Shown one piece after another: positions 1 through 59,170 of a stretch of DNA of 59,170 nucleotides. Source of the DNA: Candidatus Aenigmatarchaeota archaeon (lineage in GTDB: Archaea; Aenigmatarchaeota; Aenigmatarchaeia; GW2011-AR5). The stretch is from positions 1 to 59,170 of the forward strand of contig JACPRW010000001.1 in NCBI GenBank assembly GCA_016193585.1, given 5' to 3'. Each line of letters begins with the position of its first letter. Within the stretch, counting starts at the first letter, position 1. The notes under the pieces were generated by a model. The model saw nothing but the letters and a program-made list of their open reading frames with translations. It made no database searches and was not told the DNA's origin. A program made the position numbers and the translations under genes.

Positions 1-2
1 AC

Positions 3-134
3 CACATGAACGAACTGCTACAGCAGTTCGAGAAGCAGTACAACAACACGCCACACAGCAGCCTTAAGTATATGACTCCGCTAGAAGTATTCAGAGCCAA
101 ACAAAGGACTGGCTCAGTATGGGCTGTCGGTTAA
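3..134 (+). pseudogene. C-terminal remnant of a DDE transposase (integrase-core type)
   Basis: The frame is open from the window edge to TAA at 132-134. Its end reads like the extreme C-terminus of IS3/IS481-type transposases: a YNNTPHSSL motif followed by MTPLEVF, the usual last helix of the rve integrase core. Only about 43 residues are inside the window, so whether the element is complete cannot be judged. Its stop codon overlaps the stop codon of the convergent kinase gene by two bases, so one transposon end probably lies at or near this junction. Confidence 0.6.
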
Positions 135-883
135 CAACTAATAACATTGGTAGCAGATGGTCTGGCTCCTTGTACCTTGTTTAGACAATTTATAATAATG
201 GAAGAAAGTCTAGGATCGACACCTGATATCGCAAGTGGAACTTCAGTTAGGTGTTTACTACGAAGTTCAGATGTATCTGTTCCATCAAAAGGCTTTTTAC
301 CCGATAAAATTTCGTATGCTATTATTCCAAATGCATACATGTCTGTTGCAGATGTTGCACGTTCATTCCGCCATTGCTCTGGAGCAGCATAGTGTGGCGT
401 CATCGCAAATTTTCTCGTATCGGAAGCAGTAGTTGCCCCAAAATATCTTGCGATGCCAAAATCAGATATACACCATTTACCGGATAGTAGAAGAATATTT
501 TTAGGTTTCAAATCCCGATGCACCACCTTACCATCAATTGACACGAGGGCGTCTAGTATATCAATGAATATAGATACCGCCTCGCTTGCAGAAACGGGAG
601 ACTGTACTAATCTGCCACCTAATGAAGCATCGGCTAATGGCATCCGCAACACGAAATTAGTATCTGTTTCGCCTATTTCTTCTACAGGAATTATGTTAGC
701 TGCGGATCTCAAATATTCAGAATCGGCCATCAATAGTTCACGAGCTGCGGATGGATCCTTTGGGACTAGCTTAATTGCCCCGACTTCATCGGACGGTCCG
801 TTACATTCATAAACTACGCCGAAGCTGCCAGTTCCGATGAGTTTAACAAGTCGCCAAGTGCCGCTATCTAAATTCACTTCCAT
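131..883 (-). CDS. Ser/Thr protein kinase (Hanks type), soluble
   Basis: The 250-residue protein is almost entirely a eukaryotic-like kinase domain. In order it shows a glycine loop GTGSFGVVY (res. ~17-25), the AIKL lysine, the catalytic loop HRDLKPKN (~123-130), the metal-binding DFG (~140) and the APE motif (APEQW). All catalytic residues are present, so activity is likely. No membrane segment or sensor domain follows, and the protein stops right after the last kinase helix (RPSATNVI). Most bacterial and archaeal relatives continue beyond this. The stop codon touches the end of a transposase fragment, so a C-terminal tail may have been removed by insertion. Base composition is AT-rich compared with the housekeeping genes, which suggests transfer. 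Substrate unknown. Confidence 0.85.
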   Translation of the reverse strand: MEVNLDSGTWRLVKLIGTGSFGVVYECNGPSDEVGAIKLVPKDPSAARELLMADSEYLRSAANIIPVEEIGETDTNFVLRMPLADASLGGRLVQSPVSASEAVSIFIDILDALVSIDGKVVHRDLKPKNILLLSGKWCISDFGIARYFGATTASDTRKFAMTPHYAAPEQWRNERATSATDMYAFGIIAYEILSGKKPFDGTDTSELRSKHLTEVPLAISGVDPRLSSIIINCLNKVQGARPSATNVISC

Positions 884-1076
884 AATATCTAGCCGTACCT
901 AATTATCATGAGGATTTAAAACTGGCTAATTTAACCTACCGAAGCCAAAAGTACGATAAGCTCCAAAAATTACTGTACCTTTACCGTCACTAAAAAACAT
1001 ATAGAATACTAGAATATTTTCTATACTTACTTGTTATTTAGTGAAGGGTCAGCCAATGTACCATCTTGTCTGTTAT
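884..1076. other. AT-rich intergenic stretch with short direct and inverted repeats
   Basis: No gene is seen. The 13-mer TGTTATTTAGTGA occurs at 1032-1044 and again at 1071-1083, where it overlaps the end of the ATPase gene. The inverse sequence ACCGTCACTAA lies at 983-993 and pairs with 1077-1087. These could be the scar of a small element or an iteron-like or terminator structure at the edge of the plasmid-like module; the function is unknown. Confidence 0.4.
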
Positions 1077-2531
1077 TTAGTGACGGTTGGTAATTTCCCA
1101 CTCCTCTTTTACGATGAACGTATTGCCGTAACTATTGGTCGCCTCCTCAATGTGACGGTTCACATGCTTCAGATTCCATAGAATACAAAGTTCTGTTTTC
1201 GCCGCTTTTTTGCCTATACGCAGTTTGTCCGCTACCTCTGATGTAGTAAGAAGTCCCTGCGCCTGCAAGAGCTTCAGAACCTTTAGCCTTATTTGGTCCG
1301 CGGAACCCTCTACAGTCTCTTTGATAATCTCTAGGGCTTTGTCATCATCGTATTTGTTGTCGAGGTTTTTCAGGCAAATATATAGCCGCTTGAGTTGTTT
1401 CAATACCCTCGTCGGCCTTTCGGAGTGCACGTCTCCTCGCAACTCTCCTGTAATACTGTCGATTGAAGCCGTAGCCCGCATATCGCAAAGCCACATGGTG
1501 TGCGTCTTGATTGCTTTTTCGATATACTTAGGAATTTCGACGTCCTTTATTTCTACACTATTAAGAAAATCATGGCATACACTTTTAATTTCACTACGCA
1601 TCTGCTGCTCCATTTCCTCGTTCATCCATGCTTTAGCCATGAGTTTTTCGATGTCAACAACTTCTTTTGGCCTGTAAATCAATTCTCGTGTGCCTAAGCT
1701 TTGGTGAATTAAAATCTGGTCGTCGATTGCTGGTGTGGAAGCCCCGATTAAAGTCACTCGCAAGCCTTTGTACTCTATGTCCGTTCCCATTCCTGTCTGT
1801 ACCCCAGCAAAGCCGTCGTATAAATCCCTGAGCTGCCCCCAGACTTGTGCTTTGATGTTCGGATGCAGTTGAAGTATCTCTGCCATGTCAGGAATAAGTG
1901 CAATTTTTCCGTTTAATTTCGGCGCAAGGTCCGGGTGTTTTTCCTTGTTGCGGAAACCGTTCACCAGTGTTTTGTCGGTGAACTTGTGTATTAGTTTCGT
2001 AGTTTTTCCGTCGTCATCAAGGGCTACTATTTGCTCGGTTTTCATATCCCCCGAATTGGAGACAATAATCAGCCATAGAGGTGTCCCTTCCAGCTTATGG
2101 GACAGAGCAACCGCAAGGACGATGTCTACACGATTCGTATCCTGCAGGTGAAACCACTTTTTGAATGTTTGGTGAACGTTCCCCAGGCTTATGTTCCCCC
2201 CATTCTTTAGTACGTTGTTAATTTTATACCACGTCTCAATTTTTCCCTTATGTTCAAATATCGTTTCCCTTACCATTTCACTGTCAACGAGTTCCGCCAT
2301 AAAGTCAGAGAGCTTTTTTAGATTGTCCTTGTCCTCTGACTTAATGCCGAAATGCTCAGCCAAATCCTGGTATCTTAGACCTGCCTCGCCAAATCGGGCC
2401 AGATACTCGAGGATTGTCCCCTTTGTTATCCTCAGAACTGGCTGAATAACCACTGTTGACGCCGCTATGGCTGTTGCGACAATAGGCCCGGAATTGCCTG
2501 CAATACCCTGCACCTCATCTTGGTCGTTCAT
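1077..2531 (-). CDS. D5/plasmid-type AAA+ ATPase with flanking winged-helix regions
   Basis: This 484-residue protein resembles the ATPase/helicase of plasmids and proviruses. Residues ~151-165 (PLWLIIVSNSGDMKT) sit where the Walker A loop should be, but the usual GxGKT is altered to GDMKT. A Walker B-like KIALIPDMAEIL (~209-220), the LRDLYDG segment (~234-240), sensor-like VTLIGAST (~259-266) and GTRELIYR (arginine finger, ~280) follow in the family order. Residues ~35-105 and ~400-470 look like winged-helix DNA-binding regions (TTSEVADKLRIGKKAAKTEL). The gene is last in an overlapping four-gene operon and overlaps its upstream neighbour by 17 bases. Role inferred: replication or maintenance ATPase of an integrated plasmid-like element. 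The altered P-loop makes ATP hydrolysis uncertain. Confidence 0.65.
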   Translation of the reverse strand: MNDQDEVQGIAGNSGPIVATAIAASTVVIQPVLRITKGTILEYLARFGEAGLRYQDLAEHFGIKSEDKDNLKKLSDFMAELVDSEMVRETIFEHKGKIETWYKINNVLKNGGNISLGNVHQTFKKWFHLQDTNRVDIVLAVALSHKLEGTPLWLIIVSNSGDMKTEQIVALDDDGKTTKLIHKFTDKTLVNGFRNKEKHPDLAPKLNGKIALIPDMAEILQLHPNIKAQVWGQLRDLYDGFAGVQTGMGTDIEYKGLRVTLIGASTPAIDDQILIHQSLGTRELIYRPKEVVDIEKLMAKAWMNEEMEQQMRSEIKSVCHDFLNSVEIKDVEIPKYIEKAIKTHTMWLCDMRATASIDSITGELRGDVHSERPTRVLKQLKRLYICLKNLDNKYDDDKALEIIKETVEGSADQIRLKVLKLLQAQGLLTTSEVADKLRIGKKAAKTELCILWNLKHVNRHIEEATNSYGNTFIVKEEWEITNRH

Positions 2532-2727
2532 AGGGCTTTTCGCCTTTTCTCAAAATTTCAAAATAGGAGCCACGTGGACTCTGCCAGCAAATGCGGACGC
2601 GGTCTGAGAGTTGTAGGAAACGCAGAAGCAGGACGGAAGATTCTCTATCTAAGTTAAATTGACTTCCCATCATTTCGCAAAATTCCGAGACGTAGAATCT
2701 CCTACTTAAAAGTCTCTCTTGATTCAT
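2515..2727 (-). CDS. Small hypothetical protein of the plasmid-like module
   Basis: The 70-residue ORF overlaps the start of the downstream ATPase gene by 17 bases and the end of the upstream 59-residue ORF by 26 bases, so the genes are probably translationally coupled. The protein is charged with a helical N-terminal half (LLSRRFYVSEFCEMMGSQF) and a short beta-like tail (RVRICWQSPRGSYFEIL), reminiscent of a winged-helix fold. I do not recognise a named family. Gene overlap and shared orientation argue that it is real and belongs with the ATPase. Confidence 0.5.
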   Translation of the reverse strand: MNQERLLSRRFYVSEFCEMMGSQFNLDRESSVLLLRFLQLSDRVRICWQSPRGSYFEILRKGEKPYERPR

Positions 2728-2881
2728 TATTCATCCCCATTGACGGCGGCTGCCAAAATTCTCCTGATGGCAGCCTGCCGCTACATTTCCACTCTCGATA
2801 GGCCTTCCGTAACTGTTGGAAAAGAAGCGGCATTTTAGCGGCATCTTGGTCGCTGATTTCCAGGTCTGTCGCCTTAATCAT
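2702..2881 (-). CDS. Short ORF coupled to the RHH regulator
   Basis: This 59-codon ORF starts at an ATG inside the last codons of the ribbon-helix-helix gene and ends inside the next ORF. It encodes a basic and aromatic peptide with a helical segment LLFQQLRKAYREWKC. No family is recognised. The evidence is positional: four consecutive genes overlap head to tail on the same strand, typical of compact plasmid or virus operons. It could alternatively be a non-coding overlap, since it is short and has no diagnostic motif. Confidence 0.4.
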   Translation of the reverse strand: MIKATDLEISDQDAAKMPLLFQQLRKAYREWKCSGRLPSGEFWQPPSMGMNNESRETFK

Positions 2882-3002
2882 TCTCTAGCCTCTCCTCGAG
2901 CGAAATTCGTATAATACCCGACAGCGTCGCCCCCTTTTTGCGGGCATAATTCTTGGCTTTTTTCAGAACCGCTTCTGGCAGCGATATGGTGACCCGGCGC
3001 AT
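2874..3002 (-). CDS. Ribbon-helix-helix (CopG/Arc-like) transcriptional regulator
   Basis: The 42-residue protein has the ribbon-helix-helix pattern: an N-terminal strand RRVTISLP, helix A around EAVLKKAKNYARKKG, and helix B TLSGIIRISLEERL. CopG-type repressors bind DNA as dimers through the first strand and usually control their own operon. It is the first gene of the overlapping module that runs down to 1077. A near-palindrome lies just upstream at 3011-3027, within the promoter shared with the divergent regulator, and is the obvious operator candidate. The start follows a TATA-like run by about 20 bases, so the mRNA may be leaderless. Confidence 0.75.
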   Translation of the reverse strand: MRRVTISLPEAVLKKAKNYARKKGATLSGIIRISLEERLEND

Positions 3003-3048
3003 ACGCTTACTTAGTTTTAAGTACTAATATGTGTAATCATTGTACATT
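3003..3048. promoter_or_regulatory. Divergent promoter/operator of the plasmid-like module
   Basis: The short gap between two divergent regulator genes holds the near-palindrome TTAGTTTTAAGTACTAA (3011-3027), whose TTTAAG core can serve as TATA box in both directions, about 20-25 bases from each start. The decamer ATTGTACATT occurs at 3036-3045 and again at 3059-3068 just inside the rightward gene, each holding a TGTACA palindrome. These are plausible binding sites for the RHH protein or the rightward regulator. Confidence 0.5.
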
Positions 3049-3777
3049 ATGACTGCTGAATTGTACATTTTTGATAGGTACCCAGTGTGCAGAAAAATTC
3101 ATTTGCTATGTCTTAAGGAATCTCTATCAAAGAAGCAGATATCAAATAGACTAGGGAAATGTTACTGGGCTGCTAGTGGTATTTTGCCTAACATAAAGAG
3201 ACTTGAAAAGTACGGGTACATAAGATTCAGAAAAACGTCAGGAATAGTTAAAAAACGTGGTATTTACGAATCTACATTAAAGCATTTCTATGAAAATGCG
3301 GGAAAGAGCAAGATGGCTTTTAATCAAAATGAAAACCGAATAATGGAATCTATTATGTCATCTGTTTATGGCAAATGCATGATATCTTCAACTGATACAG
3401 ATTCTTATGCAGCGATAAAAGGTGCTCTAATGAGAGCTGCTTCGCTTTCGCTTCCGTGTATTCAAACGTCGCCTGACATACGCTTGGGACTCGAAAAGGG
3501 TAGTTGGAAATTAGTTCACCAATATGTTATCAAAGATTCACCAAGACAAAAAGAAGAGTTGGCTCAGTTGCTTGTAAATTATTTGCCTCTAAGGTTAATT
3601 ATAAAGTTGCTAACTCTTTCAGTACCTTTTGACATGGGTCATCATGTGACTTCTGAAATTATCCATAACAAGGATTCTTATCTTTATAAATTGTACGACA
3701 ACAAAACGAGAAAGCAGGTTTTGGCAGCTTACTCGAACTATCAGAAAACGGCTACACCAGAAAACATAAATCTATAA
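3049..3777 (+). CDS. Putative winged-helix regulator, AT-rich
   Basis: The 242-residue protein begins with a winged-helix-like region: helix LSKKQISNRLGKCYWAASG followed by LEKYGYIRFRKTSG (res. ~25-65), the usual recognition helix plus wing. The rest (~90-240) is helical with no family I recognise. An in-frame TTG nine bases upstream could also start translation, but the ATG lies at leaderless distance from the TATA-like run in 3011-3027. Codon use is strongly AT-rich, like the kinase and unlike the core genes. Divergent position next to an RHH gene suggests a regulator of the integrated module. Confidence 0.6.
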   Translation: MTAELYIFDRYPVCRKIHLLCLKESLSKKQISNRLGKCYWAASGILPNIKRLEKYGYIRFRKTSGIVKKRGIYESTLKHFYENAGKSKMAFNQNENRIMESIMSSVYGKCMISSTDTDSYAAIKGALMRAASLSLPCIQTSPDIRLGLEKGSWKLVHQYVIKDSPRQKEELAQLLVNYLPLRLIIKLLTLSVPFDMGHHVTSEIIHNKDSYLYKLYDNKTRKQVLAAYSNYQKTATPENINL

Positions 3778-3897
3778 ATACGATAGCAACCAAATGAATG
3801 TACTCGTTGTTAACAGTGTTGGAGATTTATACCCTTATTCTCAGCTAACAGTCGCGGGATTAATTCATTTTCATTCCCGAGGCACTATAAATAAAGA

Positions 3898-3992
3898 TAT
3901 GGAGAAATGCGCAGCATATGTCCTTAGAGGCTGCGCATTTCTCATCTAGCGAATTGCGTTTTTACAGGTCATAAGCAACGCAATTCTCTATA
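3898..3992. repeat. Paired-hairpin element, subfamily A (copy 1)
   Basis: The 95-bp unit has two hairpins: arms GAGAAATGCGCAG / CTGCGCATTTCTC, then GAATTGCGTT / AACGCAATTC. It starts TATGG and ends CTCTATA. Nearly identical copies are at 31413-31507 and 41745-41839, differing at one or two bases. It lies 14 bases beyond the stop of the convergent gene 4006-4386, consistent with a 3'-end or terminator role or with a mobile repeat that prefers gene ends. Confidence 0.85.
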
Positions 3993-4005
3993 TCAAGAGG
4001 AAGTG

Positions 4006-4386
4006 CTACCCACCCTTCTTGTGGCCTTGTGCTTCAGACCACTCGTCTCGCAGTTTTGCGAACATCGGCTCTGCTGCCCGCACGACATGTGCAACGCTTT
4101 CTATCTCCTGAAGGACGTGTTCCCATACAGGGTCGGGATACCGCTCGACTGCGCGCCGTATGAAGGAATGCCCTTCATCTGTATTGCCTGTTCTGAAAAG
4201 CTCGAACCCGTGGAGGAAGTATGCTGCAGGATGCGGCTCATGACCGTTGTGAAGGTGACCATTAAGACGGGGAAGGGAAAGCTGGTTGTACGCGTCTGCA
4301 ATCTGTGTTGCTAATTGCGGGGATGCTCCATGCATCTGATATGCTGCTACAGTGATATTCCTCATTTCATACGGCGTTGGTTTCAT
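4006..4386 (-). CDS. Hypothetical helical (TPR-like) protein
   Basis: The 126-residue protein is helical; residues ~60-100 (PAAYFLHGFELFRTGNTDEGHSFIRRAVERYPD) have the spacing of a tetratricopeptide-like helix pair. No catalytic motif is visible. The ATG is preceded by an AAAAGGGAG Shine-Dalgarno-like sequence in good position, supporting the start. It stands alone between a paired-hairpin element and the 5S rRNA gene. I do not recognise a named family. Confidence 0.6.
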   Translation of the reverse strand: MKPTPYEMRNITVAAYQMHGASPQLATQIADAYNQLSLPRLNGHLHNGHEPHPAAYFLHGFELFRTGNTDEGHSFIRRAVERYPDPVWEHVLQEIESVAHVVRAAEPMFAKLRDEWSEAQGHKKGG

Positions 4387-4483
4387 GGTACAGTCTCCCT
4401 TTTAGCTGCAAACAATGAACAACAGACGAGAATCATGGTCACATGTTCTACAGCATACAGCGGCTGTTCAATTGTGAATAATC

Positions 4484-4490
4484 TTTAAAT
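4484..4490 (+). promoter_or_regulatory. TATA box of the 5S rRNA gene
   Basis: TTTAAAT lies about 25 bases before the expected 5' end of 5S rRNA, the standard archaeal TATA-to-start distance. Confidence 0.5.
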
Positions 4491-4512
4491 CTCTATTGCT
4501 TATAGATATAGC

Positions 4513-4630
4513 TTGGTTGGCGACCAAAGCGGAGAGGCTATACCCAAACCCATCCCGAACTTGGAAGTCAAGCTCTCCAGCGATTTGCCAAGTACTGATG
4601 TATCGGGAACGGTAAGACGTTGCTGACCAT
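4513..4630 (+). rRNA. rrf: 5S ribosomal RNA
   Basis: The sequence carries the 5S hallmarks: helix I pairs TGGTTGGC (4514-4521) with GCTGACCA (4622-4629), allowing G-T pairs. Loop B/C shows CCCATCCCGAAC and GGAAGTCAAGCTC, and loop E/helix IV ends in GGGAACGG. Length about 118 nt is normal. It is not followed by 16S or 23S genes here, so the 5S gene is unlinked, as in many small archaeal genomes. The next 90 bases (4631-4722) hold a T-run and a partly palindromic GC-rich stretch but no gene I can support. Exact ends are inferred from helix I. Confidence 0.9.
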
Positions 4631-4722
4631 TATGATTATTGGGGGAGCGAATTGTTCTTGCGACACCTTTTTGCAGAACTGCGGCCGGTAGGTGCACGAC
4701 TCTCCGCGTAGTTTCATCGTTT

Positions 4723-4819
4723 TATAGTGAACCAAGTAAATAATCAGATATTATATCTTGGTTCACTTATAGAGGACAACAAAAGTACTATGCCGGTATT
4801 CTTTTGTTGGTCCACTATA
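4723..4819. repeat. Paired-hairpin element, subfamily C; its end may be the tRNA-Asp TATA box
   Basis: The 97-bp unit starts TATAG and ends CTATA. Hairpin 1 arms are GTGAACCAAG / CTTGGTTCAC; hairpin 2 arms are GGACAACAAAAG / CTTTTGTTGGTCC with loop TACTATGCCGGTATT. The same loop and one stem recur at 29464-29515. The terminal CTATAA (4815-4820) is about 22-25 bases before the tRNA-Asp 5' end, so it may serve as that gene's TATA box. Confidence 0.8.
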
Positions 4820-4839
4820 ATGCAGGTAGCAGAATCAAT

Positions 4840-5034
4840 GCCTTGGTGGTGTAGTGGTCTAGCATGCGGCCCTGTCAATCCAAGCCCTTTCCTAGAAAGA
4901 GAGGTCTTGGACCAGCCCCCAAAGAACAGGTAAAATATTTTACCTAGGAGTTGAGGGTTGATAAGGGAAAGAACCTTAGGTTCTGACCTTTATGCAGACC
5001 GGCCGCGACTCGGGTTCGAATCCCGACCAGGGCG
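4840..5034 (+). tRNA. tRNA-Asp (GTC) with a 122-nt intron
   Basis: The acceptor stem pairs GCCTTGG with CCAGGGC (discriminator G). The anticodon arm reads CGGCC-CT-GTC-A on the 5' side, and the 3' side resumes C-GGCCG at 5000. The T arm is GACTCGGGTTCGAATCCCGA-like. Removing 4878-4999 leaves a normal 73-nt tRNA with the intron at the canonical 37/38 position. CCA is not encoded. The intron is unusually large and structured and is closely related to the one in the next tRNA; both contain GTTGAGGGTTGATAAGGG followed by a hairpin with arms AGAACCT/AGGTTCT. The gene is two bases from the next tRNA, so both probably come from one transcript. Confidence 0.85.
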
Positions 5035-5035
5035 C

Positions 5036-5290
5036 GGGCCTGTAGCTCAGCCTGGTAGAGCATCGGATGTATCCAGGCCTTTTAAAGCAAAGAAAAGGCT
5101 TGGACCAGCCCACAAAAGAATATGGAAAGCGAATAATATGCTTCCATAGAAGTTGAGGGTTGATAAGGGAAAGAACCTTAGGTTCTGACCCTTATACGGA
5201 TGAACCTTTTACATCCATGGTGACAGCATGGAATTGCGGCACCTGGATGTGGACAGCCGGGTGTCGCGGGTTCGAATCCCGTCGGGCCCA
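5036..5290 (+). tRNA. Intron-rich tRNA, probably tRNA-Lys (TTT)
   Basis: The acceptor stem pairs GGGCCTG with CGGGCCC (discriminator A). The D arm GCTCAGCCTGGTAGAGC and the T arm GCGGGTTCGAATCCCGT are intact. Between them lies about 180 nt. The first part (~5070-5199) is homologous to the tRNA-Asp intron. It is followed by CCTTTTACATCC, which gives a TTT anticodon loop, and then a second insertion of about 45-50 nt that folds as ACATCCA/TGGATGT, presumably a V-loop intron. The ends match archaeal tRNA-Lys best, but I could not derive one unambiguous mature anticodon stem, so isotype and splice sites are tentative. A degenerate or permuted tRNA is the alternative. Confidence 0.5.
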
Positions 5291-5376
5291 TAGAGGACCC
5301 AAGGGAACCAATGGTTCCCTTAGTTCTCTCTGACTCCGGATCCCTCCTTTGTTCAGGAGGAGAACGTAACATACTA

Positions 5377-5458
5377 TGGGATACCGTGAAGAGCAAAGCT
5401 CTTCAGGGCGCCAAAGAACCACAGGTTCTTTGAGCACGGCACTGAACGTGGGGTATTC
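5377..5458 (+). promoter_or_regulatory. Structured leader before rpoH (multibranch RNA candidate)
   Basis: The segment starts GGGATACC and ends GGGTATT, which can pair as a closing stem. It holds two hairpins (GAAGAGC/GCTCTTC and AAAGAACC/GGTTCTTT) followed by GAGCACG. The same order of elements (GGGATAC, hairpins, CCAA-GAAC-hairpin, GAGCACG, GGGTAT) occurs at 9056-9212 with different stem sequences, before another gene of the cluster. The end of the closing stem lies directly before the rpoH ATG, so it could affect translation. A cis-regulatory role is inferred. Confidence 0.4.
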
Positions 5459-5461
5459 TGA

Positions 5462-5710
5462 ATGGCAGAAGACAAGGACGAGCAAATCAACATTTTCGAG
5501 AGCGGACTCGTGCCGAAGCACGAAATCCTTACCGAGGACCAGAAGGCGCAATTCCTGAAGCAATATAATATTTCCACCAAGCAGCTGCCGCGCATCAGGG
5601 CAGACGACCCGGTCGTCAAGCATCTCAGCGGCAAGCGCGGCGACGTGATGCGCATCACGAGGAACGAGCCGGTCATCGGCGAATATTACTATTATCGCAT
5701 CGTTGCGTAA
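5462..5710 (+). CDS. rpoH: DNA-directed RNA polymerase subunit H (Rpb5-like)
   Basis: The 82-residue protein matches archaeal RpoH, the counterpart of the C-terminal domain of eukaryotic Rpb5, which lies at the lower jaw of RNA polymerase near downstream DNA. Typical features are LVPKHEILTEDQKAQFL near the N-terminus and LPRIRADDPVVKHLSGKRGD, then VMRITRNEP and the YYYYRIV end. Length is normal. It heads the rpo cluster and is followed 57 bases later by rpoB, the conserved archaeal order. A structured leader with a repeated architecture directly precedes its start codon. Confidence 0.97.
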   Translation: MAEDKDEQINIFESGLVPKHEILTEDQKAQFLKQYNISTKQLPRIRADDPVVKHLSGKRGDVMRITRNEPVIGEYYYYRIVA

Positions 5711-5767
5711 AGGCGCGATGCTGCAGGAGTGCGGCGTAACGTCGTGCGCCGCTTCGAGGTCTTGCCT

Positions 5768-8700
5768 ATGGAAGACGAACGAATGCATTCGTATCAGGTG
5801 CTGCTTGACGCGTTCAAGCATTCGGTCGGCTTTGCTAGTCATCAGATTACTTCGTTCAACGAGTTCATCGACTACAGGTTGCAGCGCATCATGGACGAAA
5901 TCGGCGAAATCGTGCTCGAGACGCCCGACCTTGCGGAATTCAAGATAAAACTCGGCAAGGTGCGGCTGCCGAAGCCGTCCATCAAGGAAGCCGATGGCGC
6001 GGTGCGGAAAATAACGCCGCTCGAGGCACGCGTCAGGGACCTCACGTACGCTTCTCCCATTTTTGTCGAGATGGTCCCGGTCATCAACGGCGTCGAGCAG
6101 GAGCCGCAGGAAGTCAAGCTCGGCGAGCTTCCGGTAATGCTGAAATCAAAGCTGTGCGTTCTCGAGGGGCTCAATGAAACCGAGCTCATGGAGATAGGCG
6201 AGGACCCGAAGGACCCGGGCGGCTACTTCATCATCAACGGCACCGAGCGCGTGCTCGTCATGGTAGAGGAGGTCCTCTCGAACAGGCCGGTCATCGAGCG
6301 GAAAGGCGACGCCGAAACGGCGCGCATCAACTCCGAAGCGTCGGGCTTCGTGCAGCGCCACATCCTTGAGCGCAAGGGCGGCATCGTCACCATCTCATTC
6401 GCCAACCTCAAGAAGCTGCCGGTCATCGTGCTGCTCCGCGCGCTTGGGCTCGAGACGGACAAGGAAATCATCGAGGCTATCTCGACGCGAAAAGAGGAGA
6501 TGCAGGAGATATATTTCAACCTGTACGAAATCGGCGAATCGGACATCAAGACGGTAGAAGACGCAAAGGAATTCATGGGCAAAAAGCTCAAAATCCCGCA
6601 GCAGGAGTACCGCGACAAGCGTGTCAATGACATCCTTGACAAGTACCTGCTTCCTCACCTTGGCCAGGATAAGAAGGCGCGAAGGGAGAAGGCGCTCTAC
6701 CTCGCGAAGGTCGTCAGGAAGCTGCTCAAGCTCGGGCTCGATGAAATCAGCGAGCAGGACATCGACCACTACGGCAACAAGCGGCTCCGCCAGGTGAGCG
6801 ATTTTCTCGAGATACTGTTCCGCTCGATACTGCTCGGCAAATACGGCCTCGTTTCGCGCATCGTCTATTCCTACCAGAAGCTTGTCAAGAGGGGCAAGAT
6901 GCCGGCCATCAAGTCAATCGTAGAAAGCGATTATCTCTCGAAAAGAATCATTTCCCACATGGCGACGGGCCAGTGGGTCGGCGGCAGGACAGGCGTATGC
7001 CAGCGCCTCGAGCGCACGAACTTCGTCAGGATGATTGCGCACCTCCGCAACATCATATCGCCGCTGAGCGCGTCGCAGGAGCATTTCGAGGCGCGTGCAC
7101 TCCACGCCACGCACTGGGGAAGGCTCTGCTGCGAGGAGACACCTGAAGGCGTCAACATCGGGTTGCGAAAATACCTTGCCGTCATGGCGGTCATATCGGA
7201 CACGGCTGCCGAGAAGGACAAGGAGCTTGTCAGCGAAATCGTCAAGAAGGAGCAGGGAGAGCATATCGTGTTCCTTGACGGCAAGGTTATCGGAACAACT
7301 GAAAAGCCTGAGTTGCTTGTCGAAAAAATACGCTCGAAACGCCGCATGGGCATGCTGTCGCCGAACATCAATGTTGCGCTGGTTCCTGATTTCGAGGAAG
7401 TCCACATCAATGCCGACGCGGGAAGGCTGCAGCGCCCGCTCATTGTCATCGAGAACGGCAAGCCGAAACTCACCGCAAAGCACATCGAGCGCCTTGAGCA
7501 AGAAGAGCTCACGTGGAACGAGCTGCTCAAGGAAGGCATCATCGAGTACGCCGACGCGGAAGAGGAGAACAACATGCTCGTTGCGCTTGGCGAGGCGTCA
7601 ATCGCCAAGGACACGACGCATATCGAAATCCATCCGGCAACCATCCTCGGTCTGTCGGCATCGCTCGTGCCGTTTGCGGTCTACAATCGTGGCGACCGTG
7701 TCAACTTCGGCGCAAAAATGTCCGGCCAGAGCCTGGGCATTTACGCGACGAATTACCTCGTGCGGAGCGACACCAAGGCTGATGTGCTGCTCTATCCGCA
7801 GATGCCGCTCATCAACACGGCCGTCGGCAAGGAGCTCGACCTCGACACGCACAGCCAGGGGCAGAACGTCATCATGGCAATCATGAGCTACAAAGGCTAC
7901 AACATGGAGGACGGCGTTATCGTCAACAAAGCCTCGATAGAGCGCGGTTTTGGCAGGTCATTTTTCTTCAGAAACTACGTAACCGAAGAGAAAAAATACT
8001 GGGGCATCGAGAAGGATGAAATAAAAATACCCGACAAGTCAGTCTCGGGCTACCGGACCGAGGAGGCGTATGCAAACCTTTCGGCAGACGGCATCGTCAA
8101 CAGGGAGACGGCGGTCAATTCCAGCGATGTGCTCATCGGCAAGGTGTCGCCGCTGCGGTTCTTCGGCCCGATGGAGAGCTTCATGGTGGAAACCGAAAGC
8201 AGGCGCGAGACGTCAGAGACGATACGCCACGGCGAGGACGGCATCGTCGACAACGTGTTCGTCACCGAGACCATCAGTGGCAACAAGCTCGTCAAGATTA
8301 ATGTCCGTTCCAGCCGGATGCCCGAACTGGGCGACAAGTTCGCTTCCCGGCACGGCCAGAAAGGCGTCGTGGCGCTCATCGTGCCCGAGGAAGACATGCC
8401 GTTCACGGCAGACGGCACGATACCGGACATCATTATCAACCCGCATGCCATTCCGAGCAGGATGACCATCGGCCAGCTGCTCGAGGTCATCGCGTCAAAG
8501 GTCGCTGCGCTGGGCGGCGCTGAAATCGACGGCTCTGCATTCTCGCACGTTTCCGAGGAGAACCTGAGGAAGTCGCTCAGGAAATTCGGCTTCAGGGACG
8601 ACGGCAAGGAAATGATGCACGACGGCGTGACCGGCAAGCAGTTCGAGGCGCGCATCCTCGTGGGGCCGTGCTTCTACCAGAAGCTGCACCACATGGTTGC

Positions 8701-9052
8701 GAACAAGATACAGGCGCGCGCACGTGGCCCGGTCACGCTGCTGACGAAGCAGCCGACTGCAGGCCGCGTCAAGCAGGGCGGCCTCCGTCTCGGCGAAATG
8801 GAGAAGGACTGCCTCATAGCGCACGGCACCGCGCTGCTGCTCAAGGAGCGCTTCGGCTCTGACCGGTACAGCGTCCCGATATGCGACAAGTGCGGTTTCG
8901 CTGCAATTGACGACAAGGCGAAAGGCCGCAAGTACTGCCCTGTCTGCAAGAAATCAAAAATCATCGACGTGGAGATGAGCTACGCGTTCAAGCTCATGCT
9001 CGACGAGCTGAAGTGCCTGGGCATATACCCGAAGATTAATGTTGAAGAATAA
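5768..9052 (+). CDS. rpoB: DNA-directed RNA polymerase subunit B (fused B''/B')
   Basis: This is the second-largest RNA polymerase subunit, in one piece; some methanogens split it into B'' and B'. It has GTERVLVMVEEV early, the SQGQNVIMAIMSYKGYNMEDG region, GDKFASRHGQKGVV (switch/hybrid-binding region), and a C-terminal zinc site CDKCGF...CPVCKKS. The reading frame is open 39 bases further upstream, but a GAGGT motif seven bases before ATG 5768 (MEDERMHSY) fixes that start, giving 1094 residues. Codon use is GC-rich and ordinary for the core genes. It is co-oriented with rpoH and rpoA1, separated from the latter by a structured segment and one small gene. Confidence 0.98.
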   Translation: MEDERMHSYQVLLDAFKHSVGFASHQITSFNEFIDYRLQRIMDEIGEIVLETPDLAEFKIKLGKVRLPKPSIKEADGAVRKITPLEARVRDLTYASPIFVEMVPVINGVEQEPQEVKLGELPVMLKSKLCVLEGLNETELMEIGEDPKDPGGYFIINGTERVLVMVEEVLSNRPVIERKGDAETARINSEASGFVQRHILERKGGIVTISFANLKKLPVIVLLRALGLETDKEIIEAISTRKEEMQEIYFNLYEIGESDIKTVEDAKEFMGKKLKIPQQEYRDKRVNDILDKYLLPHLGQDKKARREKALYLAKVVRKLLKLGLDEISEQDIDHYGNKRLRQVSDFLEILFRSILLGKYGLVSRIVYSYQKLVKRGKMPAIKSIVESDYLSKRIISHMATGQWVGGRTGVCQRLERTNFVRMIAHLRNIISPLSASQEHFEARALHATHWGRLCCEETPEGVNIGLRKYLAVMAVISDTAAEKDKELVSEIVKKEQGEHIVFLDGKVIGTTEKPELLVEKIRSKRRMGMLSPNINVALVPDFEEVHINADAGRLQRPLIVIENGKPKLTAKHIERLEQEELTWNELLKEGIIEYADAEEENNMLVALGEASIAKDTTHIEIHPATILGLSASLVPFAVYNRGDRVNFGAKMSGQSLGIYATNYLVRSDTKADVLLYPQMPLINTAVGKELDLDTHSQGQNVIMAIMSYKGYNMEDGVIVNKASIERGFGRSFFFRNYVTEEKKYWGIEKDEIKIPDKSVSGYRTEEAYANLSADGIVNRETAVNSSDVLIGKVSPLRFFGPMESFMVETESRRETSETIRHGEDGIVDNVFVTETISGNKLVKINVRSSRMPELGDKFASRHGQKGVVALIVPEEDMPFTADGTIPDIIINPHAIPSRMTIGQLLEVIASKVAALGGAEIDGSAFSHVSEENLRKSLRKFGFRDDGKEMMHDGVTGKQFEARILVGPCFYQKLHHMVANKIQARARGPVTLLTKQPTAGRVKQGGLRLGEMEKDCLIAHGTALLLKERFGSDRYSVPICDKCGFAAIDDKAKGRKYCPVCKKSKIIDVEMSYAFKLMLDELKCLGIYPKINVEE

Positions 9053-9055
9053 AAT

Positions 9056-9212
9056 GGGATACGGCAAGGAAATGCATTTCCTTGCGTACACACAGAGCAA
9101 GGCTCTGTGCAGTATCTGCAGAAAGCAGAGCTTTCTGAGATGCCAAGGAACTCCCTGAGTTCCTTGAGCACGATGCATGCGTCGAGTGAAGCGACACATG
9201 CAGGGTATGAGG
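9056..9212 (+). promoter_or_regulatory. Hairpin-array leader between rpoB and the following ORF
   Basis: Five perfect short hairpins follow one another: GCAAGGAAA/TTTCCTTGC, CACAGAGC/GCTCTGTG, CAGAAAGC/GCTTTCTG, CAAGGAACT/AGTTCCTTG and GTCGAGTG/-GCGAC. The array is bounded by GGGATAC at its start and GGGTAT at its end, as before rpoH. The end overlaps the GAGGAG Shine-Dalgarno motif of the next gene, so folding could control its translation or expression of the downstream rpoA genes. Confidence 0.45.
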
Positions 9213-9221
9213 AGTGAAGAC

Positions 9222-9623
9222 ATGTCAAGAGCGATAAAAGATGTCGTCGTTGGGCGACGGAGAATTCGATTCGGCTACCTCGCCTGTAATACCACATTCG
9301 GGAAGGCTGTGGCGTACGTTTTTAGGGAACCGCTTGGTACATACCTCATGAGACCAGGCAGCTACATTGCAAGAGTAGTGCGCGATGGGTATCCATTCGG
9401 ATTGTTGTTTGAAACCGATGGCAGCACATCATTCGCAACATTCAGGCTTGACGGCGACCACACGAGAGATGATGTCAATCGCCGTATGGATGATTTTCTG
9501 GATGGTACGAAAAGTTCTGAGATTGGCGTTCCTGGCGAGCTTGAGCAATTCAGTAATGCGCATCAGCAGTCATTCATGGCTAACACAACAAGGCATCCGC
9601 ACGCCAATCATAAGAACAACTAA
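9222..9623 (+). CDS. Hypothetical protein inserted in the rpo operon
   Basis: The 133-residue protein starts at an ATG nine bases after GAGGAG; in-frame GTG/ATG codons upstream lie inside the hairpin array and are less likely. It has a basic N-terminal half (VVVGRRRIRFGYLACNTTFGKAVAYVFREPLG), a beta-rich middle and a hydrophilic His/Asn-rich tail. I recognise no domain. The archaeal rpoB-rpoA1 junction is normally gene-free, so this gene looks like a lineage-specific insertion. Its base composition is lower in GC than rpoB and rpoA1. It ends 12 bases before rpoA1 and so is probably co-transcribed. Confidence 0.6.
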   Translation: MSRAIKDVVVGRRRIRFGYLACNTTFGKAVAYVFREPLGTYLMRPGSYIARVVRDGYPFGLLFETDGSTSFATFRLDGDHTRDDVNRRMDDFLDGTKSSEIGVPGELEQFSNAHQQSFMANTTRHPHANHKNN

Positions 9624-9635
9624 TGGTGGTATTCT

Positions 9636-12146
9636 ATGACAAAAGTAAAATCGATCGATTTCAGGTTCCTGTCGCCGAAGATGATCAAGGAAATGGCGGC
9701 CATCAAGATCGAGCAGGCAGAGCTGTACGACCCTGACGGCTACCCGATAGACGGCGGCCTCACCGACCTGCATCTCGGCGTCGTCGACCCGGGCCTTCGC
9801 TGCCGCACGTGCGGCGGGACCATCGGCCAGTGCCTCGGGCACTTTGGTTACCTGGAGCTCACCAAGCCCGTTGTCCACCCGCTGTTCGGCAAAAAAATCT
9901 ATATGCTGCTCCGCGCCGTGTGCAGGAAGTGCTCGCGCATACTCGCATCGTCTGACGATGCCAAGCAGATCAAGGGCAACCCGCTCGTCGAGCTGTACAA
10001 GAAGGCGCCGAAGACGTGCCCGCACTGCGGCGAGAAGCAGAAGCAGCTCGTGTACCAGAAGCCCACGTCGTTCCGCGAGGGCAAGGATGAGTTGACGAGC
10101 GAGGAAGTCCGCCAGCGGCTTGAGAAAATTCCCGAAGAGGACATCGAGCTGTTCAGGATAAAGGGCGGCAGGCCGGAATGGTTTGTGCTTACCATATTGC
10201 CGGTGCCGCCGGTCACGGTCCGGCCGTCCATCACGCTCGAGACGGGCGAGCGTTCCGAAGATGACCTCACCCATAAGCTCGTCGACGTCGTGCGCATCAA
10301 CGAGCGGCTGCGCAAGAACCTCGAGCTTGGCGCCCCTGATTTCATCATCGCCGACATATGGGAGCTGCTCCAGTACCACGTTTCGACGCTCATGAGCAAC
10401 GAAATTTCGACGCTGCCGCCTGCACGCCACCGCTCGGGAAGGGCGCTGAAAACGCTCATCCAGCGGCTGAGCAAGAAGGAAGGGCGCTTCAGGGGCAACC
10501 TGTCCGGCAAGCGCGTGAATTTCTCTGCACGAACGGTCATTTCCCCGGACTCGCGCATCTCGATAGGCGAGGTCGGGGTTCCGCTTGAAATCGCACGGGA
10601 GCTTACGGTGCCGGTGAAAGTCAACAAAAACAACCTCGCTGCGATGAAGAAGCTGATACTCAACGGTTCCGTCGTGCACCCGGGCGCAAACTACGTCATC
10701 CGGTCAGACGGCATACGGAAGAAAATCACCGAGGAAAACAAGAAGGACATCGCCGAGGAGCTCGCGATCGGCTACGTTGTCGAGAAGCACCTCGAGGACG
10801 GCGACATCACCATCATGAACCGCCAGCCGTCGCTTCACCGCATGAGCATGATGGCCCACCGCGCGCGCATCATGCCGTACCGGACGCTGCGGCTCAACCT
10901 CGCCGTGACCATACCGTACAATGCGGATTTTGACGGCGACGAGATGAACCTTCACATACCGCAGACCGAGGAGGCGCAGACCGAAGCGGAGATGCTCATG
11001 AAGGTGGAGAACCACATCCGCTCGCCGCGCTACGGCCTGCCTATCATCGCATGCAAGCACGACCACATCACCGGCTGCTACCTGCTCACCCAGAAGGATG
11101 CAAAGTTCAGCAGGAAAGAAGCAAGCGGCATACTGTTCGCCATAGGCATCGAGGACTTCGCCCTCAAGGACGAGTACACGGGCAAGGAACTGTTCAGCTA
11201 CATCCTCCCGAAAGACCTCACCATGACATTCAAGTCGTCTGTCGCCGAATGCAAGTGCGCTTCTGACGATTGCACCCACGACGCGTGGGTCGTCATCACG
11301 AACGGCGTCCTCAAGAAGGGGGTTATCGACGACAACGCGCTGGGCGAAAAGAAGGGAAAGCTCATCGACGCCATCGAGAAGAGGTACGGCGGGCACGCGG
11401 CGAGCATGTTCATCGACAAGGTATCGCTCCTCGCACTCGAGGTCGTTTCGCGCCTCGGGTTCAGCATTTCGATAAGCGACGAGGACATTTCCGACCGCGC
11501 GCAGAAGCGCATCGGGAAAATACTCGACGACTACAAGGAGATTGTCGGCAGGTTCGTAAAGGATTACGAGGCGGGCAAATTCGAGAAGATACCCGGGATG
11601 ACGCCGGAGATGACGCTTGAGAACAAAATCCTGCAGGTCGGCGGCGAAACGTCGAACGAGGCGAACGACATCATCAGGAAGGACCTCCCGCTGAATTCGT
11701 CGGTCGTCATGGCGCGCACCGGCGCGCGGGGAAGCTTCGTCAACCTGACGCAGATGTGCGCGTTTGTCGGGCAGGAGTCGCTGGAGGGCGAGCGCATCCA
11801 CCGCGGGTTTGTCAACCGCACGCTGTCGCACTTCAGGCCGGGGGACCTCGGGCTGGAGGCGCGCGGATTTGTGCGGCACGGCTACAAGGAGGGTCTCACC
11901 CCGATTGAATTTTTCTTTGACGCGATGAACTCGCGGGAGAACCTGATGGACAAGTCGCTGCACACGCGGCACTCGGGGTACATGGAGCGCCGGCTCGTCA
12001 ACGCGCTCCAGGACCTGCGCGTGGAGTACGATGGCACGGTCCGCGACTCGAAGGGAAGGATTGTCCAGTTCATCGCGGGCGAGGACGGCATCGACCCCGC
12101 AAAGAGCGACGGCGGCGGCATTGCCTTCGAGAGGGTGCTGGAATAG
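9636..12146 (+). CDS. rpoA1: DNA-directed RNA polymerase subunit A'
   Basis: This is the N-terminal two-thirds of the largest RNA polymerase subunit, 836 residues. It shows the first zinc site CRTCGG...CLGHFGY (res. ~56-72), a second cysteine set CRKCS...CPHCGEK, the GNLSGKRVNFSARTVISPD region, and the catalytic NADFDGDEMN motif (~430) that holds the three Mg-binding aspartates. The bridge-helix region is near the C-terminus (EARGFVRHGYKEGLTPIEFFF). The subunit ends after the jaw-side region, as in other archaea with split A'/A''. rpoA2 follows 21 bases later. Confidence 0.98.
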   Translation: MTKVKSIDFRFLSPKMIKEMAAIKIEQAELYDPDGYPIDGGLTDLHLGVVDPGLRCRTCGGTIGQCLGHFGYLELTKPVVHPLFGKKIYMLLRAVCRKCSRILASSDDAKQIKGNPLVELYKKAPKTCPHCGEKQKQLVYQKPTSFREGKDELTSEEVRQRLEKIPEEDIELFRIKGGRPEWFVLTILPVPPVTVRPSITLETGERSEDDLTHKLVDVVRINERLRKNLELGAPDFIIADIWELLQYHVSTLMSNEISTLPPARHRSGRALKTLIQRLSKKEGRFRGNLSGKRVNFSARTVISPDSRISIGEVGVPLEIARELTVPVKVNKNNLAAMKKLILNGSVVHPGANYVIRSDGIRKKITEENKKDIAEELAIGYVVEKHLEDGDITIMNRQPSLHRMSMMAHRARIMPYRTLRLNLAVTIPYNADFDGDEMNLHIPQTEEAQTEAEMLMKVENHIRSPRYGLPIIACKHDHITGCYLLTQKDAKFSRKEASGILFAIGIEDFALKDEYTGKELFSYILPKDLTMTFKSSVAECKCASDDCTHDAWVVITNGVLKKGVIDDNALGEKKGKLIDAIEKRYGGHAASMFIDKVSLLALEVVSRLGFSISISDEDISDRAQKRIGKILDDYKEIVGRFVKDYEAGKFEKIPGMTPEMTLENKILQVGGETSNEANDIIRKDLPLNSSVVMARTGARGSFVNLTQMCAFVGQESLEGERIHRGFVNRTLSHFRPGDLGLEARGFVRHGYKEGLTPIEFFFDAMNSRENLMDKSLHTRHSGYMERRLVNALQDLRVEYDGTVRDSKGRIVQFIAGEDGIDPAKSDGGGIAFERVLE

Positions 12147-12167
12147 AAAAAACAGGAAGATAGGTGT

Positions 12168-14720
12168 ATGCGTATGGACGAAAATGATTCTGTCGAAATC
12201 CCCCAAGCCATCCTGCAGAAATTCGAGGAGTACTGCAGGGAGAACAAGATAACCGGCAAGGAAAAGGAGGAGAAGTTCAAACAACTCAGGGAATGGATGC
12301 ACCGGTACGTGTTCGAGCCGGGCGAGGCCATCGGCATAATCGCGGCGCAGTCGATCAGCGAGCCTGCCACGCAGATGTCGACTTCCCCCTATGAAAAAGT
12401 TATACTGAAAAGGAATGGTGTAATAAATACAATTGAAATAGGCAAGTTTACGGATGCAATAGTGGAAGAATTGGGCAAAACGATTGGCGAATGGGATGTA
12501 TCCGATATATCGTCTGCAGGAGTATATGTGCCGAGCATTAACGAGGAGGAAAAAATAGAATGGAAAAAAGTCCTTGCAGTAAGCAGGCATAAATCACCTA
12601 AAAAGCTGTTAAAGATAGCCACATTTTCTGGCAGACAGATAGTTGCAACAGACTCGCACTCTTTCATAACAAGACGAAATAACAAAATAATACCCATTGC
12701 AGGGTCTGATTTAACCATGAACGATAGAATTCCTGTACTAAAGTACCTCCCAGAGAATTGCATAGAAACCGTAAATGTTAAAAATCATATTACAAGTCCT
12801 CTAAAAGAACGTTCTGGATTTTTGTATTCAACATGGAAATCAAAACCGATTCCTGCAAAAATAAACCTGGACTATTGTTTCGGTTGGTTTATAGGAGCGT
12901 ATCTTTCAGAAGGCAGTTGCAATGGCAACCAGATAACTATTTCAAATATAGACGAATCTTTTATACTGAACGGGAAAATATTTGCTGAAAAGATAGGCAT
13001 AGATTTCAAAGACAGGTTTTATGACGGTGAATTTGGTGACGGCAGAAGTCTTACTATAAATTCCGCTATTCTGTCCAAATTCATGATTTCAACATGCGGT
13101 GCGGGTTCTTCCAAGAAGCATGTGCCATACTTTGCTTACAGCGCAAAGGAAGAGTTTGTTTCCGGTCTGTTGAGAGGTTATTTTGACGGGGACGGGAATG
13201 TTCACCCTGAAAGAAATCTTATAAGGGTTTCATCGAATTCAAAAGAACTTTTGGATGGCATATGTCTGCTTCTTGCACGTTTTGGGATATTTGCTTATAA
13301 AAAACAAAATAAACACCAGTTTGGATTGTTAATACCCTACAAATATGCGCCAATTTTCCTAGAAAAGATAGGATCTGATATAGCCAGAAAAGCTGATGGC
13401 CTTGAAAAAATGGCAGAGAATGCAAAGGACTACTGGAATAAAAAGTCGCAGGACTTCACCGATATGATAAGCGGACTTGATGATGTACTCTATAGAGTGG
13501 CAAAAAAGTTGAAATACCCGACAAGATACGTAAACAACTTTACGAAAAGACAAAAAATTGGAAGAACTGCCTTGTACAGGTACATGAGTTTATTCGAAAA
13601 AATCGCAGCAGAAAAAAATGTAGATATATCCCATGAGATTAAACTTATGCGCAGAATGTTTTCTTCCGATGTGGTATGGGATAGAATAACGAGCATAGAA
13701 TACATTAGGCCTGATTTTGACTATGTCTATGACCTTACCGTTGAAGGGACGGAAACCTTCACAACCTTCGATGGCATTGTCACGCACAACACGATGCGCT
13801 CCTACACGCTCGCGTCGCAGAGTGACAGGCTTTCAAAGGTGACGCAGGGCCTTCCGCGGCTTATCGAGATTTTCGACGCGCGGAAGACGTACGAGAAGAA
13901 CATGCTCATTTACCTGAAGGAGCAGTACAACACCAAGGAGAAGGCGCGGGAAATCGCAAACCGCATCAGGTCGATGAAAGTTGCGGACATCACGCGGTCG
14001 CATTCCATTGACCTGGTCGAGATGCGCATAGAGCTCGAGCTCGAGCGCGAAGGTGACAAGGAAAAGGTCAAGAAGATCGTCTCGAAGTACCTCAAGGAAG
14101 CTGAAATATCGTTCAGGGAGAACAAGGTATTCATCAAGCCCAAAAAGGAGGAGATGCACAACCTCCGCAAGATCCGCAACAAGCTGCTGCGGTTCCACGT
14201 CGACGGCGTGAAAGGCGTCGAAAACGTGGTCGTCATCAAGGAGGACGAGGACTGGGTCATCCAGTCGCAGGGCACCAACCTCAAGAAGGTGCTCAAGATG
14301 GGGGAGGTCGATGTCAGCAGGACCAGGACCAATGACGTGTATCAGGTGTACGAGATTCTCGGCGTCGAGGCGGCGCGGAACATTATATTAAAAGAGGCGA
14401 AGGAAACGCTCGACGAGCAGGGGCTGGACGTGGACATACGTCATCTCATGCTCCTTGCGGATACCATGACATTCGATGGCGAGGTGAAGGCCATCGGCAG
14501 GTACGGCGTTTCCGGCAAGAAAGCATCGGTGCTCGCGAAGGCGAACTTCGAGGAGACGAAGAAGCACCTCATCAACGCGTCGTTCTACGGCGAGTCGGAT
14601 ACGCTGGACGGCGTCATCGAAAACATACTCCTCGGACAGATCGCGCCTATCGGCACCGGCATGGTCGAGCTGACCATTGACATGGAAAAGATGCGCGCCG
14701 CGCTGAAGGCGAAAGAATAA
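12168..14720 (+). CDS. rpoA2: RNA polymerase subunit A'' precursor with an intein
   Basis: The 850-residue precursor contains 379 extein residues and a 471-residue intein. The N-extein ends GIIAAQSISEPATQM (res. 70), the first part of the trigger loop; the C-extein resumes TMRSYTLASQSDRLSKVTQGLPRLIEIFDARK. After splicing the sequence reads EPATQM-TMRSYT, where most organisms have EPGTQM-TMRTFH: the trigger-loop histidine, which sits against the incoming NTP triphosphate, is replaced by threonine. The rest (cleft and C-terminal clamp-like segments, GTGMVELTIDM at the end) is typical of A''. Extein codons are GC-rich, intein codons AT-rich. It is followed by a paired-hairpin element and the L30e gene. 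Confidence 0.97.
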   Translation: MRMDENDSVEIPQAILQKFEEYCRENKITGKEKEEKFKQLREWMHRYVFEPGEAIGIIAAQSISEPATQMSTSPYEKVILKRNGVINTIEIGKFTDAIVEELGKTIGEWDVSDISSAGVYVPSINEEEKIEWKKVLAVSRHKSPKKLLKIATFSGRQIVATDSHSFITRRNNKIIPIAGSDLTMNDRIPVLKYLPENCIETVNVKNHITSPLKERSGFLYSTWKSKPIPAKINLDYCFGWFIGAYLSEGSCNGNQITISNIDESFILNGKIFAEKIGIDFKDRFYDGEFGDGRSLTINSAILSKFMISTCGAGSSKKHVPYFAYSAKEEFVSGLLRGYFDGDGNVHPERNLIRVSSNSKELLDGICLLLARFGIFAYKKQNKHQFGLLIPYKYAPIFLEKIGSDIARKADGLEKMAENAKDYWNKKSQDFTDMISGLDDVLYRVAKKLKYPTRYVNNFTKRQKIGRTALYRYMSLFEKIAAEKNVDISHEIKLMRRMFSSDVVWDRITSIEYIRPDFDYVYDLTVEGTETFTTFDGIVTHNTMRSYTLASQSDRLSKVTQGLPRLIEIFDARKTYEKNMLIYLKEQYNTKEKAREIANRIRSMKVADITRSHSIDLVEMRIELELEREGDKEKVKKIVSKYLKEAEISFRENKVFIKPKKEEMHNLRKIRNKLLRFHVDGVKGVENVVVIKEDEDWVIQSQGTNLKKVLKMGEVDVSRTRTNDVYQVYEILGVEAARNIILKEAKETLDEQGLDVDIRHLMLLADTMTFDGEVKAIGRYGVSGKKASVLAKANFEETKKHLINASFYGESDTLDGVIENILLGQIAPIGTGMVELTIDMEKMRAALKAKE
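12378..13790 (+). mobile_element. Intein with LAGLIDADG homing endonuclease in RpoA'' trigger loop
   Basis: The intein is 471 residues, starting at Ser (codon 12378) and ending THN, with Thr as the +1 residue. Splicing motifs are visible: block B TDSHSF (~res. 95), block F/G YDLTVEGTETFTTFDGIVTHN-like end with the penultimate His and terminal Asn. Two LAGLIDADG helices occur: FGWFIGAYLSEGS and LLRGYFDGDGN, each ending in the acidic catalytic position, so the homing nuclease may be intact. AT-rich codon use contrasts sharply with the flanking exteins, which indicates recent arrival. The insertion point is inside the conserved QM/TMR sequence of the trigger loop, so unspliced polymerase cannot work. 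Confidence 0.97.
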
Positions 14721-14728
14721 GTAATACG

Positions 14729-14869
14729 TATAGCAGGTTCGAACGAAAAGTTCCAGTAGTGTTCGAACCTACCATAGATAATTGCGCAGCTTATGTCGTA
14801 TTAACGCGCAATTTTCTATAGGTGAATTGCAAATAATATCAGGACATAACCAGTGCAATTCACCATATA
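14729..14869. repeat. Half unit (E-type hairpin) joined to a subfamily B paired-hairpin element
   Basis: Positions 14729-14777 form one hairpin (GGTTCGAAC / GTTCGAACC) with loop GAAAAGTTCCAGTA. It shares its terminal TAG with a complete subfamily B unit at 14774-14869 (arms AATTGCGC/GCGCAATT and GTGAATTGCA/TGCAATTCAC). The B unit is repeated identically at 17071-17166. The terminal CATATAAA lies about 20-35 bases before the possible L30e starts and may be that gene's TATA box. Confidence 0.8.
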
Positions 14870-14885
14870 AACGGCGCTACCAGAG

Positions 14886-15134
14886 GTGGGTTATATCGAA
14901 TTCGTGGCGAGACTTCCCGAAAAGAAAGGAATGCTGGGAACAAGGGAGATAGCGAAAGCCGTCAAGGCAGGCACGGTGAAACGCGTCATTGCAGCAAGCA
15001 ACTGCCCTGAGGAACTCCTTGCAAAGGTGAGGGGCGAGTATGTCGTCATCGAGCGGTTTGAAGGCGACAGTAAACAGCTCGGCACGAAACTCGGAAAGCC
15101 TTTTTCTGTTGCTATGGTCGGTTACGAAAATTAA
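14886..15134 (+). CDS. rpl30e: Ribosomal protein eL30-like (L7Ae/L30e family)
   Basis: The protein has the L7Ae/L30e fold pattern: GTREIAKAVKAGTVKRVIAASNCPEELL (RNA-binding helix and strand), then VVIERFEGDSKQLGTKLGKPFSVAMV, whose LGTxLGKPF motif is diagnostic of L30e. At 82 residues it is shorter at the N-terminus than usual. The start is uncertain: GTG 14886 overlaps the only GAGGTG motif, so GTG 14904 (MARLPEKKG) may be used instead. Position between rpoA2 and nusA matches the conserved archaeal order. A TATA-like CATATAAA from the preceding repeat could drive separate transcription. Confidence 0.88.
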   Translation: MGYIEFVARLPEKKGMLGTREIAKAVKAGTVKRVIAASNCPEELLAKVRGEYVVIERFEGDSKQLGTKLGKPFSVAMVGYEN

Positions 15135-15206
15135 TTTATATGCGAGGACGCTAATAATAAGAAGACCGTCGCCAGCGGCTTTCCAAGAAATCATGTGGCT
15201 CCGAAT

Positions 15207-15611
15207 ATGAAAGTTATACTGAACGCGCAAGCAATCCAGTCGATCAGCGTTTTCCAGAACATGACCGGAAGTTCTGTTATCGACTATTTGAGCGAGGGAG
15301 ACGAAATATTTTTCGTCGTTGCGCAGGGCCAGTATGGCCTGACGGTCGGGAAGGGCGGGGCGAAGATACGCAATGCCGAGAAGCTCTTCAAGAAATCCAT
15401 CCGCATCATCGAATACTCTCCGGACATCAAGGAGTTCATCAAAAATATAATCCCTGAGACGCAGGAAATTGACGTCAGGGAAGACCACATCGAAGTGCAC
15501 GTGAAGCAGCAGGACAGGGCGAAAGTCATCGGCAAGGGCGGCAGGAAGATAAAGATCATCAACCAGTTTCTCGGCAGGCTCTTCGGCTCGAAAACCCTCA
15601 AGGTGAAGTGA
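15207..15611 (+). CDS. nusA: Archaeal NusA-like KH-domain protein
   Basis: The 134-residue protein carries two KH domains: the first holds GLTVGKGGAKIRNAEKLF, the second KVIGKGGRKIKIINQFL, both with the GxxG RNA-binding loop. Archaeal NusA consists only of these KH domains and lacks the S1 and RNA polymerase-binding parts of bacterial NusA. It probably acts in transcription elongation or rRNA processing. The ATG at 15207 is preferred over an in-frame GTG four codons upstream because family members begin MKVxL. It sits between L30e and S12, as in other archaea. Confidence 0.92.
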   Translation: MKVILNAQAIQSISVFQNMTGSSVIDYLSEGDEIFFVVAQGQYGLTVGKGGAKIRNAEKLFKKSIRIIEYSPDIKEFIKNIIPETQEIDVREDHIEVHVKQQDRAKVIGKGGRKIKIINQFLGRLFGSKTLKVK

Positions 15612-15635
15612 TTCTCCACAGAGGCTATCGAGGGA

Positions 15636-15784
15636 CATTTTTAAGCTTTATGAATCTATAGATGATACGTTTGATTGCAATCAGTTTTGATTCCTCGTAC
15701 CGTGGTATCGGGACTGCGTAGTTCTGATTGCATAGTAAGCACCGGAACCACTATAGATGTGCACAATGAATGGATGTTGTGATC
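15636..15784 (+). promoter_or_regulatory. Promoter and structured leader of the S12-S7 unit
   Basis: TTTTTAAGC (~15640) is a TATA-like box. The following ~120 bases contain a long-range stem TGCAATCAG / CTGATTGCA enclosing an inner hairpin CGTACC / GGTATCG, and the segment is bounded by CTATAG motifs. The length and folding suggest a structured 5' leader, possibly an autoregulatory site for S12 or S7; this is inference. It may also be a diverged member of the paired-hairpin family. Confidence 0.35.
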
Positions 15785-16210
15785 ATGGCAGGCGAATTCG
15801 GCGCGCGGAAACTGAAGAAGGACAGGAAGCGGTTCAGGTGGAAGAAGGCTGCCTACCGCATGCGCATCACGCAGTGGAAAAAGAGGAAAGACCCGTTCGG
15901 CGGCGCGCCCATGGCCGCTGGCATCGTCCTCGAGAAGCGCGTGGTTGAGCAGAAGCAGCCGTCTTCAGGGCTTATCAAGTGCGTGCGCGTGCGGCTGGTC
16001 AAAAACGGCAAGCAGATAACGGCGTTCGTCCCCAAGACAGGCGCCATCAATTTCATATCAGAGCACGACCATGTGCTCGTCGGCGGTCAGGGCGGCTCGC
16101 AGGGCGGTGCTGTCGGCTCGATATCCGGCGTCAAGTGGAAGGTGCTCAAGGTGAATGACGTCGACCTCGAGCAGGTCAGGAGAGGCAAGAAACAAAAGCC
16201 GGTGAGGTAA
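15785..16210 (+). CDS. rps12: Small ribosomal subunit protein uS12
   Basis: This 141-residue protein matches archaeal/eukaryotic uS12: MAGEFGARKLKKDRKRFRWKK start, KDPFGGAPMAAGIVLEKRVVEQKQPSSG and the decoding-centre loop with LIKCVRVRLVKNGKQITAFVP. It lines the decoding site of the small subunit. The longest frame opens five codons upstream, but family members begin MAGxFxARKL. It is followed 27 bases later by rps7. Confidence 0.97.
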   Translation: MAGEFGARKLKKDRKRFRWKKAAYRMRITQWKKRKDPFGGAPMAAGIVLEKRVVEQKQPSSGLIKCVRVRLVKNGKQITAFVPKTGAINFISEHDHVLVGGQGGSQGGAVGSISGVKWKVLKVNDVDLEQVRRGKKQKPVR

Positions 16211-16237
16211 TCATGATGTTCTCGCGAGATGATTGGC

Positions 16238-16999
16238 ATGCCTGATGAACACGCTGAAGCAGCGACATCCAAACCGGTAGTCAATGCCGCGCCCCAACGA
16301 GGGCTGACGGCAAAACGAGGGAGAACAGACACGCGAAGATTCGGGCAGCCTGCGCCGCACAAGGAACCGAAAAAGGTCGCCAGCAAGCCGGCACAGAAGG
16401 TCGAGCTCCCTCACCTCAAGCTCTTCGGCCGCTGGGACTCGAATGTCGAGGTTAGTGACCATGGTCTCAAGGCGTACGTCAATCTCAAGCCATGCCTCCT
16501 GCCCCGGAGCGGCGGCGTGTATCGCAGGCCGTTCCACAAGTCGAAGATGCATATTGCCGAGAGGCTTGCGCTGCACATGATGGTCCCCGGGCACCGAGGG
16601 AGGCATCACGAACTTTCATCAGGCAGGTTCGGAGGCGGAATGATGCAGACGCTCGGCGCTGTCGAGAAAGCGATGGAAATAATCGAGACGAAGGAGAAGA
16701 AAAATCCTGTTGAAGTCATGGTGCGCGCGCTTGAAAACAGCGCGGCGCGCGAGGAGATTACGTCGTACCAGCTCGGCAGCATTGTCGCGCGCGACGCTGT
16801 CATAACGTCGCCGCAGCGCCGCGTCGACAAAACGCTCCGCAATTTCGCGCAGGGCACGTACCGCCGCAGCTTCGGCAAGAAGAAATCCATCGCTGAAGCG
16901 CTCGCCGAAGAGCTCATCTCCGCCTCGAAAGGTTCCAACGACAGCCACGCCATCAAGGAGAAGGAGCGCCTCGAGCGCGAGGCAATCGGGACGCGGTAA
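16238..16999 (+). CDS. rps7: Small ribosomal subunit protein uS7
   Basis: The 253-residue protein ends in a clear uS7 domain (res. ~60-253): LKLFGRWDSNVEVSD, the NPVEVMVRALENSAAREEI helix pair and SPQRRVDKTLRNFAQG, IAEALAEELISAS near the end. uS7 nucleates the head of the small subunit. An N-terminal extension of about 55 residues is Ala/Pro/Lys-rich and probably disordered; this is longer than in most archaea. In many archaea EF-2 and EF-1 alpha follow directly. Here EF-2 is 3 kb away, behind a repeat composite and two unrelated genes. Confidence 0.95.
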   Translation: MPDEHAEAATSKPVVNAAPQRGLTAKRGRTDTRRFGQPAPHKEPKKVASKPAQKVELPHLKLFGRWDSNVEVSDHGLKAYVNLKPCLLPRSGGVYRRPFHKSKMHIAERLALHMMVPGHRGRHHELSSGRFGGGMMQTLGAVEKAMEIIETKEKKNPVEVMVRALENSAAREEITSYQLGSIVARDAVITSPQRRVDKTLRNFAQGTYRRSFGKKKSIAEALAEELISASKGSNDSHAIKEKERLEREAIGTR

Positions 17000-17008
17000 G
17001 CTCCACGT

Positions 17009-17196
17009 TATAGCTGACCAACTTAATATTCAGGTATTACACAAGTTGGTCACCTGTAGTGAACCAAGTTATAGATAATTGCGCAGCTTATGTCGTATTA
17101 ACGCGCAATTTTCTATAGGTGAATTGCAAATAATATCAGGACATAACCAGTGCAATTCACCATATAATATCCGGATTCTTTACTTGGTTAACTATA
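17009..17196. repeat. Nested paired-hairpin composite (subfamily B unit inside another unit)
   Basis: The first hairpin (GCTGACCAACTT / AAGTTGGTCAC) spans 17009-17058. The second, GTGAACCAAGT / ACTTGGTTAAC, has its arms split by a complete subfamily B unit at 17071-17166 identical to 14774-14869. Removing the 96-bp inner unit leaves an outer unit of about 92 bp, close to the standard length. The right end (TTAACTATA) also forms the last codons and stop of the minus-strand gene ending at 17188. Confidence 0.85.
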
Positions 17197-18522
17197 TGCA
17201 GATTCTCGTAACTTTCTGCTTAATTCAGTGCTGTCTTCAGCAATCTTGCCAAGATCCCTTTTCATGCCGCTGCTGCTGAAAAATCTTTTCAGGCGCTGAA
17301 GGTGGTTCAGCAGCGCGGCTTCGTCACCGCTCTGCACAATCTGGTTTATTACTGCTACAGCCCTTCCGTAATTATAATCCTGCCAGCGCGTTTCCGGTAC
17401 GTCAATTGCATTGTCAACAAATCTCCTGGTGTCTCCCCCAAGTGCTGCGCAGAGTATCGCGCGGCCGATAGCGTAATGGGGGCTTTCAAATTCCAGAAAA
17501 TCAGCCGGTCTTTTATTGCGCCTTTTGTAGAGTTCTCCCCACGCGAGGTCGCTTATGTGAGAATTGCTTGTGCCGTATAAATTCCTTCCGTAAGACACTT
17601 CAAGCCTGTCTCGGGCATCACGTATCGCATCATGGCCTATGTGTTCTCGTGCTTCGTCGAACATCTTGTACAACGCTTCCCGTTCGCCTTCTATAATCAT
17701 CCGGTAAATTTCTGCCAAAACCTCTTCATACTGCTGAATGTACGATTTGACAAACCTGTTATGCTGCATGGTGACGGGGTACACTTCGAGATTAAGGGCA
17801 AGCGGCCTTCTGGAGTGAAGGGATTTTGCATCACCGAGCGGGTCTGCGTAGACATCGTTCATGTCCGGGTCGGTCCCTGCAAGGTGCCATGCAGTGTCTC
17901 TGGAAAATGCTATGCAGTGGTTCCCGCCCTGTGGGTCGCTCAGGATTTCGTCATGCTGCACAGCAGAACCAACGTGCTTTACGTTCGCACCCATAGGCAA
18001 AAACAGTTCGTGCAAAAGTGCTTCGCCAGTTTTGCCACGGTAAGGAAAGTCCCTGACGGGCACGGTGAGTATGTTTTGCCCTTTCGGAAAATCGCTTGTT
18101 CCTGTTTGTTCGCCGTGCATGGGATGAAAATCGACGATACGGGCGTGCGGGTAGCGCTCCTGTGCAATATGCCACTGCTCCTGGTTAGCAACCCCTTCCT
18201 TTGAAGATGCGGCACTACCAATAACGACATCAGGACGGAGATAATTGGGTATACCGCCGGCTTTGGACGGGCGCGAGGGGTTCATTTCTTTCAGAACTTC
18301 AGGAACTTTTGGGACAGGAACAAATAAAAGAACAGCATCAGCGCCTTCTACAAGCTGCCTGTTGTTGGTGCATAGCACAGCTCCTGTCCCTTTGTATAAC
18401 TGCTCAAGTTTCATGCGGTTTACGTCATAAGCCCTGACAACATGTCCTTGTGCAAGCAGCTTTGGCACGTAAATCTTTCCGATTCTTCCAGCCGCGCCGC
18501 TCACCGCTATTGTATAGCCCAT
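17188..18522 (-). CDS. Prephenate dehydrogenase-like NAD(P)-binding protein
   Basis: The N-terminus has a Rossmann loop, AVSGAAGRIGKIYVPKLL (a GxxGxxG variant), and residue ~145 onward holds DFHPMHG, matching the HPMFG motif of the TyrA family with its catalytic-region histidine. TyrA oxidises prephenate to 4-hydroxyphenylpyruvate in tyrosine synthesis. The C-terminal ~200 residues are helical and longer than in standard TyrA, with no ACT or chorismate mutase domain seen. Start: ATG 18522 (MGYTIAVSG) places the Rossmann strand at the N-terminus. The last residues AYS and TAA come from the terminal repeat sequence. A DAHP synthase gene lies 38 kb away. Role in tyrosine synthesis is likely but not certain. 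Confidence 0.7.
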   Translation of the reverse strand: MGYTIAVSGAAGRIGKIYVPKLLAQGHVVRAYDVNRMKLEQLYKGTGAVLCTNNRQLVEGADAVLLFVPVPKVPEVLKEMNPSRPSKAGGIPNYLRPDVVIGSAASSKEGVANQEQWHIAQERYPHARIVDFHPMHGEQTGTSDFPKGQNILTVPVRDFPYRGKTGEALLHELFLPMGANVKHVGSAVQHDEILSDPQGGNHCIAFSRDTAWHLAGTDPDMNDVYADPLGDAKSLHSRRPLALNLEVYPVTMQHNRFVKSYIQQYEEVLAEIYRMIIEGEREALYKMFDEAREHIGHDAIRDARDRLEVSYGRNLYGTSNSHISDLAWGELYKRRNKRPADFLEFESPHYAIGRAILCAALGGDTRRFVDNAIDVPETRWQDYNYGRAVAVINQIVQSGDEAALLNHLQRLKRFFSSSGMKRDLGKIAEDSTELSRKLRESAYS

Positions 18523-18791
18523 AGTGAAGCCTTGGAAACTAGCATACATAGCTTTTTATGGTTCTCATTGCACAGCAACGCGTAAACCTGCTGATCAATG
18601 CTTTCACGAATAGCCTGCGCTCCGTTTCGCCCCTGTTTTCTTGCCATTCCCCCCGCTTTGTTTCACGACCGTTTCACCGCACTTTCTCATTTCTGAAACG
18701 ATCAAGTAGTACAAGCAGCCACCAGTTTTCACACACGCATTACACCATTTTTTTGACTTTATTTTCCAGCGTAAAAACGGAGGTGAGGAGC

Positions 18792-20000
18792 ATGAAAGGT
18801 TTTGGAGCCGGGGGCATGCTAGCAGCGATAATACTGTCGCTCGTCATGGCAGTTTCAATCCCGTCGCTAGCTGCCACCCTATCGTCAACTCAGGCTCAAC
18901 CGGCAGAGCCGGCAGTGCCAGCAGAGCCGGCAACACCGGCAACGCCAGCAGAGCCGACTGAAGAACCGGCGGTACCGGCTACACCTGCAGTGCCAGCAGT
19001 ACCGGCAACGCCAGCTCAGCATGATGAACATGAAGATGATGCAGCAGTAACTGCTGAAGGAGAAGGTGACGTTTCGGCCGAGATGCCTGTTCCAGGACAG
19101 GACACCGAGGAAACGGTAGTGTCTGCCGAGGAAGAAACATCAGCAGATGCTGAGCAACCGGCAGAAGCCGAAGTTGCCGCAGAAGCTGAAGAGGAAGCCA
19201 CTGTTGCGGCAGAAACGGAACAGGAACCTGCAGCAGCCGAAATGAGTGCAGAGCAGGAAGCCGAGGCAACTGCTGAAGAGCAGCCTGCAGCAGAAGCTGA
19301 AGTGACCGCAGCTACAGAGGCAGCCGCAGAAACCGAGGTTGAGGTTTCAGAGCCACTCACCTTAGTCCAGATGTGGTGTCTCGCGGAAGCTGATGCGCTC
19401 GCGTTGGTTGAGGCGTCAGCAGGAGCGGATGCGTCAGCAGGAGCAGAAGGATCTGAAGGAACAGTTTCGGCAGGGACCGAAACGTCAGCAGTAGTTGAAG
19501 GATCCGGAGCTTCGGCAGAGGGTTCAGCAAGCGCTGATGTGTCGGCTGAAGGTTCCATGCCGGCAGGAACTGAAACTTCAGCAGAAGCCGAGGTAACTGC
19601 AGAGCAACCAGCGGAAGCCGAAGCAGCAGCTGAAGAGGAAGTGAGCGCAGAAGCTGAAATGCCTGCAGAAGAGCAGCCGGCAGCAGCTGAAGTGACCGCA
19701 GAGCAGGAAGCCGAAGTGAGCGCAGAGGCTGAGCCAGCGGAAGCCGAAGCGGCAGCTGAGGAGCAGCCTGCAGAAGAGCCTGCGAGCACCGAGGTTGCAG
19801 CCGAAACAGCCACAAGCGCTGAAGCAAGCGACTCAGTGGCACAGGCATCTGCAGAAACTTCAGTTTTCATCGAGCAGGTCTTCAGCGACTTCGTTCTCAC
19901 GGTAAAGGTTATCGTGTCTGCGATAGCAGAAACCTTCACCGGTGGAGCGACGGCTGAAGCGGGCTCACAGACTGAAGCAAGCATCGAGGCATCAGCATAG
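18792..20000 (+). CDS. Secreted Ala/Glu-rich low-complexity protein
   Basis: The 402-residue product has a signal peptide (MKGFGAGGMLAAIILSLVMAVSIPSLAA) followed by a Pro/Ala/Glu repeat (PAEPAVPAEPATPATPAEP style, res. ~35-80) and then ~280 residues almost free of anything but A, E, S, V, T, P. The C-terminal ~60 residues are different: an amphipathic, hydrophobic segment VFIEQVFSDFVLTVKVIVSAIAETF. Composition is highly acidic. There is one Cys in the unusual stretch LVQMWCLAEADALALV (~195). AGGTGAGGAG directly before ATG 18792 fixes the start. I know no family; it could be a surface stalk, an adhesin or an ice- or stress-related acidic protein. An intrinsic terminator follows. Confidence 0.75.
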   Translation: MKGFGAGGMLAAIILSLVMAVSIPSLAATLSSTQAQPAEPAVPAEPATPATPAEPTEEPAVPATPAVPAVPATPAQHDEHEDDAAVTAEGEGDVSAEMPVPGQDTEETVVSAEEETSADAEQPAEAEVAAEAEEEATVAAETEQEPAAAEMSAEQEAEATAEEQPAAEAEVTAATEAAAETEVEVSEPLTLVQMWCLAEADALALVEASAGADASAGAEGSEGTVSAGTETSAVVEGSGASAEGSASADVSAEGSMPAGTETSAEAEVTAEQPAEAEAAAEEEVSAEAEMPAEEQPAAAEVTAEQEAEVSAEAEPAEAEAAAEEQPAEEPASTEVAAETATSAEASDSVAQASAETSVFIEQVFSDFVLTVKVIVSAIAETFTGGATAEAGSQTEASIEASA

Positions 20001-20012
20001 AAGTTTCATCAT

Positions 20013-20033
20013 GGGGCGCAAGCCCCTTTTTTT
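20013..20033 (+). terminator. Intrinsic-like terminator after the Ala/Glu-rich gene
   Basis: GGGGC GCAA GCCCC forms a tight stem with a tetraloop, followed by seven T residues, 12 bases after the stop codon. Confidence 0.7.
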
Positions 20034-20202
20034 GTTTTTTCATGAAACTATAAACCAATAACGGGTCCCATGTGCGGGTGTTCTGTCTGTATGCCATGTA
20101 GATACTTATTTTAACATTTGCCTGCATGAGTAATGAGAAGTAAGCGAGCGTATCCTTACTTTTGTCCAGTGTTAAAAATTACTCGATGAACTGTTGGTCA
20201 TC

Positions 20203-22383
20203 ATGGCGAAAGAGAAACTCGAACTCATCCAGAAGCTGATGAGGCAGCCTGATTTCATCCGCAACATCGGCATCGCAGCGCACATAGATCACGGGAAAAC
20301 CACGTTGACCGACTCGCTGCTTGCCGGCGCCGGCATGATTTCCGAGGAACTGGCAGGAACCCAGCTCTTTACCGACTTTGACAAGCAGGAGCAGGAGCGC
20401 GGCATCACCATCTTCGCGGCAAACGTTTCCATGGTACACGAAGTTGCCGGCAAGGACTATCTTATCAATCTTATCGACACGCCGGGCCACGTCGACTTCG
20501 GCGGCGACGTGACGCGCGCGATGCGCGCGGTTGACGGCGTCGTCATTCTTGTCGATGCCGTTGAAATGATTATGCCGCAGACGGAAACGGTCATCCGCCA
20601 GGCGCTTCACGAGCGGGTGAAACCGGTTCTCTTCATCAACAAGGTGGACCGGCTCGTCAAGGAACTGCAGTTCACGCCCGAGCAGATGCAGGAGCGTTTC
20701 GTGAAAATCATCAAGCTCGTTAACCAGCTCATTCTCAAGTATTCAGAAAAAGAATTTGGCGAGCAGTGGCTCGTGAACGTCGAGAACGGCTCTGTGGCGT
20801 TCGGGAGCGGCTACCGCAAATGGGCCATTTCCGTGCCGTACATGCTCCGCGAAAAAATCACCTTCAAGGACATCATCGAGTACACGTCGAGCGGCAGGGA
20901 CGACGAGCTCTCAAAGCGCGCGCCGCTCCACCGCGTCGTGCTCGACATGGTCACCCGCCACCTGCCGAACCCGCTCCAGGCGCAGCAGTACCGGCTTGCG
21001 AAGGTGTGGCATGGCGACCTTGCATCTGATGTGGGCAAGGACATGCTCGCGATGAGCCCCGAAGGCGCGCTCGCCGGCGTCATCACGAAAGTGACTCCCG
21101 ACCCGCACGCCGGCATGGTATCGACGGCGCGCCTCTTCTCGGGGACGATTAGGCGGGGACAGGAAGTCCGCATGATCGGCCAGCAGAAGACCGTCCGCGT
21201 GCAGCAGGTGTCGATTTACAAGGGGCCGCAGCGCATCCAGATGGACGAGATTCCCGCAGGCAATATCGTCGGCGTCGTCGGTTTGCAGGACTCGTTCTCC
21301 GGCGAGACGATTTGCGAGCCGGAGCGGCTCATCCAGCCGTTCGAGACCATCAAGCACATCTTCGAGCCTGTTGTCACCAAGAGCGTCGAGTGCAAGGACC
21401 CGAAGGACCTGCCGAAGCTCATCATGTTCCTCAAGCAGATTTCCCGCGAGGACCCGACGATTGCAATCAAGATCAACGAGGAGACGGGCGAGTACCTCGT
21501 CTCGGGGCTCGGCGAGCTTCATATCGATGCAAAGATCGAGCGCCCGCTGCGCGACAAAGGCGTGGAAGTGACCGTGTCGCCTCCCATTGTCATCTACCGT
21601 GAGACCGTCAGGGCGGCATCTCCCGAAGTGGAAGGAAAGTCAGCGAACAAGCACAACCGCTTCTTCCTGACCGTCGAGCCCCTCGAGGAGGGCGTGTATC
21701 AGGCACTTGCTGACGGCAGGATATCTGAAGAGAACGTCATGAAGAACATCAAGCACATCATACAGCAGGTGGTCGAGTGCGGCATGAGCAGGGATGAAGC
21801 GAAGAAAATAAAAGACATGCATAACCGCAACGTGCTCATTGACGGGACGAAAGGCATACAGTACCTCAATGAAACCATGGAGCTCGTTACCGACGGGTTC
21901 AGGAGGGTCATGGAGGAGGGCCCGCTTGCGAAAGAGCCATGCTCCGGCATCAAGGTTATGATCACTGACGCCAAGCTGCACGAGGATGCGATACACCGCG
22001 GCCCGGCGCAGGTACTGCCCGCCATCGGCGATGCGCTGCGCGAGGCGATTTTCCGTGCAAGGCCGGTCTTTCTCGAGCCTGTTCAAACGATACGCATTGA
22101 CGTGCCCGAGGAGCTGATGGGCGCTGTCATGAGCCTCATCCAAAACAGGAGGGGGCAGATTCTTGACACAAGCGTTGAGCTGGGCGTCGCGGTCATACAG
22201 GCGAAGCTGCCGGTCGCCGAGATGTTCGGCTTCGAGGCGCTGCTGAAAAGCAACACCGGCGGCAAAGGATTTTACTCGCTCATCGACGTGTCCTTCGAGA
22301 AGATTCCCGAGGAGCTGAAAGTGCAGACAGTCCTCAGGATACGCGACCGGAAAGGCCTGTCGAAAGAGCTGCCGCCGTTCTGA
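20203..22383 (+). CDS. fusA: Elongation factor 2
   Basis: The GTPase translocates the ribosome after peptide transfer. G1 is AHIDHGKTTL (res. ~25), the switch contains ERGITIFAA, G3 is DTPGHVDF, G4 NKVD and domain order I-V is complete over 727 residues. The diphthamide site is present (DAIHRGPAQ; the His is the modified residue), so the diphthamide pathway is expected in this organism. ATG 20203 gives the family N-terminus MAKEKLELIQKLM; the longer TTG-started frame is unlikely. The gene has its own AT-rich upstream region (20040-20200) with TATA-like runs and is separated from rps7. Confidence 0.98.
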   Translation: MAKEKLELIQKLMRQPDFIRNIGIAAHIDHGKTTLTDSLLAGAGMISEELAGTQLFTDFDKQEQERGITIFAANVSMVHEVAGKDYLINLIDTPGHVDFGGDVTRAMRAVDGVVILVDAVEMIMPQTETVIRQALHERVKPVLFINKVDRLVKELQFTPEQMQERFVKIIKLVNQLILKYSEKEFGEQWLVNVENGSVAFGSGYRKWAISVPYMLREKITFKDIIEYTSSGRDDELSKRAPLHRVVLDMVTRHLPNPLQAQQYRLAKVWHGDLASDVGKDMLAMSPEGALAGVITKVTPDPHAGMVSTARLFSGTIRRGQEVRMIGQQKTVRVQQVSIYKGPQRIQMDEIPAGNIVGVVGLQDSFSGETICEPERLIQPFETIKHIFEPVVTKSVECKDPKDLPKLIMFLKQISREDPTIAIKINEETGEYLVSGLGELHIDAKIERPLRDKGVEVTVSPPIVIYRETVRAASPEVEGKSANKHNRFFLTVEPLEEGVYQALADGRISEENVMKNIKHIIQQVVECGMSRDEAKKIKDMHNRNVLIDGTKGIQYLNETMELVTDGFRRVMEEGPLAKEPCSGIKVMITDAKLHEDAIHRGPAQVLPAIGDALREAIFRARPVFLEPVQTIRIDVPEELMGAVMSLIQNRRGQILDTSVELGVAVIQAKLPVAEMFGFEALLKSNTGGKGFYSLIDVSFEKIPEELKVQTVLRIRDRKGLSKELPPF

Positions 22384-22385
22384 CG

Positions 22386-22931
22386 TCAGACCATCAATCG
22401 CATGTACGAACTGAATTCTTTGGGTATGTGGTCGCCTTCCAGCGGGAGGTACGTGCCGCCGGTGTCCAGGAGCTGATAGAGCTTCCCGAGATGGTGAAAG
22501 AGCCATCGGGAACTCCTCATCGTTGCTGCCCGCAGTGCTCTGAAGGTATCATCTGAGATGCTGCTGTGGACATACGGTGCGTCCCTCGGCGCACGAAGGA
22601 GTACATGGTGCGGTTCGATGACAGGCAGGTACACGCCGTTTCTCATGACAAACGTGACACAGCCTGAATATTCGATAGGCTCCATGACAGAATCCATCCC
22701 GACACCGGTGACATACACCGGCCCTGAAAGCTCCGTGATAATACCATCCGTGATATCTGCATGCTCTCCTGCGACAATCGTATATCCCGATGCCCCTGCG
22801 TGCGTGAAAACGAACGGGTACCGTACCTCTGTACGCTTTGTGGCTTCTGGTTTGTGTCTTTTCGGAAGCGGCGCATTGCAGACAACGAGGTTCTTGTGCT
22901 GCCCTTGAGCCGCGGGATTTCTCGATGCCAT
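22386..22931 (-). CDS. Hypothetical protein
   Basis: The 181-residue protein is convergent with EF-2 (two bases between stops). ATG 22931 (MASRNPAAQ) follows an archaeal TATA box at leaderless distance; the longer frame upstream would run through the divergent promoter. Residues ~40-120 are beta-rich with FVFTHAGASGYTIVAGEHADITDGIITEL, and the C-terminal part is helical. A His/Gly-rich FTHAGASGY segment could be a metal or nucleotide site, but I recognise no family. Confidence 0.65.
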   Translation of the reverse strand: MASRNPAAQGQHKNLVVCNAPLPKRHKPEATKRTEVRYPFVFTHAGASGYTIVAGEHADITDGIITELSGPVYVTGVGMDSVMEPIEYSGCVTFVMRNGVYLPVIEPHHVLLRAPRDAPYVHSSISDDTFRALRAATMRSSRWLFHHLGKLYQLLDTGGTYLPLEGDHIPKEFSSYMRLMV

Positions 22932-23017
22932 CTCCTTACTAAGGGCATAAGTCTTAAAAGCACGCTTATATATCGGGAAAACCAAATAGTACCAGTAAAC
23001 TATATGGAGTTGATGCG
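22932..23017. promoter_or_regulatory. Divergent promoter region
   Basis: The gap between two divergent starts carries CTTATATAT (~22964-22972) and TCTTAAAAG (~22950), TATA-like boxes for the rightward and leftward genes. TATGGAGTTG before ATG 23018 provides a weak Shine-Dalgarno motif. Confidence 0.4.
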
Positions 23018-23185
23018 ATGGCAGCGAAAAAGAAGAAAAAGGCGTTCGGCGGCTATGCGATAAACTTCGCCGGCCAGAAGGCAACGCTCGAGGAAGTCTT
23101 CGGCAAGGCTGCACTCGTGCCGAGCCAGATGACCAAGAAGCTGTGGGCGTTCATCAAGGGCAAGAAGCTCGGGAAGAAAGGATAG
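23018..23185 (+). CDS. Mini-protein resembling half of a SWIB/MDM2 domain
   Basis: The 55-residue lysine-rich protein has LEEVFGKAALVPSQMTKKLWAFIKGKKLGKK, which matches the SWIB-domain signature in which a 'GK..L...QM.KKLW.YIK...L' helix pair is conserved. Full SWIB domains have about 75 residues and a second half that is missing here. SWIB domains occur in chromatin remodelling subunits of eukaryotes and chlamydial chromatin proteins, and the basic N-terminus (AAKKKKKAFGG) fits nucleic-acid binding. Function in archaea is not known to me. The gene is complete: TATA-like box, ATG, stop. Confidence 0.65.
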   Translation: MAAKKKKKAFGGYAINFAGQKATLEEVFGKAALVPSQMTKKLWAFIKGKKLGKKG

Positions 23186-23229
23186 ACCCTGTTTTCTGTT
23201 TTGTTTCTCTATTCTTTCAGAATCCGCTC

Positions 23230-24393
23230 CTAAGCGACGAGTAGGCTGGTTTCTTCAGGAAGCCACAGTCCATTTACGAGTTCTTCTTTTGTTGGCTGCC
23301 TGCCATATATCGGTCCGTAGTCTTCTGCAAAATACGGTGTCGTAGCCATTCGCTTATAATCCATATGCCCTGTTGGTTTCATATACTGTTTTTCTGCAAC
23401 CACATGCAGCGGTGCCCTGCTGATGCGCAGGTCATGCGTGACGACTGCTGACTGGCCATATGCACCATCATCTATCATCCGCACACATTCCCTGCCGGCT
23501 TCTTCTGCAAGCCGTGCATCTAATGGCGTGGGGTCAGCATTCCGCATGTCATACGTAATTATGTCAAAAGAAACAGGAAGCTTCGGATCAGCCTTTCTGA
23601 ATTCTTCTTCGAGTGCAACTGCAAGGCGATGAGGATTTAACTTGGGGTGACCATAGTCGTCTATCTGGTCAGGATTGAGATGCTTTTTTAGTTCCTCAAT
23701 CTGGGCTCCTTCAGAAACAGCGACAATGGCAAACGGTTTTCTATGCTTATACCCATTAATTCTGACAGGAAATTCGTCTCCGTTCCTTTCGTATGCATCG
23801 CGAACCATCCGGGCAACATCTCCAATACGGTATTCATGTTCTGCCGGTATTATGATGTCTGCACCACCCCATGTCCCAACTGTTGCCGAAGTCTTATCCG
23901 TATCACGCCCGAACATGACATAAAAAACAGGTTTTCCGTTGGTCACCGCATGGGCATACCCTTTTCGCAGTTTCTCTATCCCCACAGAATTTGCGGTGTG
24001 CTCGCCCAACGACACGCGACTGTTAAGATCGCCATCCATGGTTTTTGGCCATCCGACAACAGGAACGCCAAAGCGTTCGTACAACACAGCCGCTTCACCA
24101 AGATGGTCGTCACCGCCCATCACAACCAAAGCCTTGAGGTCCCACTTCTGCATATTCGTTCTGAGCAATTCACCATCAGCACGATGTCTTGTGCTGCCGA
24201 GCAGAGAACCGGCTTTGTGCGGCACCAGATACGTCTGCCTGAGCTGTACATAGCTACCTTCATTTGCGCCCTTGTAGCCGTCAATTGCGCCGAAAATCTC
24301 ATAGCGCCCAGCGGACTCATTGAACATGCCTATAAGCCCGTCATGAAAACAAGAAACATGGCCGCCGCCGGTCATAACCCCTATTCGGTCCAT
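23230..24393 (-). CDS. pfkA: 6-phosphofructokinase, PPi-type signature
   Basis: The 387-residue protein belongs to the PfkA family: an N-terminal GVMTGGGH loop (phosphate-donor site), MGGDDHLGEAAVL and PKTMDGDL with the catalytic aspartate, and a substrate loop GYKHRKPFAIVAVSEGA. In this family the second residue after GGD predicts the donor: G in ATP enzymes, D in PPi enzymes. Here GGDD together with the PK of PKTMD points to pyrophosphate. It would interconvert fructose 6-phosphate and fructose 1,6-bisphosphate. ATG 24393 (MDRIGVM) follows GGTGGGG at good distance, so the longer frame by nine codons is rejected. Confidence 0.88.
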   Translation of the reverse strand: MDRIGVMTGGGHVSCFHDGLIGMFNESAGRYEIFGAIDGYKGANEGSYVQLRQTYLVPHKAGSLLGSTRHRADGELLRTNMQKWDLKALVVMGGDDHLGEAAVLYERFGVPVVGWPKTMDGDLNSRVSLGEHTANSVGIEKLRKGYAHAVTNGKPVFYVMFGRDTDKTSATVGTWGGADIIIPAEHEYRIGDVARMVRDAYERNGDEFPVRINGYKHRKPFAIVAVSEGAQIEELKKHLNPDQIDDYGHPKLNPHRLAVALEEEFRKADPKLPVSFDIITYDMRNADPTPLDARLAEEAGRECVRMIDDGAYGQSAVVTHDLRISRAPLHVVAEKQYMKPTGHMDYKRMATTPYFAEDYGPIYGRQPTKEELVNGLWLPEETSLLVA

Positions 24394-24813
24394 TAGTAGG
24401 AGCACCCCACCATAAGACATGATTTATTCAAGCGGCTATTTATAAGTAATCGGTTTTTCACGAGAGGGAAAAATTATTTAAGGAGAAGTTGATGGGCTTT
24501 AGGATAAAACTCATTCTCAATACCAATAAACAGACACAGAAACAGTTTTTGGGGAGAGTTTTGCCCCAACCGTCGTTCTGTTGTGCGCATGTGTACACGA
24601 GTGTGTTGTCCGTCTTTTATCTAAGTGTTATCGTGTTTATTTCCTTGTAGAGCTATAACATGTCAGAAAACTTATGTCAGCGACTATAGTATGCTCAGTT
24701 GATTTTGGAACATTTTATGCTGAACATACAGCATAGCAGGTTCGAATGAAGAGTTCCGATATTATTAGAACCTGCTATTACAAAGACTTTTTTTCTCAAA
24801 GCAGAGTTAATAA
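24394..24813. other. Gene-free region with hairpin repeats
   Basis: No gene is visible in 420 bases. It holds a half copy of a repeat end (24629-24657, matching the reverse complement of 41388-41420 in ATCGTGTTTATTTCCTTG), the E-type unit at 24685-24779, and a TTTATAAGT box (~24440) upstream of the phosphofructokinase gene. Confidence 0.5.
24685..24779. repeat. Paired-hairpin element, subfamily E (copy 1)
   Basis: The unit begins TATAG and ends CTATT. Hairpin 1 arms are TATGCTCAG / CTGAACATA with loop containing TTTTGGAACATTTTA; hairpin 2 arms are AGCAGGTTC / GAACCTGCT with loop containing GAGTTCC. GGAAC and GTTCC of the two loops are complementary. A second copy is at 58339-58433. Confidence 0.8.
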
Positions 24814-25416
24814 TCAGCAGTACATCTTCTTGTCGCCGCCCTTCTTCGGCTGCGGCATGGTGTAGCCCGTCATGATGGTTTCTGTCGCTGTTTTCGTTTC
24901 GTACACGCTTGATTGCCGCTGCGGCTGCGCGTAGAGCAGTTTCTGCTCGTGCTCAGCAGGGTTCAGGGTGACGACAGATGTTTTCGGCACGACAGCGACC
25001 TGGTCGCCCGTCATCTTCGTGTCTATCAGGCACGACCAGTCGAGCTGCGCGCTGCTGATGTCCGCCTTCATGAGGTCGTTGCCGCAGAGGTGCGCCCACA
25101 TCATTTTGGCGTTCCTGAACGACGTGCCATCGATGAACGTGTTTCTGATGTTCGCATAGGAGAGATCTGCAGCATCGAAGCGGGCTTCTTTCATGATTGC
25201 ATTATGGAAATTGCAGCGTGCGAGGATGGCGCTGCTGAAGTCAGCGCCGCTCAGGTCAGTGCCCTCGAAATTCGAGAAGCTCAGGTCAGCGTTCTTCAGG
25301 ATGATGCCCTGCAGCTGGAGCCCCACGAAATTCGCGCCGTGCAGCTTGACGCCGGTGAAATCGCGCCTGCCGGCTCGGTAGGCGGCGAGAAGGTCGTTGG
25401 CGGCAAGGATTGACAT
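24814..25416 (-). CDS. Pentapeptide-repeat protein (paralogue 1)
   Basis: Residues ~20-125 consist of A(D/N)LXX repeats (VKLHGANFVGLQLQG..., ADLSFSNFEGTDLSGADF, ADLSYANIRNTFIDGTSF), which fold as a right-handed quadrilateral beta-helix. The last ~65 residues are a Thr/Pro/Gln-rich tail with no fold visible, ending MYC. Function of such proteins is mostly unknown; some mimic DNA. A paralogue with the same domain plan lies 1 kb away at 26463-27056 in the same orientation, and they share the first repeat layout and a SFRNAKMMWAHLCGNDLMKA-type segment, so this is a tandem duplication split by two other genes. Confidence 0.85.
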   Translation of the reverse strand: MSILAANDLLAAYRAGRRDFTGVKLHGANFVGLQLQGIILKNADLSFSNFEGTDLSGADFSSAILARCNFHNAIMKEARFDAADLSYANIRNTFIDGTSFRNAKMMWAHLCGNDLMKADISSAQLDWSCLIDTKMTGDQVAVVPKTSVVTLNPAEHEQKLLYAQPQRQSSVYETKTATETIMTGYTMPQPKKGGDKKMYC

Positions 25417-25467
25417 GCTTCACTATACCACCGTGCCGCATAAAAAGGTTTCGGAAAAGTGTGCACC

Positions 25468-26235
25468 ATGAAACTTATCGGGACGATTCATCGTGATTTC
25501 GAAGGGCCACGACGATTACAGTATGTTCTGGAACGGTTGCAGCCTCAACGAATGACCGTGGAGGCTCCGTCAAACTTTTCTCCTGCAGATGCCAGAAACT
25601 TTTTTTTACAGTATCGCGCGAATCGCTTGCCCGTTGTGCAATCAACAGATATGCCACAAACGTTGAGAGAATTTTATACTGAGCTGTGTTGGGTAGGAGG
25701 TTACGAAGCTCTTGTTCCTATTGCGTATGCAGAGAATGCTGGTCGTGAGGTTTTCATGGTGGATTCTCCTCGGCCAGGACTGCTTGACTTCGACGAAAAA
25801 GGATTCAGAAAGGAGTTGGAAGATGAAATAGCAAAATTTGCCCATTGGAACGAGATGAGCTACGATACGGTGAGAAGCCGATATGATGCGCTGATTGATA
25901 CGTCATATCATACGCCTTTAGTGCTGCTAGGGGGATTGATACCAGCAGTACGATATGCTATGGCACAGCGTTCCAGAGCAGCGCTGGATAGGTTGCGTAC
26001 TTCTATAACAGGAGGAAGATGGAAAAGGAAAGAAACAGTCATGGAAGTGGAGCGCGAGCAGTACATGGCAGATGAAATCAGGCGCGTTAATCCCGATGTT
26101 CACATCGGCGGCTTGGCTCATGTGTTTGGGGTGCTCGATTCGCCGGTTGCCCGTCTCTATAGCCTCCTTGGGGATCTCGTGGACGAGCGCATACGGCTAT
26201 GCGACGTGTTTGAGCGGTATCCGGTAGCACGTTAA
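25468..26235 (+). CDS. TraB/TIKI-like putative hydrolase
   Basis: The 255-residue protein begins MKLIGTIHRDFEGPRRLQYVLERLQPQRMTVE, the usual opening of the TraB/TIKI/ChaN-like fold (GTxH metal ligand, then an acidic residue in ExP). Near the C-terminus REQYMADEIRRVNPDVHIGGLAHVFG corresponds to the second conserved motif (R...M...GxxH.xG). No membrane anchor is evident, though residues ~150-170 (TPLVLLGGLIPAVRYAM) are hydrophobic. Family members are metal-dependent proteases or heme-related proteins; the substrate here is unknown. ATG 25468 is preferred over one nine bases upstream, since the beta strand starts there. Confidence 0.55.
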   Translation: MKLIGTIHRDFEGPRRLQYVLERLQPQRMTVEAPSNFSPADARNFFLQYRANRLPVVQSTDMPQTLREFYTELCWVGGYEALVPIAYAENAGREVFMVDSPRPGLLDFDEKGFRKELEDEIAKFAHWNEMSYDTVRSRYDALIDTSYHTPLVLLGGLIPAVRYAMAQRSRAALDRLRTSITGGRWKRKETVMEVEREQYMADEIRRVNPDVHIGGLAHVFGVLDSPVARLYSLLGDLVDERIRLCDVFERYPVAR

Positions 26236-26252
26236 GATACGACGCCGGCAGG

Positions 26253-26393
26253 CTACCATCTGATGTCCAACTGGCGTTCGTATTCCACGTCGAAATCAAT
26301 CCTTCCCTCGTGCTTTGCAGCCGCTGCTGTTTCAGCGAACTTTTTGACAACATCGACGTGTGAGTTCTTTACTTTCCACTCAAATGCAGTCAT
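26253..26393 (-). CDS. Small hypothetical protein (46 aa)
   Basis: The ORF encodes an acidic/basic mixed peptide: MTAFEWKVKNSHVDVVKKF, AETAAAAKHEGRIDFD, then VEYERQLDIRW. The helix-strand pattern looks like a real folded mini-protein, and codon third positions are GC-biased as in the neighbouring genes. TTAAATATG about 40 bases upstream (26431-26440 region) may be a TATA box. No family is recognised. It converges with the TraB-like gene (17 bases apart). Confidence 0.5.
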   Translation of the reverse strand: MTAFEWKVKNSHVDVVKKFAETAAAAKHEGRIDFDVEYERQLDIRW

Positions 26394-26462
26394 CTATGCC
26401 ACCCGTATAACTTAGCAGTACACCTGTACACATATTTAATGGAGTACAGGTAATCCACTCGC

Positions 26463-27056
26463 TCAATAGCCATTCCTCGCCGTGTACCGTGCCGCGTAGG
26501 GCTGCATGCCGTAGGCACGGACCCCCTGCCGCACGTAGCCTGAGTGGTAGCCGGGCATGGGGCGCTGCTCATGCCGGTGCTCGAACAGCGCGTGCGGCGC
26601 AAGGACGCTCCGCTGGGTTTCCGAAAGCCGCGTGCCCAGGAGGCACACCCAATCGAGGGTCGCGCCGCGCAAATTTGCTTTCATGAGGTCGGTGCCGCAC
26701 AAGTGCGACCACAGAAGGTTGGCATTCGCGAAGTTGGCGCTTACCATCCGGGCGCCGCTGAGGTCGGCAAAGGTCAGGTCCGCATGCGCGAATGTCGTGT
26801 TCTTGACGAGCGCTTTTGCGAACGTGCAGCGCGAAAGCAGGCAACCGGAAAAGTCGGCATTGGTCAGGTCAGCGCCCCCGAAATTCGAGAAGCTCAGGTC
26901 AGAATCGCGGAATACGGCGCCCTGCAGGTTAAGCGCCGTGAGGTTCGCGGCATGCAGCGTAATGTGAGAAAAGTCTCTCTGCCCCGTGCGCAGCCGGGCG
27001 GTGAATTCCTGTATCTGCATTCGCCGCCGTCGGAGCATTGCCTGCGCTGCTGTCAT
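26463..27056 (-). CDS. Pentapeptide-repeat protein (paralogue 2)
   Basis: The 197-residue protein repeats the plan of 24814-25416: an N-terminal helix (MQIQEFTARLRTGQRDF), then ~20 pentapeptides (HAANLTALNLQGAVFRDSDLSFSNFGGADLTNADF and LLWSHLCGTDLMKANLRGATLDWVC), then an unstructured tail that here is His/Arg/Tyr/Gly-rich. ATG at residue 13 (MQIQEF) is an alternative start. The C-terminal tails of the paralogues are unrelated in composition, so the duplicates have diverged there. Function unknown. Confidence 0.85.
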   Translation of the reverse strand: MTAAQAMLRRRRMQIQEFTARLRTGQRDFSHITLHAANLTALNLQGAVFRDSDLSFSNFGGADLTNADFSGCLLSRCTFAKALVKNTTFAHADLTFADLSGARMVSANFANANLLWSHLCGTDLMKANLRGATLDWVCLLGTRLSETQRSVLAPHALFEHRHEQRPMPGYHSGYVRQGVRAYGMQPYAARYTARNGY

Positions 27057-27237
27057 TCCATACCACCACTGGTTTTTTGTCCAAATGCATCCCGTGCACC
27101 TGCAGGCTAACGCTCCCGTGAATGAAATAAAAAGAAGATGCCGTTAACCATTGTTGCAGCCGTGCGGTGACATGACGTCTTCTCTCCGCGCAGCTGGTTA
27201 ACGGCACAGGAGAGACTTCTATTAATCGCTCGTCCGC

Positions 27238-27315
27238 TATATAAATATTTCTCTCCTACCTCAATGAGGTTCAGAGCAATCGTTTGTCGTAGCGAGATTG
27301 GAAGCGATAGGTAGG
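27238..27315 (+). ncRNA. Candidate small structured RNA with its own TATA box
   Basis: TATATAAATA (27238-27247) is a strong TATA box. Immediately downstream CCTACCT (27255-27261) pairs with AGGTAGG (27309-27315), enclosing an inner stem AATCG / CGAGATT. There is no convincing ORF (a 16-codon ATG frame starts at 27264 at leaderless distance). This could be a small RNA or a short leaderless peptide gene; the predicted transcription start falls near the base of the stem, which weakens the RNA reading. Confidence 0.3.
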
Positions 27316-27374
27316 TTAAAGAAAAAGTGCGGATTAAGGCGTTTTGCGTAGATTTTCAAAAAGCACAATGCATA

Positions 27375-27470
27375 TATGGTGAACCCACAAAGGAATCCGG
27401 ACATGAATTTGTGGGTTCACCTATAGCTCACAAGGAAATAATATCTTGGTTGCTTCCTTGTAGAGCTATA
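27375..27470. repeat. Paired-hairpin element
   Basis: The 96-bp unit has hairpin 1 arms GTGAACCCACAAA / TTTGTGGGTTCAC with loop GGAATCCGGACATGAA, and hairpin 2 arms AGCTCACAAGGAA / TTCCTTGTAGAGCT with loop ATAATATCTTGGTTGC. The joint is CTATAG and the end CTATAA. Stems share no sequence with subfamilies A or B, yet size and architecture are the same. Confidence 0.8.
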
Positions 27471-27714
27471 ACTGCCGAACAGCAACAATTTGACAGGATC
27501 GGTGAACCAGATGGCAGGTAGAAGGAGAAAAGCAAAGGCGTAGGGCTGCCGGGCCGAACTGCACCGGAAGCTGGCATATGCTTATTCTTGGGATTCTGTA
27601 CGCGTGCACTTGAACAGTAACCGACAAGTAACAACAAACCGCAACGTTTAAAAGCCTTTACGACGAGTATATAGCAGGTGGGAAAATTCTGGGATTAGCT
27701 CCCTGCGTGGTATT
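27471..27714 (+). promoter_or_regulatory. Upstream region of the zinc-ribbon gene
   Basis: No gene is seen. TTTAAAAG at 27647-27654 is a good TATA box; the expected transcript starts near 27677, giving a ~38-nt leader before ATG 27715. Confidence 0.4.
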
Positions 27715-27918
27715 ATGTTCAAGAAGGCGATAAAAATGATCAAGGGATACCTGACACAGAAGGACATGGAACTGCTGCGCCAGGCTTCCGCGCGCCAGCT
27801 CAAGCACAAGAAGGTTTTTCCGAAGAAATTCAGCTGTGCTTCATGCAGCTATACGTGGTTCTACCAGTCGCTCAAGTGCCCTTCGTGCACGTCGGCCACC
27901 ATCAGGCAGATGGCGTGA
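27715..27918 (+). CDS. Small zinc-ribbon protein
   Basis: The 67-residue protein has a basic helical N-terminus (MFKKAIKMIKGYLTQKDMELLRQASARQLKHKK) and a C-terminal zinc ribbon of two CxxC knuckles, CASC and CPSC, 15 residues apart. The ribbon plus basic helix suggests nucleic-acid or ribosome binding. I do not recognise a named family. It has its own TATA box and GC-rich codon use, and no operon partner. Confidence 0.7.
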   Translation: MFKKAIKMIKGYLTQKDMELLRQASARQLKHKKVFPKKFSCASCSYTWFYQSLKCPSCTSATIRQMA

Positions 27919-28020
27919 CCTGTGCGCGGAGCACTGATACGATTCGCTGAATGACTGCTTCCTGTAGCGTATACCTTGCAGGACAGGGAATGCAATAGGC
28001 GTTTCGAAATATCTTGGCTT

Positions 28021-28143
28021 AGAGTCTATCCCATTAGGTCATTTGTCAATTATCTTTGGTTAATGCCGTAGTGATTTTCCATCGCAAACCTCTAGGCGTG
28101 TCAGGCTCTGGTACCCGGTTTTCTATCTACTGGGATAGGCTCT
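28021..28143. mobile_element. Putative MITE with 17-bp terminal inverted repeats
   Basis: AGAGTCTATCCCATTAG (28021-28037) and CTACTGGGATAGGCTCT (28127-28143) are inverted repeats with two mismatches, 123 bp apart end to end. The interior has no ORF. The ends resemble terminal repeats of IS-type transposons of the GAG(T/C)CTATCCCA kind. The right end supplies the stop codon of the gene at 28142, so insertion probably set the present C-terminus. Confidence 0.55.
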
Positions 28144-28798
28144 AACGCAGTTTACTATATGCCTGATTTCCCTCTGGCCTGAACCCCAACCCGCCGATGG
28201 TCGGAAAGGAGTAACAAGTGTCGCCCGTTAACAAGACGCTGTAGCGCTTGTCATCGATAAGCTGACCGCCGTGACCATACCACTCGCTAAAACGAATCGC
28301 GAATCTGACTTCACCCTCCCTTGCGGTTTCGTCTACTACTAATTTTGCCGCCCCGTATTTTTCCTGCGGCTCCCCGAGAACTATTCTGCTGACATCATGG
28401 TCATAAACCATGATGTAACCTGTTTGTAATCTTTCATCAAGCACCTTCACGCCAAATCCCAGAGGCTCTATTAAAATCCTGTTCCCTACAGTCATCAGAT
28501 TTACAAACTGCCCAGGATAGCCTATCATCAGACTTTGTGCACGCCTTGTTTCATCCTCTACGTCGGGATTTTCTATACGTGCCAAGTCGTCGTCTGTCAG
28601 CGTAGCTACGCGGGACCAATGGGAATTAGGTATGAGGGGCGCTCCGTCTCTGTAAGTCCATTCAGCCGTTTCAGGCCACGTCATTCCCATAGGAGCCCTA
28701 TGGTCAGCGACATAAAAGCCAAAAGGCGTCCTGTAGAAGCCTTTCAGAGGAGGCAGGTCTAATTGGGCTGTTCCCATAAATGACTGGTTGATAGTCAT
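28142..28798 (-). CDS. Hypothetical protein with C-terminus set by a MITE
   Basis: The 218-residue protein is beta-rich with no signal peptide or membrane span. Motifs such as GFYRTPFGFYVADHRAPMGMTWPETAEWTYRDGAPLIPNS near the N-terminus and HWSRVATLTDDDLARI are distinctive, but I recognise no family. The last codon and stop (R-TAG) overlap the terminal inverted repeat of the putative MITE. The last ordered segment GGLGFRPEGNQAYSKLR could therefore be a truncated or extended end. It resembles phage/viral structural or short-chain beta domains only in general composition. Confidence 0.6.
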   Translation of the reverse strand: MTINQSFMGTAQLDLPPLKGFYRTPFGFYVADHRAPMGMTWPETAEWTYRDGAPLIPNSHWSRVATLTDDDLARIENPDVEDETRRAQSLMIGYPGQFVNLMTVGNRILIEPLGFGVKVLDERLQTGYIMVYDHDVSRIVLGEPQEKYGAAKLVVDETAREGEVRFAIRFSEWYGHGGQLIDDKRYSVLLTGDTCYSFPTIGGLGFRPEGNQAYSKLR

Positions 28799-28957
28799 AT
28801 ATTTAAATGGACAAACAACGGATACATCTGGCGGTCAACAGCACAGGTAGAAGTCCGGGCGGTTTTCTCTTCAAAATGCATAGGTGAAATCAGCTTACTA
28901 CGTGCGTATCATTTTCTGGTTTCATGGCGAAGCTTTACAATTTTGTCGTCAGTTGGC
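28799..28957. other. Intergenic stretch with promoter of the 28142 gene
   Basis: TATTTAAATGG lies directly upstream of the minus-strand start (28798-28809) and would be too close for a TATA box with a leader, so an alternative start further inside the gene (MGTAQLDL, seven codons in) is possible. Nothing else is seen. Confidence 0.3.
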
Positions 28958-29257
28958 TCATTTCCCTTTCTTCGTCTCCCGTTTTGCCTCGTCGCGCATC
29001 TTCGGCACGGAAACCTTGGCATTGCATTTCGCGCACCTGAGGTAAAAGGGGCGTTTCCATTCCTGCTCGGTAAAATCAGCATGGCCGCACTCAGGACAGG
29101 TATATTCGACCAGCGCCATTCCAGTCTCCTTCGGGACAAGAACGCGTATCCTGCCGGTCGGCTCCCCTTTCGCATTCTTGGCTGTCCGCTGCGTATGGTA
29201 CAGGCAGTCGGACGGCTTCACGTTATGCTGGCTGACATAGTCCTGAATTTTAGACAT
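28958..29257 (-). CDS. Zinc-ribbon protein
   Basis: The 99-residue protein contains a zinc ribbon YTCPECGHADFTEQEWKRPFYLRCAKCNAKVSVPKMRDE (CPEC...CAKC, 22-residue spacing) and a basic Lys/Arg tail. The N-terminal half (KPSDCLYHTQRTAKNAKGEPTGRIRVLVPKETGMALVEY) is beta-rich. The fold resembles the ribbon of archaeal translation or transcription factors but no exact family is recognised. A TATATAGAT box lies ~15-25 bases before the start. Confidence 0.7.
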   Translation of the reverse strand: MSKIQDYVSQHNVKPSDCLYHTQRTAKNAKGEPTGRIRVLVPKETGMALVEYTCPECGHADFTEQEWKRPFYLRCAKCNAKVSVPKMRDEAKRETKKGK

Positions 29258-29600
29258 GGTAAAACATCCTTTTCATTGCATATATAGATGTGCAATGCAA
29301 CGGACAGCAGAAAACTATTAATAGCGGTACAGAAATGCGATGGTGGTGTACTCGTTTAACCTGTTTCATAGGTGCCCGGGCGCTTTCTGCGTGCTACAAC
29401 AACATGTCTGCCTTCATCGAGCTCAACACTGCAGCCGCGCTCAATCAGCTTCATGACCCTGTTTATAGCGGACAGCAAAAGTACTATGCCGGTATTCTTT
29501 TGTTGGTCCGCTATAAAACATGCACTACGCCTGTTCTGGTAGTGTTGTGTGAAATTGAATAAGGCAAGATTATTAAAGGGGCAAAATCAAATGTATGTTC
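29258..29600. other. Intergenic region with one half-unit hairpin
   Basis: No gene is supported. It contains the hairpin at 29464-29515 and a shorter similar sequence ATAGATGTGCAATGCAACGG near 29285. ATTATTAAAGG (~29569-29579) is the likely TATA box of the deaminase gene. Confidence 0.4.
29464..29515. repeat. Single hairpin, subfamily C type
   Basis: TATAGCGGACAGCAAAAG pairs with CTTTTGTTGGTCCGCTATA around the loop TACTATGCCGGTATT, identical to the loop in hairpin 2 of 4723-4819. Three stem positions have changed relative to that copy on both arms (AGTGGAC to GCGGAC region), a compensatory change. Confidence 0.8.
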
Positions 29601-29987
29601 ATGAAGCACATTACAAACGAACAACTTATTCAAAAAGCAAAATCAGTGGTAAAATCGAGAAAGATTAAACATGAATATACTGTTGGAGATGTTGGATGCG
29701 CGCTGGTTACAGATAAAGGCAATACGTACCTCGGTGTTTGTATTGATACGTGTTCTGGAATGGGATTTTGCGCCGAGCATAGCGCTATTGCAGCAATGGT
29801 TACACATGGCGAACATCAAATTAAAAAAATCGTGGCGGTGTCAGAAGATGGAAAGATTCTCCCGCCTTGCGGCAGATGCAGAGAATTCATAAGCCAAATC
29901 CACGAGGAAAATATCAACGCCGAAGTTATTGTAGGAAAAAACAAAGTAATGAAACTTAAAAAATTACTTCCGCTTTCTTGGGATTGA
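29601..29987 (+). CDS. Cytidine deaminase-like enzyme
   Basis: The 128-residue protein has the zinc-dependent deaminase signature: CAEHSAIAAM (His/Cys ligand and catalytic Glu) and PPCGRCREF (the two cysteine ligands). It matches the small cytidine/blasticidin-S deaminase group. It would deaminate cytidine or a related nucleoside in pyrimidine salvage. Codon use is AT-rich compared with the core genes, suggesting acquisition. ATG 29601 (MKHITNEQL) is chosen over the ATG two codons upstream. Confidence 0.88.
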   Translation: MKHITNEQLIQKAKSVVKSRKIKHEYTVGDVGCALVTDKGNTYLGVCIDTCSGMGFCAEHSAIAAMVTHGEHQIKKIVAVSEDGKILPPCGRCREFISQIHEENINAEVIVGKNKVMKLKKLLPLSWD

Positions 29988-30020
29988 TTATTTTACGAGT
30001 TCACCCCAAACGTATTTCTA

Positions 30021-30866
30021 TTACGCCGTGACCGCGCCCGCAAGAAACGCAAGCAGCGCAACGGCCATCGCGGCCTTGCAGAGCTTCGAGGAAAATCGCA
30101 GCGGCGCCGCCATCGCGCCGAGGAACATGAGGTCGGCTATCGAAACGAAATAGAGGTAGGTCGTCCCGAACATGCCGTTAAGGAACGGAATGAAGCTGAG
30201 CACGACGGCGAGCATGAGCGGCACGCTGGCAAAGGCGCGCGCCCGCTGCGCGCCGTATCGTATCGCCAGCGACTCCACGCCAATAGATGTGTCGCCGAGC
30301 GCATCCTCGATGCTCTTGAATATCTCCCTGCCGATGCTGGAGAGGAACGCGAGGAGCGCCAGGTAGAGCGTCGCTTCATAAGCGCCGGCGAGCGCACCAC
30401 CGTAGACGAAGGTAAGCGCGACCAGGAGGCTCACGGCAAGGTGGCCAACGAGGAGCAGCTTCTTGAGCCGCCATGCGTACGCCAGCAGGAGAAGCGCGGC
30501 AAAGAGCGCAAGGCTGAAAGCGACAATGCTAATGATATACGAAAGTGCGGCGCCGGAAGCGAACAGGGCTGATGCATAGATGAGCGCATGGCGGGGCTGT
30601 ATGGTGCCGGCAGCAAGCGGCCTTTTGGGCCGGTTGATGCGGTCAATAGCAATGTCGAAATAATCGTTAACCGCCATCCCGCCGGCGCACACGAGAAATA
30701 CCGAGAGCATGCCGAGCAGCACGGCAGCAGGCGGCAGCAGCGGCAGCCCTGCAACGAGCGTTGCCGTGTAGACGGCGAACGCGGCCATGAAGCAGTTGAG
30801 CGGCCGGATGAGCTGCAGATAGGCAATCATGAGTTTCGGGTAGTTCGCGCCCTCGTTGTCATCCAT
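30021..30866 (-). CDS. UbiA prenyltransferase, probable digeranylgeranylglyceryl phosphate synthase
   Basis: The 281-residue membrane protein has about eight hydrophobic segments and the two Asp-rich UbiA motifs: NDYFDIAIDRINRPKRPL (res. ~68-85) and DALGDTSIGVESLAIRYG (~190-205). In archaea this family attaches the second geranylgeranyl chain in membrane ether-lipid synthesis, and the NDxxDxxxDxxNxPxRPL form is typical for that enzyme. Other UbiA members make quinones or heme O. The start ATG is at 30864-30866 in a compact promoter region with the divergent gene. Confidence 0.9.
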   Translation of the reverse strand: MDDNEGANYPKLMIAYLQLIRPLNCFMAAFAVYTATLVAGLPLLPPAAVLLGMLSVFLVCAGGMAVNDYFDIAIDRINRPKRPLAAGTIQPRHALIYASALFASGAALSYIISIVAFSLALFAALLLLAYAWRLKKLLLVGHLAVSLLVALTFVYGGALAGAYEATLYLALLAFLSSIGREIFKSIEDALGDTSIGVESLAIRYGAQRARAFASVPLMLAVVLSFIPFLNGMFGTTYLYFVSIADLMFLGAMAAPLRFSSKLCKAAMAVALLAFLAGAVTA

Positions 30867-30995
30867 GCTACATCTCTGGTGCGCGCCCCTTTAAAAATGG
30901 TGCCGTTGCAGGCAAATGGTTGGAATATTTCCTATCAAAGAGTAGTTAAAAGAGATACATTCTTAAGCATTGCCGTCGAACTAATGCCGGTAGTT

Positions 30996-31403
30996 ATGGC
31001 AGGCGTAAAGATGTTCATCCATGTCAGTGACAGAGGAAAATCTGAGTTGGGCATCGGCGCAGATTACGTCGGCTTCGATTCCAAGACTGATGGGAAATTG
31101 GTATATAAAACCAACTTTGTGAGTGAAGGGTTGAGCGTCGCCGGAACCCTGGAATATGACCCGCCGATTCCTAAGGATGCTAACTGGATAAGGGAACTTT
31201 CCAGCAGAACTGCCCCGTATCTTTCTGTAAGCATTGGAGAGCTTCTGGGGCATATTTCGCAGTATGCAGCGGAAAATGGTTTTGGTTTAGGAGACCCAAA
31301 GGCAGGAATGGCTGATTTCGATGTTCCTGACAAGTATGTAGACAGTCTTGACGTCTACATACAGGAAGTCACCGGCAGGAACGCAAAAATCAAGAAGGTG
31401 TAG
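30996..31403 (+). CDS. Hypothetical protein
   Basis: The product (136 residues from ATG 30996) begins MAGVKMFIHVSDRGKSELGIGADYVGFDSKTDGKLVY and ends with a helix plus DVYIQEVTGRNAKIKKV. The frame is open much further upstream (to 30588) but that part lies antisense to UbiA and its promoter. ATGs at 30897 and 30984 are possible alternatives. It looks like a small alpha/beta domain; I do not recognise a family. A subfamily A repeat follows 10 bases after the stop. Confidence 0.6.
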   Translation: MAGVKMFIHVSDRGKSELGIGADYVGFDSKTDGKLVYKTNFVSEGLSVAGTLEYDPPIPKDANWIRELSSRTAPYLSVSIGELLGHISQYAAENGFGLGDPKAGMADFDVPDKYVDSLDVYIQEVTGRNAKIKKV

Positions 31404-31412
31404 TTCTGGGCA

Positions 31413-31507
31413 TATGGAGAAATGCGCAGCATATGTCCTTAGAGGCTGCGCATTTCTCATCTATCGAATTGCGTTTTCACAGGTCATAAGCAACGCAATT
31501 CTCTATA
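31413..31507. repeat. Paired-hairpin element, subfamily A (copy 2)
   Basis: The unit is identical to 3898-3992 except for two bases in the linkers. It lies between two converging genes, and its terminal CTATA abuts the stop codon of the RIO1 gene (31508). Confidence 0.85.
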
Positions 31508-32227
31508 TCATGACGGGACGCTCAGGCGCTGGTGGATGTCTTCAGCTGTCAGCGCGATGCCCGCTTTCTCCGCGTATGCCGCGATGTTCCTCACGTCACG
31601 CTGCAGGAGCTCGTTCGCGAGCGGGTGGCTGCGGAGCACGCCCTGGGAGAAGTCGATGAACACCGGCTGCTCATCATGAAGCAGTATATTATATGGAGAC
31701 AGGTCGCCGTGGACGAGGTTGCTGCGGTGCAGTTTCACCATGCCGTCGACGATGGCGCGGATGACCGCAGCAGGGTCGGCTGGCGCGGCATCGGCCAGAC
31801 GGGGAGCAGGGGTTGTTCCCTCGCCGATAAATTCCATCGCGAGAACGTTTGCCATGAAGCCCAGCGGCTTCGGGCAGCGCACGCCGGCAGCGTGCGCAAT
31901 ATGCAGGTTCCTGAATTCCTTCTGGCACCACGCGAACGTGATGCCGCGGCGGTCCGGCTTCACGCGCCTGAAACGCTCGTCGCCCTGGATGTATTTCCGG
32001 AAGCGGTTGAATGCGCTTGCACCGATGGCGTACACCTTAACTGCGCAATGGGGTTCGGCGTGCACGACCGAGCTTTCCTTGCCTGACTTGAGCACTCCGG
32101 AGAACGCCGTGAGCTGCAGCCGTCTGCCGAGACGGTACATCGTCAGGAGCGTGCCCTCGTCGAACACGCCCTTGAATATCTTCCGCGCGCGGTCGTCAAC
32201 CTGCACCGTACTGTCGTCATCTCGCAC
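31508..32227 (-). CDS. rio1: RIO1-family serine protein kinase
   Basis: The 239-residue protein has the RIO kinase layout: STGKESSVVHAE-like SGKESSVV loop (res. ~47-54), VKVY lysine, HGDLSPYNILL catalytic loop and FIDFSQG metal-binding motif. RIO1 matures the small ribosomal subunit. It is the last gene of a seven-gene minus-strand operon. The N-terminal ~30 residues are short and there is no C-terminal extension. Its stop is immediately followed by a subfamily A repeat. It fits the ribosome-assembly theme of L40e and AK6/Fap7 in the same operon. Confidence 0.93.
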   Translation of the reverse strand: MRDDDSTVQVDDRARKIFKGVFDEGTLLTMYRLGRRLQLTAFSGVLKSGKESSVVHAEPHCAVKVYAIGASAFNRFRKYIQGDERFRRVKPDRRGITFAWCQKEFRNLHIAHAAGVRCPKPLGFMANVLAMEFIGEGTTPAPRLADAAPADPAAVIRAIVDGMVKLHRSNLVHGDLSPYNILLHDEQPVFIDFSQGVLRSHPLANELLQRDVRNIAAYAEKAGIALTAEDIHQRLSVPS

Positions 32228-32327
32228 AGTGAATGATGCGGAGAAAACGTAAAGAAGGCGTCTCAGCGGTCAGCCTTTCGAAACGTGGCGAAGTATTGAC
32301 TGCGTTTCGTGCACAAAGAGCAACGGC

Positions 32328-32513
32328 CTACGTCTTCGCGCCCCTGCGCTCCTTCGCCTTCGGCCGCAGGTCCTTGGAGCCGCATTTCCTGCACTTGATT
32401 TTGCGGCGCTTGACCTTGTCCATCGTCGTGCGCATCTTGGCGTGGCAGCTCATGCAGACGAACACGTTCTCGAACAGGCGCTTGCCTGCGATGCCCATTA
32501 CTTTCTTTGCCAT
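32328..32513 (-). CDS. rpl40e: Ribosomal protein eL40
   Basis: The 61-residue protein has the L40 zinc finger: CMSCHAK...CRKCGSKDLRPKAKERRG, with the RPKAKE end conserved in archaea and eukaryotes. In eukaryotes L40 is made as a ubiquitin fusion; here it stands alone. It lies 14 bases after recQ in the operon. Confidence 0.93.
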   Translation of the reverse strand: MAKKVMGIAGKRLFENVFVCMSCHAKMRTTMDKVKRRKIKCRKCGSKDLRPKAKERRGAKT

Positions 32514-32527
32514 TTCTGATCAGGAAT

Positions 32528-34687
32528 CTATACGCTTGCCAAACTATTTATTCTCCTTGCGTGCGCCCGTACGAGCCGCAGTTCCTCATATGAATAGCCG
32601 TCTCCCAGCCGTTCCTTAAGTGGTGTCAGGTAGACACTTCCCAGGGCATCCATGCACTGCACAATGGCACGCTGCTTTTCTGTGCTCACCAACCTGTCGA
32701 TAGCTATATCCTCCCCTTGCATGAGGAGCTTTTCGATATGGGACACAATGGTGCCTGCCGCAAGGCCTCTCGTTCGGGCAATGTCCTCGAGCGTCAGCCC
32801 CTGCCTGCAGAGTTCGAGTGTTTTCGCATAAGTATCGCTCGCAGGCGCCGCAACTCTTCCCTGCCTTTCCCTGTCAGGCTTTCTGAAAGACTTGATGTTA
32901 TGCGCCGTGCAGTGCGCGATCACCGCTTCCAAGAACTGCTTTCCGTACCGCTCCAGTTTCCGCTGCCCCATTCCGTAGATTTGTTTCATGCTTTCCATGT
33001 CCTGGGGAAAGTATGTTGACAATTCTTTGAGGGTGGTATCATGGAATATGACGTACGGCGGCACTCCTTCGGTATCGGCTATGCGCTTCCGCAGTGCCCT
33101 GAGCATTTCAAACAGCGCAGTGTCAACGCGCATCTGCTCTGTTTCCGGCACATGCGCTATCTCCGGTTTCTCCTTTGGTTTTGCAAGAAGAACGGAAAGC
33201 CTGCCTGCTGCAATGTCGTAGCTCTTCTGATTCAACGCCAGAATCGGGTATTTGTCGCCGGCGACAGCAACATACCCTCTGGCAGCAAGCTCCCGTATCC
33301 ACAGTGTCCATTGCTTTCTGGAGTAGTCTTTTCCGCTGCCAAACGACTGCAGCTCATGGTGCCTGTACGCCGCTGACCTTTTGTTTTCCTTCCCTGCCAG
33401 CAATGAAGCTATATAGCCTGCTCCGAATCGTTGCTTAACGCCCTGGATGCACGCTATCACTTTTTGTGCGATTTCCGTGCCATCAATCGTTTCCCGTGGC
33501 TCAAGGCATGTGTCGCATTTTCCGCAGGACACGCCGCAGGCTTCCCCGAAATATCCAAGCAGCAGTTTCCTCCGGCACTCAAATGCCTCGCAAAAGCGCA
33601 GTACCGCATCCAGTTTTTTGTACGCTATGCGCTTTCTCTGCTGGTTGTGGCTTTTTTCAATCAGGTGCTCTATTTTTTTCTTGTCCCCGTAACTGAAGAA
33701 GAGTATGCAATCGCTCGCAAGCCCGTCCCTTCCTGCCCTTCCAGTTTCCTGATAATAGCTCTCAATATTTTTTGGCAGGTCGTAGTGTATCACATAGCGG
33801 ACATTGGTTTTGTGTATGCCCATGCCGAACGCGATCGTCGCCACGATTATGTCGGCGTCGTCGCGGATGAACAGTTCCTGGTTTTCTGTCCGCTCGTCGG
33901 CAGGCATGCCCGCATGGTAGGCAAGCGCCCTGAAACCGTCATCCCTGAGCGTTTGGGCAATAGTTTCCGCTGACCGGCGGCTCTGGCAGTAGATTATTCC
34001 GGAATCGTTGCGCCTTAAGCGCAGGTAGTTTACCATCTGGTTGTATGCATCCTCCTTGGGCCGCACGTAGTACGACAAATTCGGTCTGTTAAAGCTTGCT
34101 TTGTACAGCACGGGTTCTTTGAGCTCGAGCTGCTGCAGTATGTCATGCTGGACCTCGGGAACAGCCGAAGCAGTCAGTGCTGCTACGGGTACATGGGGGA
34201 AATGCTCTTTCAGGATTTTCAGGCGCCTGTAGTCCGGACGGAAATCATGCCCCCATTCGGAAATGCAGTGCGCCTCGTCAATTGCAAAAAGGCTGATGGT
34301 GAGCATTTTCAGGAAAGGCATGAAATCAGGAGACGTAAACCGCTCAGGCGCGATGTACAGCAGTCTGTCCTTGCGCTCAAGCAGCCGGATTTTTACATCC
34401 TCTATTTCCTTGGTGCTGAGTGTGCTGTTTATAAATGACGCTCCGATGCCGTTTGCCCTCAGGCTGTCTACCTGGTCCTTCATGAGCGCAATGAGGGGCG
34501 AGACGACGATGGTTACCCCCGGCAGCATAAGAGCGGGAAGCTGGTAGCACAGCGATTTTCCGCTTCCCGTGGGCATGAGAACAAAAACGTCTTTGCCGTT
34601 CAGGAGGTCATTGATGATGTCTTCCTGCATGGGAAGAAAACCAGTATATCCAAAGTATGTTCTGAGAAGCTCCCGTTCACTGGGCAT
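32528..34687 (-). CDS. recQ: RecQ-type ATP-dependent DNA helicase
   Basis: The 719-residue protein contains the SF2 motifs: MPTGSGKSL (Walker A, res. ~38), DEAHC (~140), TASAV and QETGRAGRDG. It is followed by the RQC zinc site with CRRKLLLGYFGEACG and CGKCDTC, a winged helix, an HRDC domain (LRALRKRIADTEGVPPYVIF, ~530-600) and a C-terminal helix-turn-helix (LTLEDIARTRGLAAGTIVSHI). RecQ unwinds 3'-tailed DNA in recombination repair. RecQ is uncommon in archaea and suggests bacterial origin. ATG 34687 overlaps the end of htpX; a TTG start four codons upstream is less likely. Confidence 0.95.
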   Translation of the reverse strand: MPSERELLRTYFGYTGFLPMQEDIINDLLNGKDVFVLMPTGSGKSLCYQLPALMLPGVTIVVSPLIALMKDQVDSLRANGIGASFINSTLSTKEIEDVKIRLLERKDRLLYIAPERFTSPDFMPFLKMLTISLFAIDEAHCISEWGHDFRPDYRRLKILKEHFPHVPVAALTASAVPEVQHDILQQLELKEPVLYKASFNRPNLSYYVRPKEDAYNQMVNYLRLRRNDSGIIYCQSRRSAETIAQTLRDDGFRALAYHAGMPADERTENQELFIRDDADIIVATIAFGMGIHKTNVRYVIHYDLPKNIESYYQETGRAGRDGLASDCILFFSYGDKKKIEHLIEKSHNQQRKRIAYKKLDAVLRFCEAFECRRKLLLGYFGEACGVSCGKCDTCLEPRETIDGTEIAQKVIACIQGVKQRFGAGYIASLLAGKENKRSAAYRHHELQSFGSGKDYSRKQWTLWIRELAARGYVAVAGDKYPILALNQKSYDIAAGRLSVLLAKPKEKPEIAHVPETEQMRVDTALFEMLRALRKRIADTEGVPPYVIFHDTTLKELSTYFPQDMESMKQIYGMGQRKLERYGKQFLEAVIAHCTAHNIKSFRKPDRERQGRVAAPASDTYAKTLELCRQGLTLEDIARTRGLAAGTIVSHIEKLLMQGEDIAIDRLVSTEKQRAIVQCMDALGSVYLTPLKERLGDGYSYEELRLVRAHARRINSLASV

Positions 34688-35546
34688 CCTTTTTTTCAAC
34701 CGCCTTGCTATGTTTCGCCATCTCCCTGAGACGCTGCACGCGCTGCTCCACCGGCGGGTGCGTGCTGAACAGGCTGGAAAGCGCCGACGCTGAAAACGGA
34801 TTCACGATGAACAGGTGCGCACCTGCGGCGTTGCCCTGCGCAGGGGCAGCCTTCACGCTTGCCGAAATCTTCTCGAGCGCCGAGGCGAGGTCGAGCGGAT
34901 TGGCTATCTGCGCCCCGCCGCGGTCGGCAAGGTATTCCCTGCTTCGCGTGATCGAAAGCTGGATGAGCGTCGCAGCGAGCGGCGCGAGGATGAAGAGCAG
35001 CATGTAGCTGAAGATGCTCCTGTTCTCGTCATTGCCGAAAAAGAACGAGTAGCCAATCCACGTCAGCGCACCGGCGAGCGTTGCCGCCATCGTTGCAACG
35101 AGCGTATCGCGGTGCTTGACGTGCGAAAGCTCGTGCGCGAGCACGCCTTCGATTTCTTTGTTGCTGAGCGTTTCCAGAAGCCCTTTGGTCACCGCAACTG
35201 CTGCGTGCTGCTGCGACCTCCCTGTAGCAAATGCATTCGGGACATCGGTGCGCACAAGGTATACAGGCGGCTTCGGTATTCCCGCCTTCTTTGCAAGCCG
35301 TTCGAGAATCGGATTAAGCTCCTTGTACTCCTTTGATTTTGCATCCATCTTTTTTGCTCCATACATGCGCAGCACGAACGAGTCCGAGAACCAGTAGGCA
35401 AGGGCGTTCATGAAGAGCGCAGCACCGAGTGCCATCGTCATGCCCGCGGTGCCGGCGAAGTAGTAGCCGACAGCGAGGAACAATGCCGTGAGTAAGCCGA
35501 GGAGAACAACCAAACGAAATGTTGCAGATAATGACATGTTACGCAT
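34677..35546 (-). CDS. htpX: HtpX-like M48 membrane protease
   Basis: The protein has two N-terminal membrane segments (~10-50), the zinc-binding HELSHVKHRD motif (~139), two further hydrophobic stretches (ATLAGALTWIGYSFFF and YMLLFILAPLAATLI), and the third ligand region EYLADRGGAQI. HtpX degrades misfolded membrane proteins. The end GDAQ overlaps the recQ start, and the start overlaps the upstream orf stop, so the genes are co-translated. A GTG or ATG up to six bases either side could be the start. Confidence 0.93.
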   Translation of the reverse strand: MRNMSLSATFRLVVLLGLLTALFLAVGYYFAGTAGMTMALGAALFMNALAYWFSDSFVLRMYGAKKMDAKSKEYKELNPILERLAKKAGIPKPPVYLVRTDVPNAFATGRSQQHAAVAVTKGLLETLSNKEIEGVLAHELSHVKHRDTLVATMAATLAGALTWIGYSFFFGNDENRSIFSYMLLFILAPLAATLIQLSITRSREYLADRGGAQIANPLDLASALEKISASVKAAPAQGNAAGAHLFIVNPFSASALSSLFSTHPPVEQRVQRLREMAKHSKAVEKKDAQ

Positions 35547-35895
35547 CACCACCTATGAGTTCTTTCAGCAGGCGTTTCCCGTCAATGCACCCTATATAGG
35601 TTTGCAGGGCGCTGAATTCATCCTGATGCGGATCATGCGGATACCTCAGCCGCAGTACTGTGCCGCGATTCCTTGTGGTGAGCGCGTGCACGAATCCATC
35701 TGACGGGAACACGTCTTCATGCACAAGTGCGGCAAAACAGCCGGCGAATGTATCAGGCTGTACGGTAAGCCTCCCATGATATCTCCGCTCAATCCCCTGT
35801 GCTGTATCGCTGAGCACCGCGGCATCATGCACAATACGTGACAGGTAGCGTGCTACAGTGACGGGCAGCACCGCGCATGCGTAGAGTCGGTTCAT
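35539..35895 (-). CDS. Hypothetical protein between AK6 and HtpX
   Basis: The 118-residue protein starts with an ATGA overlap with the AK6 stop codon and ends overlapping htpX, so it is part of the operon. It has alternating helix and strand with conserved-looking CFAALVHEDVFPSDGFVHALTTRNRGTVLRLRYPHD. I recognise no family. Position between a ribosome-assembly kinase and a membrane protease gives no clear role. The fold could be a KEOPS Pcc1-like small domain (two helices, three strands), which would fit tRNA modification, but this is only an impression. Confidence 0.7.
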   Translation of the reverse strand: MNRLYACAVLPVTVARYLSRIVHDAAVLSDTAQGIERRYHGRLTVQPDTFAGCFAALVHEDVFPSDGFVHALTTRNRGTVLRLRYPHDPHQDEFSALQTYIGCIDGKRLLKELIGGDA

Positions 35896-36443
35896 CGTAT
35901 CAACATCTGTTTGTACTGTTCTGACCAGTCAATCGCTCCTGCCCTATGCTTTTTCCTTTCGTTATAATTATTTAAGAGTTTCATCGCTGTTGCCGCGGTC
36001 TGCGCCGCCGTGTTGGTGCTCGTATCTACCTCGACGACCGTGCGCCTGCCGTGCATTTCGAGCGCCTCGATGGTTATCGCGTCGAGAATCTCCGCCTGCA
36101 CGTTCTCGCGTATCTTGGCCGCGTTCCAGCGCTTCTTGGTGAGGCGCCTGGCAAGCACGGCTGGGTTGCAGCGCAGTATCACGACACGGTCTGCCCTGAG
36201 CAGGTGCGCCAGATGCCCCTCGATGACGGCGGAAGCGCCGTGGCCGAGTTCCCTGTCCACTGCGAGCTGCACCAGCCGCGTGTCTACTATTCGCGTCTTT
36301 CTCATTCGGTCGTACTGCGTCGGAATTTTTCTGCTTCTGACGAGTCTCGTGATAGATATGAGGCGGCACTGCAGCTTCTTCGCGAGCAGCTGTGCCACAG
36401 CGCTCTTGCCTGTTCCTGGAGTGCCGGAGAGGGCGATTATCAT
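35892..36443 (-). CDS. AK6/Fap7-type adenylate kinase-like ribosome assembly NTPase
   Basis: The 183-residue protein has the P-loop GTPGTGKSA (res. ~6-14), and residues ~115-150 carry RRLTKKRWNAAKIRENVQAEILDAITIEA, matching the AK6/hCINAP/Fap7 signature. In eukaryotes and archaea Fap7 helps place uS11 during small-subunit maturation. ATG 36443 (MIIALSGTPG) starts directly at the P-loop strand; the longer frame would extend antisense. It overlaps the next gene by ATGA and lies in the operon with L40e and RIO1. Confidence 0.88.
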   Translation of the reverse strand: MIIALSGTPGTGKSAVAQLLAKKLQCRLISITRLVRSRKIPTQYDRMRKTRIVDTRLVQLAVDRELGHGASAVIEGHLAHLLRADRVVILRCNPAVLARRLTKKRWNAAKIRENVQAEILDAITIEALEMHGRRTVVEVDTSTNTAAQTAATAMKLLNNYNERKKHRAGAIDWSEQYKQMLIR

Positions 36444-36453
36444 AGAGTCACCG

Positions 36454-38229
36454 TTACTGGAGCAGCGAGCTGATGAAGCCAGCGATAGCGCGGAAAATGC
36501 TTCCGAGCGTGTCAAGGATGGAATCGAGCGGACCGCGAGGCTGCTCGATATCGTAGACGGTAATCGACGCGGAGTAGGAAGTAACCGTGTCGCCATACAC
36601 GGTTGCCGAGACCTTCGCGCGGCCCGCAGCTGACGGCGTGAACGTGTAGCTCTGCTGATGCTGCCCGCTCGGCCCGAGCATGACGGTCTTCTCATATTCG
36701 GTGCCTTCGAATGCCGTCGCGAGCGTCGCCGTCTGTGCCTCGGATAGCAGGTTGGTCACCGTCACCAGCGCAGTGAAATTGCTGCCCACCGTCGCGTTTG
36801 CGGGAACGGCAATCGAAAGCGAAAACGCTTTCCGCGACTGAACGGTGACCGTTTTCTTCGCGAGCGCGCCGTCTGCATAGAGGTAGAACGTGTAGGTTCC
36901 TGGTTTCCCTATCTGCAGCGGCCAGCCGGCGCTTTCGCGGAGGCCGAATGCAGGAGCATAGAACAGGAAGCTCTCTCCTGCATGCGCGGTGAGCGTGAAC
37001 CGTTCGTTTATTGAAACGGTTTCAGGCCCTTCGATGTCGACGGACGAGGGCCTGCGCGTGCCGGAGATTTCTACATTGACCGTCTCGGTGCTGCCGGTCT
37101 GGTCGTAAACGGTGACCGGGCACGTATAGCTGAAGCCATCCTTGAGCCTGGTTGTCTCGAAGAACCAGTACACGTCCTGCGACGCGCCCCAGTATGTCCG
37201 CACCGGCTCTTGGATGGTGAGCATCGGTGACCCGTCGTTCCTGATGCATGAGGTGATGTTCAGGTGAACCATGGTGAGCGTCCCGGTGCTCACATGCGCC
37301 TTCACGAAGCCTTCCTCGCCGATGGCAAGTTTCTTCGTCTGGAGCGCAATGGTCGTGATATTCTCCAGCGTGTAATCAGAGAGCGTTATCCGGTCTTCGT
37401 TCCGCTGCCAGTCTATCGAGCCGCGGCCGCGGTAGTTGAGCAGCTCGCTCTGGTTGGCGTCCTCGCGGACCGCGGTCTTGATATGCGTTGCGTCAAGGTA
37501 TCCGGTCTGGAGCCACGTCGGGTCAAGGCTTATCCACGAGCCGTCCGCGGCAAGCACCTCGACCCATGTGTGGCCGATGAGCTTTTCCTGGACGCTTGAG
37601 TAGGCGTAGCCGACAACGTAGCGCGTCGGTATGCCCGACAGCTTGAGCAGCGACGACAGCATGTTGGCGTATTCGACGCACACGCCGCGCCTGTTCTCAT
37701 ACACCCAGCCGGAAGGCTTCAGCTGGCCGACAAGCGAGAGGTCGTAGGTGATGTACGCATGCACCAGTTCCGTGAGCTCGGCTGCTTTTTCGAGCGTCCG
37801 TTCGTACGGGTACGCCATTTCGCGCAGCTCGTCAGTGAACTCCACCTGCCCGTTTTCCCTGAGATACTGCGGCGCATCAGCGAGCGGCTTGCCGGCGCTG
37901 AGGTACTGCGCCCTGTTGTGCACGGTGATGGCAGCCCGGTACTGCTCGGTGCCTGACGGTTTGTTCCATTCGAGCAGGAGCAGCCGGTTGCCGTACGCGT
38001 CGGTTATGTAGCTCCAGCCGTCGGCTCCTGTCACCTGAAAACTGGTGACGCCGTCCTGCGGTACGTAGAGCGTCAGGTTGGCGCTGTCAATGTCGCCGTC
38101 CACGGCAAGCGAGCCGCTCAACACGAAATCAATAGTCGCCTCGCTTACCTGCTTGGGGTTAATCGCAGGCGCTGCAAGTGCCAGGGGCGCGGCGAGCGCG
38201 ATGCAGAAGGCCACGAAAATAAGTCGCAT
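36454..38229 (-). CDS. Secreted transglutaminase-like protein
   Basis: A signal peptide (MRLIFVAFCIALAAPLALAAP) leads to ~110 residues of beta structure, then a transglutaminase-like core with RRGVCVEYANMLSSLLKLSGIPTRYVVGYAYS (catalytic Cys), GHTWVEVL (His) and WISLDPTW (Asp). Beyond ~260 residues come Ig-like beta repeats and a C-terminal amphipathic helix (SIFRAIAGFISSLLQ). The catalytic triad is intact, so it may be a protease or peptide cross-linker acting outside the cell, as other archaeal members of the family. It is the first gene of the minus-strand operon, 10 bases ahead of AK6. Confidence 0.9.
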   Translation of the reverse strand: MRLIFVAFCIALAAPLALAAPAINPKQVSEATIDFVLSGSLAVDGDIDSANLTLYVPQDGVTSFQVTGADGWSYITDAYGNRLLLLEWNKPSGTEQYRAAITVHNRAQYLSAGKPLADAPQYLRENGQVEFTDELREMAYPYERTLEKAAELTELVHAYITYDLSLVGQLKPSGWVYENRRGVCVEYANMLSSLLKLSGIPTRYVVGYAYSSVQEKLIGHTWVEVLAADGSWISLDPTWLQTGYLDATHIKTAVREDANQSELLNYRGRGSIDWQRNEDRITLSDYTLENITTIALQTKKLAIGEEGFVKAHVSTGTLTMVHLNITSCIRNDGSPMLTIQEPVRTYWGASQDVYWFFETTRLKDGFSYTCPVTVYDQTGSTETVNVEISGTRRPSSVDIEGPETVSINERFTLTAHAGESFLFYAPAFGLRESAGWPLQIGKPGTYTFYLYADGALAKKTVTVQSRKAFSLSIAVPANATVGSNFTALVTVTNLLSEAQTATLATAFEGTEYEKTVMLGPSGQHQQSYTFTPSAAGRAKVSATVYGDTVTSYSASITVYDIEQPRGPLDSILDTLGSIFRAIAGFISSLLQ

Positions 38230-38286
38230 ATGCTATTGTTCGCAACCCATCGTTTAAAAGCATCTTTAAAGTTTTGCCGTTAATGT
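38230..38286. promoter_or_regulatory. Divergent promoter (secreted protein operon / rfcS)
   Basis: TTTAAAAGC (38252-38260) and CTTTAAAG (38264-38271) are TATA-like boxes facing the two divergent genes. The rightward box lies ~22 bases before ATG 38287. Confidence 0.45.
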
Positions 38287-39267
38287 ATGGGCATGTCGGA
38301 GGGCGGCATGCCAGCACAGGGCATCTGGGCGGAAAAATACCGGCCGAAAAGGCTCCGGGACATCGCCGGCCAGCAGCACATCATCACGAGGCTCGAGGCG
38401 TTCGTGCAGTCGCGCACGCTGCCGCACTGCCTGTTCGCAGGCCCGGCGGGCTGCGGCAAAACGACCACGGCGCTTGCCATAGCGCATGAGCTGTACGGCG
38501 ATGCGTGGAAAGCTAATTTTTTGGAGTTGAATAGCTCAGATGAGCGCGGGATAGATACCGTCCGCGTGAAGGTCAAGGACTTCGCCCGCACGATATCACT
38601 CGGCAACACCTTCAAAATAATCTGTCTCGACGAAGCCGATGCGCTCACCAAGGACGCGCAGCACGCGCTCAGGAGGACGATGGAGAAGTACAGCAGCACA
38701 GCCCGTTTCATCCTGTCATGCAACTACTCGTCGCGCATCATACCGCCTATCCAGAGCAGGTGCGCGGTGTTCCGTTTCACCTCGCTGAAGGAAGCTGATG
38801 TCGTCGCGTGCCTCCGCTCGATAGCAGGTGCCGAGGGGATTCCGGTCAGTGAAAGCGCCTATGGCGCGGTACTGCAGAGCGCAGAAGGCGACATGCGGAA
38901 AGCGATCAACCTGCTGCAGGGCGCTGCACTGCGCGGCGCTGAGGTGACTGAGGAAACGGTCTACGCCATCGCCAGCAGGCCGCATCCCGATGCGGTGCGA
39001 AGCATGCTGGCAGCGGCGATGAACGGCGCATTCAGGGATGCGCGGAACATGCTCGTGATGCTCCTGCACGAGCAGGGCCTTGCCGGCGAGGACATCATCA
39101 AGGAGATACACAACCAGATATTCGAGCTGGACATTCCCGACAGCCAGAAGCTTGCGCTCATCGAAAAAGCAGGCGAATACGAATTCCGCCTCACCGAAGG
39201 CTCGAATCCGCGCATACAGCTCGAGGCGCTGCTCGCGCAGTTCGGCTTCGTGAAGCATGAAAAGTAA
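38287..39267 (+). CDS. rfcS: Replication factor C small subunit
   Basis: The AAA+ clamp-loader subunit has WAEKYRPKRLRDIAGQ at the start, Walker A AGPAGCGKTT (res. ~58), Walker B CLDEADALT and sensor/RFC box SRCAVFRF with the arginine finger. Helical domains follow. It loads the PCNA ring. Length 326 residues is standard. ATGs at 38287 and 38293 are both possible. Confidence 0.97.
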   Translation: MGMSEGGMPAQGIWAEKYRPKRLRDIAGQQHIITRLEAFVQSRTLPHCLFAGPAGCGKTTTALAIAHELYGDAWKANFLELNSSDERGIDTVRVKVKDFARTISLGNTFKIICLDEADALTKDAQHALRRTMEKYSSTARFILSCNYSSRIIPPIQSRCAVFRFTSLKEADVVACLRSIAGAEGIPVSESAYGAVLQSAEGDMRKAINLLQGAALRGAEVTEETVYAIASRPHPDAVRSMLAAAMNGAFRDARNMLVMLLHEQGLAGEDIIKEIHNQIFELDIPDSQKLALIEKAGEYEFRLTEGSNPRIQLEALLAQFGFVKHEK

Positions 39268-39298
39268 CTTTTTAAGCAGCGCTGCGGCAATATACATA

Positions 39299-40522
39299 AT
39301 GAAACCGGCTAGTTTTCTGTCGTTTCTTGCCATGGTGTGCATACCGCTGGCATTCGCTGTCGGCGGCGGAAGCGGCGGCAGTTCTGGCGGCGATACCGGA
39401 GGGTCCACCGGCGGTGCAGCTGGAGGGACAAGCGGCGGCTCATCATGCAGCGGCATCTGCAACATCGCCTGCGGAACCAACGGCGCAGTGACGTTCACTG
39501 CCATTCCTGCCATGGAGAACGTTACCGTCATCAACAGAGCGAAGAACCTCAGCATCCGCGTGCCCGGCATCTGGCGCGGCGACGCGTTCGAGTCGGACGA
39601 AGCGGTGCTCAACGAGCAGGGGGCCTACCGCATCGGCGACTTCACGTTCAGTTGTCCCGGCCTTGTTTTTAGCTGCAAAATCGTCAACATCACCATCACC
39701 GGCTGCGAGAAAAAAGGGGGCAACCTCAGCGCAGCATACCGCATAACGAACCTTGACACCACCGAGCGACTCGAATACCAGTTCCTTACCACCGGCGGCA
39801 GGCTGCTGTTCCACGAGAAGAACAAGCACAGCATCGAGCTCGACCAGCTCAATGTCACTGCACAGGGAACCGCATTGTTCCTGACAACACCGGACCCTGG
39901 CATAACTAAATTCCAGATAAACGTCAAAAACTGCGGCAGCCGGTTCCCTGCAACAGCGTCTATCTCCTGCATCGGGAATGAAACAGAGGAATTTCCATGC
40001 GCGAGCCTCATCCTGACGTACGACCGCGTGCGATGCCGCCTGCGGCTTCCCGACGACGAGCGCGAGGCTGAAGCGGAATTGTATTACCTGCCTGAAGAAT
40101 GCAGGCCGATGGAGGGCAGTGCGAGGGAGAACTGCATCGGCGTGTACCGTTCTGTCCAGAGGTGCTGGAAATTCGCCCAGGGCGCTGCACGAATCGGGTG
40201 CGTCAGGGAGCAGGTGAGCCTTGGCAGTTTCGGCGAGGAGAAAACTGCATGCCTCGTGAAATCCCCGTCAGAAAAAGGGCAGTGCATCAGAAGCCTCAGG
40301 GAGAAGCTGTACGCTGTCATCAAGTTCCGCTTCTACGACCTCGAGGAGCGCGCGGAGGAATACCTTGAAAAGGGCGCTGACGTGGGTGTCGTTACCGACT
40401 TTGTGACGTCGGTCGAAATCATGAAACAGGAATTCAACAAGGCCGATACTGCCGAGAAACGGCGCGGCGTCATACTGCGGGTGCGCGACGTGTGGAAGGA
40501 ATTCCTGAAAGCGGTGAAATGA
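39299..40522 (+). CDS. Secreted Gly/Ser-linker and Cys-rich protein (cassette 1)
   Basis: The 407-residue protein has a signal peptide (MKPASFLSFLAMVCIPLAFA), a Gly/Ser-rich linker (VGGGSGGSSGGDTGGSTGGAAGG, ~20-42) and then a Cys-containing beta domain (~45-240; CSGICNIACGTN, SCPGLVFSCKIVNITITGCEKK). The C-terminal ~160 residues are helical with four more Cys (CRPMEG...CIGVYRSVQRCWKF...CVREQ...CLVK...CIRSL) whose spacing suggests disulfide-paired helices. No family recognised. A lipoprotein gene overlaps its end. The same order (secreted protein then lipoprotein) is repeated at 42422-43867. Confidence 0.75.
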   Translation: MKPASFLSFLAMVCIPLAFAVGGGSGGSSGGDTGGSTGGAAGGTSGGSSCSGICNIACGTNGAVTFTAIPAMENVTVINRAKNLSIRVPGIWRGDAFESDEAVLNEQGAYRIGDFTFSCPGLVFSCKIVNITITGCEKKGGNLSAAYRITNLDTTERLEYQFLTTGGRLLFHEKNKHSIELDQLNVTAQGTALFLTTPDPGITKFQINVKNCGSRFPATASISCIGNETEEFPCASLILTYDRVRCRLRLPDDEREAEAELYYLPEECRPMEGSARENCIGVYRSVQRCWKFAQGAARIGCVREQVSLGSFGEEKTACLVKSPSEKGQCIRSLREKLYAVIKFRFYDLEERAEEYLEKGADVGVVTDFVTSVEIMKQEFNKADTAEKRRGVILRVRDVWKEFLKAVK

Positions 40523-40713
40523 TGAAAACAGTCATGGCGCTTATGGTGCTGCTGCTTGTAGTGAGCGGCTGCACCAGCCCCGCGGCAGAGGTGCCTGCCG
40601 CTTCAACGACTACGGCAACCACTGCAACTGCAACAACGGCGCATCCTGACGACGATTACCTTGACGAGGCGCTCACCGAGCTTGAGCAGGCGGAAAGCCT
40701 TGATGCTGCATAG
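40519..40713 (+). CDS. Short lipoprotein (cassette 1)
   Basis: The ORF starts within the stop codon region of the previous gene (ATGATGA), so it is translationally coupled. It encodes a signal peptide with lipobox (ALMVLLLVVSGC), then a Thr/Ala/Pro-rich linker and an acidic tail (DDDYLDEALTELEQAESLDAA). Only ~64 residues in all, so the mature part is mainly linker and acid tail. A paralogue of the same plan is at 43649-43867. Function unknown, possibly a membrane anchor or partner of the secreted protein. Confidence 0.75.
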   Translation: MMKTVMALMVLLLVVSGCTSPAAEVPAASTTTATTATATTAHPDDDYLDEALTELEQAESLDAA

Positions 40714-41131
40714 CGTCCCGGATTATCCTCAATGCCTTGAGAACTGCTGTCTTCGTCATGTTTGATAAAAAGCTGCCCGGAAACAGGACGTTATAGCAGA
40801 TTGTAATAATAATGGAACTTTTAGCCGCAATCTGCTATAGGGAAAGAACATCATAAAATGTTCCAAAATCAATGTTCTTTACTATTAGAAATGGAGTTCG
40901 GCGTACCGACAGCACATCCGGAAAACCTATAGCCTCGCTTTGCGAAAGATGTCGCGGCGTCTCGCTTCTTTCACCAGTTCGTCCAACTCCGGATAGCCAA
41001 ACAACTTCTTCTCGCGTTTCATACGTATCTATTGGCAACGCATCTATTAAGGCATTCGATCCGATGATGATCCCTTCTCTAGCCCTCTCCTAGTATGCAC
41101 ATCCCGCACGGCAAGTAAAACCTTTAGGAGG
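40714..41131. other. Gene-free region with repeat copy D1 and a short cassette-end motif
   Basis: No gene is supported in ~420 bases. AATGCCTTGAGAACTGCTGTCTTC starting at 40731 (only parts quoted: AATGCCTTGA, CTGTCTTC, CATGTTTGA) is related to a sequence after the second lipoprotein gene (43877) and weakly to 52968. The D-type unit lies at 40792-40886. Confidence 0.4.
40792..40886. repeat. Paired-hairpin element, subfamily D (copy 1)
   Basis: The 95-bp unit begins TATAG and ends CTATT. Hairpin 1 arms TAGCAGATTG / CAATCTGCTA enclose a loop with TGGAACTTTTA; hairpin 2 arms AAAGAACAT / ATGTTCTTT enclose a loop with TAAAATGTTCCA. The two loops are complementary over 11 of 12 bases. Copy 2 at 58174-58268 differs at one base. 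Confidence 0.85.
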
Positions 41132-41249
41132 TGCCGGAGGTGGGTTTCGAACCCACGACCTCCACGTGCCTCTGTCACCGTTCCCGCGGGAACTCAAAGC
41201 TCATAGCGATGATTATGAGCGTGGCGCTCTACCCCTGAGCTACTTCGGC
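41132..41249 (-). tRNA. tRNA-Met (CAT, elongator) with a 46-nt intron
   Basis: Read on the minus strand, the acceptor stem pairs GCCGAAG with CTCCGGC (one A-C mismatch), discriminator A. The D arm is GCTCAGGGGTAGAGC, the anticodon loop CT-CAT-A, and the T arm GTGGGTTCGAAACCCAC. The intron (41168-41213) is at the canonical 37/38 position and folds as a hairpin containing GTTCCCGCGGGAAC. The start (GCC...) and D arm match elongator, not initiator, tRNA-Met. A GAACC/GGTTC hairpin lies just upstream of its 5' end. Confidence 0.88.
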
Positions 41250-41387
41250 AAAGACAAGGAACCCAAGGTTCCTCTTCCTTCATGGTCTCCTCCTGTGGAT
41301 TTTATTCTATTGAGGAGCATATCATATCGGCTCTTACCATCTCCGGCAGGAACCCGGCGCAATTCTTGGTACTTGCGCTGGTATGTT

Positions 41388-41484
41388 TATAGCAATACAA
41401 GGAAATAAACACGATATGACTTCCTTGTTTGCTATATGTGAAACAAGAAGTAATATGTCGGTATTATTTTCTTGTTTCACTATA
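41388..41484. repeat. Paired-hairpin element
   Basis: The 97-bp unit starts TATAG and ends CTATA, followed by AAAG (a perfect TATA box CTATAAAAG). Hairpin 1 arms ACAAGGAA / TTCCTTGT, loop ATAAACACGATATGACT; hairpin 2 arms GTGAAACAAGAA / TTCTTGTTTCAC, loop GTAATATGTCGGTATTA. CGATAT and ATGTCG of the two loops can pair. Confidence 0.8.
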
Positions 41485-41585
41485 AAAGTCTTTTCCGCGA
41501 CGGTTGCGGATTCCGGCGGCAGAGCAGCTTGGCAGTGCAGTCACCATGGAAAAAGAGAACAACAAACAGCATTGTTGTGCTCCGT

Positions 41586-41735
41586 CATAGCAGGTTCGAA
41601 TAATAGTAAAGAAATATGCAGAAGACATCATCTTGCATGAAAACTAATGTCTTCTACTACAGCAGATTGCAGCTAAAAGTTCCATTATCATTGCAATCTA
41701 CTATGATACTGGAACTTTCATTCGAACCTACTATC
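41586..41735. repeat. Nested repeat composite
   Basis: Outer arms CATAGCAGGTTCGAAT / ATTCGAACCTACTAT belong to the E-type hairpin. Between them, in place of the usual loop, lie parts of at least two other units: a hairpin GAAGACAT / ATGTCTTC, a hairpin TAGCAGATTG-like CAGCAGATTGCAG / TGCAATCTACTATG of D type, and the loop piece GGAACTTTCA. It is directly followed by a subfamily A unit (41745). Confidence 0.7.
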
Positions 41736-41744
41736 ACGTCATGA

Positions 41745-41839
41745 TATGGAGAAATGCGCAGCATATGTCCTTAGAGGCTGCGCATTTCTCATCTAGCGAA
41801 TTGCGTTTTCACAGGTCATAAGCAACGCAATTCTCTATA
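41745..41839. repeat. Paired-hairpin element, subfamily A (copy 3), supplies a stop codon
   Basis: The unit matches 3898-3992 and 31413-31507. Its terminal CTATA contains the stop codon (TAG, 41835-41837) of the minus-strand gene, whose last codons (R-Y-V) directly abut it. Confidence 0.85.
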
Positions 41840-42356
41840 CATAGCGTAGATAACCGACGTAGTATGCGCTGCCCCGCCTGAATGCTGTTATCTTGACGGG
41901 CATGCCTTTCACGTCGCGCAGCTGCCCTGTCGCCCGGACGCAATTGCTGAAGCTTGCGGCATCGGCGCATTGGTGGAATGCAAAGGTGTCATCCACCACC
42001 AGTGAAAGCGTGCCTGCATCCGTCTCCACGGTAATCATGGTGTCCGTAACGCCTGCAAGCGTTCCGGTAACTTCCTGAGAAATGAGCAGCCTCGTTTCAT
42101 ACGCCAACGGGTCCACGAGGAACAGGTCTCGGTAGCGGGTGTCAGCAATTGGCGGGGCCGCCTGCGGTGGCTGCACAGCTGGTGTTGCCTGCGGCAGCGG
42201 ATGTATCTTTGCTCCATACCAGTAGCCGGCGACGGCGAAAAGTATGGCAACTACCATGAATAGGGCTATAACGCCGTACACTGGCCGGGGTCCTAGAGAA
42301 AATTGCATGTCCTTGCGATACTTATGGATGGGGGGATTATTAATGTGTTTCGGCAT
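41835..42356 (-). CDS. Membrane-anchored hypothetical protein
   Basis: The 173-residue protein (ATG 42356, MPKHINNPP) has one N-terminal membrane segment (VYGVIALFMVVAILFAVAGYWYG, ~27-50), a Pro/Ala/Gln-rich linker, and an extracellular domain rich in Val/Thr beta strands with two Cys (DDTFAFHQCADAASFSNCVRATG). The larger frame upstream would cross the divergent promoter. The stop codon lies inside the repeat. The protein is not recognised; OB-like beta domain is an impression only. Confidence 0.65.
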   Translation of the reverse strand: MPKHINNPPIHKYRKDMQFSLGPRPVYGVIALFMVVAILFAVAGYWYGAKIHPLPQATPAVQPPQAAPPIADTRYRDLFLVDPLAYETRLLISQEVTGTLAGVTDTMITVETDAGTLSLVVDDTFAFHQCADAASFSNCVRATGQLRDVKGMPVKITAFRRGSAYYVGYLRYV

Positions 42357-42421
42357 TTTGTCGGGCAGCGTTTCTAAACGGTTCAAAACGTTTATAAGCA
42401 CCGTGTGCCAATCAATAGGCA

Positions 42422-43648
42422 ATGAAGCACATTGCCGTGTGGTTTGTTCTTTCGCTGGTGCTGGTGAGCGTACTGGTCTTCGCTCGCGATGATGAGCGCC
42501 AGGGCCGCTTCAAGGGCCTGGCAATGCACGAGGCGAAGAAGGTCGAGCGCCTCGGCGAGGCGCGGGTGCGCATGGTCGAGAAATTGAATGCCACGGAGAC
42601 GAGGGCGTTCGCCCAGCTGAGCAGGGCGCACATGAAGGAGCTGTCGTCGCTGCCTGAAGGCGCGCTCAAGAGCCGCCTTGCAGAGGTGCGCATGGTGACG
42701 TCGCACGCGAAGCGCGTGGTCGGGCAGGCAATGGTGCAGTCGTCCCGTGGCAGATACGCCATGGCGAAAGGCAAATTCATGGAGCGCCGCCAGGCAGTTG
42801 CCCAGGACATGCAGCAGTTTGCGGGCCTCAAGGAACGATACACTGCGTGCAAAAATGCTACAGGAGATGACTGCGCTGCAGTCCGTGAGAAGGCGATAAA
42901 CCACAGCAGGCAGGTCGTCGTCAACACTGCCGATATGCTCATTCTCCATCTCACGAAGATACAGGAGCAGGTTACGGCAAACATTAATATTAATGACACT
43001 GACGCGGCGGCGATAACCGCTGATATAGACGCGCGCGTAGCAGAGCTGGAAGCCGCGAAGGCGCAGGCAGCCGTTGCGGCAACAAAGGACGAGGTGAAAA
43101 GCGCTGCAGAAACCGTGCGCAGCATATGGAAGCGCGCCGAGCACCGGGCGCAGATGCATGCGTACCGCGTCGTCCGTGCGCACGTCGGCGAAATACTCGT
43201 ACGTGCAGAAAAGCTCGAGAAGAAGATGGATGCGCTGCTCACGTTTGCCGAGGAGCGGAACGTCAGCGTGAATGACCTGCACGAGAAGCTTGATGCATTC
43301 TCAGCAAAAGTCGCAGAGTCACGGGCTGCGTTCAAAGATTCCCAGGTCCGGTTCCAGGCAGCGCTCGCGTTCCACCGGAACGCGAGCGCGGATGGCAATG
43401 TAACTGAAAGCGAGGCAACAGCGATTACGAATGCCGTGAAAGAGGCGCGGCGCCTGGCGCAGCAGGCGCACGGCGACCTGCGCGAGGCGCACGCCATATT
43501 CGTGGTGCTTGCGAAGGACATCAGGGGCAGGATTTCAGTTCCGTTGACCGACGAGCAGCTGACGAGCGGCGATGCGCCGCTTCCTGCGGCAGCCGGCAGC
43601 GTTGACACGACGGTCGAGGCGACTGAAATTCCTCTGGAGGGCGTGTAA
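42422..43648 (+). CDS. Secreted coiled-coil protein (cassette 2)
   Basis: The 408-residue protein begins with a signal peptide (MKHIAVWFVLSLVLVSVLVFA) and then is almost fully helical, with long heptad-like stretches (VERLGEARVRMVEKLNATETRAF; ARVAELEAAKAQAAVAATKDEVKSAAETVRSI; LEKKMDALLTFAEERNVSVNDLHEKLDAF). Only two Cys, in YTACKNATGDDCAAV. It is likely an extracellular stalk or surface-layer-linked fibre. The start is in a short region after a divergent membrane protein gene. A lipoprotein gene begins directly after its stop. Confidence 0.8.
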   Translation: MKHIAVWFVLSLVLVSVLVFARDDERQGRFKGLAMHEAKKVERLGEARVRMVEKLNATETRAFAQLSRAHMKELSSLPEGALKSRLAEVRMVTSHAKRVVGQAMVQSSRGRYAMAKGKFMERRQAVAQDMQQFAGLKERYTACKNATGDDCAAVREKAINHSRQVVVNTADMLILHLTKIQEQVTANININDTDAAAITADIDARVAELEAAKAQAAVAATKDEVKSAAETVRSIWKRAEHRAQMHAYRVVRAHVGEILVRAEKLEKKMDALLTFAEERNVSVNDLHEKLDAFSAKVAESRAAFKDSQVRFQAALAFHRNASADGNVTESEATAITNAVKEARRLAQQAHGDLREAHAIFVVLAKDIRGRISVPLTDEQLTSGDAPLPAAAGSVDTTVEATEIPLEGV

Positions 43649-43867
43649 ATGAAGCACTATATAATCATTGCAATGCTTCTTGGAGCAGTGCTGCTTGTGG
43701 CCGGCTGCAGCCAGCAGCAGGCGCCGCAGCCGACGACGACCACCACGCAGGCACCCGGCGTGGCGACCAGCTCGTTCGGCAACGAGCTCGACGAGGCAGG
43801 CGCCGCGGACAGCGACCTTGGAGACCCCGATACGAGCGGGAACGACGATGTTGCGGGCACGCTGTAA
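43649..43867 (+). CDS. Short lipoprotein (cassette 2)
   Basis: The ATG follows the previous stop without a gap. A signal peptide with lipobox (GAVLLVAGC) is followed by a Gln/Pro/Thr-rich linker and a Gly/Asp-rich acidic tail. It has the same plan and length (72 residues) as 40519-40713, so the pairing of a secreted protein with a short lipoprotein is repeated in this region. Confidence 0.8.
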   Translation: MKHYIIIAMLLGAVLLVAGCSQQQAPQPTTTTTQAPGVATSSFGNELDEAGAADSDLGDPDTSGNDDVAGTL

Positions 43868-44244
43868 AACAGAAGGAATGCCTTGAATAAATTTCTGTCC
43901 TCCTTTCATTCATGTTTGACCGTATAGCTCGTGATGCATGGAATCAAGGGCGACACCCGCATCCAGGTTGTGTTGCATTAGGAATACTGGGAATAGCAGC
44001 ACTCAGTAACCCCTCTCTCTGAATTCGAGGCCCGTACGAGAGATGCTGTGCAACGGAGAGCAGAAGCGATAAGGTAATTGCGTACACTTTTTCTATACCC
44101 TTGTTTGGTTATTGGCGAAGAATGCACTGTCTGCCGAGATGTTGGTAGAGCCACCGTTGCCCGAGGTGTCGCACCGGATACGCCTGTGGAATCTCGGACA
44201 GCACGATCAGTAAAACTGCTAAAAAGAAAAAAGAAAAGAAGAAG
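43868..44244. other. Gene-free region after the second lipoprotein
   Basis: No credible gene is seen in 377 bases; a 86-codon rightward frame starting at 44078 is antisense to the next gene and has no supporting signals. AATGCCTTGA at 43877 and CATGTTTGAC shortly after match a motif after the first cassette (40731). Confidence 0.4.
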
Positions 44245-44442
44245 TCAGGAAATCGGGAAACCTTCCTGCGGCGCTGCGCGCGATTTTATCGAAAAGCTTT
44301 CTCCATCAGGCGAATACATCGAGAGCTTCGTCTGGTAGTCCCATATCTCGGTGTCGCCGACCTTCATCTTGACGACCGATACCTGATACGAGAGCACATC
44401 GGTCTCCAGCTTGACAAAAAAGGTTGTTGTTGCGCTTTCCAT
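44245..44442 (-). CDS. Small hypothetical beta-rich protein
   Basis: The 65-residue protein (MESATTTFFVKLETDVLSYQVSVVKMKVGDTEIWDYQTKLSMYSPDGESF) consists of alternating hydrophobic/polar strands typical of a small beta-barrel. It lies 36 bases after the FtsZ terminator hairpin in the same orientation. No family recognised. An ATG five codons upstream is an alternative start. Confidence 0.55.
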   Translation of the reverse strand: MESATTTFFVKLETDVLSYQVSVVKMKVGDTEIWDYQTKLSMYSPDGESFSIKSRAAPQEGFPIS

Positions 44443-44478
44443 GAACATAGACATCACTGGGGTAAAGGGAAAAGACGT

Positions 44479-44508
44479 GATGCCCCACGCCGACCGGCAT
44501 GGGGCATC
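44479..44508 (-). terminator. Hairpin downstream of ftsZ
   Basis: GATGCCCCA pairs perfectly with TGGGGCATC around a 12-base GC-rich loop, 15 bases after the ftsZ stop. No T-run follows, so it may be an RNA processing or protection hairpin rather than an intrinsic terminator. Confidence 0.5.
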
Positions 44509-44523
44509 GTTTCCCTCCGGTTC

Positions 44524-45558
44524 CTAGACGATCACTTCGATGCCGAGTTCATTGGCTTTGCTTTTCGCCGACGAACGCCACGCGCCTTTTTCGGACTTCC
44601 CGAGTATGTAGGGCGACTTCACGCCGGTGATGATGGTAATCACCTGCACCTTCCCTGCGAATTCAGGGACGATGCGCGCACCCCACATGACCATCGCTTC
44701 GGGAGACATGTGCTGCGCGACGCTTTCGCCGATGGTGCTGATCTCGTCGAGCCGCATGTCCTCGCCGCCGATGACCTGGATGAGCGCGCCGGTCGCGCCA
44801 GTGTAGTCGACGTCAAGCAACGGATGTGCGAGCGCCCTGGTAATCGCGTCCCGCGCCCTGTCCTGCGAGTCGCTCTCGCCAACGCCGATGGTGGCAACGC
44901 CGCCCGAGCGCATGATGGTGCGCACGTCAGCATAGTCCAGGTTGACGAGCGACGGCACGGAAATGGTCTCGGTAATTCCCTTGATCATCGTCGAGATGAG
45001 GTTGTCCGAGACGCTGAATGCCTCCTTGAGGGGCTTGTTGCCTGCCAGCTCGACGAGCTTCTGGTTCTCGATGACGATCACCGTGTCGCATACCTCGCGT
45101 AGCTTCGACAGGCCTTCTTCAGCCTTGACGATGCGCGCGCCCTCGATCCTGAAGGGCAGTGTCACCGCTGCGATAACTATAGAGCCCATTTCCTTGGCGA
45201 TATAGCCCACGACGGGTGCGGAGCCTGTTCCTGTTCCTCCTCCCAAGCCGCACGTAAGGAAGAGCAGGTCGCAGTTCCTGAGCGTTTCGCGTATCTCGGT
45301 TTTGCTCTCTTCGGCAGCTTTCTTGCCAACCTCCGGGTAGCCTCCTGCCCCAAGGCCCCTCGTCAGCTCCTTGCCGATGAGGATTTTTTTACTCGCCTTG
45401 GTTATGGCAAGGTGCTTTGCGTCAGTGTTGGCGGCAACCGTTGTTGCACCCTGCACGCCCAGTTCTGTCAACCGGTTAATCGTGTTACAGCCGGCTCCTC
45501 CGCAACCCATCACCATGATGCGGGCTTGTTGTACCTGAAAGTTTTCGACCTCGTCCAT
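44524..45558 (-). CDS. ftsZ: Cell division GTPase FtsZ
   Basis: The 344-residue protein has the tubulin/FtsZ signature GGGTGTG (GLGGGTGTGSAP, res. ~107), the N-terminal MGCGGAGCNTINRL and the T7-loop region NLDYADVRTIM. It polymerises into the cytokinetic ring. The start is fixed by GAGGAGGT. The C-terminal domain is complete but there is no long linker or conserved C-terminal peptide beyond ELGIEVIV. A TATA-like TTTAAAAAG lies upstream (45608-45616). Confidence 0.97.
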   Translation of the reverse strand: MDEVENFQVQQARIMVMGCGGAGCNTINRLTELGVQGATTVAANTDAKHLAITKASKKILIGKELTRGLGAGGYPEVGKKAAEESKTEIRETLRNCDLLFLTCGLGGGTGTGSAPVVGYIAKEMGSIVIAAVTLPFRIEGARIVKAEEGLSKLREVCDTVIVIENQKLVELAGNKPLKEAFSVSDNLISTMIKGITETISVPSLVNLDYADVRTIMRSGGVATIGVGESDSQDRARDAITRALAHPLLDVDYTGATGALIQVIGGEDMRLDEISTIGESVAQHMSPEAMVMWGARIVPEFAGKVQVITIITGVKSPYILGKSEKGAWRSSAKSKANELGIEVIV

Positions 45559-45806
45559 ACGCCTAACCTCCTCGTGTGTTTCAATACATATGTTGCCGCA
45601 CCAAAATGCTTTTTAAATGCAGCGCCATATGTACTACTTCTTTGAGAACGAAGCCGAGCGAACCCTAACTCAAAGCCCCCAATCCCAGAATGAAGCGCCT
45701 TGTCCCCAACAAGACGCCTTCTATTCTCTTTATCTCCCTATTTAAGCATTTTGTTTTTCCCACAGCTATGTTTTGTCCTATGGTTAGAAAAGTAGGTTAA
45801 AATTGC
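45559..45806. other. Intergenic region between ftsZ and the surface protease
   Basis: The gap holds the ftsZ promoter (TATA-like ATTTAAAAAGC read on the minus strand, ~45610, and a GAGGAGGT ribosome site). The rest is AT-rich with no gene seen; the surface-protease gene ends at 45807. Confidence 0.5.
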
Positions 45807-48800
45807 TCACTTTTTCGTGCGTTTCCGATGATGCCTGCCGAGGAGCATGAGGGCCGCGCACATGGCCGCAAAGGCAGCAACAATGCCGATGATGGTGTAC
45901 ACGCTGTCTTGTGCCCGTGGTTCCTCAGTCACGGCTTCGGGCGCTGGTGCTACAGCCGTGCACTGCGTGGTGTCGAACGTGCAGCCGGTGCACTGCACCG
46001 TGCCGGCTGCAAACCCGAAATCCGTACACGACGCATTGACGGTGGTGTCACACGCCTCCCCCTGCTCAGCGATGCCGTTGCCGCATGCAGCAGTCTTTTG
46101 TGCCGGTCGACTGCCTGCTACAGCAAAAACTGAAAATCCCGGGGTGACAGCTTTGTACTCGTGCCCTGTTGCATTCTCGCCGGTTCTTTTCGTTTCCAGT
46201 GCATCCCATCTACTTTCTGAAAGCCTGTACAGCGCTATGCTGTCCGCATCCAAACCATGTACCTTCAGCCAGGTTTCTGGAACCGTGAAGCGTATGACGG
46301 CTTCCGAAATGCTGTTATTGGGTAGTGACAATGCAATGTCAGTGTAGTGGTACACGAACTTATCCAGCGGTGTATGCGGTGCTGCTACTTCCGTCAGCGT
46401 GACCGTGCCTGAAGAGAAATTGTCTTTTGTTACCACCGTTATGGCGCTTATGTCCGATACACGTTTTTTGAATGTGAAATGCACGGGCGTGCCTGCCAGG
46501 ATTCCAGAAACAGTTGAGGTTTCGCTAACCTTTCCCTCTGTATCAGCAATAAAGACGCTGCTTCCGCTCGTGCCGCTACTGCTGCTTGCTGCCGATGTTG
46601 CCGTTATGCATGCCCCGTTTGAGCACCCCGACGAACATGCAGTTGATGACCATGTGCCCGAAGAACATGAGCGCAGCGTTGAGCTGTCGCACACACTTGT
46701 TCCATGCTGGTAGGCGATGCTATAATCGTGCGCGCAGCTTCCTGATGCGGCACACCACCCGCCGCTGCCGTCAAAGTCAGCGGCGCAATTGCCGGAATTG
46801 CATTCGTCACTGGATGAGCACGCAACGCTGTTGCCCTTCTTGCCACCGACTGCAAAGTCGCTGAACGACGTGACGTTCGCCCAAACGTAATTTTCCGTTT
46901 CATTGACGCCGCCAACTGGCGGGTCGTATACAACCCATGCGGTGCCGTTGAACTTGTATATCCGCAGGGAGCTCTCGACTGCGCCTGTCTGGTTGAGCTC
47001 TTCGTCAGTGTAATTTATTTTTATGAGTGCGTAGCTCAGGTTGCTCTGGTTGCTTTCGAGTTCGCCGCTGACGTTTATCCTGAGGTATTTGCCCAGCTCA
47101 AGAACGGACAGGTTTGTCGGAAGCGGGTTGGTGGTATTGAAGGTAAGGTTGACGTCCATGCTGCTGAGGTTCGACCGGGACACGATGTCAAGCGTCGTGT
47201 TAAGGTTTTCAGCTCTCAGTCGTGTCATGTTGAAGGCGGTGACATTCGCCCTTTGCCGGTAATGCATCACTTTGATGACAAAGAACTGGTGGAACACGGT
47301 TGTATTGAAGCTCGTGTAATTTTCTTTCTGCGCAGTGTACCGGATGTCATGAAATCCGAGCGCAAGCGACGATGTGTTCAACACGCAGATATACTCGCTA
47401 TTCTCCCCCGCAACAGCAGGAGCGCACACCTTCCAGTCCGCTGCATTGGAAAACTTGTATTCCAGAAATACCTCATCCGCCTGGCGGAGGCTTGACGTGT
47501 CATCGGTCACCGTGGTGTTGAACGTCACCGTGCCGTTGACTTCCTGCGGGCCATATGGTCCGTTAACCGAGGTGAACAAGGTGCCATTGACAGCAAACGA
47601 TGCCTGCGAAGAATTCGCCGGCTTGTACAACGTGTTGTTGTCCAGGACGCTGCCCATAAAGCTCTGTTCTCCAACACTGACGAGGTGATCCGGGTCCAGC
47701 GTTACCGAACAGTTGCCACCGGTCAGCACGCAATCTGCGTAATCGTCATAAGGGACCGTGCCGTCTTTTGTCCATGAAATCCGTGCACTATCGTTCACGT
47801 ATGCTCCTTTGTCCGTGTCGAAGACGAGTATGCCAAGTTGTAGGGTGTTGAAGCCGAATCGCTGGACGCTTTGGTTGGTGCCAAGCGTGACATTGACCGT
47901 CACGTCATCCCTCTCCACGGTTACGCTGAAATTCGTGTAATTCGACGACGTTGCGTCGCTGACCGTGATGTTGATGACTGACTGCCCTATGTACGACCGG
48001 TTGAACGATGTAGAGAATGAGACAGAAGCGTTTGTGGTGCTTATCGAGCGTATGAGCTGCTGCGTGCTGCTTGGGGGCGTGGCGTATAAGCTGGCATTGA
48101 ACGCATCGCCATCGGCATCGCTGAGATTGACGACAAAGCTCCAGGTCTCGCCAAATCCCTTGTTGTTGTCATTGCTGTGCAGCGTGATGCTCGGCTCGCG
48201 GTTCTGCACGGTGAACGACTGCACAGCCATCAGGCTGTTCGTGTTGCCGGACGTGTCATTTGCCGTGTAGCGCCAGCCGACAACCTGCCTGTTGGTCAGG
48301 CTGGTGACGTTGTATGAAGCGTTGTAGATTGTCGTGCCGCCGGCCCGTACCGTGTAATTTACCCACGAACCGGTATGGTTGGAGGAGAATACGATAACGT
48401 CCAGGCCCCCGCTGTCGGTCCATAGCGCGCTCAGCGTCAGGTTATCGGTATTGTAAACGGTGCCGGGCTGCGTCACGTTGTTGAAGCTCGGCGCATTTGC
48501 TTCCGAGACAACAAACGAGTGAGACGTGCTCGCAGAGCTAAAGTTGCCCTTCGAGGCATAGCATGTCCATGTTTTCAGGCCCGTTGATGGGGAGGAGTAA
48601 TTCACCTCGTATCTTCCCGACGACGCGTTGTAGCTCATCGTGTTGTTCCCGCCAATGCTGGCAAGCACCGTCGCGCTGAGGACATCTCCGTTGCCGTTCT
48701 CCGTATAGTCGCAGAAGAGCGTGTTGTTTGCAGCGGGGTTGACGTTGAGCAGCGCCGCGCCTGCTGCAATGGACGTCGGTATCGCACTGATGACGACAGA

Positions 48801-51800
48801 ACTTGTTGATGTTGATGCATTCACGCCAGAGGTGGAGTTTGCGTGGAACCTGTAGCCGATTCTTGCAGTAACGTCAGTCGAGAGATTGTTTATGGTATAA
48901 TTGTACGCACTGGACGAATTAGTGGTGCTGTAGTTCACCCATGAGCCTGTGTAGTTGCTCTCAAAAAGCACCCTGCTTATTCCATTGCTGGCTGTCACCG
49001 TAACATTCAACCCGATGTCATCGTTGGCATCAGGCGATGAAGGCAATACCAGAAGGGAAGAGAATGAAGGCGTTGTTGTAGATACATTCACGTTCACCAT
49101 AACAGAACCCATTGCTGCCGGAAATATGCCTGTACCGTTGAATATGGCGGATATGTTCAGCGTAGCCGAAGAATAATCGGCAGGTACGGTGTACCGGAAA
49201 TCCAGCTTGCCGCTGGCTATGGCAGGGTCCCAGATGTAACCTCGCGCGTAGCCGGAACGGTCGTACTGGTAGAAGCTGCCGTCCGTTTCGTATGAAAGCC
49301 TGACCTGCGATATATTGGACGAGGGCCCTTCTATGTTGCCTGTCAATAGAAGCGTGTCGCCCCTGTTTGCATTCGCTTTGCTCGCGGCCAGGTTTATGAG
49401 AACGTTTTTCTGGAGCACGGCAACAGGCACGAATCTGTAGGAAATTGAATTCCCGCCTGCGTCGGTGGCATGTATCTTCAGGCTGACTTCTGATGCCTGG
49501 TTTGCTGGTACAGTACCGTTGTAAACGGTGGAGATGTTCGTGACATTCAGCGGCACCCATGCACTTCGGTCATAGCTGTAATAAACGCTCACTCCCGACA
49601 GGACGTTGTTGTCGGTTATGTTGAAGTCCACGTGAACCGTGCCATTTGCTGCAAAGAATTTCGATGCGTTGAGGCTCGCCACCCTTGGCGGGTTTGTATC
49701 CGTTGATGGAAGCGTGAAGTTTGCATCCACGTACGTTATGTTGTAAAGAGGGTAGGCAGTAGGCAGGGTTATGTTAACTGTATACGAGCCCGAGCCTACG
49801 AATTTTGAAACCGTATCCCAATTGCTGATGTTGTCAACAAGTGAGCCGCTCCTGTACATCAGGGTTTCGGCTCGCGGAAGATAGACTGTTCCCGAACTGC
49901 CGTCAGAAGAAGACCACGTAACGGTGGAATACTTTTTCATGTACGACTGGTTTGTTGTGCCGCGCAGCACATATTTGCTCAGCTGTATGGTTGTATTGGA
50001 GTTCTCGAAGAACGAAGGAAGATACGACGTCCCCAGGTAAACGTCACGGCTGTCGCCTGCCGCAAACCGTGCGCCATAAGGCCAGGTAAAGGACACAAGC
50101 GTGTCGTCTTCTTTCTGCCCTGTCATGGCGCCGAATTCGCTGCGCCAGTCTCCTCCAAGACTGCTGCTCTTGAGGTAATTCATGTACTGGTAATGCCAGA
50201 ATCCGTAGTTGTTGCCCATTACATACGTGGTTCTTTTCAGTGAAGCGGCCGTGCCTATCCATGCCGATATATCGAAAAACGAGTCCGGGGATATCCAGAA
50301 GAAGATGCTCGAAGAGCTGTCAAATGACGCGTTTATGGACGGGTCGTAGCCGGGGTAGTTATACGTGTAATTGAACACGCCGAAGTTGCTCAGGGAAAAG
50401 TTCAGGACATTCGGCGTGGAGTTCGTGACATTCGTGAGATTCCAGCCGACAAAATAGAGCTGGTCAGCTGCGGTGAACGTGTCATCGTTCCATCTGGAGC
50501 TGCTTTCGTACGAAGGTCTGGTGCGCCTGGGGTAGCCGATGTATGCAAACGACAGTGAAATGTTAGTCCCTCCCTTCCGGGTGTCGGATATCTGCAGTGT
50601 CCTGTTGCCTTCGAAAGACGAGCCCAGATACGTCATGCTTGTCGAAAGCCTGCTGCTTCCGGACCGCGCAACCGCGAGGTACTGCCATTTGTAAAGGGCA
50701 AGGACTCCGCCATCGAGACTTTGCCCGGCAGCCGTGAAATTATTCGCAGATGCGAGATTGAGCGTGATGGTCGTGTTGGAACCTACGGCTGCGCTGTCAT
50801 TTCCGACGAGAATATAGGTGGTGCCTGTCTGAACTGCGTCTCCGAGCGCCACAGCCGTGTAGTTCCCGGACGGGACAGTAAACGTGTACGTCCCGCCTGT
50901 AAATGACCAATAATAAGCCCACATGTAGTTAACCAGGTTGTCGTCAAACAGAAGTATGATTACGGGTCTCATTGGGGAAGTGCCGTTTTGTACCGTGACG
51001 GTCAGTTCTGTCAGGCGCACAAAAGCAAACGGCACACGATAGTTCTCCGTGCCCGATGTGATGTTCAGGTAACCGTAGAATGTGCCTCCGAGGCTTCCGC
51101 TATTTATGGACAGATTCACCGTTGCATTCTGCTGAGGTGCTATGGTGAGTGAAGAGACATTGGTTGTGGCTATGCTTCGCCACGTTGTGCCGTCGCTGAC
51201 ATTGGTTGCTGAAATGTTGAATGCCATGGCAGCGTTGTGAATGTTCTTGATAACAACCGCCTGGGATATGTTGCTCGCAGACACTTTTCCGAAGCTTACG
51301 ACAGCAGGAAACGCCAGCATCCTCGCGTTGCTTGCATTAAGGGCATTGACGCGGCCCGAGCCCTGGGCAAAGACGCTCTGGCCGAGGTCTTTTGTGGTGG
51401 TGACGAGTGCTGATTTCACCATAGCAGGAGACCAGCTCCTGTTCTTCTGGAACAGGAGCGCTGCAAGCCCTGCGACGTGTGGCGTAGCCATCGATGTGCC
51501 TGATATCGAGACGTGCCGCGTGTCTATGCACCGGTTCGTTGACCATGCAGAATCCCATTCAGCAGCGCATATGCTCACGCCAGGAGCCGCCACATCCGGC
51601 TTGAGGTTTTTATTTTTTGTCGGTCCCCGCGAGCTGAACGATGCCATGCTGTCGCTTTTGCTCGTTGCCGCTACCGTTATCGCCGTTAGTGCAGAGCCCG
51701 GGGTTCCCACAGCGCCTTCCGCAGAGCCGCTGTTGCCTGCAGCAACAACCGCCACAACTCCGCGCTCAACAGCGCGGTCGACGGCAAGCGAAAGCGCAGA

Positions 51801-52838
51801 GTTCTCATCGCCTGACCCGCCGAGGCTCATGCTGAGGATATCCAGATGATCAGCATAGTTGCCGTCGTTGTTCGGGTCACTTGCCCGCTCAACGCCGGAT
51901 ATGACCTGGGAAAACGTTCCTGAACCCCCTGCGTTAAGGACCTTGTAGGCGTAGATGGTTGCGTTCGGCGCAACGCCCTGCAGCGTTCCGTTCCCTGCGG
52001 CAGTTGCCGCGACATGCGTTCCATGGCCATGGTCATCAGCAGGATCGCTGTCTCCATTGACAAAATCGTATCCGCCTGCCACCTTGCATCCAGAGCCGTA
52101 GCATCCACCCAGATCAGGATGTGTATAGTCAACGCCGGTATCAATGATTGCTATGGTCACATTCGCGCCGGTGAGGTTCCTGCCGCTGCTGTCAGCAAGT
52201 CTCCAGGCGCTCGTTGCATTGATGAGCGGAACGCTGTCCGCGAGATTCGCATACACCTTACGGTCAAGTTCAACCCTCGCCACAGCACTGAGTGACGCAA
52301 GGCCTCCAATCATGTCATGGTCGACGCGGAACGCTACAGCATCGATTATTTTTAAATCCCGCATCGCGGGGACGTTTGCTGCAGCGGTTGTAAATGGCCG
52401 GTGCGGCAACCCAAGAAACGCTGCCACGTCATTTTTTGCCGACTCAAAGGTGCGGCCTGCCATGGATGACGAAGAAAGGTTGCCTGCACGCCCGTTGGCC
52501 GTTACATTGAGCGTAACAATAACAGGAATGGTGCCGTCGTGTGCATACCCCTCCTGCTCAAGAAGTGCCGTGTCGAAAAGGTCCGGGTCAGCTGCTGCAA
52601 CAGAGAATGTCGCCATGGTGCCGGGAAGGTTTGCAATGTCTATTACATGGTCTCCTTCATGAACCAGCGTGATGATGTCATCCGGACCGGCATCAACCGC
52701 AAAAGTCCTTGCACTTCCTGCGTCAGGGGCATCAAGCATAGTAAAGGGTGCAGGCTTGCTGTTGACAAGAATCTGCGCTGACGACAGGGACGCAAACAGC
52801 AGCAGTGCGGCTACCAGGACAGCCTTCCCCATGAGCAT
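45807..52838 (-). CDS. Giant surface-anchored subtilisin-like protein
   Basis: From ATG 52838 (signal MLMGKAVLVAALLLFASLSSA) the product is 2343 residues. A propeptide-like region is followed by an S8 protease domain with the intact triad: IIDTGVDYTHPD (Asp), DHGHGTHVA (His) and SGTSMATPH (Ser). About 1500 residues of Ig/fibronectin-like beta domains follow, rich in N-x-S/T sites, then a Cys-rich patch (SVACSSSDECNSGNCAADFDGSGGWC), a PGF-pre-PGF-like domain (VHFTFKKRVSDISAITVV...WLKVHGLDADSIALYRLSES), a disulfide patch (CGNGIAEQGEACDT) and a membrane anchor with basic tail (VYTIIGIVAAFAAMCAALMLLGRHHRKRTKK). The gene is 12% of the window. Confidence 0.93.
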   Translation of the reverse strand: MLMGKAVLVAALLLFASLSSAQILVNSKPAPFTMLDAPDAGSARTFAVDAGPDDIITLVHEGDHVIDIANLPGTMATFSVAAADPDLFDTALLEQEGYAHDGTIPVIVTLNVTANGRAGNLSSSSMAGRTFESAKNDVAAFLGLPHRPFTTAAANVPAMRDLKIIDAVAFRVDHDMIGGLASLSAVARVELDRKVYANLADSVPLINATSAWRLADSSGRNLTGANVTIAIIDTGVDYTHPDLGGCYGSGCKVAGGYDFVNGDSDPADDHGHGTHVAATAAGNGTLQGVAPNATIYAYKVLNAGGSGTFSQVISGVERASDPNNDGNYADHLDILSMSLGGSGDENSALSLAVDRAVERGVVAVVAAGNSGSAEGAVGTPGSALTAITVAATSKSDSMASFSSRGPTKNKNLKPDVAAPGVSICAAEWDSAWSTNRCIDTRHVSISGTSMATPHVAGLAALLFQKNRSWSPAMVKSALVTTTKDLGQSVFAQGSGRVNALNASNARMLAFPAVVSFGKVSASNISQAVVIKNIHNAAMAFNISATNVSDGTTWRSIATTNVSSLTIAPQQNATVNLSINSGSLGGTFYGYLNITSGTENYRVPFAFVRLTELTVTVQNGTSPMRPVIILLFDDNLVNYMWAYYWSFTGGTYTFTVPSGNYTAVALGDAVQTGTTYILVGNDSAAVGSNTTITLNLASANNFTAAGQSLDGGVLALYKWQYLAVARSGSSRLSTSMTYLGSSFEGNRTLQISDTRKGGTNISLSFAYIGYPRRTRPSYESSSRWNDDTFTAADQLYFVGWNLTNVTNSTPNVLNFSLSNFGVFNYTYNYPGYDPSINASFDSSSSIFFWISPDSFFDISAWIGTAASLKRTTYVMGNNYGFWHYQYMNYLKSSSLGGDWRSEFGAMTGQKEDDTLVSFTWPYGARFAAGDSRDVYLGTSYLPSFFENSNTTIQLSKYVLRGTTNQSYMKKYSTVTWSSSDGSSGTVYLPRAETLMYRSGSLVDNISNWDTVSKFVGSGSYTVNITLPTAYPLYNITYVDANFTLPSTDTNPPRVASLNASKFFAANGTVHVDFNITDNNVLSGVSVYYSYDRSAWVPLNVTNISTVYNGTVPANQASEVSLKIHATDAGGNSISYRFVPVAVLQKNVLINLAASKANANRGDTLLLTGNIEGPSSNISQVRLSYETDGSFYQYDRSGYARGYIWDPAIASGKLDFRYTVPADYSSATLNISAIFNGTGIFPAAMGSVMVNVNVSTTTPSFSSLLVLPSSPDANDDIGLNVTVTASNGISRVLFESNYTGSWVNYSTTNSSSAYNYTINNLSTDVTARIGYRFHANSTSGVNASTSTSSVVISAIPTSIAAGAALLNVNPAANNTLFCDYTENGNGDVLSATVLASIGGNNTMSYNASSGRYEVNYSSPSTGLKTWTCYASKGNFSSASTSHSFVVSEANAPSFNNVTQPGTVYNTDNLTLSALWTDSGGLDVIVFSSNHTGSWVNYTVRAGGTTIYNASYNVTSLTNRQVVGWRYTANDTSGNTNSLMAVQSFTVQNREPSITLHSNDNNKGFGETWSFVVNLSDADGDAFNASLYATPPSSTQQLIRSISTTNASVSFSTSFNRSYIGQSVINITVSDATSSNYTNFSVTVERDDVTVNVTLGTNQSVQRFGFNTLQLGILVFDTDKGAYVNDSARISWTKDGTVPYDDYADCVLTGGNCSVTLDPDHLVSVGEQSFMGSVLDNNTLYKPANSSQASFAVNGTLFTSVNGPYGPQEVNGTVTFNTTVTDDTSSLRQADEVFLEYKFSNAADWKVCAPAVAGENSEYICVLNTSSLALGFHDIRYTAQKENYTSFNTTVFHQFFVIKVMHYRQRANVTAFNMTRLRAENLNTTLDIVSRSNLSSMDVNLTFNTTNPLPTNLSVLELGKYLRINVSGELESNQSNLSYALIKINYTDEELNQTGAVESSLRIYKFNGTAWVVYDPPVGGVNETENYVWANVTSFSDFAVGGKKGNSVACSSSDECNSGNCAADFDGSGGWCAASGSCAHDYSIAYQHGTSVCDSSTLRSCSSGTWSSTACSSGCSNGACITATSAASSSSGTSGSSVFIADTEGKVSETSTVSGILAGTPVHFTFKKRVSDISAITVVTKDNFSSGTVTLTEVAAPHTPLDKFVYHYTDIALSLPNNSISEAVIRFTVPETWLKVHGLDADSIALYRLSESRWDALETKRTGENATGHEYKAVTPGFSVFAVAGSRPAQKTAACGNGIAEQGEACDTTVNASCTDFGFAAGTVQCTGCTFDTTQCTAVAPAPEAVTEEPRAQDSVYTIIGIVAAFAAMCAALMLLGRHHRKRTKK

Positions 52839-52902
52839 AGTTGTCCGCAGCCCTATATATAGCATGTGACATAAGTAATCAAACATATTATGATGTCACT
52901 GC

Positions 52903-52952
52903 TATATGCAGATGACATTGTTTTGTATAAAAACTAATGTCATCTACTATAT
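52903..52952. repeat. Single hairpin of the repeat family
   Basis: TATATGCAGATGACATTG pairs with AATGTCATCTACTATA, loop TTTTGTATAAAAAC. A related hairpin with GAAGACATC / ATGTCTTC is part of the composite at 41586-41735. It lies in the promoter area upstream of the giant surface protein gene. Confidence 0.7.
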
Positions 52953-53288
52953 AATTTTTATCTTGAATGCCCTGAAAACTGCCGCCTTCAGGCGGTTCAC
53001 GGTGAGCAATTACGGATACGTTGTAGTTGCGAAGAGTCGTCATGCCAAACAAAGAAGGGCTTGTCATGTTCACCTAAACATCAACGGCCGCAGCAATCTC
53101 AAGAACCAAAATCAAGCTGGAAACCTCACCCCTGATGCCACGGAAAAAGGATGCGGGGCAATCCACCACATGCATGTGTGGTCACCACGTGGATTTCATC
53201 ACCCGTTTTCTGAACGGTGATGCTGCATGACATGGCTCAAGAAACCCGCATCTTCAGATGCAGGCTGGTATAGGAACTATCGTCGAGC
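52953..53288. other. Gene-free region, possible remnant of an insertion element
   Basis: About 335 bases carry no supported gene. A perfect hairpin CCGCC TTCA GGCGG lies at 52981-52994. The rightward frame 52906-53220 contains NGRSNLKNQNQAGNLTPDATEKGCGAIHHMHVW-like composition (segments quoted only in part) that suggests a decayed coding piece, but no family is identifiable. GCATCTTCAGATGC near 53248 is another small palindrome. Confidence 0.35.
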
Positions 53289-53570
53289 TCAGAAATAATC
53301 CTTCCGGTAGCCAACTTTCTCAGGAGGGAAGTCCTCATCCTTCGGCTCCTTGAGCTTGATTTCTGGAGGCTTCTCGGGTATCTGCTCGAGCCGCTTCTGC
53401 TCGTAGTCGCCGAATTCCTCCTCGACAAGTTTTGACTGGTCGAAGGACAGCTGCTTGCGCACCGTGCCGAGCAGCGTCACGATCGTGCCTTCGAGCTTCT
53501 TGCTGCCTGCGTCCTCTGTCTTGAGGAACTTGAGTGTATCGAATATTTTCCTGAAATCTTGTTCTTCCAT
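53289..53570 (-). CDS. Small acidic/basic helical protein
   Basis: The 93-residue protein (MEEQDFRKIFDTLKFLKTED) is helical with a charged coiled-coil-like middle (RKQLSFDQSKLVEEEFGDYEQKRLEQI) and a Pro/Glu/Lys tail. ATG 53570 (MEE) is chosen over MLDKLWIA eight codons upstream because the next gene also begins MEE with the same pattern. It and 53674-53967 share opening (MEE..F), length, and helical character, so they could be diverged duplicates. Function unknown. Confidence 0.65.
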   Translation of the reverse strand: MEEQDFRKIFDTLKFLKTEDAGSKKLEGTIVTLLGTVRKQLSFDQSKLVEEEFGDYEQKRLEQIPEKPPEIKLKEPKDEDFPPEKVGYRKDYF

Positions 53571-53673
53571 AGCAATCCACAGCTTATCGAGCACTCAACT
53601 GCTTCTGCTTTGCTACTATTCGCCTGCGGGAGTTCTTAAGCATTGTGCCAGGAGAGAAGCTTTTTATAGTGGC

Positions 53674-53967
53674 TCAGAAGCCGAAACGACGGTCTTCCTC
53701 GCGGAGGAACTTGTTGAGAGCCTCCCGGTATTTTTCTTCCTCGATAATCGCCTCCTTGCGCTGGCTGTCCTGTTTCTCCTTTTCTCTCCTCGTCCGTTCG
53801 TAATGGGCGAATTCCCTCAGAATAAGTGTCCGCTGTTCCTGCGTGAGGTCGGCATCGAAACTGTCGATGACCCGTGCTATCGCCTTCGGGAGGCTGACGC
53901 CTTTCAGCTCCTCCTGCTCGAGCAGCTTGAGCACCTGTACCAGTAGTGAAAACCGCTCCTCCTCCAT
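53674..53967 (-). CDS. Small helical protein, possible paralogue of the next gene
   Basis: The 97-residue product (MEEERFSLLVQVLKLLEQEELKGVSLPKAIARVIDSFDADLTQEQRTLILREF) is fully helical with a highly charged C-terminal half (YERTRREKEKQDSQRKEAIIEEEKYREAL). No family is recognised. It is upstream of 53289-53570 in the same direction with ~100 bases between, so they are probably co-transcribed. Confidence 0.65.
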   Translation of the reverse strand: MEEERFSLLVQVLKLLEQEELKGVSLPKAIARVIDSFDADLTQEQRTLILREFAHYERTRREKEKQDSQRKEAIIEEEKYREALNKFLREEDRRFGF

Positions 53968-54120
53968 ACCAATCGCTCTTCCATGACCACCTATTTCTGT
54001 CTTCGCAAGCATAAAAGCGCAGCGTTCCGGAAGGGGCGGGAAAATTGTGGGAATAGGGTAATGGAACTACGGCAATTTCTCGCCGCAATCTTTATAGTCA
54101 CCGCATGACAAGTGAACTAT

Positions 54121-54519
54121 ATGCAGTCACTGTATCTGGTTGCTATCGCGGTTCTCGCGCTGGGGATGCTCTACGCCATAGGCGGATTTCTCGGCGATGT
54201 GGACACGCAGTGCGTCAGCATCGGCGGCTGCAAAGGCTGCTGGAAAACGGTCACTGCTACCGTCACGTCCGAGCTGTGCCCCGGCTCGACGCCGGCAAAG
54301 AACGAGACGTGCGCTGCCGAACCGTACCTCATGCAGAACAACGCCATCGTCGATGCGCTGACGTGCGCATGCAACCAGGCAGACGATGACGGCGCGTACC
54401 CCGACGCAGCGCACAACAAGCAGATTGAGGACGTGTACGCGACCTTCACCAAGTCGGCTGCGAAGGTGCAGGATATCTGCGGGCTCAGTTCCCCTCTGGT
54501 CAGGAGAGCATACGGATAG
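54121..54519 (+). CDS. Secreted/membrane Cys-rich protein (X)
   Basis: The 132-residue protein has an N-terminal hydrophobic helix (MQSLYLVAIAVLALGMLYAIGGFLG) followed by a Cys-rich extracellular domain (CVSIGGCKGCWKTVTATVTSELCPG...CAAEPYLM...TCACNQADDDG) and a helical C-terminus KQIEDVYATFTKSAAKVQDICGL. It immediately precedes the pilin-like gene. A frameshifted copy of its 3' end is found after that gene (55598-55752). Function unknown, possibly a pilin-associated subunit. Confidence 0.75.
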   Translation: MQSLYLVAIAVLALGMLYAIGGFLGDVDTQCVSIGGCKGCWKTVTATVTSELCPGSTPAKNETCAAEPYLMQNNAIVDALTCACNQADDDGAYPDAAHNKQIEDVYATFTKSAAKVQDICGLSSPLVRRAYG

Positions 54520-54527
54520 GTGGGCAC

Positions 54528-55592
54528 ATGCCCAAAGGCATCACACCGGTCATCGCGATAATCCTCCTGCTTCTCATATTAATAGTTCTTGTCGGGGTCG
54601 GTTTTCTGTTCTTGACAGGCACGTTCCATGAAACAGCCGCAGCCGGCGAGCAGCGGCTGACGCAGCGGATTGGCGTGCAGTTCAAAATCGAATCGGTTGC
54701 CGTCAACAGAATCTATGTCAGAAATTCCGGCACCGTTGCCATACCAAACGACTCATTGAGCATCTACCTTGACGGGAAAATGTTGGATTATTCGCTCAAT
54801 ACCCCTATACAGCCGGGAGAGCGCGCCGAAATCGTCATACCGTTGTACCTTCGGAACCAGCGGGGGAGTTCGCTGCAGGTGGTGAGCGGCACGGTTTCCG
54901 CTGCTGCGAACGTTGCCAGCACAGCATCGTGCAATGACATCAAATCTATGGGGCTGCCGGTCGCTGACGGTGTCTACAAGGTGCTGCAGGGAGCGCAGCT
55001 CGCTGACGTCTACTGCGACATGACAACAGCAGGAGGCGGCTGGACGCTCATCTTCCAGCGCCGCGGCGGCGAGGCGCTTGACAACACCGAGGCATGTGAA
55101 GCCGACCTGAACAGCTTCCTTCACGCGTCCTGTGGCTCGGCAGCAGTGCTGGGCTACGGTGATTCGTACAGCATGAACGTAGGTATGGCTCCACTGCACA
55201 GCGAATATCTGGCGGTGCAGTTCGATGACGGCATGGTCGTTGATGCGGACGATGCGTTCATCATCAGGACCGTGGTGAATATTTTCCCGGACAGCACCGG
55301 TGTCATCGAGCACATTCCTGTGGATGCGGTGTGCGACGTGAACAACGCCAATTGCGATACGACAGGCGTTACATTCAAATACACCGGCGACGGCTGGTTT
55401 TCGGACGCTGAATGCAGCGCAGGCTACAGTTCAGGTGCATACAAGGGCAACTACGGTTATTGCCAGAATGGGGTTGGAGGTCCGTACGTGGTAAACGGGC
55501 TTTTCGGCAACAGGAATGCTCACGGAGAAACGAAGCTCTGGAACCTTGACAGCGGCAGCGATACCTACTTGGAACGTGTGTTTGTGCGATAG
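54528..55592 (+). CDS. Archaeal pilin-like protein fused to a fibrinogen-type domain
   Basis: The N-terminus MPKGITPVIAIILLLLILIVLVGVGFLFLTG is a type IV pilin class III signal: basic residue then G before the hydrophobic stretch, cleaved by the prepilin peptidase. Residues ~40-125 form a beta domain (RIYVRNSGTVAIPNDSLSIYLDG). Residues ~130-230 match the fibrinogen C-terminal (FReD) signature: SCNDIKSMG, GVYKV, VYCDMTTAGGGWTLIFQRRGG, in which the VYCDM-GGGWT core is diagnostic. The rest lacks the full eukaryotic P-domain length. FReD domains bind sugars, so an adhesive pilin tip is a reasonable inference. The fusion of pilin and FReD is unusual. Confidence 0.85.
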   Translation: MPKGITPVIAIILLLLILIVLVGVGFLFLTGTFHETAAAGEQRLTQRIGVQFKIESVAVNRIYVRNSGTVAIPNDSLSIYLDGKMLDYSLNTPIQPGERAEIVIPLYLRNQRGSSLQVVSGTVSAAANVASTASCNDIKSMGLPVADGVYKVLQGAQLADVYCDMTTAGGGWTLIFQRRGGEALDNTEACEADLNSFLHASCGSAAVLGYGDSYSMNVGMAPLHSEYLAVQFDDGMVVDADDAFIIRTVVNIFPDSTGVIEHIPVDAVCDVNNANCDTTGVTFKYTGDGWFSDAECSAGYSSGAYKGNYGYCQNGVGGPYVVNGLFGNRNAHGETKLWNLDSGSDTYLERVFVR

Positions 55593-55597
55593 GTTTC

Positions 55598-55752
55598 ATG
55601 CGCATGCGAAAAGCAGAGGCGAACGGCGAATACCCCGAGCAGTGCCCAATAAGGATATCGAGGAAGTATTCTCGACGTTCACGAAAGCGCAGGCGAAGGT
55701 GCAGGATATCTGCGGGCTCAATACGCCGCTCGTCAGGCACATGTACGGATGA
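55598..55752 (+). pseudogene. Frameshifted copy of the 3' end of gene X (54121-54519)
   Basis: The last ~50 codons match gene X: VFSTFTKAQAKVQDICGLNTPLVRHMYG versus VYATFTKSAAKVQDICGLSSPLVRRAYG. DNA upstream (TGCGCATGC..., TACCCCGA) also aligns but is two bases shorter, so the frame is broken. It flanks the pilin-FReD gene on the other side from the intact gene X, giving the gene direct-repeat flanks of host 3'-end sequence. Confidence 0.75.
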
Positions 55753-55816
55753 GCGGGGTGCGGGTGGTGTTGAAGCGCGTTGAGGTAAAGCATTTATGGC
55801 ATGGTGACGCTGATGC

Positions 55817-56272
55817 ATGACTATGTACAATATTTCCACCCGAGACAAGACTTGTAAATATTTTCATAGATTACAACAAGAAATTTGCCCCCACGTGGAA
55901 GAGATAGCAAATGAAATTTATGCGGGTCATTCTCTAAAAGAAATTCTGGACGAATATGAACTGATGTACAAGGAGGTGCTTACATTTCACCTGCGCCGCC
56001 CCTACACGAATCGCTTGACCGCTTCCTTGACCTGCGGCCGTTCCATGACGCTGAACGCGCCTCCTTCCACGATGCCGACCTCGACTGCGCGGGCTGCCAG
56101 CTTCTTTTCTCCTGTCTTGAGCGCCCTGAGCGCAACGTCGAGCGCCTTCTCCTTGGAGAGGTCGTCCTTGTATTCGTCGATGAGCACTTTCCTCGCTTCC
56201 TTGGCTCCTCTGCCGACGGCATGCGCCCTCCACTGGCGTATCGTACCCGAAGGGTCGGTCTCGTACAGGTGA
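55817..56272 (+). CDS. Short AT-rich ORF, 3' end antisense to psmA
   Basis: The first ~57 codons are AT-rich and protein-like (MTMYNISTRDKTCKYFHRLQQEICPHVEEIANEIYAGHSLKEILDEYELMYKEVL), with the look of a small helical domain. From about 55990 the frame runs antisense to psmA in GC-rich sequence, and that part looks non-genuine. It may be a gene whose 3' end was lost. Function unknown. Confidence 0.35.
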   Translation: MTMYNISTRDKTCKYFHRLQQEICPHVEEIANEIYAGHSLKEILDEYELMYKEVLTFHLRRPYTNRLTASLTCGRSMTLNAPPSTMPTSTARAASFFSPVLSALSATSSAFSLERSSLYSSMSTFLASLAPLPTACALHWRIVPEGSVSYR

Positions 56273-56712
56273 CCATTCGCATTCATGCCGGCTATCAGCA
56301 GGCTGACGCCGAACGGCCTGATGCCGCCGAGTTGCGTGAACCGCTGCTTGCGGTCCGAGATGTCGCGGACGAGCGCGCCGATCTCGATCGGTTCGCCGTA
56401 GGTGATTCTGTTCACCTGGCAGCGCACACGCGCGTAGTCAATCAGTACGCGGCAGTCTGCAAGGATGCCGCAGGAAGCGGACCCAATATGATTGTCGATT
56501 TTCGAAATCTTCTCGATGCTGTCAGGAACGAGCAGTTTCTGTATCGAGCGCGTCGCAGCGAGCACCACGCCGCCGCTGAACACGACACCTACCGAGGTCG
56601 TCGCTTTCTCCACAGCTTTGCGCGCATATTCAACCTGGTACATCCGTCCTTCAGGAGAAAAGACGACGATAGCGCGGTCGTAACCCATCTGTTTCATTGG
56701 CGGTATTTCCAT
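56002..56712 (-). CDS. psmA: 20S proteasome alpha subunit
   Basis: The 236-residue protein has YDRAIVVFSPEGRMYQVEYARKAVEKATTSVG at the N-terminus, the alpha-subunit signature, and KxxG repeats. AAGGTGGGG before ATG 56712 (MEIPPMKQM) fixes the start over a longer frame. Alpha rings gate the core particle. The beta subunit is not in this window. Confidence 0.95.
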   Translation of the reverse strand: MEIPPMKQMGYDRAIVVFSPEGRMYQVEYARKAVEKATTSVGVVFSGGVVLAATRSIQKLLVPDSIEKISKIDNHIGSASCGILADCRVLIDYARVRCQVNRITYGEPIEIGALVRDISDRKQRFTQLGGIRPFGVSLLIAGMNANGHLYETDPSGTIRQWRAHAVGRGAKEARKVLIDEYKDDLSKEKALDVALRALKTGEKKLAARAVEVGIVEGGAFSVMERPQVKEAVKRFV

Positions 56713-56917
56713 AATGCCCCACCTTTTCGTATGTACAGCCAAGGGAACGCTCAGCGGCTGATGAATGCCTTTCTCGCCGCCCCATTCCACGAGTGCTGAC
56801 AGAACGCCGGATTGCGGTGCACGAATGCACCCCACGGCTATTCTGAAGAAACGTGCACCCGCGGTGTGCGGATGCGATCTTCTGCCAGTATTTGGCAGCT
56901 TAGGTTTATAAAACTAT

Positions 56918-57988
56918 TCATCTGACCCTTCTCGACAGCGACCGGTGCGCGTCCCTGATCAGATTCGCGGTTGTTTCCCATCCAATGCACGAGTCGGTGA
57001 CCGACACGCCGTAGCGCAGGTCACCCGGGTCTTCCGGGATTTTCTGGCTGCCTTCGTAGAGGTTTGATTCGAGCATCATGCCGATTATCCCATTGTTGCC
57101 GTCGACGATCTGCCTGATCACGTCTTCAAAAACCACCGGCTGCTGCCTGTAGTCCTTGCCCGAATTGCCGTGACTGCAATCGATCATGAGCCTTTCAGAC
57201 AGGCCGGCTCTTCTGAGCATGTGCTGGGCTATCTGTACGCTGTCCCTGTCGTAATTCGTGCTGCCATCCCCTCCTCTGAGGACTATGTGCGTGTAGGGAT
57301 TGCCTCGTGTTGCAACAATCGACGGCACGCCGTCCTGGTCAAGCCCAAAAAAATGATGCGGGTGCCGTGCGGAAAGCACTGCATTGACGGCAACGTCTGT
57401 ATTTCCGTTGGTGCCATTTTTGAACCCCACAGTCATGGAGAGCCCTGAAGCCATTTCGCGGTGCTGCTGGGACTCTGTCGTCCGTGCACCGATTGCTGCC
57501 CACGATGTAAGGTCGCCAATATACTGCGGTGTGAAGGTATCCAAAAACTCTGTCCCTGATGGTAGGCCCATCCCCGCATTAGTGATAAGCATCTCACGTG
57601 CAATGCGGAGCCCGGCGTTGATATTTTCCTGCCCATCAAGATACGGCTCATTGATAAGCCCCTTCCAGCCAATGCTCGTCCGCGGCTTTTCGCCATACAT
57701 GCGCATTACTGTTACAAAGCTGTTGTGCACGTCCTCCGCCAAGCCTCTGAGCCGTTCGGCATAATCCCGGGCCGCCACAGGGTCGCTGATGGAGCAGGGA
57801 CCTACAACAAGCAGTTTTCTGCCGCCGCCATCAAGGATATCCCTGATGTACCGCCTGCCGAGCACAACCGTTTCCCGCTCCCTGTCGGTCAGTGGCAACC
57901 TGTCTTTCAGGTTGCGGGGGCTCATCAAGGGGCTGTAGCCGATAACGTTGTCGTCCACTATTTTGTGACCGTTGTAGCCGTCGAACAT
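56918..57988 (-). CDS. aroG: 3-deoxy-7-phosphoheptulonate (DAHP) synthase, class I
   Basis: The 356-residue protein has the AroF/G/H-type motifs: VVGPCSISDP (res. ~60), MRMYGEKPRTSIGWKGLINEP, MTVGFKNGTNG, HIVLRGG and MIDCSHGNSGKD. It condenses PEP and erythrose 4-phosphate, the first step of aromatic amino acid synthesis. This bacterial-type form is different from the AroA' type many archaea use, so the gene may be acquired. ATG 57988 (MFDGYNGHK) starts close to the catalytic barrel; the 14-codon longer frame is less likely. With the TyrA-like gene it suggests tyrosine synthesis. Confidence 0.93.
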   Translation of the reverse strand: MFDGYNGHKIVDDNVIGYSPLMSPRNLKDRLPLTDRERETVVLGRRYIRDILDGGGRKLLVVGPCSISDPVAARDYAERLRGLAEDVHNSFVTVMRMYGEKPRTSIGWKGLINEPYLDGQENINAGLRIAREMLITNAGMGLPSGTEFLDTFTPQYIGDLTSWAAIGARTTESQQHREMASGLSMTVGFKNGTNGNTDVAVNAVLSARHPHHFFGLDQDGVPSIVATRGNPYTHIVLRGGDGSTNYDRDSVQIAQHMLRRAGLSERLMIDCSHGNSGKDYRQQPVVFEDVIRQIVDGNNGIIGMMLESNLYEGSQKIPEDPGDLRYGVSVTDSCIGWETTANLIRDAHRSLSRRVR

Positions 57989-58173
57989 AGGTGCGCCTTC
58001 GTGCTGCAGGATGTACCATGAGGTTGGCAATGAACCTGAATATACGGTGCTGCCCTAGCGGGCAACGTACAAGCAAGCGCAGATGCCCAGCCATGGTGCA
58101 TGATGCATGATGACCGGCATATGTATCATCAAAAGATTTTTATTCCTACTGGTTATGTAGGCATGTCCATTCT

Positions 58174-58268
58174 TATAGCAGATTGTAATAATAATGGAAC
58201 TTTTAGCTGCAATCTGCTATAGGGAAAGAACATCATAAAATGTTCCAAAATCAATGTTCTTTACTATT
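58174..58268. repeat. Paired-hairpin element, subfamily D (copy 2)
   Basis: The unit differs from 40792-40886 by one base (GCCGC versus GCTGC near the end of hairpin 1). Its terminal ACTATTA provides the stop codon (TAA on the minus strand, 58267-58269) of a displaced srp54 3' end. Confidence 0.85.
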
Positions 58269-58293
58269 ACTTCATCCCGAACTGCCTGAATAG
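58267..58293 (-). other. Displaced copy of the last nine codons of srp54
   Basis: On the minus strand 58293-58267 reads L-F-R-Q-F-G-M-K-stop, identical in protein to the end of srp54 at 58466-58440. The codons differ synonymously, with GC-ending codons here (TTC, CAG, TTC, AAG) and AT-ending codons in the current gene end. The two copies flank an E-type repeat unit and the GAACC/GGTTC hairpin. Confidence 0.85.
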
Positions 58294-58295
58294 AA

Positions 58296-58314
58296 GGAGA
58301 ACCTAAGGTTCTCC
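58296..58314. repeat. GAACC/GGTTC hairpin
   Basis: GGAGAACC TAA GGTTCTCC is a perfect hairpin with a three-base loop. Similar GAACC/GGTTC hairpins lie at the tRNA cluster (introns, ~5294-5320 and ~5414-5431), before tRNA-Met (~41258-41272) and in the 9056-9212 leader. Confidence 0.6.
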
Positions 58315-58338
58315 CCGCTATCATCCTCTCTCCTATGT

Positions 58339-58433
58339 AATAGTATGTTCAGTTTATTTTGGAACATTTTATGCTGAACATGCAGTATAGCAGGTTCGAA
58401 CGAAAAGTTCCAGTATTATTCGAACCTGCTATA
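58339..58433. repeat. Paired-hairpin element, subfamily E (copy 2)
   Basis: The unit starts AATAG and ends CTATA. Hairpin 1 (TATGTTCAG / CTGAACATG) has a loop with TTTTGGAACATTTTA; hairpin 2 (AGCAGGTTCGAAC / TTCGAACCTGCT) has a loop with AAAGTTCCAGTA. GGAAC and GTTCC of the loops are complementary. It ends six bases before the present srp54 stop. Confidence 0.85.
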
Positions 58434-58439
58434 AGCATT

Positions 58440-59170
58440 TTATTTCATCCCAAATTGTCTGAAGAGTCCCTGCATGCCGCTCCGCTTGAGCTTCGCCGGC
58501 GAGATCTTCTTCATCATCTTCCTGATGCTATTGTAATTGTTGAGCAGCTCGCGCACATCGCTTTCGCTGCGGCCTGACCCATGGGCGATGCGCCGGATGC
58601 GCGATGACGTTATGAGCGCCGGGTCTGCCCGTTCTTCCATGGTCATGCTCTGGAGCAGGTACTTCCACCGCTTCATTTTCTTTTCCTGGACGTTGGTGTC
58701 CATCTTGCTGCCAATCCTGCCGAGTCCCATCATATCGAGGATGCCGGAAAGCGGCCCCATTTTCTGCACGCCTTCTATCTGCGAATAGAAATCGTCCAGC
58801 GTGAAGTCCCCTCCCATGATTTTCTCGGCCCGTTTCTCGTCCAGCGTTGTTTTTGCTTTTTCAAGGAGCGCTTCAATGTCGGGCATGCCGAGGAGCCGCG
58901 ACACGAATTTCTCGGGGTCGTACATCTGCAGGTCTTCGACCGTTTCGCCGGTGGTGATGAATTTCACCTGCGCGCCGGTCTCGTGGCAGGCGGTGAGGGC
59001 GCCGCCGCCGCGGGCAGTCGCGTCAAGCTTGGTGACAATGACGTCGGTGATGCCCAGCGCGTCATGGAACGCCTTTGCCTGCTGCCGTGCTGCCTGCCCG
59101 ATGTCAGCGGGTACGACAAGAATGCGCTCGTCAGCGTTAAGCTCCCGGTTGACACGCTGAATCTCGCCAA
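58440..59170 (-). CDS. srp54: Signal recognition particle 54 kDa protein (C-terminal part)
   Basis: The 5' part is outside the window. The visible ~243 residues include the G-domain end, with ADIGQAARQQAKAFHDALGITDVIVTKLDATARGGGAL (GQAAR and TKLD are G4/closing-loop motifs), then the M domain with MGPLSGILDMMGLG, the signal-sequence-binding region and SRxRRIAHGSGRSESDVRELLNNY, the SRP RNA-binding helix-turn-helix. SRP54 binds signal peptides at the ribosome. The end LFRQFGMK is unusual in being duplicated (58267-58293) with synonymous codons, and the present last codons are AT-rich, unlike the rest of the gene. Confidence 0.97.
   Translation of the reverse strand, partial: GEIQRVNRELNADERILVVPADIGQAARQQAKAFHDALGITDVIVTKLDATARGGGALTACHETGAQVKFITTGETVEDLQMYDPEKFVSRLLGMPDIEALLEKAKTTLDEKRAEKIMGGDFTLDDFYSQIEGVQKMGPLSGILDMMGLGRIGSKMDTNVQEKKMKRWKYLLQSMTMEERADPALITSSRIRRIAHGSGRSESDVRELLNNYNSIRKMMKKISPAKLKRSGMQGLFRQFGMK

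Follow-up and report, generated by a model that had tools for sequence, protein, structure and literature searches.

Double gene end at srp54 in two genera of an Aenigmatarchaeota family, a possible scar of site-specific integration

The window, that is the whole stretch of DNA analysed here (59,170 nucleotides), belongs to a genome of Candidatus Aenigmatarchaeota (DPANN) comprising 10 contigs and 1.17 Mb. Judged by srp54, the closest named relative is likewise a genome of Candidatus Aenigmatarchaeota. Among its genes are an RNA polymerase subunit A'' frame (12168-14720), with a putative intein (ending ...VTHNT) between SEPATQMST and MRSYTLASQ, and a minus-strand gene at 45807-52886 for a protein of 2359 aa, putatively a secreted subtilisin-like protease in which domains are repeated. 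The 3' part of srp54 is found on the minus strand at 58440..59168, as an open reading frame with 242 codons visible in the window that encodes the SRP54 GTPase/M domain (PF02978 match at G000:C9:58512-58808). Full-length relatives of this gene are present in most of 79 genomes. The present gene end, LFRQFGMK followed by a stop, occupies 58440..58466 (minus strand, CTCTTCAGACAATTTGGGATGAAATAA; the gene reads ...GGACTCTTCAGACAATTTGGGATGAAATAA there). A second copy encoding LFRQFGMK-stop lies 173 bp beyond it in the same orientation, at 58267..58293 (minus strand, CTATTCAGGCAGTTCGGGATGAAGTAA). Both copies had been described at these positions in an earlier note on this DNA. When the window was searched with a degenerate pattern for the peptide, allowing up to two mismatches, only these two matches were found (0.00 expected).

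The two 27-nt tails differ at 5 positions (81% identity) and all five differences are synonymous, in agreement with the earlier description; the probability that five random substitutions would keep the peptide is about 1e-4. Counted over eight codons, the third position is G or C in 7/8 codons of the displaced copy and in 4/8 of the present end, compared with about 0.76-0.77 for the srp54 gene. The AT-shift of the present end had thus been correctly noted, but it is modest and weak when taken alone, since 54 of 440 eight-codon windows of the gene (12%) are equally AT-rich. The earlier note had held the displaced copy to be the native end and had expected empty sites in relatives to have only a GC-rich end. 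Three genomes of the same family, G015 (GGCCTGTTCAGGCAGTTCGGGATGAAATGA, LFRQFGMK*), G009 (GGCCTCTTCAGGCAGTTCGGGCTGAAATAA) and G003 (GGGCTGTTCAGGAAGTTCGGGCTGAGATAG), and others in addition, have a GC-rich srp54 end only and no displaced copy. The displaced tail of the window is 96% identical over 23 nt to the end of G015 and 91% over 23 nt to that of G009. The gene therefore originally ended with the displaced copy, as had been proposed. The present, recoded end was probably imported, judging from its sequence and from the GC-rich ends of the relatives.

Two copies of a repeat, the E unit, are found at the locus. E1 (58338..58434, minus strand) is inserted at TTA, 5 bp past the present stop; it measures 91 bp and is flanked by two TTA target copies. 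E2 (58173..58269, plus strand), which is absent from the earlier note, is inverted relative to E1 and inserted within the TAA stop codon of the displaced tail, with TTA target copies at 58173-58175 and 58267-58269. The stop codon of the displaced tail survives the insertion because the TNA duplication restores it. With a length of about 91 bp (97 bp with the target copies), termini TAG...CTA and a 3-bp TNA target duplication, the E unit is a MITE, dispersed in at least 44 copies. The TNA flanks match in 32 of the 35 copies in the genome that have both ends readable (TTA/TTA in 26, TCA/TCA in 4 and TAA/TAA in 2) and are mismatched in 3. The earlier note was right in placing an E unit between the tails, but the unit has no part in the tail replacement; it is a dispersed MITE with target duplications of its own. 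Read as one composite, E1 and E2 would have the outer ends TTA and TAA, which form no direct repeat, so that each must have inserted separately. The simplest reading is that E1 and E2 inserted after the tail had been replaced.

The MITE family is common to genera and families of the order (for example window 58173-58269, L059-L098 and L040-L044), and matches are found in 12 of 79 genomes, a few of them through the srp54 tail only. Its target specificity for TNA means that the MITE can enter a TAA or TGA stop codon and leave it intact. Presumably the E units are comparable to MITEs of the IS5 or PIF/Harbinger type, which are likewise short, palindromic and noncoding, with a 3-bp TNA duplication and TAG...CTA ends; this comparison covers the later insertions E1 and E2 only and not the tail replacement.

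A second double tail is found in G010, a congener of G003 that belongs to the same family as the window genome and to a different genus. The srp54 gene of G010 ends with GGATTATTTAGAAAATTTGGATTTAGATGA (LFRKFGFR*), which has a GC3 of 0 over nine codons while the GC3 of the gene is 0.81. This AT-shift is extreme; none of the 423 other windows of the gene is as low, and with a z of -5.8 it is the lowest of 128 srp54 ends. The present tail is followed by 34 nt with the perfect hairpin CAGAATTTC-GAA-GAAATTCTG and then by the native tail, CAGGAAGTTCGGGTTGAGATAA. In a BLAST comparison with G003, positions 1-421 of the G010 srp54 end align with 1-421, and 458-478 then align with 402-422 at 95% identity, a break which shows an insert of 56 bp before the native tail. 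The AT-rich stretch starts approximately 9 nt upstream of the position where native sequence resumes, and a single clean crossover point therefore does not explain G010. The core common to both candidate att sites is TTCAG in the window and AG only in G010. No E unit is present at the G010 locus. The E units were rejected as carrier of the tail on the basis of this locus, their own 3-bp duplications and the mismatch of the composite ends.

The displaced tail was found in only two of the 128 srp54 ends examined in the phylum, those of the window and G010, and these two also have the strongest AT-shifts within their family. In both inserts native sequence resumes at homologous positions, within approximately 8 nt, near the terminal Leu-Phe-Arg codons. 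The same replacement has arisen independently in G010, which points to a recurrent site. AT-shifted tails also occur outside the family (G142, G152 and G102); in the downstream DNA examined, neither these nor the AT-rich tail of G109 were followed by a displaced copy. In the home genome, 856 kb with 3,560 long open frames were scanned and gave no other recoded double tail, the one other perfect tail pair being an exact tandem repeat, and the phenomenon is therefore specific to srp54. Second copies resembling an attP were also looked for elsewhere in the order, and the extra matches to TNTTYMRNMARTTYGGNHT were due to chance or located within other genes.

Disregarding E1, the distance from tail start to tail start is 79 bp in the window, compared with the 56 bp inserted in G010. 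The 67 bp between the MITEs are unique as a whole among 156 genomes. The hairpin that the earlier note had seen between the tails is perfect (GGAGAACC-TAA-GGTTCTCC, 58296..58314) and lies directly beside the displaced tail. It is part of a minus-strand segment (58286..58340) that resembles the 3' half of two introns interrupting tRNA genes at 4840-5290 of the window (78% over 59 nt, E 0.002). Other dispersed copies exist, as similar motifs are found elsewhere in the same genome and in G007 and G002, also outside tRNA genes. The motif in the G010 insert belongs to a different family, of 37 bp, with more copies in G010 and G003, several of which are located just before start codons. One pair of copies follows an RNA gene reading like SRP RNA, and in G010 one copy is found after the stop of a gene that ends differently in G003. 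In each of the two inserts the stranded tail thus has a dispersed hairpin, specific to the lineage, as its immediate neighbour. Of 851 long open frames only 21 are followed by a perfect hairpin of this size, which makes the coincidence at both tails notable, although the observation is post hoc. No known RNA family gave a convincing match at the srp54 locus (Rfam).

The 37-bp motif, TATGGTCTGGACAG-hairpin-CTGGGCAGG, is dispersed in the genus of G003 and G010 (for example L325, L335, L337-L339 and L341), often a few bases before start codons and in one case before an ftsY-like gene. Of the interrupted tRNA genes, the one at 4840-5034 is a tRNA-Asp (cmscan) with a structured intron of approximately 124 nt, and the second, tRNA-like gene (5036-5290) has a related long insertion; the two insertions are about 80% identical over 107 nt and have a three-hairpin fold in common. 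A further tRNA gene (41132-41249, minus strand) has a 48-nt insertion in the anticodon region and is directly preceded by a GGAACC/GGTTCC hairpin. ARAGORN found zero tRNA genes in the window. The same hairpin motif directly precedes an apparent lone tRNA 3' half (L190:18704-18761) and a tRNA-Leu-like gene (L212:12172-12230), an arrangement that possibly represents a split tRNA or a leader element.

The reading favoured here, to which an even chance of being correct is given, is that the double tail is the scar left when an element, since lost, integrated site-specifically at the srp54 3' end. At its attachment site the mobile element would have had a copy of the final srp54 codons and the stop that was richer in AT but preserved the protein. 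On recombination into srp54 the host would have kept a full-length SRP54, now reading the tail of the element, while the native GC-rich tail was pushed downstream. Nearly all of the element would then have been lost, leaving 79 bp in the window and 56 bp in G010, and the two MITEs would have inserted into and beside what was left. The mobile-element origin of the tail, the site-specific recombinase and the deletion of the remaining element are what we infer here. Duplication plus drift would have left more changes in the displaced copies than are seen, which supports this reading; on the other hand, the hairpin motifs of the inserts belong to repeat families of the host lineage and show no obvious link with a foreign element. 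In this family, mobile DNA probably lands at the srp54 3' end repeatedly.

A mobile element with a restoring copy had already been suggested in the earlier note. Its view of an imported present end and a displaced native end agrees with the findings and is strengthened by the recurrence in G010, but the element and its integrase were not encountered. The 79-bp insert has no recombinase gene, and no integrase was found beside srp54 in the home genome or among the matches listed (PF00589) for 156 Aenigmatarchaeota genomes; the listed matches extend to about 1e-20 for the 156 genomes, so that weak ones could be missed, and are complete for 79 genomes. An intact srp54-integrated element was not seen in the 156 genomes, nor did three scans give viral contigs carrying such a tail. 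By analogy with integrases that target tRNA genes the mechanism is plausible, but with no integrase adjoining srp54 and no intact element or virus with the tail it is unproven.

The absent integrase and the differing left and right junctions in G010 would also be explained, together with the imported tail, by a process without any dedicated mobile element. The conserved end of srp54 could have provided the homology for recombination with DNA of an AT-richer relative, the other side being joined by non-homologous repair just upstream of the native tail. Such one-sided, illegitimate capture is considered unlikely, as it would have had to affect one gene at almost identical codons twice within a single family, each time with a tiny insert, and no other gene in 856 kb.

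The resemblance of the 3' part of the insert to the 3' half of the introns in tRNA-Asp and the second tRNA-like gene (E 0.002) suggests another, more doubtful explanation. A small intron-like or palindromic insertion could have entered between AG and G of the Arg codon. The displaced tail would then be its 3' exon; the insert would begin by spelling the same last codons and a stop, and SRP54 would be full-length even from unspliced mRNA. Joining ...CTCTTCAG to GCAGTTCGGGATGAAGTAA in the window (CAG/G join) and ...TTATTTAG to GAAGTTCGGGTTGAGATAA in G010 does restore the native frame, and the phase-2 position of the join is identical in the two species. However, the similarity to the tRNA introns is short and dominated by the hairpin, the motif is also found outside tRNA genes and the G010 insert motif is of a different family. 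Nor does any Rfam intron model match the srp54 locus at E up to 5, and the fold has no bulge-helix-bulge across the junctions. A spliced intron, moreover, needs no copy of the tail.

That the two copies are adjacent, equally oriented and 81% identical might suggest that the gene end was duplicated locally in tandem and then drifted, the alternative raised in the earlier note. The distribution of changes in both genomes contradicts it and makes it very improbable. Measured against the tails of relatives, the present end in the window has 3-4 derived changes, all among its approximately 5 synonymous sites, and the displaced copy 1-2 over 27 free sites; in G010 the present tail has A or T at all nine third positions while the displaced copy is 95% identical to the G003 end. 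After a duplication the stranded copy is unconstrained and should change faster. The reverse is seen, which fits the import of a differently composed tail and not drift. The sequences flanking the two tail copies in the window do not match each other either. An assembly chimera in this metagenome-derived genome is scarcely credible; the E units, as 97-bp repeats in more than 40 copies, do invite mis-joins, but the same architecture occurs in G010 without any E unit, and sequence that is unique in the genome separates the displaced tail from E1. A diversity-generating retroelement (template and variable repeat) was rejected, as the tail differences are not at template adenines.

A tentative idea, with a low probability, is that hairpin elements of 56-79 bp themselves insert at the end of this essential archaeal gene and restore it with a recoded tail and stop of their own. 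They would then be minimal non-autonomous integrative elements, or intron-like elements of which the unspliced form is still translated correctly. If srp54 is a recurrent insertion site, an AT-rich tail together with a stranded native tail would be a simple marker for elements or scars in metagenomes, and the site would show an element exploiting an essential, universal gene without harming the host. To our knowledge few integrative elements have been described in DPANN archaea, and srp54 was not found as an integration target in the literature searched.

Integration at the 3' end of protein genes is known from bacterial prophages, e14 and phage 21 at icd, where attP contains a near-synonymous copy of the icd end that restores the protein and the native end is displaced to the other junction. 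A restoring tail copy and a displaced native end are thus found both there and at srp54. The prophages have a tyrosine recombinase and a shared core, whereas the srp54 case has no recombinase and no long identical core. In Thaumarchaeota, 14 of 68 elements have integrated into protein genes in their 3'-distal part; NitEve-E2 exchanges 8 nt of its target gene, the stop among them, and casposons use ef-2 as target (PMC6563490). NitEve-E2 and the casposons resemble the srp54 case in inserting at the 3' end of a protein gene, with the element replacing the last codons and the stop and the frame being kept (PMC6563490). These elements are integrated in full and have att or TSD sites, while at srp54 there is a scar of 56-79 bp only; the srp54 case further differs in its target and in a replacement tail that is a synonymous, recoded copy of the native one.
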